From: Candidatus Omnitrophota bacterium
GTDB taxonomy: Bacteria > Omnitrophota > Gorgyraeia > Zapsychrales > JANLHA01
Length of the DNA: 33,278 bases
Reading direction: 5' to 3'
Assembly (NCBI GenBank): GCA_023143685.1
Contig: JAGLHE010000168.1
Span: 1 to 33,278 of the forward strand
The notes under the pieces were generated by a model, which saw nothing but the letters and a program-made list of their open reading frames with translations, made no database searches and was not told the origin of the DNA. Each line of letters opens with the position of its first letter. Within the stretch, counting starts at the first letter, position 1. The position numbers were made by a program, and so were the translations under genes. This document shows positions 1 to 33,278 of this stretch, in pieces.

Positions 1-495
1 ATATCAATGCTTGAGATGGATTTTGACCCAAGTTCTTTTGATATTATTTGGTCAGAAGGGGCGTTGTATTCTATGGGATTTCAGAAGGGCTTAAAGCGAT
101 GTCGACAGCTATTAAAAGACGGTGGGTATTTAGCGGTTACAGAGCTTGCATATATTGCCCCAGACCCACCTATTCCTGTTGTTCAATATTGGGAAAGCGA
201 ATATCCTGACATCAAAGATGTTAAAAGTAATGTTGAACTCATTCAGAATGAAGGATTTTATCTATTGTCAAACTTTACTCTACCCGAATCGTCCTGGCTT
301 GATAATTATTATTTACCAATGGAAAAAGAATTGCCTCATCTCATTAAGAAATACCAGAATAATCAAGTAGCGCTGGGTGTTTTCGAGTTTTTTCAGAATG
401 AAGTAGATTCATATAAGAAGTATTCAAAATATTACGGCTATGAGTTTTTTGTAATGCAAAAGGGGGAAACGTTCATAGACGTTATCCGTAGCTAA
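1..495 (+). CDS. SAM-dependent class I methyltransferase, C-terminal part (5' truncated by window edge)
   Basis: The frame is open to the left edge, so the ATG at 7 is probably internal and the SAM-binding motif I lies outside the window. What remains has the middle of a Methyltransf_11/UbiE-like fold: an acidic strand then 'FDIIWSEGALYSMGF' (motif II region) and 'LLKDGGYLAVTE' (motif III region), followed by a C-terminal substrate-side segment rich in aromatic and charged residues. The natural substrate cannot be told from this part. The last codons (DVIRS) lie inside a 59-bp sequence repeated near 4681, so the 3' end may have been moulded by recombination. Confident as a methyltransferase fragment, no specific function assigned. 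Confidence 0.8.
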   Translation: MSMLEMDFDPSSFDIIWSEGALYSMGFQKGLKRCRQLLKDGGYLAVTELAYIAPDPPIPVVQYWESEYPDIKDVKSNVELIQNEGFYLLSNFTLPESSWLDNYYLPMEKELPHLIKKYQNNQVALGVFEFFQNEVDSYKKYSKYYGYEFFVMQKGETFIDVIRS

Positions 496-535
496 TTGCG
501 TTCGCTGAACTTATGAAAATAATTCGGGTAGCGCC
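477..535 (+). repeat. 59-bp dispersed repeat, copy 1
   Basis: It matches 4681-4739 over 59 positions with 6 mismatches by my hand alignment and no gaps. It covers the end of the methyltransferase gene, a short spacer and the start of a small ORF whose first residues are MKIIRVAP. In copy 2 the same position encodes MKKIRVAP. All six differences are single-base substitutions. Confidence 0.85.
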
Positions 536-638
536 TCGAGAAGAACAGAATAAGTTTGTAAGTATAATAAGACGATGGGGTCCGAACAACGTCTACATGA
601 GTTTTGATGGAAATTTTTTAAGCTCACTAGCCTTGTAA
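513..638 (+). CDS. Small ORF (41 aa) starting inside the 59-bp repeat; possible gene remnant
   Basis: ATG at 513 opens a 41-codon frame beginning MKIIRVAP and containing 'FVSIIRRWGPNNVYMSFDG', then a stop at 636-638. The first eight residues are nearly the same as those of the small ORF at 4717. I do not recognise the family. The composition and abrupt end suggest the 5' end of a longer gene that has been cut short. An inverted 8-mer (TAGACGTT near 476, AACGTCTA near 587) brackets this stretch. Low confidence as a functional gene. Confidence 0.3.
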   Translation: MKIIRVAPREEQNKFVSIIRRWGPNNVYMSFDGNFLSSLAL

Positions 639-661
639 TTTGGGAAAAAGTTGGATATACT
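633..661 (+). promoter_or_regulatory. Sigma-70-type promoter ahead of the c-di-GMP riboswitch
   Basis: TTGTAA (633-638) and TATACT (656-661) are separated by 17 bp. Initiation is expected near 668, about 20 nt before the aptamer. Confidence 0.55.
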
Positions 662-689
662 TAAAATGTTTTTAGGGATTCGTTTAGAA

Positions 690-779
690 TGATTCTTGAC
701 GAAAAGGCACGGCCACGAATAGCGGCCACGCAAAACTATAGGGTCCTGAAATTAAGGATAGCCAGTTACCGACGAATCA
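690..779 (+). ncRNA. Cyclic-di-GMP-I (GEMM-I) riboswitch upstream of the tubulin-like gene
   Basis: The GEMM-I landmarks appear in the right order: 'GACGAAAAGGCA', a short P2 hairpin (GGCC at 711-714 with GGCC at 724-727), the near-invariant 'ACGCAAA' joint (728-734), a P3 arm 'CTATAGGGTCCT...AGGATAGCCAG', and the 3' P1 strand 'GTTACC' (765-770). The common CC/GG closing pair of P3 is replaced by CT/AG, a compensatory change. An outer stem TGATTC/GAATCA (690-695 with 774-779) closes the element. One mismatch is seen in P1 (C708 against A768). The aptamer lies between a good promoter and an intrinsic terminator that starts 19 nt after it, the usual transcriptional design for this class. Recognition is from memory of the consensus; covariance-model scoring was not possible. 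Confidence 0.82.
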
Positions 780-797
780 ATGAGAAAAGAATTTTAT

Positions 798-841
798 AAA
801 AAAAGTCTGTTCCCAGGAAAAGAGGGGGCAGACTTTTTTTT
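798..841 (+). terminator. Intrinsic terminator after the riboswitch (likely expression platform)
   Basis: A 12-bp stem AAAAAAAGTCTG/CAGACTTTTTTT (798-809 with 829-840) ends in a T-run. Read-through or termination here would be set by the aptamer ending at 779. Confidence 0.85.
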
Positions 842-900
842 GTATCCCATTAACAGGATTTGGTGTATTTTTTATCCTTTTAATATACATTAATTAAGAA

Positions 901-929
901 TTGCCAGGACGTGTAAATGTTGTTACTAT
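901..929 (+). promoter_or_regulatory. Candidate second promoter for the tubulin-like gene
   Basis: TTGCCA (901-906), a 17-bp spacer and TACTAT (924-929) lie downstream of the riboswitch terminator. If active, it would give riboswitch-independent basal expression of the gene at 999. Confidence 0.4.
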
Positions 930-998
930 ATATAAAATCATTAGTTAGGGTAAATGAGCCATTAAATTTTCATAACCTTATTTAAAAAGGAGAAAAGC

Positions 999-2261
999 AT
1001 GGTAAAGGCGAAAAAGAAAGTAACGAAAGTAACGAAAGTAACAAGGACTAAGAAAAAGGTTGTTAAGAAATCTGTGCCCAGAAAATCAAGGTCAACGTTA
1101 AAACCTGCCGAAAGTTTATCTGAAGAAATTAAGACAACATATCAGCCGGTATCAATCCCTACGCTTGATTTAGAAGAGTATGAGGCAAAGATTACCACGG
1201 ACGTGGTGGCGGATGATATTCATAAAGTCTCAACGAATTATGCTTGGATCGGTGCTGGGCAATGTGGTGGGCGGTTGGTCAAATCTTTTTATGATGTCGG
1301 GTATCGCAAGGTGTTGGCGATTAACACGACTCATCATGACCTTGACCTGTTGGAAATTCCCGCTGAATACAAGCTCTTGATGGATATCGGCGAAATGGGT
1401 GCAGGGAAGGATATGGCTCGGGGGAATGAGGCGGTTCAGCAGTATCGTCAAGAAATCCTCCATTTAATGCAGACTAAATTCGGCGGCAAATTGAATCATA
1501 TTATGATTGCTGTCGGTGCCGGTGGCGGAACCGGAAGCGGAAGTGTCCACCAACTTGTGGATCTGGCAAAGAAATATGCCCGCCATGTTGGGATTAGTAA
1601 CCCGCATAAACATGTTGGTGTTATGTTGACATTACCGACGGTCGGTGAGGCTAGTTCTCCGATTGTTGCCCAAAACGCGCATAAAGTTGTAACCGAGTTA
1701 GGACATCTCGCTGAGCAGGGAGAAATTTCTCCGTTAATCATTATTGATAATGAGAAAATCAGTAAGATGTATCCGGGTTTGACGGTCAAACATTTTTGGC
1801 CCAGCATTAATGGAACTGTGGCTGGGTTGTTTGATATTTTTAACCGCTTGAGCGCTTTGAGTAGCGGGTATACTTCTTTTGATTCAGTTGATTATCACAG
1901 CATTATGAGTGTTGGCGGCTGTGCGATTATGGGTTTGACGAAAGTCAAGCAAGTTGAGGATCGCTATGCCATCTCTGAGGCTGTAAAGAACAATCTTGAG
2001 AAGACCTTGTTGGCCAGCGGGTTTAACTTGTCTAGTGCTACGCTTGCCGGCTGTATTGTCGTTGGCGGCCGCCGATTAATGGCCGATATTCCGGGGCTGC
2101 AGGATAATATTAATTATGCCTTTGATGTCCTTGCGGATATTACCGGTAAAGCAACCATTCATAGAGGAATCTACGAAGATGATAAAGATTCTCTTCGGGT
2201 TTATACGATTATCGGTGGATTGGATGCGCCGGGTAAAAGAATGCAGGAATTAGAGACGTAA
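999..2261 (+). CDS. FtsZ/tubulin-superfamily GTPase with a basic N-terminal extension
   Basis: The product (420 aa) has the tubulin/FtsZ GTPase core: 'GAGQCGG' near residues 85-91, the tubulin signature loop 'GAGGGTGSGS' at 173-182, and a T7 catalytic loop 'SFDSVD' at 293-298 that keeps both acidic positions of NxDxxD (D295, D298). It should therefore be able to hydrolyse GTP and polymerise. It is not ordinary FtsZ: no division genes are nearby, the C-terminus (KRMQELET) lacks the usual FtsA/ZipA-binding peptide, and the first ~35 residues are very rich in Lys/Arg with a repeated KVT unit encoded by tandem AAAGTAACG. Such a tail could bind nucleic acid, polyphosphate or acidic membrane. The start is set by AAAAAGGAG six bases before the ATG. 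It is monocistronic, with a riboswitch upstream and a terminator downstream. The cellular role is unknown. Confidence 0.85.
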   Translation: MVKAKKKVTKVTKVTRTKKKVVKKSVPRKSRSTLKPAESLSEEIKTTYQPVSIPTLDLEEYEAKITTDVVADDIHKVSTNYAWIGAGQCGGRLVKSFYDVGYRKVLAINTTHHDLDLLEIPAEYKLLMDIGEMGAGKDMARGNEAVQQYRQEILHLMQTKFGGKLNHIMIAVGAGGGTGSGSVHQLVDLAKKYARHVGISNPHKHVGVMLTLPTVGEASSPIVAQNAHKVVTELGHLAEQGEISPLIIIDNEKISKMYPGLTVKHFWPSINGTVAGLFDIFNRLSALSSGYTSFDSVDYHSIMSVGGCAIMGLTKVKQVEDRYAISEAVKNNLEKTLLASGFNLSSATLAGCIVVGGRRLMADIPGLQDNINYAFDVLADITGKATIHRGIYEDDKDSLRVYTIIGGLDAPGKRMQELET

Positions 2262-2282
2262 AGATAAGCAGTAATGTTTTTG

Positions 2283-2332
2283 AAAAAAAAGGTAGTTGGT
2301 TGCTGAAGAGGCAATTGGCTGCCTTTTTTTTT
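2283..2332 (+). terminator. Intrinsic terminator after the tubulin-like gene
   Basis: A long hairpin with an A-run upstream and a T-run downstream (AAAAAAAAGGTAG... / ...GGCTGCCTTTTTTTTT). Several G-U pairs in the stem make it strong in RNA of this strand. Confidence 0.88.
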
Positions 2333-2822
2333 GATAAGGGATAAGGGGTCAAGTCTCAACTTGCAAACTTGCCTTTATCTGTTGATATTGCTGATTAAAT
2401 TTTTTGTCTTCTACGCTTTTCTTTTTTATGCACCTGCAATATTCGCAATAATTCGGGGGACACAATACTTGAACATGGAAGGTGTTCCTCAGCAATACGT
2501 CCTTGCTCTGTCTTTTAATGAAAAAATTGCAACAGGGTCAATTACCCATCACCACTTCCTGAACTCATCCAAAAAGTTGCGAAAATCGTCCGCTTGGGGG
2601 AGCGAGACAGCTGGGACCACACCTTACCCCCAGTCACCAATGATTTTAAATTAGTTGAAAAGTTTCTGGTTGGGCTTCGTTTTATGTTCCGTACTAGATT
2701 GCCGGAACTGTTTGAAAAGGGATTAGGTAAGGCTCTTTTTGAGGTGTGGGAGGACGGCGGGAGCAATCCCGCCTCCTATCCGATAATAATGTTGATGAAG
2801 GTTTTTTTTATGTTATAATTTT
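2333..2822. other. Decayed intergenic region: probable REP-transposase flank remnants plus a coding fragment
   Basis: This stretch begins with 'GGGGTCAAGTCTCAACTTG' (a small CAAGT/ACTTG hairpin) and contains 'GGGGGACACAATACTT'. Both resemble borders I associate with REP-associated (Y1/IS200-type) transposase elements, though this is from memory. The 107-aa ORF on the track (2331-2654) crosses these and is probably spurious. A different frame, about 2523-2818, reads as natural protein (PLPELIQKVAKIVRLGERD...) but lacks a start upstream of 2594. It looks like a piece of a broken gene of unknown family. Confidence 0.4.
2792..2819 (+). promoter_or_regulatory. Extended -10 promoter giving a (nearly) leaderless DUF4160 mRNA
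   Basis: TTGATG (2792-2797), a 16-bp spacer and TGTTATAAT (TATAAT at 2814-2819, with the extended TG). Only six bases separate the -10 box from the ATG at 2826, so transcription should start at or next to the start codon. Confidence 0.6.
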
Positions 2823-2825
2823 TTT

Positions 2826-3086
2826 ATGCCGATCATTGCTGAATTTTATGGAATTGCTGTCATGATGTTTTTCCATGAGCACAATCCTCCTCATTTTCAT
2901 GCACGGTATCAGGGAAAGCTTGCCGTGTTTGATATTCGTGCGGGTAAAATTATTGGAGGAAAATTTCCTCCCAGAGCGCAGCGTCTTGTGCGCGATTGGA
3001 TTAAATTACATAAGAAAGAATTGCTTGCTAACTGGGAGCTTGCCTTAAAAGATCGAAAGTTGAAAAAAATAAAACCATTGGAGTAA
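2826..3086 (+). CDS. DUF4160 domain protein (putative toxin-antitoxin partner)
   Basis: An 86-aa protein spanning the whole DUF4160 fold: 'MPIIAEFYGIAVMMFFHEHNPPHFHARYQG' with the characteristic histidine-rich EHNPPHFHA motif, then 'AVFDIRAGKIIGG' and a C-terminal helix with W and basic residues. DUF4160 genes are very often found directly before DUF2442 genes, as here (4-bp gap). The pair is commonly suspected to be a type II toxin-antitoxin module or a phage/plasmid maintenance unit; the biochemistry is not established to my knowledge. There is no Shine-Dalgarno and the promoter abuts the ATG, so translation is probably leaderless. Confidence 0.87.
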   Translation: MPIIAEFYGIAVMMFFHEHNPPHFHARYQGKLAVFDIRAGKIIGGKFPPRAQRLVRDWIKLHKKELLANWELALKDRKLKKIKPLE

Positions 3087-3090
3087 TATC

Positions 3091-3339
3091 ATGTACATAC
3101 ATGAAATCGCTAAAGCAAGATTGATTAAAGATTATACTGTTGAACTTATTTTTGATAATAAGAAAAAAGGTCGTGTTAATTTAGAAAAGTATATCGGGCG
3201 TGGAATTTTTAAGGAATTGGTGGATAAGCGTAAATTTAAACAATTCCGCGTTGACCCGCAGTTAGGCACAATTTGCTGGCCAAATGGCGCTGATATTGCT
3301 CCAGATACTTTGTATCGGGACGTCGTCCTCGGCAATTAA
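3091..3339 (+). CDS. DUF2442 domain protein, partner of DUF4160
   Basis: An 82-aa protein with the DUF2442 pattern: an N-terminal strand 'ARLIKDYTVELIFDNKKKGRVNLEKYI', 'F..LVDKRKFKQFRVDPQLGTICWPNGADIAPDTLY' and a short tail. The 'WPNGADIAPD' motif is diagnostic. Its RBS (GGAG) lies inside the end of the DUF4160 gene, so the two are translationally linked. In other DUF2442 pairs this protein is proposed as the antitoxin or DNA-binding partner; that role is inference here. Confidence 0.9.
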   Translation: MYIHEIAKARLIKDYTVELIFDNKKKGRVNLEKYIGRGIFKELVDKRKFKQFRVDPQLGTICWPNGADIAPDTLYRDVVLGN

Positions 3340-3407
3340 CCAGTTGTATAATAACATACATGTACGCCAGGCGAAGCCTGTGCCTGCCAGCAAGTGAACG
3401 AAAATAC

Positions 3408-3438
3408 AAAATACGGGACATCTGTCCCGTATTTTTTT
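3408..3438 (+). terminator. Intrinsic terminator after the DUF4160-DUF2442 pair
   Basis: Stem AAATACGGGAC/GTCCCGTATTT around a 4-nt loop, then a T-run. It lies within the track's ORF beginning at 3394, which argues that the next gene really starts at 3487. Confidence 0.85.
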
Positions 3439-3470
3439 TACTCTTTTACCCCCTATCGGCTTAAATTCAA

Positions 3471-3479
3471 TGCTATAAT
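3471..3479 (+). promoter_or_regulatory. Extended -10 promoter, leaderless arrangement for the nuclease gene
   Basis: TGCTATAAT (TATAAT at 3474-3479) carries the TGn extension, and the ATG follows after only seven bases. No Shine-Dalgarno is present. This is the same layout as at 2814. Confidence 0.6.
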
Positions 3480-3486
3480 CACCTCT

Positions 3487-4527
3487 ATGCCCAAAAGTTT
3501 GATCGCCACCAGTTCTTATCAAAATTTAATTATCGATGTTAGTAAGGCTTTGTCTTCAGGGCTTTTAGCCGCTCAAAAAGCGCTGGAGCACCAGCGGCTC
3601 AAGACCTATTGGCAGATCGGGAAACAGATCTGTCGCGCGGTCAAAACATCAAACGGCACGATATCCCTGAGTGAAAAGCTGTACCAGGACATCAGCCGTG
3701 ATATCCAGAAACAGGCCGGTCTCGATCTGGCGGCAAAAACGATCGGACGGGCCATCCAATTCAGCAAGAATTATCCGACATTCCCTGAAAATACAACGCT
3801 TGGCTTTACGCATTATCTTGCGTTAATGCGCGTCCACGATCCCCGGCTTCGTTTACAGCTTGAAAAGAAGGCGATAAAGGAGGGGATGAAGGTTGAGGAT
3901 GTTAAGGTAGCGGTTGCCAAGATCAATGTTAAGCGCGACCCATCCTGCAAGAATAATACACACAGCCTTGCTGTTGCGCGGGGTGAGCCGTTTGTGTATC
4001 ATGCGCGTCGGGTTTCCCGTATTGACGGAAAAGATGTCATTGTGATCGACTGCGGGTTTAAGATCAATATCGAAGTGCCCCTGCATAGCCGGTATAAACC
4101 TGTTCGCGGCCGGATTATCCGTTCGACAAAAGAGCCGGACGGCCAATATCAAATCCACACCTGCAGGAAAACACCTACAGGGCTTTATACGTACCCCGCG
4201 TTTATTGCGCGGGTGGTTGATGGGGATACGGTTGACGCGCGCATTGATGTGGGGTTCGGTATTTGGGTCAATGAACGACTTAGGTTAAAGGGTATTAACG
4301 CGCCGGAAATAACAACGCAGGCCGGCCTGAGTGCCAAACATTTTTTAAGTACGTATTTCAAAAAGTGTCCGGGCGTTATCATCCGCACGCATAAAGAAGG
4401 GATGTACGGGCGTTGGCTGGCGGATATTTTTGCGTTGAAAGGATGTAAGTCCCCGCATACAATCGCTCGCGAAGGCGAATACCTTAATCAAATTCTCCTC
4501 GACCAGGGCCTCGCTGAAATTTATTAA
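3487..4527 (+). CDS. DUF1016_N (YhcG N-terminal) - thermonuclease (SNase) fusion protein
   Basis: From the preferred start at 3487 the protein has 346 aa. The first ~130 residues match the DUF1016 N-terminal domain of YhcG-type nuclease-associated proteins ('ALEHQRLKTYWQIGKQI', 'LSEKLYQDISRDI..QAGLDLAAKTIGRAIQF'). A middle segment of ~90 residues has small beta-rich sequence I do not recognise. The last ~120 residues are a staphylococcal-nuclease domain: 'ARVVDGDTVDARID', 'RLRLKGINAPE' and 'YGRWLADIF', keeping the Asp of DGDT, the Arg/Glu pair and the YGR arginine; the second metal-site Asp (D40 in the classical enzyme) is Asn. In YhcG the C-terminal part is a PD-(D/E)XK nuclease, so here a different nuclease replaces it. 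GC content appears higher than its neighbours. A role in DNA defence is inference. Confidence 0.8.
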   Translation: MPKSLIATSSYQNLIIDVSKALSSGLLAAQKALEHQRLKTYWQIGKQICRAVKTSNGTISLSEKLYQDISRDIQKQAGLDLAAKTIGRAIQFSKNYPTFPENTTLGFTHYLALMRVHDPRLRLQLEKKAIKEGMKVEDVKVAVAKINVKRDPSCKNNTHSLAVARGEPFVYHARRVSRIDGKDVIVIDCGFKINIEVPLHSRYKPVRGRIIRSTKEPDGQYQIHTCRKTPTGLYTYPAFIARVVDGDTVDARIDVGFGIWVNERLRLKGINAPEITTQAGLSAKHFLSTYFKKCPGVIIRTHKEGMYGRWLADIFALKGCKSPHTIAREGEYLNQILLDQGLAEIY

Positions 4528-4569
4528 TCTATCGAACGAAAAGGGATCCCACTATTATCAAATCTTGAA

Positions 4570-4598
4570 TTGACACTTTAAGTTTGTTTTGATAGGCT
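4570..4598 (+). promoter_or_regulatory. Candidate promoter for the small-ORF / response-regulator unit
   Basis: TTGACA (4570-4575) with 17-bp spacing to a weak -10, TAGGCT (4593-4598). A small ORF begins 14 bases later. Confidence 0.35.
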
Positions 4599-4612
4599 TT
4601 TCTCAGTAAGGC

Positions 4613-4720
4613 ATGACCTCTACGAGAAGAATATCCATAGAGGAAGCGTTCAGTTTAATAGAAGCTTGCAAGAAGCTTGCAGACGTTGTCCGTAGCCAAT
4701 TGTGCTCGCTGAACTTATGA
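4613..4720 (+). CDS. Small ORF (35 aa) ending in the 59-bp repeat
   Basis: ATG ACC TCT ... TGA encodes a 35-aa, largely helical and charged peptide (RRISIEEAFSLIEACKKLAD...). Its end overlaps the next small ORF by ATGA, and that ORF stops one base before the response-regulator ATG. This chain of close starts is suggestive of translational coupling, but the repeat content also fits decayed gene ends. Not a family I recognise. Confidence 0.3.
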   Translation: MTSTRRISIEEAFSLIEACKKLADVVRSQLCSLNL

Positions 4721-4739
4721 AAAAAATCCGGGTAGCGCC
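4681..4739 (+). repeat. 59-bp dispersed repeat, copy 2
   Basis: Pairs with 477-535 (53 of 59 identical by eye). Here the reading frame that stops early in copy 1 (DVIRS stop) stays open (DVVRSQLCSLNL), and the internal ATG again starts MKKIRVAP. Confidence 0.85.
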
Positions 4740-4782
4740 CTGGCAACGACCGCTAAAATCTTTTTATAGAAAAGAGGAATGA
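4717..4782 (+). CDS. Small ORF (21 aa) coupled to the response regulator
   Basis: It begins MKKIRVAPW inside the repeat and stops at 4780-4782, one base before the ATG at 4784. It may be a leader peptide or the truncated start of the same unknown gene family as the ORF at 513. The AGAGGA ribosome site for the next gene lies within it. Confidence 0.3.
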   Translation: MKKIRVAPWQRPLKSFYRKEE

Positions 4783-4783
4783 T

Positions 4784-5146
4784 ATGGCGCAGATACTTAT
4801 AATCGAAGATGATACTGACTTTAGAGATATACTAAAAGAGTTGATGGAATACCAAAATTACGATGTGATAGTTGCATCGGACGGAGATGAAGGCTTTAAA
4901 ATGTTTCTTGATAATCCCACGCCGTTGGTTATTACTGATATATTTATGCCCAATAGAGAGGGTATGGATCTAATATTTAAATTTGAACAAGATTTCCCTG
5001 ACACAAAAATTATTGTTATCTCCGGAGGAGGTGTAGTAGCAGGAGATTATCTTAAGGCCGCAAGTATGGTGCCTAATGTAAAAGCTGCTTTTGAGAAACC
5101 GTTTGATATGGATGAATTGTTGCAAGCCGTAAAAGAAGTTTTATAG
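4784..5146 (+). CDS. Single-domain response regulator (CheY-like receiver)
   Basis: 120 aa, a receiver domain only. The acidic pair E8-D9-D10 binds Mg2+, D52 in 'VITDIFMP' is the phospho-acceptor, S80 occupies the Thr/Ser switch position and K105 in 'EKPFD' is the conserved lysine. With no output domain it must act by protein contact or as a phosphorelay intermediate. No kinase is adjacent; the kinases in this window are more than 20 kb away. RBS AGAGGAA eight bases upstream. Confidence 0.92.
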   Translation: MAQILIIEDDTDFRDILKELMEYQNYDVIVASDGDEGFKMFLDNPTPLVITDIFMPNREGMDLIFKFEQDFPDTKIIVISGGGVVAGDYLKAASMVPNVKAAFEKPFDMDELLQAVKEVL

Positions 5147-5259
5147 TATAAGGAGAAAAGACTGAATTTTGACAACTTTTGTCTTGTTATGCTGCGTGGT
5201 CGGTAGCGAAATACTATCATCAATTGAGACTTATTGTTGTTTAAACGGAGATTTTAAAG

Positions 5260-5850
5260 ATGACCCCAGAGCACTTTATAGATTCTGAAATATTTACGTT
5301 TGTTATCATTCCGCTGTTGATTTTTGCTGCCAGAGCTTGTGACGTTACGTTGCAGACAGTGCGCATTATGCTTCTGTCTAAGGGCAAGAGGCTGCTTGCC
5401 CCCGCACTTGGATTTGTCGAGATACTTATATGGCTCATGGCGATTAGGCAAGTTTTTCATAATTTATCTAACATTTATTGCTATATCGGCTATGCCGGCG
5501 GCTTTGCAATGGGAAATTTTGTAGGGATGTATCTCGAGGAGAGATTGGCTTTCGGAATAGAGGTTGTGCGCATTGTTACCCAAAAAGATGCCAGTGAACT
5601 TGTTATATATTTACGTTCAAAAGGATATGGCGTAACAAGCATTGACGCCCAGGGAGCATCCGGCCACGTCAATGTTATTTTTACGACAGTAAACAGATGC
5701 CATCGCACGAAAGTTGTTGATATCATTAAGCGGTTTAACCCGAAAGCGTTTTACACAATAGAGGATGTCAGGGCTGTAAGTGAGGGTGTTTTTCTTCCGC
5801 GATCCACAAAAAATATTAACATTCTGCATTCTGCCCGGAAAGGAAAATAA
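5260..5850 (+). CDS. UPF0316 / DUF2179-DUF5698 membrane protein
   Basis: 196 aa with three probable transmembrane helices in the first ~100 residues (FVIIPLLIFAARACDVTLQTVRIML, ALGFVEILIWLMAI, YIGYAGGFAMGNFVGMYLEE), matching DUF5698. A soluble DUF2179 domain follows (E.VRIVTQKDASELVIYLRSKGYGVTSIDAQGASGHVNVIFTTVNR...). This is the architecture of the UPF0316 (YebE-type) family, of unknown function. Start supported by CGGAG 11 bases upstream. The 113-bp gap before it and the hairpins after it suggest a single-gene unit. Confidence 0.9.
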   Translation: MTPEHFIDSEIFTFVIIPLLIFAARACDVTLQTVRIMLLSKGKRLLAPALGFVEILIWLMAIRQVFHNLSNIYCYIGYAGGFAMGNFVGMYLEERLAFGIEVVRIVTQKDASELVIYLRSKGYGVTSIDAQGASGHVNVIFTTVNRCHRTKVVDIIKRFNPKAFYTIEDVRAVSEGVFLPRSTKNINILHSARKGK

Positions 5851-6024
5851 AAAGACAGAAGTACTTGGCACGTATGAAGAGTCGTCAAATTGAACATCTG
5901 AGAAAGCACCCAGTTGCAAAATTCGTCCCCTAGTGCGAGCCATTTATTAACTTGCGCGCATCAGGATTAATCTTTTTGCCGCAAGCATTTACAGAAAGCC
6001 ATCTTGAAAAAGGCGGCTTTTTTG
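5851..6024 (+). terminator. Intergenic spacer ending in a weak terminator hairpin
   Basis: AAAGCC (5995-6000) can pair with GGCTTT (6015-6020), followed by a T-run, giving a weak terminator near 5995-6024. The earlier part holds only a 19-codon frame at 5874 (MKSRQIEHLRKHP...) that looks like a gene-start remnant. Confidence 0.5.
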
Positions 6025-6054
6025 CTTTCGAACTAGATGAAAAATTTCATTTAG

Positions 6055-6063
6055 TGATATAAT
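6055..6063 (+). promoter_or_regulatory. Extended -10 promoter for the DUF6868 gene
   Basis: TGATATAAT carries TGn plus a perfect TATAAT (6058-6063), with no convincing -35. The ATG at 6085 is preceded by AAAAGGGGG, so unlike the genes at 2826 and 3487 this one has a leader with an RBS. Confidence 0.5.
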
Positions 6064-6084
6064 AAAGAAAAAAGGGGGTGCAAT

Positions 6085-6327
6085 ATGTCAGTTGAAATGA
6101 TACGTGCAGTGTTAGGCTGGTGCTCAATAATCAATATTGGGTTACTGATGTTTTCGTCAATTTTAATCATTGCCATTCGTGGGGTAGCGTCACGCATCCA
6201 TGGTAAAATGTTTAATTTGGATGAAAAATATCTATCACAGGCTTATTTTCAATATTTGGCACAATACAAGATTGCCATAATAGTATTTAATATCGTTCCA
6301 TACTTTGCATTGCGTATTGTTGGATGA
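6085..6327 (+). CDS. DUF6868 family small membrane protein
   Basis: 80 aa with two hydrophobic helices (IINIGLLMFSSILIIAI and IAIIVFNIVPYFALRIVG) joined by a polar loop containing 'RIHGKMFNL'. The start 'MIRAVLGWCSIINIGLLM' and the 'IHGKxF' and 'NxVPYxALRI' motifs fit the DUF6868 family, an uncharacterised two-helix inner-membrane protein. RBS AAAAGGGGG lies seven bases before the ATG. No partner gene is adjacent. Confidence 0.8.
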   Translation: MSVEMIRAVLGWCSIINIGLLMFSSILIIAIRGVASRIHGKMFNLDEKYLSQAYFQYLAQYKIAIIVFNIVPYFALRIVG

Positions 6328-6347
6328 AAAAGGAGAGGATATTTAAA

Positions 6348-6405
6348 GGGGTCACCCATTAGAAGGTTTTTGTTGTTTGAGCCGTTTGTTTGACCGTTGA
6401 CCCTA
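6348..6405. repeat. Inverted-repeat border, probably of a lost REP-transposase unit
   Basis: GGGTCA near 6352 and TGACCC near 6398 form an inverted pair of the kind found at REP-associated transposase borders. A remnant of such a transposase N-terminus lies just downstream at 6547. Confidence 0.35.
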
Positions 6406-6466
6406 ACACAAATATTAATTTGGTTTATAACTCATATCAGGTGTCCTCAATGAATCTATAAAGGCC

Positions 6467-6496
6467 TTGCGACAATTTGTAATATCAGGATATAAT
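6467..6496 (+). promoter_or_regulatory. Promoter upstream of the uup leader
   Basis: TTGCGA (6467-6472), an 18-bp spacer and a perfect TATAAT (6491-6496). Transcription should start near 6503, exactly where the terminator-like hairpin begins. Confidence 0.55.
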
Positions 6497-6502
6497 ACAC
6501 AT

Positions 6503-6546
6503 ATTCCCCTTTTCTGATTACACTGAGAATCGAAAGGGGATTTTTT
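6503..6546 (+). terminator. Terminator-like hairpin at the 5' end of the uup leader
   Basis: TCCCCTTT...AAAGGGGA with an inner GATT/AATC stem and a following T-run. It lies immediately after the promoter and before uup, so it could act as an attenuator, define a very short RNA, or derive from a transposon end. Confidence 0.6.
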
Positions 6547-6609
6547 GTGGCAAGATTAGCAAGAGTAGTTGTCGACGGAATTAGTCCCCAACGCACAATC
6601 TGGGTTTAA
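6547..6609 (+). pseudogene. Remnant of a REP-associated (Y1/IS200-like) transposase N-terminus
   Basis: The frame GTG GCA AGA TTA GCA AGA GTA GTT ... gives (M)ARLARVVVDGIS and then diverges to a stop after 20 codons. 'ARLARVVVPGIPHHV' is the hallmark start of REP-associated tyrosine transposases, so the first dozen residues match and the catalytic part is gone. It lies inside the uup leader. Confidence 0.55.
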
Positions 6610-6638
6610 CAGGTATTTATTTATAAGGAAAAAGACGT

Positions 6639-8540
6639 ATGGCGCTTATTAGTTTACAAGATATTACACTTCGCCTTGGCGGGCCGTTGCTGTTTGCTCA
6701 GGTGAACCTGCAGTTGGAGGCTGGTGAGAGGGTTGCCCTGTTGGGTCGGAATGGGGTGGGTAAAACAACCCTGATGAAGGTGATGTCAGGACAAGTGGAG
6801 GTTGATGACGGAAAGATCATCTATCAAAAAGGGATTAAAGTAACACATCTTCCTCAGGAGGTTCCTGGAGATTTGACGGGGAATGTCTTTGATATTGTGT
6901 TGTCTGGCCTGGGTGAGCGGGCCAAGATAGTTGCTGACTATCATCATGTGAGTCATCGTTTGCAGAGTGAACAAAGTCCTGCGCTTTTACGTCAACTTGA
7001 TACCTTGCAGGCTCAAATGGATCAGAGTAATGGTTGGGAAATTGACCGTCAGGTGGAGCTGGTGATTTCCCGGATGAAGCTGGATCCCGAAAGTCAATTT
7101 GAACAATTGTCCGGGGGGCAAAAACGAAGGGTTCTTTTAGCCAAGGTTTTGGTTTTGAATCCGGAGGTCTTGCTGCTGGATGAGCCTACGAATCATTTGG
7201 ATATTGAGTCGATCAATTGGCTGGAAGGATTTTTACAAAATTATCATGGAACCATTTTTTTTGTTACGCATGACCGCATGTTTATGACCCGGTTGGCGAC
7301 AAAGATCGTGGAATTAGATAGAGGTAAGCTTTTTAGCTGGTCATGTGATTACCGTGCCTTTTTGCAACGTAAACAAGCGGCTCTGGATGTGGAAGCCGAT
7401 CAACGTGCCGAATTTGCCAAGAAATTGTCGCAGGAAGAGGCATGGATTCGCAAGGGTATCAAAGCTCGACGGACTCGTAATGAAGGTCGAGTGCGGGCAC
7501 TTGAGCGGATGCGGGAAGAGAAAAGGGCCCAGCGACAGTTAACCGGTCAAGTGCGTATGACAGCGCAGGAAAGCAACCGATCCGGTCAAAGGGTGATCAA
7601 GGCAACCCATTTAAAATTCACCTATGGGGATCAATGTTTGATTCGGGATTTTTCCATTCAAATCATGCGAGGAGATAAAATCGGGTTGATCGGATCCAAC
7701 GGTTCCGGCAAAACGACTTTGCTTAATATTTTGATGGGAAGGCTTAGCCCCCAACAGGGCGGGGTGCAAATTGGAACCAATATGAAAATCACGTATTTTG
7801 ACCAGCTGCGCGAACAGTTGGATGGAAACAAAACGGTGATGGACAATGTCAGCGGCGGGAGTGATACCGTTACCATTAACGGTAGGGCGCGCCACGTTAT
7901 CGGGTATCTGCAGGATTTTCTCTTTTCTCCGGAACGGGCATGTACTCCGGTCAGGATTTTATCTGGCGGGGAGCGCAATCGCTTGTTGCTTGCGCGTTTG
8001 TTCACTCAACCATTTAATTTACTGGTGATGGATGAACCGACAAATGACCTGGATGTGGAAACGTTGGAATTGTTGGAGGAATTGCTGGTAGAATATAAAG
8101 GTACGCTTTTGTTGGTTAGTCATGACCGGACATTTTTGAATAATGTTGTCACCTCGACGATTGTCTTGAAGGGAGATGGAGAGGTCGGTGAATATGCCGG
8201 CGGCTATGATGATTGGTTGCAGCAAAGTCAAAATGAAATCAAAGAAAAAGAGCTTTCAAAGGATGTCTCCCGCAAACAAAAACGTTTAGGGCAATCTGAT
8301 AGAGCCAGGCGCCTGTCTTACAGAGAACAACGCGAGTTGAAAGATTTACCTGCCTTGATTGAGAAATTTGAAGCACGGCAAAATGAGATTTTGGTGATCA
8401 TGTCAGAACCTGAATTTTTCAGGAAAGACCGTAAAGAGGTTGAGCAAGTCAAGGCTCAGTTGGAATCAGTTGAAGACGAATTACTAAAAGCCTATCAGCG
8501 TTGGGAATATCTGGAGAATTTGACAATAATTACTCAATAA
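6639..8540 (+). CDS. uup: ABC-F family ATPase, Uup type
   Basis: 633 aa with two ABC ATPase domains and no membrane segment. Domain 1 has Walker A 'GRNGVGKTT', signature 'LSGGQ' and Walker B 'LLLDEPTNHLD'. Domain 2 has 'GSNGSGKTT', 'LSGGERNRLLLAR' and 'LLVMDEPTNDLD'. A charged linker (about residues 240-300) joins them, and the C-terminal ~90 residues form a coiled coil (E/K-rich, ...LPALIEKFEARQNEIL...), the domain that separates Uup from EttA. Uup proteins act on ribosomes or branched nucleic-acid intermediates; some ABC-F relatives give ribosome protection against antibiotics. RBS AAGGAAAAAG. The leader carries a promoter-proximal hairpin, as is often seen for regulated ABC-F genes. Confidence 0.93.
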   Translation: MALISLQDITLRLGGPLLFAQVNLQLEAGERVALLGRNGVGKTTLMKVMSGQVEVDDGKIIYQKGIKVTHLPQEVPGDLTGNVFDIVLSGLGERAKIVADYHHVSHRLQSEQSPALLRQLDTLQAQMDQSNGWEIDRQVELVISRMKLDPESQFEQLSGGQKRRVLLAKVLVLNPEVLLLDEPTNHLDIESINWLEGFLQNYHGTIFFVTHDRMFMTRLATKIVELDRGKLFSWSCDYRAFLQRKQAALDVEADQRAEFAKKLSQEEAWIRKGIKARRTRNEGRVRALERMREEKRAQRQLTGQVRMTAQESNRSGQRVIKATHLKFTYGDQCLIRDFSIQIMRGDKIGLIGSNGSGKTTLLNILMGRLSPQQGGVQIGTNMKITYFDQLREQLDGNKTVMDNVSGGSDTVTINGRARHVIGYLQDFLFSPERACTPVRILSGGERNRLLLARLFTQPFNLLVMDEPTNDLDVETLELLEELLVEYKGTLLLVSHDRTFLNNVVTSTIVLKGDGEVGEYAGGYDDWLQQSQNEIKEKELSKDVSRKQKRLGQSDRARRLSYREQRELKDLPALIEKFEARQNEILVIMSEPEFFRKDRKEVEQVKAQLESVEDELLKAYQRWEYLENLTIITQ

Positions 8541-8901
8541 ATCGTGCCGCTTCTCTATAATATGGGGCTTATATGGTATTTATATGGTACTTTTTAACAG
8601 GTTGTAAAATTTATTGAAGAATTTCTTGACATTCGAGAATAAAATTATATTATAAAAAAATACATTAAATGAAAAGAGTGATATCTTTGCATCCGTAGTT
8701 CCTCAGGCATTCAATTGTCTAAAATCTCCCAATATTTTGAAAAAGAAAAAATAGAAGTTATTGTAATATATTGTAGCGAAGAGATGTGTGCAATATATTG
8801 TTCCTGTAAAAAATCAATTTTTTATAGGAATCAGTAAAAGTTATCACAAATAAATCAAGAGAAACAAAATTCAACACGAACATGAAGAGGAGGAGTAGAA
8901 A
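8541..8901 (+). promoter_or_regulatory. uup-focA intergenic region with a promoter and a long focA leader
   Basis: It holds a consensus promoter, TTGACA (8626-8631) with 16-bp spacing to TATTAT (8648-8653), which leaves a leader of about 240 nt before the focA ATG. Within the leader, AATATATTGT occurs twice some 28 bases apart (near 8765 and 8793), the second copy as the palindrome CAATATATTG. This could be a regulator site or RNA structure; I match it to no known riboswitch. A tandem TTATATGGTA repeat follows the uup stop. The focA RBS is GAGGAGGAG. Confidence 0.5.
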
Positions 8902-9756
8902 ATGTCAAATTTTATGCCACCCGCAGAATTGTCACGGGCGTTCGTAAACATCAGTAAAGCAAAAGCCTCAAACGCAGCATCAAAGCTTTTTGTCCTCGGT
9001 ATTTTAGCCGGTGTATTTATTGGCTTTGCTGCGCATCTAGCCACAACAGTTGCGACGGGATGGACCATCGGAGGCGCACCCGCATTATTTGGATTCAAGA
9101 AATTCCTGGTAGGCGCAGTTTTTAGTTGTGGGCTTATGCTAGTCATGATTCCCGGGTCAGAATTGTGGACAGGGAACACTTTAATGACAATTGGTTTAAT
9201 GAATAAAGATATCACTTTAAAAGCTCTGCTGAGAAATTGGGGCATCGTTTATCTGGGAAATTTTGTTGGTTCAATTATGTTAGCTTGGATGATAGCCTCG
9301 ATGAGCGGGTTAACAAGTGGTGCCGTTGGTGGTACAGCTCTTAACATTGCCTACGCGAAAGTTACTGCTGGTGAGAGTGCTCATAATATGTGGTTTTTCT
9401 TCAGGGCAATTGGGTGTAACTGGCTTGTTTGTTTAGCTGTTATGATGGCTGTTGCCTCGAAAGACATTGCAGGAAAAGTCCTGGCCATTTTTTTTCCGAT
9501 TATGGCTTTCGTTACAGCAGGGTTTGAACACGTTATTGCCAATATGTATTTCATCCCTGCCGGGATATTTTCAAAAGGGTTTGAAGGCGCTATTGCTGCT
9601 TCGGGCAAAACTTCTGCGCAGCTTGTTAGCCTCAACTGGGGGTCATTTTTTACTCAGAATCTAATTGTTGTGACATTGGGTAACCTTGTTGGCGGTGGAG
9701 TATTTTGTGGAATGGTTTATTGGTGGATCTATGTAAAAGGGACGAAACAGGCGTAG
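8902..9756 (+). CDS. focA: Formate/nitrite transporter family channel (FocA-like)
   Basis: 284 aa, six hydrophobic segments, the usual FNT size. Family motifs are present: 'FMPPAELSRAFVNISKAKA' start, 'GSELWTGNTLMTIGLMNKDI' (omega-loop region of helix 2), 'GCNWLVCLAVMMA' (helix 4) and 'GFEHVIANMYFIPAG' (helix 5, containing the gating histidine as in FocA's FEHSIANMF). FNT pentamers pass formate, nitrite or hydrosulfide; placement directly before a formate dehydrogenase operon argues for formate. The start is fixed by GAGGAGGAG seven to eight bases upstream and by its own promoter. Confidence 0.92.
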   Translation: MSNFMPPAELSRAFVNISKAKASNAASKLFVLGILAGVFIGFAAHLATTVATGWTIGGAPALFGFKKFLVGAVFSCGLMLVMIPGSELWTGNTLMTIGLMNKDITLKALLRNWGIVYLGNFVGSIMLAWMIASMSGLTSGAVGGTALNIAYAKVTAGESAHNMWFFFRAIGCNWLVCLAVMMAVASKDIAGKVLAIFFPIMAFVTAGFEHVIANMYFIPAGIFSKGFEGAIAASGKTSAQLVSLNWGSFFTQNLIVVTLGNLVGGGVFCGMVYWWIYVKGTKQA

Positions 9757-9810
9757 TCAGTAATAATAAAGATTCAGATTTAAGACTTTATTTGGAGAAA
9801 TTGAGGAAGA

Positions 9811-9842
9811 ACCTCCGAAGGATTGGGCTTTGCGCGCTTGGA
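9811..9842 (+). other. Hairpin-forming segment between focA and the FDH genes
   Basis: CTCC-G-AAG can pair with CTT-GGAG across an internal 'GGGCTTTGCGCG'. It lies in the ~200-bp gap before the NuoE-like gene and has no T-run. A molybdenum/tungsten cofactor riboswitch was considered because of the gene context, but the consensus could not be verified by eye. Confidence 0.25.
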
Positions 9843-9964
9843 GATCGGGGATGGATTTGAAATCATAGCTATTAAGACAGCCATGATATTTAGTTAATAC
9901 ATGGTTTTTTACCCGGCTGTTCGCTTTACGCTTATTAAAGTTTTCATCAAACGGAGAATTACAT

Positions 9965-10444
9965 ATGATTACAGAAAAATCAGATCAGGATGTGAGTGTT
10001 GTTCATGAGATTGTTGGCCGATGCAGAGATATTGAGGGGAACCTTATTAAGATCTTGCATCAGGTTCAGAGTCATTATGGATATGTCTCAGAGGCGGCTA
10101 TTAAGGAAGTCGCAGATTTGTTAGATTTACCCACGGCAAAAATTGTTGAGGTATTGACATTTTATAATTTTTTCAAACTTCATCCGCCTGCGAAACACAA
10201 TGTTGCGGTATGTATGGGCACGGCCTGTTATCTTAAAGGCGGAGAGACGGTTCGAGAGAATTTTAACAATGCGTTAAATATCAAAGACGGGGAGACGACA
10301 AGCGACGGATTGTTTCAGGTCGAAGCTGTCCGGTGTGTAGGATGTTGTGGCTTGGCTCCGACGGTATCGGTTGATGATAAAGTGTACGGCGCGGCCACAA
10401 AAAAAGATGTAGAGAAGATTATTGCTAAGTATTCCAACGAATAG
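9965..10444 (+). CDS. nuoE: NuoE/HndA-like [2Fe-2S] subunit of the NAD-linked formate dehydrogenase
   Basis: 159 aa, the standard length for the 24-kDa (NuoE/HndA/FdsG) family: an N-terminal helical bundle followed by a thioredoxin-like [2Fe-2S] domain. The four cluster cysteines are C83 and C88 ('VCMGTACYL') and C124 and C128 ('RCVGCCGLAP'). It passes electrons between the NADH-binding NuoF-like subunit and, in some complexes, other clusters. Encoded upstream of the NuoF-like and FDH catalytic genes, it is taken as the small subunit of one cytoplasmic complex. RBS CGGAG. Confidence 0.92.
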   Translation: MITEKSDQDVSVVHEIVGRCRDIEGNLIKILHQVQSHYGYVSEAAIKEVADLLDLPTAKIVEVLTFYNFFKLHPPAKHNVAVCMGTACYLKGGETVRENFNNALNIKDGETTSDGLFQVEAVRCVGCCGLAPTVSVDDKVYGAATKKDVEKIIAKYSNE

Positions 10445-10454
10445 TTTGTTTCTT

Positions 10455-10496
10455 GCAGTATAGGAAAGTATAAAACAGACAACCATACTTTCCTGC
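10455..10496 (+). other. Large intergenic hairpin between the NuoE- and NuoF-like genes
   Basis: GGAAAGTAT (10463-10471) pairs perfectly with ATACTTTCC (10485-10493); GCAG/CTGC extends the stem past a small bulge. There is no T-run, so an mRNA-processing or stability element tuning subunit ratio is more likely than a terminator. Confidence 0.6.
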
Positions 10497-10565
10497 ACGT
10501 CAGCTAAAGAAGATGTGAGCTTACAAAACTAAAAGGCGAACTTTCTGGTACATAGAGGGGAAAAC

Positions 10566-12656
10566 ATGAAAAGATTGACAAAAGAAGATCTGTTGAACGC
10601 GAAAAAGGATGAGCTGGCAGAGGAGAGTAAAGAGTGGATTAATGTCGGCTACAGTACGTGCGGCATTGCGGCGGGAGCTCAGGAAGTCTTGGATGTCTTG
10701 CGGGATGAAATAAAAAAACGAAACATAAATATTCCGATCAAGACGTCCGGTTGTGTCGGAAAATGTTATGCGGAGCCTCTTGTTGAAGTGTGTGTTGACG
10801 GGATGCCGCGAGTATTTTATGGAAAAGTAAATAAGAATGTAGCGATACAAATTATCGACGAGCATATCGGCCAAAAAAAGCTCATCAATGACCATATTTA
10901 TGAATCAGATACGATTGCCAAAAAAGTTGTGTTTGTCCAGGATACGGACACCGGCAAGAAAAAACGGCTTCGCGATTTTTGTTCAGCCTTCACGGATAGT
11001 TTGAAAAAGTTCGATTTGGAGGGAAAGGTCGAGATTGTCAGGGTGGCTGATAGCGGTGTTTATAATCGTGGAATTGTGGTAAGGATTTTTCCTGATGATT
11101 TTCTTTATAGCGGGGTAAGTAATGACGATATTGACCGCATTATAGAAGATAGTATTGTCGGCAGTAAAAAGATTGATTCCCTTATATGTGGCCTGAAATC
11201 AAAACAGCTAAGAATTGTCTTAAGGAATTGCGGGATTATTGATCCCGAACAAATTAAAGATTATATTGCCCATGACGGATATCGTGCTTTGGCAATGGTT
11301 TTAGAATGGGACGATCCTGAGAAAGTTATTGAGGAGATCCGGCGTGGAGGTTTGCGAGGGAGAGGCGGGGCGGGTTTCCCGACGGCGGTTAAATGGGGAT
11401 TTGCCCGAAACGAAAAAGCAGATCAGAAATATATTATTTGTAACGCGGATGAAGGCGATCCCGGCGCTTATATGGACCGGAGCTTTTTGGAAGGAGATCC
11501 TCACTCGGTTATTGAAGGTATGATTATCGGAGGTTATGTTGTCGGAGCCTCGAAGGGATATTTTTATGTCCGGGCGGAATATCCACTTGCTATTGAGCGT
11601 ATTCATAAGGCGATTAAGCAAGCCAGGGCATTGGGATTGTTGGGAGAAAATATTTTAGGGACATCTTTAAATTTTGATATTGAAATCCGATTAGGGGCCG
11701 GGGCGTTTGTTTGTGGAGAGGAAACAGCCTTAATCGCTTCTGTTGAAGGGGAGAGGGGGTATCCGCGCCCACGTCCTCCGTATCCTTCGGTGAAAGGATT
11801 GTGGGGGAAGCCGACGGTTATCAATAATGTGGAGACATTAGCTAATGTGGCGATTTTGATTTATAAAGGTGGGGATTGGTTTTCTAAAATCGGGACAGAA
11901 ACTTCTAAGGGGACGAAGGTCTTTTCTCTCACGGGTAAGGTGAAAAATTCGGGGTTACTTGAAGTCCCGATGGGGACGACTATCGAAGAGATTGTGTCGG
12001 ATATAGGTGGAGGGCTTATCGATAATAAAAATATCAAAGCTATACAAACCGGAGGCCCTTCAGGTGGTGTTATTCCAACGGAATTACATAATACGCCCGT
12101 CGGGTATGAAAGCTTGCAAAAGTTGGGGTCTATTATGGGATCAGGTGGCATGATTGCTATGTCGGAAGATGACTGCATGGTGGATATCGCTAAGTTTTTC
12201 TTGCAGTTTTGTGTTGATGAATCTTGTGGGGAATGTGCCCCTTGCCGTCTCGGAGGCCCGCAGATGTTGAAGATTTTAGAAAAAATATCAGAGGGCAAAG
12301 CAAGCCTGGAAGATCTTGATAAGTTGCGTCAGACATCCATGGTTATGCAGAATGCTTCTTTGTGCGGGCTTGGACAGACAGCGCCGAATCCTGTTCTCTC
12401 GACATTAAAATATTTCGAAGAAGAGTATAAAATGCATGTAATTGAAAAAAAATGTTTGGCTGGAAAATGCAAAGAGCTTGTGAGTTATGCGATTAGCATA
12501 AAAGAATGTGCGCGTTGTGGATTGTGTATGCGGGAGTGCCCGGTCGATGCCATAACAGGGAGCAAAAAGGAGGGTTTTGTTCTTGATGATGAGAAATGTA
12601 TTCGATGTGGCCGCTGTTTTGAAGCCTGTAAATTTGGGTCAGTTGTAAGATATTAA
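10566..12656 (+). CDS. nuoF: NuoF/HndC-like NADH-oxidising flavoprotein subunit with extra ferredoxin domain
   Basis: 696 aa. In order: an N-terminal thioredoxin-like [2Fe-2S] domain ('YSTCGIAAGAQE', 'SGCVGKC', roughly 25-90); a linker (~100-240) ending in the usual 'RIVLRNCGIIDPE'; the 51-kDa FMN/NAD domain ('GLRGRGGAGFPTAVKWG', 'CNADEGDPGAYMDR', 'GAGAFVCGEETALIASVEG'); an SLBB region; the N3-type 4Fe-4S site ('ESCGECAPCRLG' plus 'ASLCGLG'); and a C-terminal 2x[4Fe-4S] ferredoxin ('CARCGLCMRECPVDA', 'CIRCGRCFEACKFG'). This is the HndC/HydB layout found in NAD(P)-linked and electron-bifurcating hydrogenases and formate dehydrogenases. RBS GAGGGG before the ATG. Confidence 0.93.
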   Translation: MKRLTKEDLLNAKKDELAEESKEWINVGYSTCGIAAGAQEVLDVLRDEIKKRNINIPIKTSGCVGKCYAEPLVEVCVDGMPRVFYGKVNKNVAIQIIDEHIGQKKLINDHIYESDTIAKKVVFVQDTDTGKKKRLRDFCSAFTDSLKKFDLEGKVEIVRVADSGVYNRGIVVRIFPDDFLYSGVSNDDIDRIIEDSIVGSKKIDSLICGLKSKQLRIVLRNCGIIDPEQIKDYIAHDGYRALAMVLEWDDPEKVIEEIRRGGLRGRGGAGFPTAVKWGFARNEKADQKYIICNADEGDPGAYMDRSFLEGDPHSVIEGMIIGGYVVGASKGYFYVRAEYPLAIERIHKAIKQARALGLLGENILGTSLNFDIEIRLGAGAFVCGEETALIASVEGERGYPRPRPPYPSVKGLWGKPTVINNVETLANVAILIYKGGDWFSKIGTETSKGTKVFSLTGKVKNSGLLEVPMGTTIEEIVSDIGGGLIDNKNIKAIQTGGPSGGVIPTELHNTPVGYESLQKLGSIMGSGGMIAMSEDDCMVDIAKFFLQFCVDESCGECAPCRLGGPQMLKILEKISEGKASLEDLDKLRQTSMVMQNASLCGLGQTAPNPVLSTLKYFEEEYKMHVIEKKCLAGKCKELVSYAISIKECARCGLCMRECPVDAITGSKKEGFVLDDEKCIRCGRCFEACKFGSVVRY

Positions 12657-12696
12657 TTAAATTTTTGTAAACCTGATGATATTGGAGGGAGAATAG

Positions 12697-15408
12697 ATGA
12701 GTGACACTGTCACGATTACTATTGATGGAAAAACGATAAAGGCCCCAAAGGGGGCCAATCTGCTTAAGGTTGCCTTGGAACATGGCATTGATATTCCGAA
12801 ACTCTGTTATAACGAAAAGCTGACGCCGACGGGAGCTTGTAGTTTATGTATTGTTAAAATCGAGAATAGGCGGGGCTTTGTGAGGTCCTGCACCGTTGAA
12901 GTTGAGGATGGGATGGTCGTGACGGCGTTTGATGATCATTTGGAAGATATCCGTCGCACGACACTTGATATGATCCTGTCAAATCACGATGATGATTGTA
13001 TCAGCTGTTCAGCGGATGGAAATTGTGAACTGCAAGACCTTACTTTTCGTTACAATCTGGTCCGTGATCAACGTATGTATTCTCCAATGTGGGGCAATCT
13101 TGAAAACAGGTCTGATACAACTTCTCAAGTTTTGGACTATGATGCAACGCGGTGCATTCAATGTTCTCAATGTATTAAGGCTTGTCATGAACTTCAGGGA
13201 AAAGGTGTTCTTGGATATGCGGAGCGCGGTATTGGTACGTATGTCTTTGCCGGGATGGGGAGGTGGGAGGACTCGGAATGTGATGGTTGCGGGGAGTGTA
13301 TTCAACAATGTCCGACGGGAGCTATAACGTCCAAAGCGATTTATACACCGCATAAGATGATCCGCGAAAAAGATATTGATAGAAAAGTGACGACGATTTG
13401 CCCCTATTGCGGGGTGGGTTGTCAATTGGAACTTTCAATAAAAAAGAATAAAATTGTCAGGGTCGAAGGGGCAGATAGAGCTCCTAATTATGGAAAGATA
13501 TGTGTCAAAGGGCGGTTTGGCCTTGATTTTATTCATAGAGAAGATCGGCTCAAAAAGCCGTTGATGAAGAAAAATGGAAAATTTGAAGAAGTGGAGTGGG
13601 AAGAGGCTTTGGATTATACCGCAAAGCGTTTCCTGGAAATCAGGGAAAAACATGGGGCTGACGCGATTGCCGGTCTTTCTTCAGCGCGTTGTACTAATGA
13701 GGAAAACTTTGTGTTTCAAAAATTTATGCGCGCAGTTGTGGGGACGAATAATGTTGATCATTGCGCCCGTCTATGTCACGCATCAACAGTAGTTGGCCTG
13801 GCGGGGACCTTTGGTTCAGGGGCCATGACGAATTCCATTGACGAGTTAGAGGGGGCGGATGTTATTTTAGTGACAGGTTCTAACACAACCGAGACCCATC
13901 CTGTTATTGCGACACATATTAAACGAGCTGTCCTTTTTAAAGGGGCCAAGTTGATTGTTGTAGATCCGCGCAGGATTGATTTAGTGCGTTACGCGCACTT
14001 ATGGTTGCGGCAGAATAACGGAACCGATGTTGCCTGGATTAATGGTTTAATGAATATAATTATTTCAGAAGATATTCATGACCGGAAGTTTATTAAGGAG
14101 AGAACAGAAGGTTTTGCGGAATTAGAAACGCTTGCCAGGGACTATACGCCGGAAAAGGTTGAAAGTATCACAGGAATTCCGGCTGATCAGTTAAAAGAAG
14201 CTGCCAGGCTTTTTGGATCAGTCGATAAGGCGAGTATTGTTTATTCAATGGGCATTACTCAGCATACAACAGGGACAAATAATGTGCGTTCTTTGGCTAA
14301 TTTAGCCATGGTGACCGGGAATATTGGTAAGGAAAGTACGGGTGTCAATCCCTTACGCGGACAGAATAATGTTCAAGGGGCGTGTGATTTGGGAGCTCTT
14401 CCTAATGTGTATCCAGGGTATCAGAAAGTTGCTGACGTGGCGGCCAAGGAAAAATTTGAAAAAGCCTGGAATGCTAAATTGTCAGACAACGTGGGATATA
14501 CCATTGTAGAACTTATGCACGCGGCTTGCGACAAGAAAGTCAAGGCGCTTTATATTATGGGTGAAAATCCTATGGTCTCGGATCCGAATATCCAACATGT
14601 TAAGAAGGCATTGGAGTCTGTGGAATTTCTTGTTTGTCAGGATATTTTCCCAACAGAAACAACACAGTATGCGGATGTGGTATTCCCTGCATCTTCATTT
14701 GCGGAGAAAGAGGGGAATTACACGAATACGGAGCGAAGGGTATTGCCGCTTACTGCAGCTTTTGAACCGGTAGGAGAATCTAAACCCGATTGGGCGATTG
14801 TTCAAGAGATTTCTCGTCGTATGGGGTATGAGATGCATTATAAAAATGTGGGGGATATTATTGATGAGATCAACGCCCTGACACCGCAATATGCTGGTAT
14901 CACAAAGGAGAGAATTCAAAAAGGGGAATTATTACAATGGCCCTGTCCTGCGGTTGACCATCCTGGTACAAAATATCTTCATAAAGAAAAATTTGCAAAA
15001 GGAAAAGGGACCTTTTCTCCTGCCCCTTATATTCCTTCCAATGAATTGCCGGATAAGAAATATCCCTTTGTTTTATCAACGGGACGGATTCTTTATCATT
15101 ATCATACGGGAACGATGTCACGTCGTTCGGAAGCTTTAAACCGGTATGTTGAGGGGCCGTATGTTGAAATGAATCAAGGAGACTGCGAGGCGTTGGGTGT
15201 GAAAGATAAGGATAAGGTGAGGGTCTCATCGCGGCGAGGGGAAATCACAACAACTGTTTTAGAAACCAGGCGGGTGAAAAAAGGAAGTGTTTTTATTCCC
15301 TTCCATTTTGCTGAAGCAGCGGCAAATATGTTGACGAATGATGCGTTTGATCCTACGGCCAAGATTCCAGAGCTTAAAGTTTGCGCGTGTAAAGTAGAAA
15401 AAGTTTAG
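12697..15408 (+). CDS. fdhF: Formate dehydrogenase catalytic subunit (W/Mo-bis-MGD), cysteine form
   Basis: 903 aa, an FdsA/FdhA-type fusion. The N-terminus is NuoG-like: plant-type [2Fe-2S] ('LCYNEKLTPTGACSLCIV'), a His-Cys 4Fe-4S site ('NHDDDCISCSADGNCELQ') and two 4Fe-4S motifs ('CIQCSQCIKACHE', 'CDGCGECIQQCPTG'). The molybdopterin oxidoreductase body follows, with its own 4Fe-4S site ('CPYCGVGCQLEL...GKICVKGRFG') and a C-terminal molydop_binding domain ('FVLSTGRILYHYHTGTMSRRS'). The active-site motif is 'HCARLCHASTV'. Residue 360 is encoded by TGT, so the metal ligand is Cys and not Sec. It oxidises formate or reduces CO2 in the cytoplasm and exchanges electrons with the NuoEF-like subunits. 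Tungstate genes downstream favour tungsten. Confidence 0.95.
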   Translation: MSDTVTITIDGKTIKAPKGANLLKVALEHGIDIPKLCYNEKLTPTGACSLCIVKIENRRGFVRSCTVEVEDGMVVTAFDDHLEDIRRTTLDMILSNHDDDCISCSADGNCELQDLTFRYNLVRDQRMYSPMWGNLENRSDTTSQVLDYDATRCIQCSQCIKACHELQGKGVLGYAERGIGTYVFAGMGRWEDSECDGCGECIQQCPTGAITSKAIYTPHKMIREKDIDRKVTTICPYCGVGCQLELSIKKNKIVRVEGADRAPNYGKICVKGRFGLDFIHREDRLKKPLMKKNGKFEEVEWEEALDYTAKRFLEIREKHGADAIAGLSSARCTNEENFVFQKFMRAVVGTNNVDHCARLCHASTVVGLAGTFGSGAMTNSIDELEGADVILVTGSNTTETHPVIATHIKRAVLFKGAKLIVVDPRRIDLVRYAHLWLRQNNGTDVAWINGLMNIIISEDIHDRKFIKERTEGFAELETLARDYTPEKVESITGIPADQLKEAARLFGSVDKASIVYSMGITQHTTGTNNVRSLANLAMVTGNIGKESTGVNPLRGQNNVQGACDLGALPNVYPGYQKVADVAAKEKFEKAWNAKLSDNVGYTIVELMHAACDKKVKALYIMGENPMVSDPNIQHVKKALESVEFLVCQDIFPTETTQYADVVFPASSFAEKEGNYTNTERRVLPLTAAFEPVGESKPDWAIVQEISRRMGYEMHYKNVGDIIDEINALTPQYAGITKERIQKGELLQWPCPAVDHPGTKYLHKEKFAKGKGTFSPAPYIPSNELPDKKYPFVLSTGRILYHYHTGTMSRRSEALNRYVEGPYVEMNQGDCEALGVKDKDKVRVSSRRGEITTTVLETRRVKKGSVFIPFHFAEAAANMLTNDAFDPTAKIPELKVCACKVEKV

Positions 15409-15460
15409 ATAAAAATTGCTGCATTATATGAGTTCTTGTTTGACAGAATTATTGTAAATT

Positions 15461-15506
15461 CTCCCTGTTTTGTCAAAATTATATGAATGAAACAGGGGGT
15501 TTTTTA
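15461..15506 (+). terminator. Intrinsic terminator of the FDH operon
   Basis: CCCTGTTT pairs with AAACAGGG, followed by a T-run, 50 bp after the fdhF stop. It separates the FDH genes from the cofactor operon. Confidence 0.85.
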
Positions 15507-15517
15507 TAAATTCCCGA

Positions 15518-15534
15518 TATGCATATTTTGCATA
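15518..15534. promoter_or_regulatory. Inverted repeat (possible ModE-type operator)
   Basis: A perfect TATGCA-N5-TGCATA lies 33 bp upstream of the ModE-like start. Position and symmetry suggest autoregulation; the half-site differs from the E. coli ModE site. Confidence 0.45.
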
Positions 15535-15567
15535 ATGGATTAATCCTCAATTATAGAGGAATAGATA

Positions 15568-15960
15568 ATGCTACAGGTTAAATCAAAAGTTTGGTTGGAG
15601 AAAAACGAAAACCTGGTTTTTGGCAGCGGGAAGGCATTGATTTTAAGAGCGATTGCCGAGACGGGATCAATTAATAAGGCCGCGAAAAAGTTGAACATGT
15701 CCTATCGTCATGCCTGGAGTTATATCCGGTCAGCTGAGCAGAAAATGAATCGACAGCTTCTTATTCGGGTTAAAGGTGGTTTCGACGGTGGTGGGGCATA
15801 CTTGACGGAGTATGCAAAAGATTTGCTAATAAAGTTTGAGGCGCTTGAATCGAAGATAACGGAATTTGTTGATTGTTGTTATGAGGAAATATTTGTTAAT
15901 GATAATAAAAAATTAATCGAAGGCAACCGGGGTGAAGATGGAACCTGTAAAAATAATTAA
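15568..15960 (+). CDS. ModE-type winged-helix regulator (N-terminal domain only)
   Basis: 130 aa. It carries the ModE/LysR-like winged-helix signature: 'LRAIAETGSINKAAKKLNMSYRHAWSYIRSAEQKMNRQLLIRVKGG..GGGAYLTEYAKDLL'. The C-terminal Mop/TOBE ligand domains of full ModE (~260 aa) are missing, so it either senses oxyanions through a partner or senses nothing directly; a Mop/TOBE-like region is seen instead at the end of TupC. As first gene of the tungstate/cofactor operon it is the likely local regulator. RBS GAGGAA. Its 3' end overlaps fdhD by 29 bp. Confidence 0.88.
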   Translation: MLQVKSKVWLEKNENLVFGSGKALILRAIAETGSINKAAKKLNMSYRHAWSYIRSAEQKMNRQLLIRVKGGFDGGGAYLTEYAKDLLIKFEALESKITEFVDCCYEEIFVNDNKKLIEGNRGEDGTCKNN

Positions 15961-16705
15961 GATTAAAAAGGATAGTAAAGAGACAGTTGAAGATTGGGTA
16001 GCGATGGAAGTCCCGTTTACTGTCAATGCCCTGGACAAGGAGTTGGCAACCCTTTTGAGTACCCCGCGTCATCTTGAAGATTTAGTCAGGGGTTTTCTTT
16101 TTACATCCGGTTTAATTAATGATGTAGAGGATATCGAGACGATAAGTATTGATACCCGATGCTGGGTTGCCGATATCAAACTGAATCCACTGATCCAGGA
16201 AAAAGATATGTTATTTCGGAAATTATACACCTCCGGTTGTGGTGGAGGTGTGTTGTTGCAAAATGTATTGAAAAATGAAGAAAGCTTAAAAATATCATCT
16301 GATATCAGGATCAGGAGCGTGGATATTAACAGGATGATGAGTGATTTTCAAAAAAGGTCAGAGGTCTTTTTAAAAACAGGGGGGACACATAGTGCCGCGC
16401 TTGCTGATTGTAAAGATATGTTGATATTCAGGGAAGATATCGGGAGGCATAATGCCGTAGATAAGGTGATCGGCCAGGCATTATCTCAGCAGATTCCTTT
16501 CGGAGATAAAATTATTCTGACTTCGGGCAGGGTTTCAACCGAAATTATTTTTAAAATGCAGAAATGTCAAATCCCTATTATTGTGTCTAAAAGCGCGCCT
16601 ACAGGCAGGGCGGTGAGGTTGGCAGAAAATTTTGGCATAACCCTTATCGGTTTTGCCAGGGGACAAAGGATGAATATATACAGCGGAGAAGAAAGGGTTG
16701 AATAA
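15932..16705 (+). CDS. fdhD: Formate dehydrogenase accessory sulfurtransferase FdhD
   Basis: 257 aa from GTG at 15932 (an ATG at 15938 is equally possible). FdhD family motifs are visible: 'ALDKELATLLSTPRHLEDLVRGFLFTSGLI', 'TGGTHSAALAD', 'EDIGRHNAVDKVIG', 'LTSGRVSTEIIFKMQKCQIPIIVSKSAPTGRAVRLAE'. FdhD hands sulfur to the metal-bis-MGD cofactor of formate dehydrogenase. The E. coli loop CGVC (Cys-x-x-Cys) appears here as 'SGCGGGV', with only the first cysteine. The gene overlaps both neighbours, suggesting coupling with the regulator and tupA. Its client is presumably the FDH encoded just upstream. Confidence 0.95.
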   Translation: MKMEPVKIIKIKKDSKETVEDWVAMEVPFTVNALDKELATLLSTPRHLEDLVRGFLFTSGLINDVEDIETISIDTRCWVADIKLNPLIQEKDMLFRKLYTSGCGGGVLLQNVLKNEESLKISSDIRIRSVDINRMMSDFQKRSEVFLKTGGTHSAALADCKDMLIFREDIGRHNAVDKVIGQALSQQIPFGDKIILTSGRVSTEIIFKMQKCQIPIIVSKSAPTGRAVRLAENFGITLIGFARGQRMNIYSGEERVE

Positions 16706-17558
16706 TTTTATCGGTTTTCTAAAAAGAGCAAGGCGGGTATACCTTTTTTTCATTATGGCAGCGGTATTCCTTTTTTTGGCATGTTTCACAAATACTGGTT
16801 TTGCCAAAGAATCATTGAAATTAGCGACGACAACCAGTACTCAGGAAGCAGGGATACTGGATCACATCTTAGAGCCTTTTGAAAAGAAGCATAATGTCAA
16901 TGTTTATGTTATTGCTGTCGGAACGGGCAAGGCTCTTAAACTTGGGGAAAATGGGGACGTTGACATTGTTTTAGTTCATGCCCAAAAGGCTGAAGAGAAG
17001 TTTGTCAGGGAGAAATATGGCGTCAACCGGCGGCAGTTGATGTATAACGATTTTATTATTCTTGGCCCGGAGGGTGACCCCGCGGGAATTACCGGTTTAA
17101 GAGATGCTAAAGTAGCCTTTAAGAAAATACATGCGGCAGAGAAATTGTTTATTTCCCGTGGCGATGATTCCGGAACGCATAAGAAAGAAAAAAGTATCTG
17201 GGAACAGATAAATATCATACCCCAGCCAGGGAGTTGGTATTATGAAGCCGGCCAAGGGATGAGTACTACCCTGAGAATGGCGGATGAAAAAGACGCCTAT
17301 GTCTTGGTTGATCGGGGCACATATATCGACCATGAGGATGATCTCAGTTTGAAATTGATGGTTGAAGGTGATAAGGATTTATTTAACCAATACGGTGTTA
17401 TTGCTGTAAATCCTGATAAACATAATCATGTTAAACATGAACTGGCAATGGATCTCATTACGTGGCTTACTTCTGTAGAATGTCAAAGTATGATTGACGG
17501 ATACATGATGAGAGGACATCGGCTGTTCATGGCTAATACTAATAAACAGGTTCGATAA
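16698..17558 (+). CDS. tupA: Tungstate ABC transporter substrate-binding protein
   Basis: 286 aa with a TTG start (16698) overlapping fdhD by 8 bp; an internal ATG at 16755 is an alternative that would still leave a hydrophobic segment. A signal peptide (VYLFFIMAAVFLFLACF) precedes the mature part. 'LATTTSTQEAGILDHILEPFEKK' carries the TTTS oxyanion-binding motif of TupA, and 'SRGDDSGTHKKEKSIW' is the second binding segment typical of TupA/WtpA-like proteins. Both distinguish it from ModA. It binds tungstate in the periplasm and delivers it to TupB. The TAATG overlap with tupB implies coupled translation. Confidence 0.93.
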   Translation: MNNFIGFLKRARRVYLFFIMAAVFLFLACFTNTGFAKESLKLATTTSTQEAGILDHILEPFEKKHNVNVYVIAVGTGKALKLGENGDVDIVLVHAQKAEEKFVREKYGVNRRQLMYNDFIILGPEGDPAGITGLRDAKVAFKKIHAAEKLFISRGDDSGTHKKEKSIWEQINIIPQPGSWYYEAGQGMSTTLRMADEKDAYVLVDRGTYIDHEDDLSLKLMVEGDKDLFNQYGVIAVNPDKHNHVKHELAMDLITWLTSVECQSMIDGYMMRGHRLFMANTNKQVR

Positions 17559-18262
17559 TGGAATATATTTTTGCCGGCGTAAAAGAAGCGTTCAGGATTA
17601 TTTTCACTTTCGATGCGCAGTTTTTGCGGATAGTTTTTACATCAATCAGAGTATCAACCTCTGCGACGCTATTGAGCGTGCTGTTTGGCGTTCCTCTTGG
17701 GATTTTTTTGGCGGAAAAGAAATTTTTTGGACGTGATACCCTCGTTGTCATCATTAATACACTCATGTCTATCCCGACGGTTGTCGTGGGCCTTATGTTA
17801 TATTCATTTTTATCGAGGAGAGGGCCGTTGGGTGAGATGGGACTTCTTTATACCTCGGCAGCAATGATTATCGGCCAATTTGTCCTCATCCTTCCCATCA
17901 TTACCGGATTGACCATAACAGCTATTCAAAGCCTGGACGGGAGGGTCAGGAAAACGATTTGGTCGATGGGCGCTGATTATAAACAAGGCCTTATTATGTT
18001 TTTACATGAAGCGCGATATGGTATTCTCGCCGCTGTTGTTGTTGGGTTCGGGCGGGCTTTTTCCGAGATTGGTATTTCTATGATGCTGGGTGGGAACATT
18101 AGGGGATATACCCGTAATATTACGACAGCTATTGCCCTGGAAACCAGTAAGGGGGAATTCGCTTTGGGTATTTCGTTAGGAGTTGTCCTTTTGGCCATCT
18201 CTCTTGTTATCAATCTGATATTCACGCAGTTGCAGAAAAGAGCAAAATATGAGTTGTTATGA
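17558..18262 (+). CDS. tupB: Tungstate ABC transporter permease
   Basis: 234 aa, about five to six transmembrane helices, a binding-protein-dependent permease. The EAA loop is seen as 'GADYKQGLIMFLHEARYGILAAVVVGFGRAFSEIG'. Sequence and order (A-B-C) match TupB. Its ATG overlaps the tupA stop by one base and its end overlaps tupC by 14 bp. Confidence 0.93.
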   Translation: MEYIFAGVKEAFRIIFTFDAQFLRIVFTSIRVSTSATLLSVLFGVPLGIFLAEKKFFGRDTLVVIINTLMSIPTVVVGLMLYSFLSRRGPLGEMGLLYTSAAMIIGQFVLILPIITGLTITAIQSLDGRVRKTIWSMGADYKQGLIMFLHEARYGILAAVVVGFGRAFSEIGISMMLGGNIRGYTRNITTAIALETSKGEFALGISLGVVLLAISLVINLIFTQLQKRAKYELL

Positions 18263-19259
18263 GCTGGAAGGGGTTAGACAAAAATTTAATGAGTTTACAT
18301 TAAAAATAGAGAAATGCTGTTTTATAAAGGGCAAAATTTATTCCTTAGTCGGGCCGAATGGATGCGGGAAATCAACTTTTTTGAATATTCTTTCATTTCT
18401 CGATAAGCCATTAGAAGGGAAGATTTCTTTCAAAGGGAAGACGGTTGATAATTCTAATCCGCGGGAAGTTGTTTCCTTAAGAAGACAAATAGGCTATTTT
18501 TTACAAAATACTTACTTGTTCAATATGAGTGTATACGATAACGTTGCCTATGGATTAAAATTAAGAAAGATACCGGAAAGTGAAATCAGGAGGAGGGCCG
18601 GTTCAATGTTGGCAACCCTTTCGTTATCACACATTAGTGATAAACATGTCCGCCGGCTTTCGGGTGGAGAAGCTCAAAAAGTTGCGCTCGCTCGAACTCT
18701 TGTGCTGGATACGGATGTTTTGTTGTTAGACGAACCGACAAGCAATGTTGATAAAAACAGTACGCGCGTTATTGAAGAGGTTGTTCTTGCTTTGAATAAA
18801 GAAAGGCAGACGACGGTGTTTGTCGCAACGCATTCATTTGATCAGGCATACAGGCTGTCACACAATGTTGTTTCTATGATCAACGGAGGTATTAAAGAAA
18901 TAAGTTGCGAAAATGTATTTTCCGGAGTTTTGGTAAAGGAGGAGAATGACCTGTATGCTCTTAAGTTAACTGACACTGTGGTGTTAAAACTGGTTTATTG
19001 TGAAAATAAATTGGTTACTGTAGTTGTTGATCCCAAAGATATTGTTCTTTCTCTTGAACAGTTTGATTCCAGCGCCTGTAATAGTTTTTCAGGAAAGATA
19101 AACAAGATAGAAGAGGTTAATGGCTTCCTGCGGGTGTTTGTTGATGTGGGAGTCATATTTTGTGCTGTTGTTACACAGGCGTCTTTTCATCGCCTGCAGT
19201 TAAATATTGGAAGAAAAATTTGGGTTACCTTTAAGGTTGCTTCTGTGAAAGTTCTTTAG
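18249..19259 (+). CDS. tupC: Tungstate ABC transporter ATPase with C-terminal Mop/TOBE-like region
   Basis: 336 aa. The ATPase domain (1-~220) has Walker A 'GPNGCGKST', Q-loop 'GYFLQNTYLF', signature 'LSGGEAQKVALAR', Walker B 'VLLLDEPTSNVD' and switch His 'VATHSFDQAY'. The last ~110 residues are beta-rich with 'VDPKDIVLS..' and 'FSGKINKIEEV..FLRVFVDVG', typical of the TOBE/Mop domain that binds oxyanions in ModC-type ATPases; this may allow feedback inhibition of import by tungstate or molybdate. The start overlaps tupB. Confidence 0.92.
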   Translation: MSCYELEGVRQKFNEFTLKIEKCCFIKGKIYSLVGPNGCGKSTFLNILSFLDKPLEGKISFKGKTVDNSNPREVVSLRRQIGYFLQNTYLFNMSVYDNVAYGLKLRKIPESEIRRRAGSMLATLSLSHISDKHVRRLSGGEAQKVALARTLVLDTDVLLLDEPTSNVDKNSTRVIEEVVLALNKERQTTVFVATHSFDQAYRLSHNVVSMINGGIKEISCENVFSGVLVKEENDLYALKLTDTVVLKLVYCENKLVTVVVDPKDIVLSLEQFDSSACNSFSGKINKIEEVNGFLRVFVDVGVIFCAVVTQASFHRLQLNIGRKIWVTFKVASVKVL

Positions 19260-19273
19260 TCTGAGATCCGAAT

Positions 19274-20494
19274 ATGATTACATTTGACAAATCATTACAA
19301 TTTGTTTCCAAAAACACCGCTCGATTGTCGTCAGTAAACATTGAGGTTATTGAATCCGTTGACAGGGTGCTTGCTCAAGATGTTTTCTCGCCGGTGGATT
19401 TGCCTCCTTTTAACAAGTCCGCGGTAGATGGTTATGGTGTCAAAGTCAAGGATACAGCGCATGTCCCGGTGCAACTCAAACGCGTCGGGTTTATTGAGGC
19501 GGGGCAGCATTATCGACGGACAATTAAACAAGGGGAGTGTGTTAAAATCATGACAGGAGCACCTGTTCCGAAAGGTGTTGAGGCCATTGTTATGATTGAA
19601 GATACGTCAGTTGATAATCGTTCCTGGGTAACAGTAAAGAAACATGTTTCTAAGGGGAAGAATATTTGCCGGTGCGGGGAAGACGTTCAAAAGGGGCAAA
19701 CGGTCTTAAGAAAAGGTAGTATTATACGAGGCCCTGAGATCCTCCTTTTGTCGGGGTTAGGGAAGAAAACAGTCAGGGTTTACAGGAAGCCTAAAATCGC
19801 CATTCTTAATACCGGGGGGGAGGTCGTTGAGCCTGGTAAAAAAGTTGGAAAAAATAAAATATATAATAGCAATGGCCCTTTATTGGTTTCTCTTTGTAAG
19901 AGAAAAGGTTTGACTGCAAATTATCTGGGGATTGTAGAGGACAGGGAAGAGAAACTTTCCGAGAGTATCCGGGAAGGTTTGCGTGATGATGTTTTAATCA
20001 TTACGGGCGGAGTTTCCATGGGCGATTATGACCTTGTGCCGCATATTTTAAGAAAATCAGGAGTTAAGATAGTTTTTCATAAAGTCAGGATGAAGCCGGG
20101 GCAACCATTTTTATTCGGTATAAGTAAGAACGGAATTGTATTTGGTCTTCCAGGGAACCCGGTGGCAACCTTTTTGACTTTTAACTTATTTATTAAGCCG
20201 GCGATAGATAAAATGAAGGGTATGACGTGGTATAAACCGAAATTTTTGAAAGGAATTTTAGGAAGAAATTTTTGTCATAATCCCGGGAGGAAACATTTTG
20301 TTAAGGCCGTGATAAAGCCTTCAAAGGAAGGCCTGGCAAAAATATATCCGGTAAAGGGCCATGGTTCGGGTGATGTTGTTTCTTTAACAAAGGTGAATGG
20401 ATTCATGGCCATTGACGAGAACGTTTCCAAATTAGAAAAAGGTATGAAGGCGGATTATATTCTATGGACGGAAGAATCTATTCAATCCATTTAA
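19274..20494 (+). CDS. moeA: Molybdopterin molybdo-/tungstotransferase MoeA
   Basis: 406 aa, full length for MoeA. Markers: 'SPVDLPPFNKSAVDGYGV' (the active-site DxPPFxxSxxDGY motif), 'CVKIMTGAPVPKGVEAIVMIEDT', 'GGEVVEPG', 'TGGVSMGDYDLV', 'MKPGQPFLFG..VFGLPGNPVATFLTF'. It inserts the metal oxyanion into adenylylated molybdopterin made by the Mog-type enzyme encoded just downstream. 'FNKSAVDGYG' instead of 'FDNSAMDGYA' resembles variants I associate with archaea and anaerobes. With TupABC upstream, the metal inserted may be W. It overlaps the MOSC gene by 31 bp. Confidence 0.95.
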   Translation: MITFDKSLQFVSKNTARLSSVNIEVIESVDRVLAQDVFSPVDLPPFNKSAVDGYGVKVKDTAHVPVQLKRVGFIEAGQHYRRTIKQGECVKIMTGAPVPKGVEAIVMIEDTSVDNRSWVTVKKHVSKGKNICRCGEDVQKGQTVLRKGSIIRGPEILLLSGLGKKTVRVYRKPKIAILNTGGEVVEPGKKVGKNKIYNSNGPLLVSLCKRKGLTANYLGIVEDREEKLSESIREGLRDDVLIITGGVSMGDYDLVPHILRKSGVKIVFHKVRMKPGQPFLFGISKNGIVFGLPGNPVATFLTFNLFIKPAIDKMKGMTWYKPKFLKGILGRNFCHNPGRKHFVKAVIKPSKEGLAKIYPVKGHGSGDVVSLTKVNGFMAIDENVSKLEKGMKADYILWTEESIQSI

Positions 20495-20925
20495 GCGAGA
20501 TGAAAGGATCGTCTTGTGTGGAGGTTAAACAGGCTAAGGTTGTGCGAAATTTTGGCTTGGAGTCCGATATCCGCGCAGGGGATACGGTTAAACAGGTGAG
20601 CCTGCATTCGATTGAAGGCATTCGGCGGCAGAGAAAATGCGCAAGAATTGGTGAGACGAAAAAGAACCTTGTCCCTGGTGATTTTTCCGAAAACATAACC
20701 ACGATAGATATGGATTTAACCAGTTTGAAATTACACGATAAACTCAAAATCAACTCAAAGGTTGTTTTGGAAATATCGAAGATCGGGAAGGAATGTTATG
20801 AATATTGTCCTCGAGAAGCAAGTAAGAATCATTGTGTTATTCCAAAAGAGGCTATATTCGTCAAAGCATTAACGAGTGGAACGATTTCTACCGGCGATAC
20901 AATTGAGGTAATGAAAGATGTTTAA
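20464..20925 (+). CDS. MOSC domain protein
   Basis: 153 aa. It begins 'GRIYSIHLSEMKG', the usual first strand of small MOSC proteins, which supports the upstream ATG even though it lies inside moeA. 'FSENITT..DL' and the cysteine motif 'IGKECYEYCPREASKNHCVIPKEAIFVKAL' are diagnostic. Small MOSC proteins are thought to handle sulfur or pterin cofactor intermediates and are often fused to or paired with MogA, as here (8-bp overlap with the next gene). The exact reaction is not established. Confidence 0.92.
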   Translation: MDGRIYSIHLSEMKGSSCVEVKQAKVVRNFGLESDIRAGDTVKQVSLHSIEGIRRQRKCARIGETKKNLVPGDFSENITTIDMDLTSLKLHDKLKINSKVVLEISKIGKECYEYCPREASKNHCVIPKEAIFVKALTSGTISTGDTIEVMKDV

Positions 20926-21394
20926 ATTTTCAGTTCTAACAATCAGCGATAGATGTTCAAAAGGGGAATGTGAGGATACGAGCGGGAAGGTTATTATTGA
21001 CATGATGAACAATTTAGATGGTGAAGTTGCCTGCTATGAGATTGTCCCGGATGAACCGGATCTAATAAAGGATAAATTAATAACATATTGTGACCATCTG
21101 AAAGTTCAACTTGTTTTAACGACAGGGGGGACGGGCTTAGGGCCAAGGGATGTGACGCCGGAGGCGACAAGAGAAATAGCTCATAAAATTATTCCGGGGA
21201 TTTCTGAAGCCATACGATTAGAGGGTATGAAAAAAACAAAGAAGGCAATGCTTTCCAGGGGAATAAGCGCGTTGCGGCGGGGTTCGATTATAATTAACTT
21301 GCCCGGTAGTCCCAGGGGAGTCAGGGAGTCTTTGGAAATTATTCTGGATATTATCCCGCATGCTCTTGATATGGTAAAAGGTATGAGGCATTAA
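20918..21394 (+). CDS. mogA: Molybdopterin adenylyltransferase (MoaB/Mog family)
   Basis: 158 aa, a single MPT-binding domain. 'SVLTISDRCSKGECEDTSG' start, 'LVLTTGGTGLGPRDVTPEAT' (MPT-binding loop) and 'INLPGSPRGVRESLE' are the family motifs. It adenylylates molybdopterin to give MPT-AMP for MoeA. Length and sequence fit both MogA and MoaB; enzyme activity is inferred from context, being the only such domain besides MoeA here. Overlaps the MOSC gene. Confidence 0.93.
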   Translation: MFKFSVLTISDRCSKGECEDTSGKVIIDMMNNLDGEVACYEIVPDEPDLIKDKLITYCDHLKVQLVLTTGGTGLGPRDVTPEATREIAHKIIPGISEAIRLEGMKKTKKAMLSRGISALRRGSIIINLPGSPRGVRESLEIILDIIPHALDMVKGMRH

Positions 21395-21433
21395 AAAGTT
21401 TGAATATAATTAACACTTGGAGGGGTTGTTACA

Positions 21434-22393
21434 ATGTCTTTGAAAAATATACAGAATCAATTAATTGATCCGTATGGACGTGTGATTCATAAATTGAGAG
21501 TGCAATTAATAGATGCCTGCAATTTCCGTTGTTTTTATTGCATGCCGTCGAATGCAAAGTTTTTTCGGCCTTCGGAGTTGCTGACGGCTTCGGAATTATT
21601 GCATATCTGCTCGGGTCTTGTTGATTCAGGGATTGATGAAATAAGGATTTCTGGCGGCGAGCCAACAATAAGAAAAGATTTTGAAGAGATTGTGGCGGGG
21701 CTTTCGTCTCTCGATCTTTTGAAATTGGGGGTTACAACAAATGCGGTTACGCTAAAAAGTAAGCTTCCTTTTTTAAAAAGCACACAATGTCGATATATTA
21801 ATATCAGTTTAGACAGCCTTACAAAAAGAGGATTTTATGCAATTACAAAGACAGATGAATTTCATGTCGCATATGACGCTATTTTAAAGGCTAAGCAGAT
21901 GGGGTTTCATGTGAAGGTTAATGTTGTGCTTCTTAAAGGGGTTAACGATCATGAGATTTTTGATTTTATTGATTTCTCGGCGAAACAGAAAATTGAAGTA
22001 CGATTTTTGGAACTTATGAAAATCGGCCTGCATCATGATCAACATGCAAAATTGTTTATTTCAGCTCAGGAGATTATAGAGCGGATAGAGTTGAGGGATA
22101 AACTTACGCCTCAATCAATGAATTGTGATTCGACATCATTTAATTTCAGGACTTTGGCCGGTGCGCAGATTGGATTTATTGCCTCCGAATCACAGCCGTT
22201 TTGTTGTTTTTGTTCAAGATTGCGATTGACGGCGCAGGGAGTTTTAAGAGCTTGCCTTATGGTGAAAAAAGGGATAAATTTTCGTGATAAAGAAAAATCG
22301 GAATATCCCAAACTTCTTCAATCAGTTATCGCAATGAAACCTACAGACAGGATTAATTCGATCGCGCAGCCGATGTATCAGATAGGGGGCTAA
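21434..22393 (+). CDS. moaA: GTP 3',8-cyclase MoaA (radical SAM)
   Basis: 319 aa. Radical-SAM cluster 'CNFRCFYC', SAM-binding 'RISGGEPTIRKD', the C-terminal second cluster 'CFCSRLRLTAQGVLRACL', and the conserved terminal Gly-Gly ('QIGG' stop) that MoaA needs for activity. It carries out the first step of molybdopterin synthesis from GTP. moaC, moaD, moaE and mob genes are not in the window and must lie elsewhere. Start supported by GGAGGGG; the 39-bp gap from mog suggests the same operon. Confidence 0.95.
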   Translation: MSLKNIQNQLIDPYGRVIHKLRVQLIDACNFRCFYCMPSNAKFFRPSELLTASELLHICSGLVDSGIDEIRISGGEPTIRKDFEEIVAGLSSLDLLKLGVTTNAVTLKSKLPFLKSTQCRYINISLDSLTKRGFYAITKTDEFHVAYDAILKAKQMGFHVKVNVVLLKGVNDHEIFDFIDFSAKQKIEVRFLELMKIGLHHDQHAKLFISAQEIIERIELRDKLTPQSMNCDSTSFNFRTLAGAQIGFIASESQPFCCFCSRLRLTAQGVLRACLMVKKGINFRDKEKSEYPKLLQSVIAMKPTDRINSIAQPMYQIGG

Positions 22394-22450
22394 AAATTTA
22401 GCCGAAAATCTTTCAGGGTTAGCCAAAATTTATTAATCGTCGTCCCTTGC

Positions 22451-24490
22451 CTATTTAAACTCCTCATCCACTTGTCGTTCGATACTACGCTCGATAAAAT
22501 TCGGTATGCGGGCACGGATTCGTTCTTTGGTCCAGTTCGGAAGCCAGAGGAAGTTCATCGTTCCCATCGGACCGGAAAGCTGAAAATCAAAGTCCAGAAA
22601 CGGCACGTCCTTTTTAAAGAAATTAAGAATAGGCTTAAACTCTTTCGCGGTTTCAAGCAGTCCGCGGTTCAATGACATCGAGATTATGCTCGAGGCCATA
22701 TCATTATTTTTGATATAAAAGTCGCCGGAAATTTTAACATCTTCAGCTTTAAAATCAATGTTATATATCCCGGCGCGGCCGGGTTCAATAATAAACTTGG
22801 TTTTGGTGTTATGAAAATAAACGTCCAGAAGTGAGTGCAGGCCGAACGTATCCGACATCCACTTAAAGAAATCAAAGTTTTTCAGATGTCCATTCCGGAT
22901 GTCAATGTCGCCTCTCAGGTCAAATTGAGGATAGCTCCGGAATTCAAGATTGCTGTTTAGCCGGCCATGTACTTTTGAAAAGTGTACCAGGATCTCTTTA
23001 AGTTTATTGGCATTCAAGTCATCAAGTCCGGCCTTCGCCATAAACCGGAAGGGCAAATCGGTCGTATCGATCAGGAGCTTGCCGTTAACCTTGCCTTCGT
23101 AGGCCGTGGCGCTTACGTCGATTTCTTTGATATCCGAAGAATTAAAATTTGAAACCGCATGCAGGTCGCTCACCGATACTGTGTGTTTATTGCCGTTAAT
23201 GATCCAGAGTGCTCGTCCTTTTTTGGACTCAATTTTCAAATGCGGATAATTGAAAAAATCAAAAATAAAATCATCAGCCGTAATGTCCACCGTAGTGAGC
23301 GTGCCCATAGATGTGGTGTTGTCGATAAATTGTAGTTTAAGTCCGCTGTCGACATGAAAAGCGTCATTCTCAAGTTTACCGGATATTTTAAAATCTGTTT
23401 GTTTTAGGTCTCCCATCCCTTTGTCTTTCAAAAAGGCAGGATAAAAGACTGTCTTCAGGTCGAATGTAGGAGGATCTGATAAAGTAATGTTGCCCCGGAG
23501 CGTTACCGGCGCGTTATTGAATCTCACGTCAAAACGTGTAATGGCGATATTCGGGAGCGCCGCCTTGATCACACAGTCGAGGTCCGTAAAATAAAAGTTG
23601 CAGTGGGCTAGTTCGTTGACCGGGGCCTTGCCGCCTTTGAGTGTACGCAGAAAAAATTTAACCCGATCGATAATGTTGAGCGGTTGAACGGTTTTTGTCG
23701 GTTTGGCGTGTGTCTCAGTGGTGTTTGCGAAACTGAAGCCTTTAAGGTAGAGTTGGTCGCCTTCAATCTGTCCCCAGAATTTTGAATACAGGCTCGCACC
23801 GCTTAAAATAATTGAATCAAGAAAGAAGGCCTCTTCGCTCCACCGGCTTCTTAGCTCATACGTGAGGAACGGCTTTTTTTCAGGGTTCTTTTTTTTGTTT
23901 GCCAGATGTTCTTCGTTCTCCACATCCAGTGTGCCCGAAATTTTTACATTATCTCCTTGTATGGTGAACACAAAATCCACATCAAGGTGGTCGGGTCCAT
24001 AATTGTTATCGATGAGCTTAATGACAGACTCACTGAACGTGATTTCAACATCGGCTTTCGGTATTTTCTTGAGCGTGTCCAGGAGAACTATAAAATTTTC
24101 TCTGATAAATTGACAAAAATTCTGCCACCGTAAATAAGGGGCATCGACCAGGATTTCTGTGATACAGATTTCTTTTTTAAAGATCAAGCGGTTTATGCAG
24201 AACTTTGCTTTAATAGAAGGGAAGTGGATGACGTTAAGTGTTGGGCCTGTCTTGGGAGCTATCGCGATTTCTTTAATTGTTACCGTGTTTGGGAATGAAT
24301 AGGTCACTTTTCCAATCGACAGTTGATATGTAAGCGCGTCACTTGCGGTTTTGCTCGCGGTATCTTTGGTTTTTGAAAGCAACACATTGACGGTCAGCGT
24401 GATACTTATCCATACAAAAAGGACAATGGCGCATATAATAAATGCCGTCTTTTTATGGTCATGCATCAACTTTCGAATCGTAGGCATCAT
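22451..24490 (-). CDS. AsmA-like / DUF748-type envelope protein
   Basis: The preferred start at 24490 gives 679 aa. The track start at 24619 would place a terminator hairpin inside the coding region, whereas 'GCAAGGGA' lies ten bases before the ATG at 24490. One N-terminal transmembrane helix (AFIICAIVLFVWISITLTVNVLL) anchors a long periplasmic beta-rich body with repeated strand patterns (..LKGFSFANTT.., ..FDLRGDIDIRNGHLKNF.., ..FDFQLSGPMGTMNFLWLPNW..), typical of the AsmA/DUF748 superfamily linked to lipid transport and outer-membrane assembly. Convergent with moaA. Its leader contains a GEMM-I riboswitch, so c-di-GMP probably controls its expression. Confidence 0.82.
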   Translation of the reverse strand: MMPTIRKLMHDHKKTAFIICAIVLFVWISITLTVNVLLSKTKDTASKTASDALTYQLSIGKVTYSFPNTVTIKEIAIAPKTGPTLNVIHFPSIKAKFCINRLIFKKEICITEILVDAPYLRWQNFCQFIRENFIVLLDTLKKIPKADVEITFSESVIKLIDNNYGPDHLDVDFVFTIQGDNVKISGTLDVENEEHLANKKKNPEKKPFLTYELRSRWSEEAFFLDSIILSGASLYSKFWGQIEGDQLYLKGFSFANTTETHAKPTKTVQPLNIIDRVKFFLRTLKGGKAPVNELAHCNFYFTDLDCVIKAALPNIAITRFDVRFNNAPVTLRGNITLSDPPTFDLKTVFYPAFLKDKGMGDLKQTDFKISGKLENDAFHVDSGLKLQFIDNTTSMGTLTTVDITADDFIFDFFNYPHLKIESKKGRALWIINGNKHTVSVSDLHAVSNFNSSDIKEIDVSATAYEGKVNGKLLIDTTDLPFRFMAKAGLDDLNANKLKEILVHFSKVHGRLNSNLEFRSYPQFDLRGDIDIRNGHLKNFDFFKWMSDTFGLHSLLDVYFHNTKTKFIIEPGRAGIYNIDFKAEDVKISGDFYIKNNDMASSIISMSLNRGLLETAKEFKPILNFFKKDVPFLDFDFQLSGPMGTMNFLWLPNWTKERIRARIPNFIERSIERQVDEEFK

Positions 24491-24510
24491 TTTATTTTTT
24501 CCCTTGCGCC

Positions 24511-24550
24511 AAAATAGAAAACCCATTCTCTCTCTCGAAAGAATGGGTTT
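24511..24550 (-). terminator. Leader terminator before the AsmA-like gene (riboswitch expression platform)
   Basis: On the minus strand AAACCCATTC and GAATGGGTTT form a 10-bp stem, followed by TCTATTTT. It lies between the aptamer and the RBS. Confidence 0.75.
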
Positions 24551-24621
24551 AAAAATTAACGCTGAGCCAACGCTTCCTTTGTTCTGCCAGGAAGTAGGAT
24601 GCCTAAGCACTATTAACACTC

Positions 24622-24663
24622 TTATTGCTTTCCGCCCGCATAATTCAGGCGAGTTTGCAATAA
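24622..24663 (-). other. Structured linker hairpin in the AsmA leader
   Basis: TTATTGC/GCAATAA with an inner CGCC/GGCG stem, located between aptamer and terminator. It may be part of the switching structure. Confidence 0.5.
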
Positions 24664-24687
24664 TAAATGAAGTGCAACTTCGCTTTT

Positions 24688-24821
24688 GGCAACCCAGCCA
24701 CCGTTACCAGATTTTCTGGTATTAGGCCTGTTGGCTTTGCCGATGGCAGTTGTTTATGTGATTTCTCAAGGATGAGGCGCCATCGCCCGTTAGGGGTCCT
24801 GTTCTTTCGAAACAGTTTGCC
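24688..24821 (-). ncRNA. Cyclic-di-GMP-I (GEMM-I) riboswitch with an inserted stem
   Basis: Read on the minus strand: P1 'GGCAAAC' (24815-24821) pairs with 'GGTTGCC' (3' end at 24688); P2 is CTGTT...ACAG capped by a GAAA tetraloop (24799-24815), a hallmark of the class; then 'GGAC'; later 'GCAAAGCC' (24733-24740), P3 with AGCCA/TGGCT, 'CCTAA' and an ACCAGA/TCTGGT hairpin, ending 'GGCTGGGTTGCC'. Normally GGGAC runs straight into GCAAAGCC. Here 55 nt (24741-24795) are inserted, containing a perfect 7-bp stem CGATGGC/GCCATCG. The terminator downstream completes the regulatory design. Confidence 0.8.
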
Positions 24822-24854
24822 TTTATCAATAGCACTGCTTTATTTCCCAATTAA

Positions 24855-24860
24855 AGTATA
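24855..24860 (-). promoter_or_regulatory. Candidate -10 box for the AsmA-like transcript
   Basis: TATACT on the minus strand, placing transcription start near 24848, about 27 nt before the aptamer. No strong -35 is seen. Confidence 0.35.
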
Positions 24861-25022
24861 CATTATTAACATATAGGAATACCAGAATATTTTTATGCGC
24901 AAAAAAGTAGAAAAAACAAGGTTTTTCTTGGGCAAAAAGGAGGTGCCTCAAGTTTTTTATATAATTTATTCGTTTTTTTTGTAAGATAAGATATTTTAAG
25001 CCACTCACCAAAAATATTGGCC

Positions 25023-25050
25023 TAGACAATTGGAACCACCTTACTATAAT
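25023..25050 (+). promoter_or_regulatory. Promoter upstream of the glycoside hydrolase gene
   Basis: TAGACA (25023-25028), a 16-bp spacer and a perfect TATAAT (25045-25050). Confidence 0.5.
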
Positions 25051-25055
25051 AAGAA

Positions 25056-25086
25056 GGGCAGAATTATTTCTGTCCTGTTTTTTTTG
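25056..25086 (+). terminator. Terminator-type hairpin directly at the predicted transcription start
   Basis: GGGCAGAA-TTAT-TTCTGTCC followed by a T-run. It begins six bases after the -10 box, so a transcript would be stopped after ~30 nt unless the hairpin is bypassed. Confidence 0.75.
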
Positions 25087-25145
25087 CAGTCATTATAGAG
25101 AATAAGAAAATACTTGAAAATACCGGCATATGAGGGGGGGGTATT

Positions 25146-27170
25146 ATGTTTTTTAAGCAAATTTCTTTTATGTTAACTGTATCATCATTATTGATCGTTT
25201 CAGGCTGTTCAGGTGCGCCTGTATTGTCAGAGAATAATGGTAATCTATTCTCTGTCGGTAATGTTACGCCTAATCAAAAGTTGATTTACCAGATAATGAA
25301 GGGAGAAATCCTGCCGGATTCGGAATTCGAGCTTTTTGACGAGCCTGAGAATATTATTATTGATTATCAGAAATACGGAGGGTTTGTAAATGCCGGCACG
25401 GATAAATTTGTTTACAGGGTTAATGATTTTGATGGGTTAAAAAAAGATTCTATTGCCGGTTTTTATCCTAACGAGCCTGCAATAAGAAAGGATCCGCAAC
25501 TTGTCACGTGGAAGTTTAAAGGGATATTTAAAAACAATGCGTGGGAGAGTTTAGGCTACGATAATAAGAAACAGGCTTTTTATATCTGGAGTCAGTCTAA
25601 TATGGATGTCGGCACAAAAATGTTCTTTATCGGGAGCATTATGGAAGATGCCGGGCATATAATGCCGGCGATCAACGCGTATTATTCTTCTATTATTTTT
25701 TATCCCCGGGCTTATTGTTTTAGTGAGAATCATGATTTTGTATGGTATCCTTCTCAGGCCGCTATGTTTAATATCAAAAGATTAGCTGCTGATTATCCGG
25801 AGCTTAATTTGGATTATACCGATTATAAATTTGAGGTAAAAAATGGTTATGACCCTGATACGCGGGATGATGTAATTATGGTCCATCCCGGGTTCCTGGT
25901 TAAACGCACATTAAAACAAAAAATAGCCGGTCTGCCGGATTTGGCGAAGATGAATATTGCAGAAAAAAGAGGCGGCGGCAGAGTAAATATTGTTAAGTTT
26001 AATAATGGTCACTGGCAGATGTTTGTCGACGGCAAACCGTTTTTTGTAAGAGGAATATCATATAGTCCTACAGAGATAGGTGCCGGCCCTCATACCGATT
26101 TTAATTTTATGGAAAGATGGATGTTCGCGGATAACAACCACAACGGTTTAATTGACGCCGCGTATGATGCGTGGGTAGATGCTAATAACAATAATTTACA
26201 GGACACCGGTGAAAAAAGTGTCGGTGATTTTAAATTGCTTAAAGATATCGGGATAAATACCATAAGATTATATGCCCCCAATAATCCTAAAGACAGATAT
26301 GATCCGGATTTGATCAATAAAAATTTGTTGAGAAAAATGTATGAGGATTTCGGCATTATGGTAGCTGTCGGTGATTTTCTTGGGGCGTATACATTAGGTT
26401 CGGGAGCCCGTTGGGATGAGGGTACAGATTATACCGATCCCCAGCAGCTTAAGTCGATGAAAGAAGTTGTACGCCAAAAGGTTATGGACTTAAAGGACGA
26501 GCCGTTTGTTCTTATGTGGATACTGGGCAATGAGAATAATATGAGCCTCGACTATAATGGTGTAAATGCCACAAGGACAAACGCCGGCTTATATCCACAG
26601 GCATACGCGTCATTCCTTAACGAAGTGGCAAAGATGATACACGAAATAGACGGCAATCATCCGGTTGCCGTAGGCAATATAGAACTGGACCTTCTGGATT
26701 ATTATAAAAAACATGCGCCGGAACTTGATATATTAGGTGTAAATTCTTATCGTTCCGCGCCGGGATTTCAGTCCTTATGGCAAGATGCCAGGGCATTGTT
26801 TGACAGGCCTGTTGTAATTACTGAATATGGATGCGACGCCTACAGTGAAGGGGAAGGCGAGGACCAAAACGCGCAGTTAAAATATATCAAGGGAAAATTT
26901 AAAGATATTGTCTTAAACAGCGCCGGAGGCTATGGCGAGGGAAATTCTATAGGCGGGTTTATTTTTGAGTTTCTTGACGAATGGTGGAAGGATAGTGTCG
27001 GTGACCCTGAGGATGTTCAGCAGATAAAACCGCAGTTTCCTTTTGGGTCTCCTGACGGATGGGGGCATGAAGAATGGCTCGGAATAGTAGGCCAGGGAAA
27101 CGGCAAAGACAGCCCGTTCAAACGTCAGCTTAGAAAAGCGTATTTGTATTTTAAAGAATTTTCAGACTAG
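25146..27170 (+). CDS. Lipoprotein glycoside hydrolase (clan GH-A TIM barrel, GH2-like)
   Basis: 674 aa. Signal peptide with lipobox 'LIVSGC' (C21), so probably membrane-anchored in the periplasm or exported. Residues ~25-285 show no domain I recognise. From ~295 a GH2_C-like TIM barrel begins: 'FFVRGISYSPTEIG', 'LKDIGINTIRLYAPN', acid/base 'WILGNENN' (E463) and nucleophile 'VVITEYGCDA' (E560), the spacing of clan GH-A retaining enzymes. An insertion near 325-355 carries two EF-hand-like calcium loops (DNNHNGLID and DANNNNLQD). The substrate is unknown; glucans or mannans are possible. RBS GAGGGGGGG, with the start 6 bases later. Confidence 0.82.
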   Translation: MFFKQISFMLTVSSLLIVSGCSGAPVLSENNGNLFSVGNVTPNQKLIYQIMKGEILPDSEFELFDEPENIIIDYQKYGGFVNAGTDKFVYRVNDFDGLKKDSIAGFYPNEPAIRKDPQLVTWKFKGIFKNNAWESLGYDNKKQAFYIWSQSNMDVGTKMFFIGSIMEDAGHIMPAINAYYSSIIFYPRAYCFSENHDFVWYPSQAAMFNIKRLAADYPELNLDYTDYKFEVKNGYDPDTRDDVIMVHPGFLVKRTLKQKIAGLPDLAKMNIAEKRGGGRVNIVKFNNGHWQMFVDGKPFFVRGISYSPTEIGAGPHTDFNFMERWMFADNNHNGLIDAAYDAWVDANNNNLQDTGEKSVGDFKLLKDIGINTIRLYAPNNPKDRYDPDLINKNLLRKMYEDFGIMVAVGDFLGAYTLGSGARWDEGTDYTDPQQLKSMKEVVRQKVMDLKDEPFVLMWILGNENNMSLDYNGVNATRTNAGLYPQAYASFLNEVAKMIHEIDGNHPVAVGNIELDLLDYYKKHAPELDILGVNSYRSAPGFQSLWQDARALFDRPVVITEYGCDAYSEGEGEDQNAQLKYIKGKFKDIVLNSAGGYGEGNSIGGFIFEFLDEWWKDSVGDPEDVQQIKPQFPFGSPDGWGHEEWLGIVGQGNGKDSPFKRQLRKAYLYFKEFSD

Positions 27171-27596
27171 ATGTCCCAGGCTTTACAGCCAGGGATTAGT
27201 AGTTCTATCTTCTTACTATGGAAAAAATACTTCTTTTGTCTGCCTACCATTGATGTGTCCTCATTCGCGTGGTTCCGTTTAACAGGTTCCCACGCAGATC
27301 TTTTTCGGAACATGAAAAAAGTTAATTAGTCTGCGTAGACTGCAAAACTCATCAACTTGGGGGTGAATCGTTTTTTCGAGAGCTGATTTTATAAATGGTC
27401 AAATGGTCAAGTTATTTGTTGAATGTGCGGTAAAGTTCGAGTAAGCTAATTATTTGAGAAGAAAAATTTGCCTTTGAAGGGTTTTAGAAAAATCAGGATG
27501 AGTCAATGTGCGGAATTCCTACACGGCCATAAAATAGGTGCGAGCAATCAAAACTATCAAGAGAGTTTATTTTACATGAAAGTGGAGGGTTAATTA
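27171..27596. other. Intergenic region upstream of the histidine kinase
   Basis: Two hairpins are visible: TCCC-a-GGCT/AGCC-a-GGGA (27174-27195, just after the hydrolase stop, without a T-run) and GCGTGG/CCACGC (27267-27295). A tandem AAATGGTC repeat lies at 27393-27408. I see no gene and no convincing promoter; the kinase RBS is GGAGGG. Confidence 0.4.
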
Positions 27597-30500
27597 ATGA
27601 GTATGACAGTAGCAAGAAGGTTAGGGCTTATTATGCTTGCGGTATTGCTGCTGGTGTTTATCGGCGGTGTAGTTAGTCTCACGAGTTTGCGCAGGATCAA
27701 GAAGTCAACAGATGATATAACTATCAAGGCTGCCCGTCTGGTTGATGCAACTATGGGGATGACGCTGAATAAAATAGCAGCCCGGGATGCTCTGGTAGAG
27801 TACCTTATTGAGATTGATCCCAGGAAATTTCCTGAACATGAGAAGGCTTATCGGGTATTTTTGGCTGAACATGACAAATATGAGGAGGATATTAATCAGG
27901 GGATTAAACATATGTTTGTTGGAGAGCAAGAGTTGAGAAAGCATCATAAGTTTGCTATGGAGGTTGGTGCTGAGTTTGAAAAAGAGGCAGAGGCGATGAT
28001 GACTACTCATAAGGAGCGAATTAATTTTAATACCCGGAAGATGGCCAAGATGAAAGAGCGCGATGCCCAAGGCGATGAACTTCTAAAATTATTAGGGGAG
28101 ATGAAAGAGAAAAATATGGGCAATGATGCCATCATCCATTCAGCTATGGAGATGAAGGTGGCTCTTCTTGTAGCAAGACATGCTGATGCAGAATATCTGC
28201 TCTCTGATAAAAAAATTGCAACATCATATAATGATGAATTTAAAAAAGAATTTGAAGATCGCAATGCTGAATTTGAAAAATGGGAGACAAAACTTTTGAC
28301 TGCTGCCACCACTGCGGAAAATAAAGCCAGGGCACAGCGGATATCCAAACTGTATGATAAGTTTGTGCTTTCCGCTACAGGAGAGAATCAGCTATTCGAT
28401 TTATTAGAGCAGGAAACAGCTGCTTTTATTCAGAGTTTGATCCATAAGGAGAAGTTGGATGAAGTTAGTGATCAGGACTGGGAGACGGCCAAGAAAGAAG
28501 AAGCCCTGGCGCGTAGAAATATAGACGCTTCCGTAGCTATAGCCGACCGCGTGCATAAAATCGCCAGATTTAATGCAGTGATTGTGTTTATATTTGTGGT
28601 TTTCTTTTCTTTTGTCTTATGGGTTGTGGTATCGCGAACGATAATCAGGCCCCTTGTCGAATTGACTGCCGCGACGGAAATTATTGGAAAAGGAGATTTG
28701 ACCGCTAAGGTAGAGGTCATGAGCAATGATGAGTTAGGCCATCTGGCGATTTCATTTAATAAAATGATCGAGGATTTACAGAATACTGTTTCTAAAGATT
28801 ATGTGGCGAATATTATGGGAAGCATGCTCGATAGCTTAATTGTGATTAAACCGGATGCCACGATCAGAGTCGTGAATAAAGCTACCTGTGGTTTGTTGGG
28901 TTACACTGGAGATGAATTAATCGGAAGTGATATAAGCCTGATAGTTTTTGAAGAAAATGGTTTTAAAGGTGCAAAATTTCAAAAATTGATTGAAAACGGG
29001 ATGATATCAAATTATGAAATATATTTGAAGACCAGGGATGGCAGCAGAATCCCGGTGCTTTTAAACGGCGCGGCAATGAAGAATGATAAAGGTGAGATAA
29101 CTGATATAGTCTACGTTGCAAAAGATATCACCGAGCGCAAGAAGGCGGAAGATGAACTTCAAAAAGCACATAAGAACACAAGAATTATTCTGGAAAAGGC
29201 TTTTTTCGGGGTTGTAATCATTGGTAAGGACAGGAAAATCAGATGGGCCAATGAGAATGTTGTGAAGATGTCCGGCGTTGAGAATCTCGATGCTCTGGTG
29301 GGAAAAAAGTGCGGTGAATATCTTTGCCCGGCCCAGCAGCATGAATGTCCTATACTGGATCAAAAACAGGAAGTGGACAATTCTGAGAGGATATTGCGGA
29401 GAGTTGATGGGAAGGAAATACCTATTATTAAGACAGTCAAAGAAATCACCTTTAACAATGAGGATGTTCTTCTTGAGACATTTGTGGATATCACCAGACA
29501 AAAGAAAACGGAGGAGGCGCTTAAGCAGAGCGAGCAGCGTTTTATGGATGTCCTGCACTCTTCCCGTGATGCCATGCTGCTTATTGACGGAGAGGCCTTT
29601 GTTGATACTAACGAAACCGCTGCCCGCATGCTCGAATACTCCAACAGAGAAGAGTTTTTGATGATTCATCCATCGGAGTTGTCCCCACCGGTACAACCGG
29701 ATGGCCAAAGTTCCCAGGATAAGGCAGATGAGATGAAAAGAATAGCCCTCGAACAGGGGTTTCATCAATTTGAATGGACGCATCGCAAAAAAACAGGTGA
29801 GGACTTTCTTGTTGAGGTTTCACTGACTTCAATTGTATATCAAGGTAAGACGGTGCTCCTTTGCCTCTGGCGAGATATTACGGTTCAAAAAGAGCTTGAA
29901 GATAGAGTTCGTCGACAAACTGCAGGCCTTGAACGAAAGGTTGCCGAAAAGACTTCGCTTGCTTTGAAGGCGGTATTAAAAGCAGAATTAGCGAATAAAT
30001 CAAAGAGTGAATTTTTAGCGAATATGAGTCATGAACTCAGGACGCCTTTGCATGGGATACTGAATTTTTCTGATTTAGGGATTGAAAAGATTGATAATGG
30101 CAACTATGAAAAATCCCGCTATTATTTTCAGAAAATAAATCAAGGGGGAGAAGTATTGTTGAATTTGATTAATGATATATTAGATTTGACGAAGCTGGAA
30201 GCTAAAAAGACTGTTTTTGAATTTGCTGAAACGCGCATGTATAGTATTTTGGATAGTTTAGTTGATGAATTTATACCTATGGCCGACAAGAAGAATATTA
30301 AAATAAAGAGAGTACCGTCTGATGAGGAGTTAACTCTTTTCTTTGACGTCGCAAGAATAGAACAAGTTATAAGGAACCTCTTGAGCAATGCCATAAAATT
30401 TTCACAGGAAGATGGCGAAATTGAATGTAGCGTTGAAGATCAAAAAGATTGTGTCAGAGTATCGGTAAAAGATAATGGAGTTGGAATTCCGGAAGATGAA

Positions 30501-30773
30501 ATGGATTCTGTGTTTGATAAGTTTGTGCAATCAAGCAAGACCCGCAGTGGTGCGGGAGGGACAGGGTTAGGCCTTGCTATATGTCAGGAAATCATTAAAG
30601 GCCATGATGGTAATATTTGGGCTGAACATAATCCCGATGGTGGAACGACATTTCGCTTTACAATCGCAAAAGATTTGTGCAACAAAAAGAAATTTGGCAA
30701 AATGCTTGTCGAGGATGGTGTAGTATCGCGAGAGGATATAGATAAAGAGTTAAAACAACAAGAAGAGGCCTGA
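27597..30773 (+). CDS. Multi-PAS membrane sensor histidine kinase
   Basis: 1058 aa. TM1 (~9-31), an extracytoplasmic helical sensor of ~290 residues (4HB-like, rich in E/K), TM2 (~324-345), HAMP ('IIRPLVELTAATEIIGKGDLTAKV'), three PAS domains (~400-520 with 'DITERKKAEDEL', ~525-640 with a cysteine pair 'LCPAQQHECP', ~645-770), a short coiled coil, HisKA with 'FLANMSHELRTPLHGI' (H812), and HATPase with N 'NLLSNAIKFS', G1 'DNGVGIPEDE' and G2 'GTGLGLAIC'. A 30-residue charged tail follows (VSREDIDKELKQQEEA). It autophosphorylates on H812; the adjacent REC protein at 30804 is the obvious partner. RBS GGAGGG. Confidence 0.93.
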   Translation: MSMTVARRLGLIMLAVLLLVFIGGVVSLTSLRRIKKSTDDITIKAARLVDATMGMTLNKIAARDALVEYLIEIDPRKFPEHEKAYRVFLAEHDKYEEDINQGIKHMFVGEQELRKHHKFAMEVGAEFEKEAEAMMTTHKERINFNTRKMAKMKERDAQGDELLKLLGEMKEKNMGNDAIIHSAMEMKVALLVARHADAEYLLSDKKIATSYNDEFKKEFEDRNAEFEKWETKLLTAATTAENKARAQRISKLYDKFVLSATGENQLFDLLEQETAAFIQSLIHKEKLDEVSDQDWETAKKEEALARRNIDASVAIADRVHKIARFNAVIVFIFVVFFSFVLWVVVSRTIIRPLVELTAATEIIGKGDLTAKVEVMSNDELGHLAISFNKMIEDLQNTVSKDYVANIMGSMLDSLIVIKPDATIRVVNKATCGLLGYTGDELIGSDISLIVFEENGFKGAKFQKLIENGMISNYEIYLKTRDGSRIPVLLNGAAMKNDKGEITDIVYVAKDITERKKAEDELQKAHKNTRIILEKAFFGVVIIGKDRKIRWANENVVKMSGVENLDALVGKKCGEYLCPAQQHECPILDQKQEVDNSERILRRVDGKEIPIIKTVKEITFNNEDVLLETFVDITRQKKTEEALKQSEQRFMDVLHSSRDAMLLIDGEAFVDTNETAARMLEYSNREEFLMIHPSELSPPVQPDGQSSQDKADEMKRIALEQGFHQFEWTHRKKTGEDFLVEVSLTSIVYQGKTVLLCLWRDITVQKELEDRVRRQTAGLERKVAEKTSLALKAVLKAELANKSKSEFLANMSHELRTPLHGILNFSDLGIEKIDNGNYEKSRYYFQKINQGGEVLLNLINDILDLTKLEAKKTVFEFAETRMYSILDSLVDEFIPMADKKNIKIKRVPSDEELTLFFDVARIEQVIRNLLSNAIKFSQEDGEIECSVEDQKDCVRVSVKDNGVGIPEDEMDSVFDKFVQSSKTRSGAGGTGLGLAICQEIIKGHDGNIWAEHNPDGGTTFRFTIAKDLCNKKKFGKMLVEDGVVSREDIDKELKQQEEA

Positions 30774-30803
30774 GAAAATTGTTAGATAAATTAAGGAGGG
30801 GAA

Positions 30804-31859
30804 ATGTCGCGACCAAACAAAATTCTTATAGTAGATGATAATCAATCCAATGTTGAAATTCTTAAAGATTTGTTGGAGGATGAGTATGTTCTGGAAATAG
30901 CGTTTTCCGGGGAGGAATGTTTGGAAAAAGTCCCGGTATTTAAACCGGATATTATTTTGCTTGATATCATGATGCCCGGGATTGATGGATATACAACATG
31001 TGAACGCCTAAGGTCACAAAAGCTGGCACCATATTGTAAAATAATTATGGTTTCGGCAAAGGCAATGATTGAAGAAAGGCTGGCGGGTTATGGCTCAGGC
31101 GCTGATGATTATATGCCAAGGCCCTTTAATAAAGATGAACTAAGAGCGAAAATCCGTATTTATTTAAAACTCATAACTGTTGAGGAGGCAGACAATATTA
31201 AATCTGATGTTCTTAGCCTTCTATCTCATGAAACAAATAGTCCTTTGAACGCTGTCCTGGGGTTTGCTGATGTTTTGTTGAAAGATTCATCTTTATCCGA
31301 AAAACATAAGGAGCTTGTTGGTTATATTAAAAAGGGGGGAGTAAATCTACATGAATTTTTTTCAAAGGTGCTTTTGATGAGCGATTTTAGAGCAGGGAAG
31401 GTTGTTATATCAAAGTCATCGCAATCAATAAAACAAATGATTGATACCATATTAACAAGGTTAGAGAAGAAAATAGCTGAGAAAAGCATTGCTGTTCTTT
31501 TTGATAGCAAAGATATAGAATCTGTGGATGTTGATGAGACTTATATGTTTAGGGCCCTGACTTTTATCATTGATAATGCTATTAAATTTTCTCCAACTAA
31601 CGGGCAGGTTAATATTGAAATGCGAAAGGATGCGGAGAACTGCTTGATCAATATTTCTGATCAAGGCGTAGGAATTGAAGAAGAGCATTTAAGTAAAGTT
31701 TTTGATTTGTTTGCTGTTAAAGATATCATGAAACACCATGAAGGTTTAGGCCTGAGCCTGGCAATTGCCAGGCAGGTTGTTGAGGCACATGATGGAAGTA
31801 TCACGGTTGCGAATCAGGAAAAAGGAGGGGCTTTAGTCACTATTAAGCTGCCGTTTTAA
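30804..31859 (+). CDS. REC-histidine kinase hybrid (response regulator with kinase-like module)
   Basis: 351 aa. The receiver domain (1-~120) has D11/D12, phospho-acceptor D54 ('LLDIMMPG') and S84. The conserved lysine of 'KPF' is replaced by R106 ('YMPRPFN'). The rest is a DHp-like helix pair with 'LLSHETNSPLNAVLGF' (H142) and a HATPase domain ('IIDNAIKFSPTNG', 'DQGVGIEEEH', 'GLGLSLAIA'). It could relay phosphate from the upstream kinase. The gap is 30 bp with RBS GGAGGGG, so both genes are co-transcribed. No DNA-binding domain. Confidence 0.9.
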   Translation: MSRPNKILIVDDNQSNVEILKDLLEDEYVLEIAFSGEECLEKVPVFKPDIILLDIMMPGIDGYTTCERLRSQKLAPYCKIIMVSAKAMIEERLAGYGSGADDYMPRPFNKDELRAKIRIYLKLITVEEADNIKSDVLSLLSHETNSPLNAVLGFADVLLKDSSLSEKHKELVGYIKKGGVNLHEFFSKVLLMSDFRAGKVVISKSSQSIKQMIDTILTRLEKKIAEKSIAVLFDSKDIESVDVDETYMFRALTFIIDNAIKFSPTNGQVNIEMRKDAENCLINISDQGVGIEEEHLSKVFDLFAVKDIMKHHEGLGLSLAIARQVVEAHDGSITVANQEKGGALVTIKLPF

Positions 31860-31940
31860 AAATAAAGAGTAAATGGGAAGTGAATTTGCATATGCCGGTG
31901 ATGGATTGTAAGAAGAATTGTAAGAATATAAGGAAGCATG

Positions 31941-33278
31941 ATGAATAGTAAATCAATAAAAAGTTTTTTTTCGTCAATTAATTTATGTTGGGTGGCATTG
32001 GGGGGGATTGGCCTGGTTGTTATGGCACTGTGTACCAGCTTTTTTGTGTGGAGGGTTGATGGTCAGATGCGCAAAGAATTGCTTGCCAGGACGCAGCTTG
32101 TGGCACACATGGTAAATGCAGAGGATATTAAGGCTCTTTCAGGCACAGAGGCAGATATCGCATTACCTGAATATCTGCGGATTAAAGAACGTCTCACCGT
32201 CACCAGGCAAGATATCAATAACTGTAAGTATCTTTATCTTATGGGCCGCAAGGACGATGGAACCGTATTCTTTTTCGTAGACCCTCATCCACAATTTGAA
32301 GATGCTGAGTCTTCACCTGCTCTGCCAGGTGATCTCTATGATGGCGTTTCTTTGGAGCTTCAGCAGGTATTTGATGCAGGAGAGCCTTTTGTTGAAGGGC
32401 CGCTCCCTGACGAGTGGGGTACGTGGGTAAGTGCTGTTATTCCCATTATCTGCGAACAAACAGGCGAGGTTTTGGCGGTTTTGGATGCGGACATTGACGC
32501 TTCCGATTGGGGAAAGGATATCGCGGTAAGATCGGTGGTGCCAGTGGTTTTTGTGTTTGTACTGCTGGTCGCGATCATGTCTGTGTTTTTTTCAATTTGC
32601 GATACTGCTCCAACATCGAAACCTATTATGTTGAGTCTTATGATTCCGCTTTGTATTGTTTTAGTACTGCTGGTCGGTTTTTTCGTAGCTATCCTGGTAA
32701 GCATGCAGAAAAATAACCTGTATGAAGATGACCAGCATATGTATACGCTGATTTCAGATGATATGGCAGAAGAGTTAAAAGAACGATCTAAATTACTGTC
32801 AGTTCTTCAGGAGATTATTGTACTCGACTCAGGCTTGCGTGAAGCCTTGAAGGCACAGGATCAAGAACGCCTGCTTGCTGATTATGCCAAGGTCTTTCAA
32901 GAACTCAAAATGAAACATAATATTACGCATTTTTACTTTCATCGACCCGACCGGGTGAACCTGCTGCGGGTGCATAAACCTGAAAAGGACGGCGACCTGA
33001 TCAACCGGTTCACTGCGCGTGAAGCCGAGCGCACCGGCAAAATCGCTTCAGGAATTGAGTTGGGGCCCTTGGGTACTTTCACTTTGCGGGTGGTGCGACC
33101 GGTTTATGACGGCGATATCCTCGTCGGATATATTGAGATGGGACAGGAGATTGAAGATGTTCTTGAAAATATTGCTAAAGTACACAAAGTTGACACGATG
33201 ACAACCATTAATAAGAATTTTGTGCTTCGGGAGGGTTGGGAAGAAGGCATGGAAATGCTTGGGCGGGATGCTGACTGG
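31941..33278 (+). CDS. Sensor protein N-terminus with two extracytoplasmic segments (runs off the right edge)
   Basis: Not in the ORF track because no stop occurs before the window ends: 446 codons are open from ATG 31941 (an adjacent ATG at 31938 is equally good; RBS AAGGA). TM1 (~12-35) is followed by a ~140-aa sensor region ('YLYLMGRKDDGTVFFFVDPHPQFEDA', 'WVSAVIPII', 'AVLDADIDAS'), then two close hydrophobic helices ('VVPVVFVFVLLVAIMSVFF' and 'MIPLCIVLVLLVGFFVAIL') and a second extracytoplasmic region with a Cache-like end ('HFYFHRPDRVNLLRVHKP', 'LGTFTLRVVRPVYDGDILVGYIEMG'). Such N-termini belong to membrane histidine kinases, diguanylate cyclases or chemoreceptors; the output domain is outside the window. 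It probably belongs with the two preceding signalling genes. Confidence 0.85.
   Translation, partial: MNSKSIKSFFSSINLCWVALGGIGLVVMALCTSFFVWRVDGQMRKELLARTQLVAHMVNAEDIKALSGTEADIALPEYLRIKERLTVTRQDINNCKYLYLMGRKDDGTVFFFVDPHPQFEDAESSPALPGDLYDGVSLELQQVFDAGEPFVEGPLPDEWGTWVSAVIPIICEQTGEVLAVLDADIDASDWGKDIAVRSVVPVVFVFVLLVAIMSVFFSICDTAPTSKPIMLSLMIPLCIVLVLLVGFFVAILVSMQKNNLYEDDQHMYTLISDDMAEELKERSKLLSVLQEIIVLDSGLREALKAQDQERLLADYAKVFQELKMKHNITHFYFHRPDRVNLLRVHKPEKDGDLINRFTAREAERTGKIASGIELGPLGTFTLRVVRPVYDGDILVGYIEMGQEIEDVLENIAKVHKVDTMTTINKNFVLREGWEEGMEMLGRDADW

Follow-up and report, generated by a model that had tools for sequence, protein, structure and literature searches.

A c-di-GMP-I riboswitch with two flush hairpins inserted in its P2 arm, an architecture widespread in Omnitrophota

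The RNA described here is probably an ordinary c-di-GMP-I riboswitch with an unchanged ligand site, to which two flush hairpins have been added as a peripheral domain on the P2 arm, between C44 and G45 (Vc2 numbering). It is encoded on the minus strand of the window, the whole stretch of 33,278 nucleotides that was analysed (contig C77 of a draft Candidatus Omnitrophota genome of 2.55 Mb). The c-di-GMP-I aptamer (GEMM-I; type RNA Vc2, PDB 3IRW) is among the best studied, and the nucleotides on its pocket side are treated as uninterruptible. A whole phylum nevertheless puts, repeatedly, exactly two helices beside this pocket and leaves the ligand contacts untouched. The two-hairpin insert is a widespread Omnitrophota architecture and not a one-off. 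Apparently this variant is undescribed so far: no description of it was found in the literature searched, the coverage of which was partial. Its most surprising feature is that there are two flush hairpins or none.

The Rfam scan recognized two c-di-GMP-I aptamers in the window. The one at 24831-24685 (-) reached 41.8 bits with RF01051 (E 4.6e-5), above the gathering score of 35. Its alignment had the 5' block and the 3' half intact, and skipped 75 nt of sequence versus 19 in the model. By every conserved residue tested the RNA is of the c-di-GMP-I class, with one departure, the interrupted junction. The basal P2 pairs G21-C46 and C22-G45 were both present, the P2 tip was a GNRA tetraloop (GAAA), and CCUAAU...GGUAACGG occurred within P3, the helix in which this class has its tetraloop receptor. 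From the interhelical pair C44-G83, of which the C44 side was looked at, C44 was present. The initial annotation had located all conserved blocks on the minus strand, including the GAAA tetraloop and the P1 pairing; a letter-by-letter reading agrees, and the distal P1 pairing AGUGC/GCACU can form (24836-24832 with 24675-24671, -). The folding of the aptamer region had a z of -2.66. A covariance search in which the insertion was allowed pointed the same way: the R1 model, trained on nine sequences with hand-delimited arms and with the window's sequence excluded, scored the window RNA with 66.2 bits (E 4.7e-20).

Table 1 Features of the insert-bearing riboswitch and of its downstream region in the window.
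Feature	Position	Strand	Basis
c-di-GMP-I (GEMM-I) aptamer, including the insert	24685..24831	-	RF01051 41.8 bits; R1 66.2 bits at 24685-24835
5' block GGCAAA (G20, G21, C22, AAA)	24816..24821	-	sequence letters
P2 hairpin CUGUUUC-GAAA-GAACAG, GAAA tetraloop, one bulged U	24799..24815	-	sequence and alignment
GAC, last letter C44 (interhelical pair)	24796..24798	-	sequence
Inserted hairpin 1, CCC-UAAC-GGG	24786..24795	-	free fold; position and flush geometry shared by relatives
Inserted hairpin 2, perfect CGAUGGC/GCCAUCG 7-bp stem, 31-nt loop	24741..24785	-	free fold; position and flush geometry shared by relatives
GCAAAGCC (G45, C46, contact residue A47), start of P3	24733..24740	-	sequence
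C92 (ligand contact) and C93	24688..24689	-	alignment
Intrinsic terminator, 14-bp stem, -19.8 kcal/mol, with U-rich tail; likely expression platform	24519..24550	-	sequence and fold
Downstream gene, DUF748/AsmA-like protein, 679 aa	22451..24490	-	ORF; Pfam matches

The insert is exactly 55 nt long (24795-24741, -). It splits the conserved junction, as the initial annotation had stated, and the uninterrupted GAC-GCAAAGC of the Rfam consensus is thereby absent from the window RNA, with no conserved residue removed. Two other parts of that annotation needed revision. The insert had been placed between P2 and P3. In the Rfam structure, the basal P2 pairs are G21-C46 and C22-G45; beyond them come a 3x3 internal loop and the tetraloop-capped stem. 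The insert comes after GAC, the internal-loop triplet, and before G45 of the basal pair G45-C22, and thus it splits the 3' strand of P2, not the P2/P3 joint. It had also been read as one stem. The perfect CGAUGGC/GCCAUCG pairing stood, but free folding gave two flush hairpins instead of a single stem, 10 nt and 45 nt long, without a linker and with hairpin 2 abutting G45 directly. This two-hairpin fold was obtained both from the insert alone (z -2.6) and from folding of the aptamer. In the window, hairpin 1 has 3 bp only.

Compared with c-di-GMP-I (RF01051), the window RNA shares the basal P2 pairs, the GNRA tetraloop, the GAC/GCAAAGC junction, P3, the residues G20, A47 and C92, and the place upstream of genes with a terminator. 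It differs by the two flush hairpins at C44/G45, where the model has no positions and scores via a local skip. The c-di-GMP-I-GGC model (RF03167) was the best-scoring one for many relatives, while the window RNA fits RF01051 better. This model too has no insert at C44/G45, and the insert-bearing matches listed for it fell short of the gathering score of 59. Current covariance models recover the insert-bearing RNAs at reduced scores, and therefore these RNAs may be undercounted.

The analysed genome had about ten GEMM-I aptamers. Among the others listed for it, no insert at C44/G45 was found, and some had long P3 loops. A GEMM-I aptamer with an insert at the same point was located about 1 kb upstream of a homologue of the downstream gene (33% identity) in G004, a genome from a different genus of the family. 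This insert had a small hairpin and after it a stem of 7 bp that was flush with GCAAAGC, and its sequence differed from that of the window insert. Homologues of the downstream gene in G029 and G040 were likewise preceded by an insert-bearing GEMM-I aptamer, and the aptamer upstream of the homologue in G033 was uninterrupted. Leaders of related genes, for which an uninterrupted aptamer had been considered, thus are of both kinds. By DNA similarity no orthologous leader was found in the relatives, the best being a 37-nt match.

A structure-blind pattern search in 81 genomes of the order retrieved eleven GEMM-I sequences with an insert at C44/G45. In the same 81 genomes R1 gave 377 GEMM-I matches, and among the matches listed some 75 had an insert. 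Further insert-bearing RNAs were detected with R1 over many Omnitrophota families, from at least two classes. The hairpin sequences were mostly unrelated between these RNAs. Other GEMM-I RNAs with an insert at the same site therefore amount to dozens across Omnitrophota and to three in a second phylum, and c-di-GMP riboswitches are heavily used in these uncultured bacteria.

Other GEMM-I arrangements were also observed in Omnitrophota. A variant with two hairpins in the 5' side of P2 was found in the same order (L008 1500-1619 (-), in the analysed genome, L065 and L070), and also in L105, L108, L132, L138 and L147. Its hairpins have a partly conserved sequence, GCCAGGCAGUGUGGC, and occur alone or combined with the C44/G45 insert. 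G047 encoded three tandem GEMM-I aptamers (L066/L082 58-147, 271-407 and 523-660, +), two with the insert and one, with A20, without it.

The second phylum is that of a Desulfobacteraceae genome. GEMM-I matches were found there in 81 of 297 genomes, nearly all without an insert. Three RNAs (L205-L207) had a two-hairpin insert at C44/G45, with C21-G46 and C22-G45 as basal pairs. This rules out a restriction to Omnitrophota: the C44/G45 site is used at least rarely outside this phylum, by independent gain or transfer. Two other candidates from the same phylum, L229 387-715 (-) and L230 430-599 (+), were tandem aptamers with C21-G46 and not inserts, and two pattern matches outside Omnitrophota (Pelagimonas, Desulfobacteraceae) were due to chance.

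The two-hairpin rule was examined by alignment and by folding. MAFFT misaligned the inserts when given raw sequences, and a hand-delimited, N-padded alignment was used instead. In the nine sequences of the R1 training alignment, whose hand-delimited arms lean towards structure, 95% of the pair cells were paired versus 71% after shuffling, and both sides changed in 24 of the 32 pairs (7/7 in hairpin 1, 6/7 in hairpin 2). Because of this leaning, the covariation in the nine sequences is supporting, not independent, evidence. When folded alone, inserts had two external stems in 85 of 90 cases and two flush stems (at most two unpaired external bases) in 81, with a median z of -4.8, a figure which is biased because the inserts were mostly found with a model containing both hairpins. 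Dinucleotide shuffles gave two stems in 38.6% and two flush stems in 2.7%. The structure-blind inserts, a smaller and less biased set, had two stems in 10 of 11. The eleventh (G031) folded into one long stem, two 9-bp hairpins being also possible.

A pattern search for short inserts (4-34 nt), meant to catch single hairpins, was run on 384 genomes and gave eight GEMM-I-like sequences. Rfam supported a c-di-GMP-I assignment for five of them (E 0.01 or better) and did not confirm the other three. The insert boundary was clear in seven, all of which had two hairpins, the shortest being 25 nt. Down to this length, no insert with a single hairpin was found in the 384 genomes. Across the insert, the pair 22-45 was C22-G45 in 54, U22-A45 in 16 and U22-G45 in one of 71 insert-bearing RNAs, showing that the two halves of the split aptamer covary.

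With respect to geometry, the two added helices would form a four-way-like junction: C44 would be continued by hairpin 1, and hairpin 2 would lead directly into G45. Such a junction would keep both ends of the insert adjacent, and we propose that this is the reason for the rule of two hairpins or none. The RNA is a test case for junction geometry, that is, why two and never one, and C44/G45 is a natural insertion site for engineered sensors.

The residues G20, A47 and C92 have been named as c-di-GMP contacts, and an interhelical pair has also been described (PMC4744006). All three residues are kept in the window RNA (G20 at 24821). Among the 71 insert-bearing RNAs, G20 was found in 67, A47 in 69, C92 in 67 and C44 in 70, and 35 RNAs without the insert were alike (G20 31/35, A47 34/35, C92 34/35). 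With the flanking pairs and the contacts kept, the RNA is expected to adopt its usual fold around c-di-GMP. The initial annotation had offered two possibilities, a pocket tolerating a fourth helix or an RNA with a different ligand, a different affinity or a further input. The first is supported, and extends to two helices and to the whole phylum, with the ligand-contact residues intact.

That the insert changes the ligand, for example to cGAMP or another dinucleotide, is very improbable. The insert lies only two nucleotides from A47, the residue stacking between the bases of the ligand, and four insert-bearing RNAs lack G20 (two have A, one C and one a gap). However, the window RNA and nearly all the other insert-bearing RNAs have the three contact residues, at rates like those of insert-free RNAs, and eight GGDEF domains are encoded in the analysed genome. 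Within GEMM-I, A20 means a preference for cGAMP and G20 for c-di-GMP. GEMM-Ib, the 3',3'-cGAMP riboswitch of Geobacter, has the same overall fold and is defined by A20, whereas the window RNA has a G at this position. A20 was present also in RNAs without the insert, and is therefore not linked to it. In Omnitrophota, GEMM-I RNAs with A20 were L143 5200-5332 (-), L118 1397-1486 (-), L082 58-147 (+) and L004.

An origin from mobile DNA would be another explanation: a palindrome pair (REPIN-like) would have inserted itself into the riboswitch, leaving an RNA that is decaying or a merely tolerated copy. Indeed, about 15-20 relatives have a hairpin 2 that nearly matches the reverse complement of hairpin 1, and isolated 42-nt halves are scattered elsewhere in the genomes, e.g., G052:C22:3519-3561 at 100%. 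In this subset the 42-nt unit occurs at dispersed sites, alone or paired, as REP/REPIN elements do. In contrast, the window insert is single copy in its genome, a 381-nt query matching only itself, and a mobile repeat as its source was rejected, though it holds for the subset. Further, unrelated inserts share one phosphodiester bond, and the pair 22-45 still covaries across them, which favours selection for a functional aptamer. That the insertion point is fixed suggests that the RNA fold, and not a DNA target, sets the positions open to hairpins. We consider a decaying or merely tolerated insertion improbable. In the subset, the inverted hairpin pair is made by a REP-like 42-nt palindrome, CCCUGCUUCGCUC...GAGCUUCGCAGGG, which is present in many Omnitrophota genomes. 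Inserts made from it were L097, L110, L112, L113, L116, L117, L129, L140-L142, L144 and L146.

The two-hairpin domain could also serve as a second input: a module that senses a protein, an RNA or a conformation and modulates the control by c-di-GMP, e.g., by alternating between a two-hairpin form and a single long hairpin. The architecture persists throughout the phylum although the sequences are unrelated. Some members show complementarity between the 5' arm of the first hairpin and the 3' arm of the second, and 5 of 90 inserts folded into one long stem. This cross-arm pairing is, however, confined to a subset and absent in the window. No sequence or loop motif was common to all members, and the hairpins had no shared sequence resembling a second aptamer. 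Complementarity between the loops was at chance level (2.34 vs 2.32, with 215 of 500 permutations as high). A kissing of the two apical loops, suggested by eye in G045 and G031, was dropped on these statistics. A second input is thus unlikely. A wider proposal makes the two flush hairpins at C44/G45, which are free in sequence, a conserved regulatory part of the Omnitrophota c-di-GMP-I riboswitches. This junction module would either adjust ligand affinity or the kinetics of folding, or sense another signal through a change between two hairpins and one long one; the proposal is put forward only tentatively and as rather doubtful. The preferred reading remains an ordinary c-di-GMP-I riboswitch with a peripheral two-hairpin domain, placed at a junction that is permissive for it.

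The terminator starts 134 nt past the aptamer, between it and the DUF748/AsmA-like gene at 24490. The Pfam matches of the downstream protein (DUF748 2.9e-8, AsmA 5.6e-7) were just below or below the Pfam cut-off. A similar terminator was found within 200 nt at 37 of the loci examined, one of the 37 being without an insert. The aptamer probably governs the intrinsic terminator ahead of the gene. A 6-bp complementarity exists in the window between UGGGUU of the aptamer 3' strand and AACCCA of the terminator 5' arm, and the two may pair as an antiterminator. If so, c-di-GMP would turn the gene off. Over the 37 loci, the longest complementarity between aptamer and terminator had a mean of 4.27, versus 3.96 +/- 0.15 with the arms permuted, a weak excess of antiterminator pairing. 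As this excess is only about two SD, an off switch is what we infer.

The genes downstream of the insert-bearing RNAs often encoded pilin-like N-methylation motifs, subtilases, NHL repeats and other surface proteins, which suits control by c-di-GMP. The terminators after L081, L083, L084, L094, L116, L119, L129 and L133 had in common CCUAUUC/CCCAUUC ... GAAUAGG/GAAUGGG followed by a U-run, and the window terminator had it too. The second c-di-GMP-I aptamer of the window (696-773, +) was weak, with 36.9 bits and a poorly paired P2; a TubZ/tubulin-like gene (999-2261) follows it at a distance of about 225 nt.
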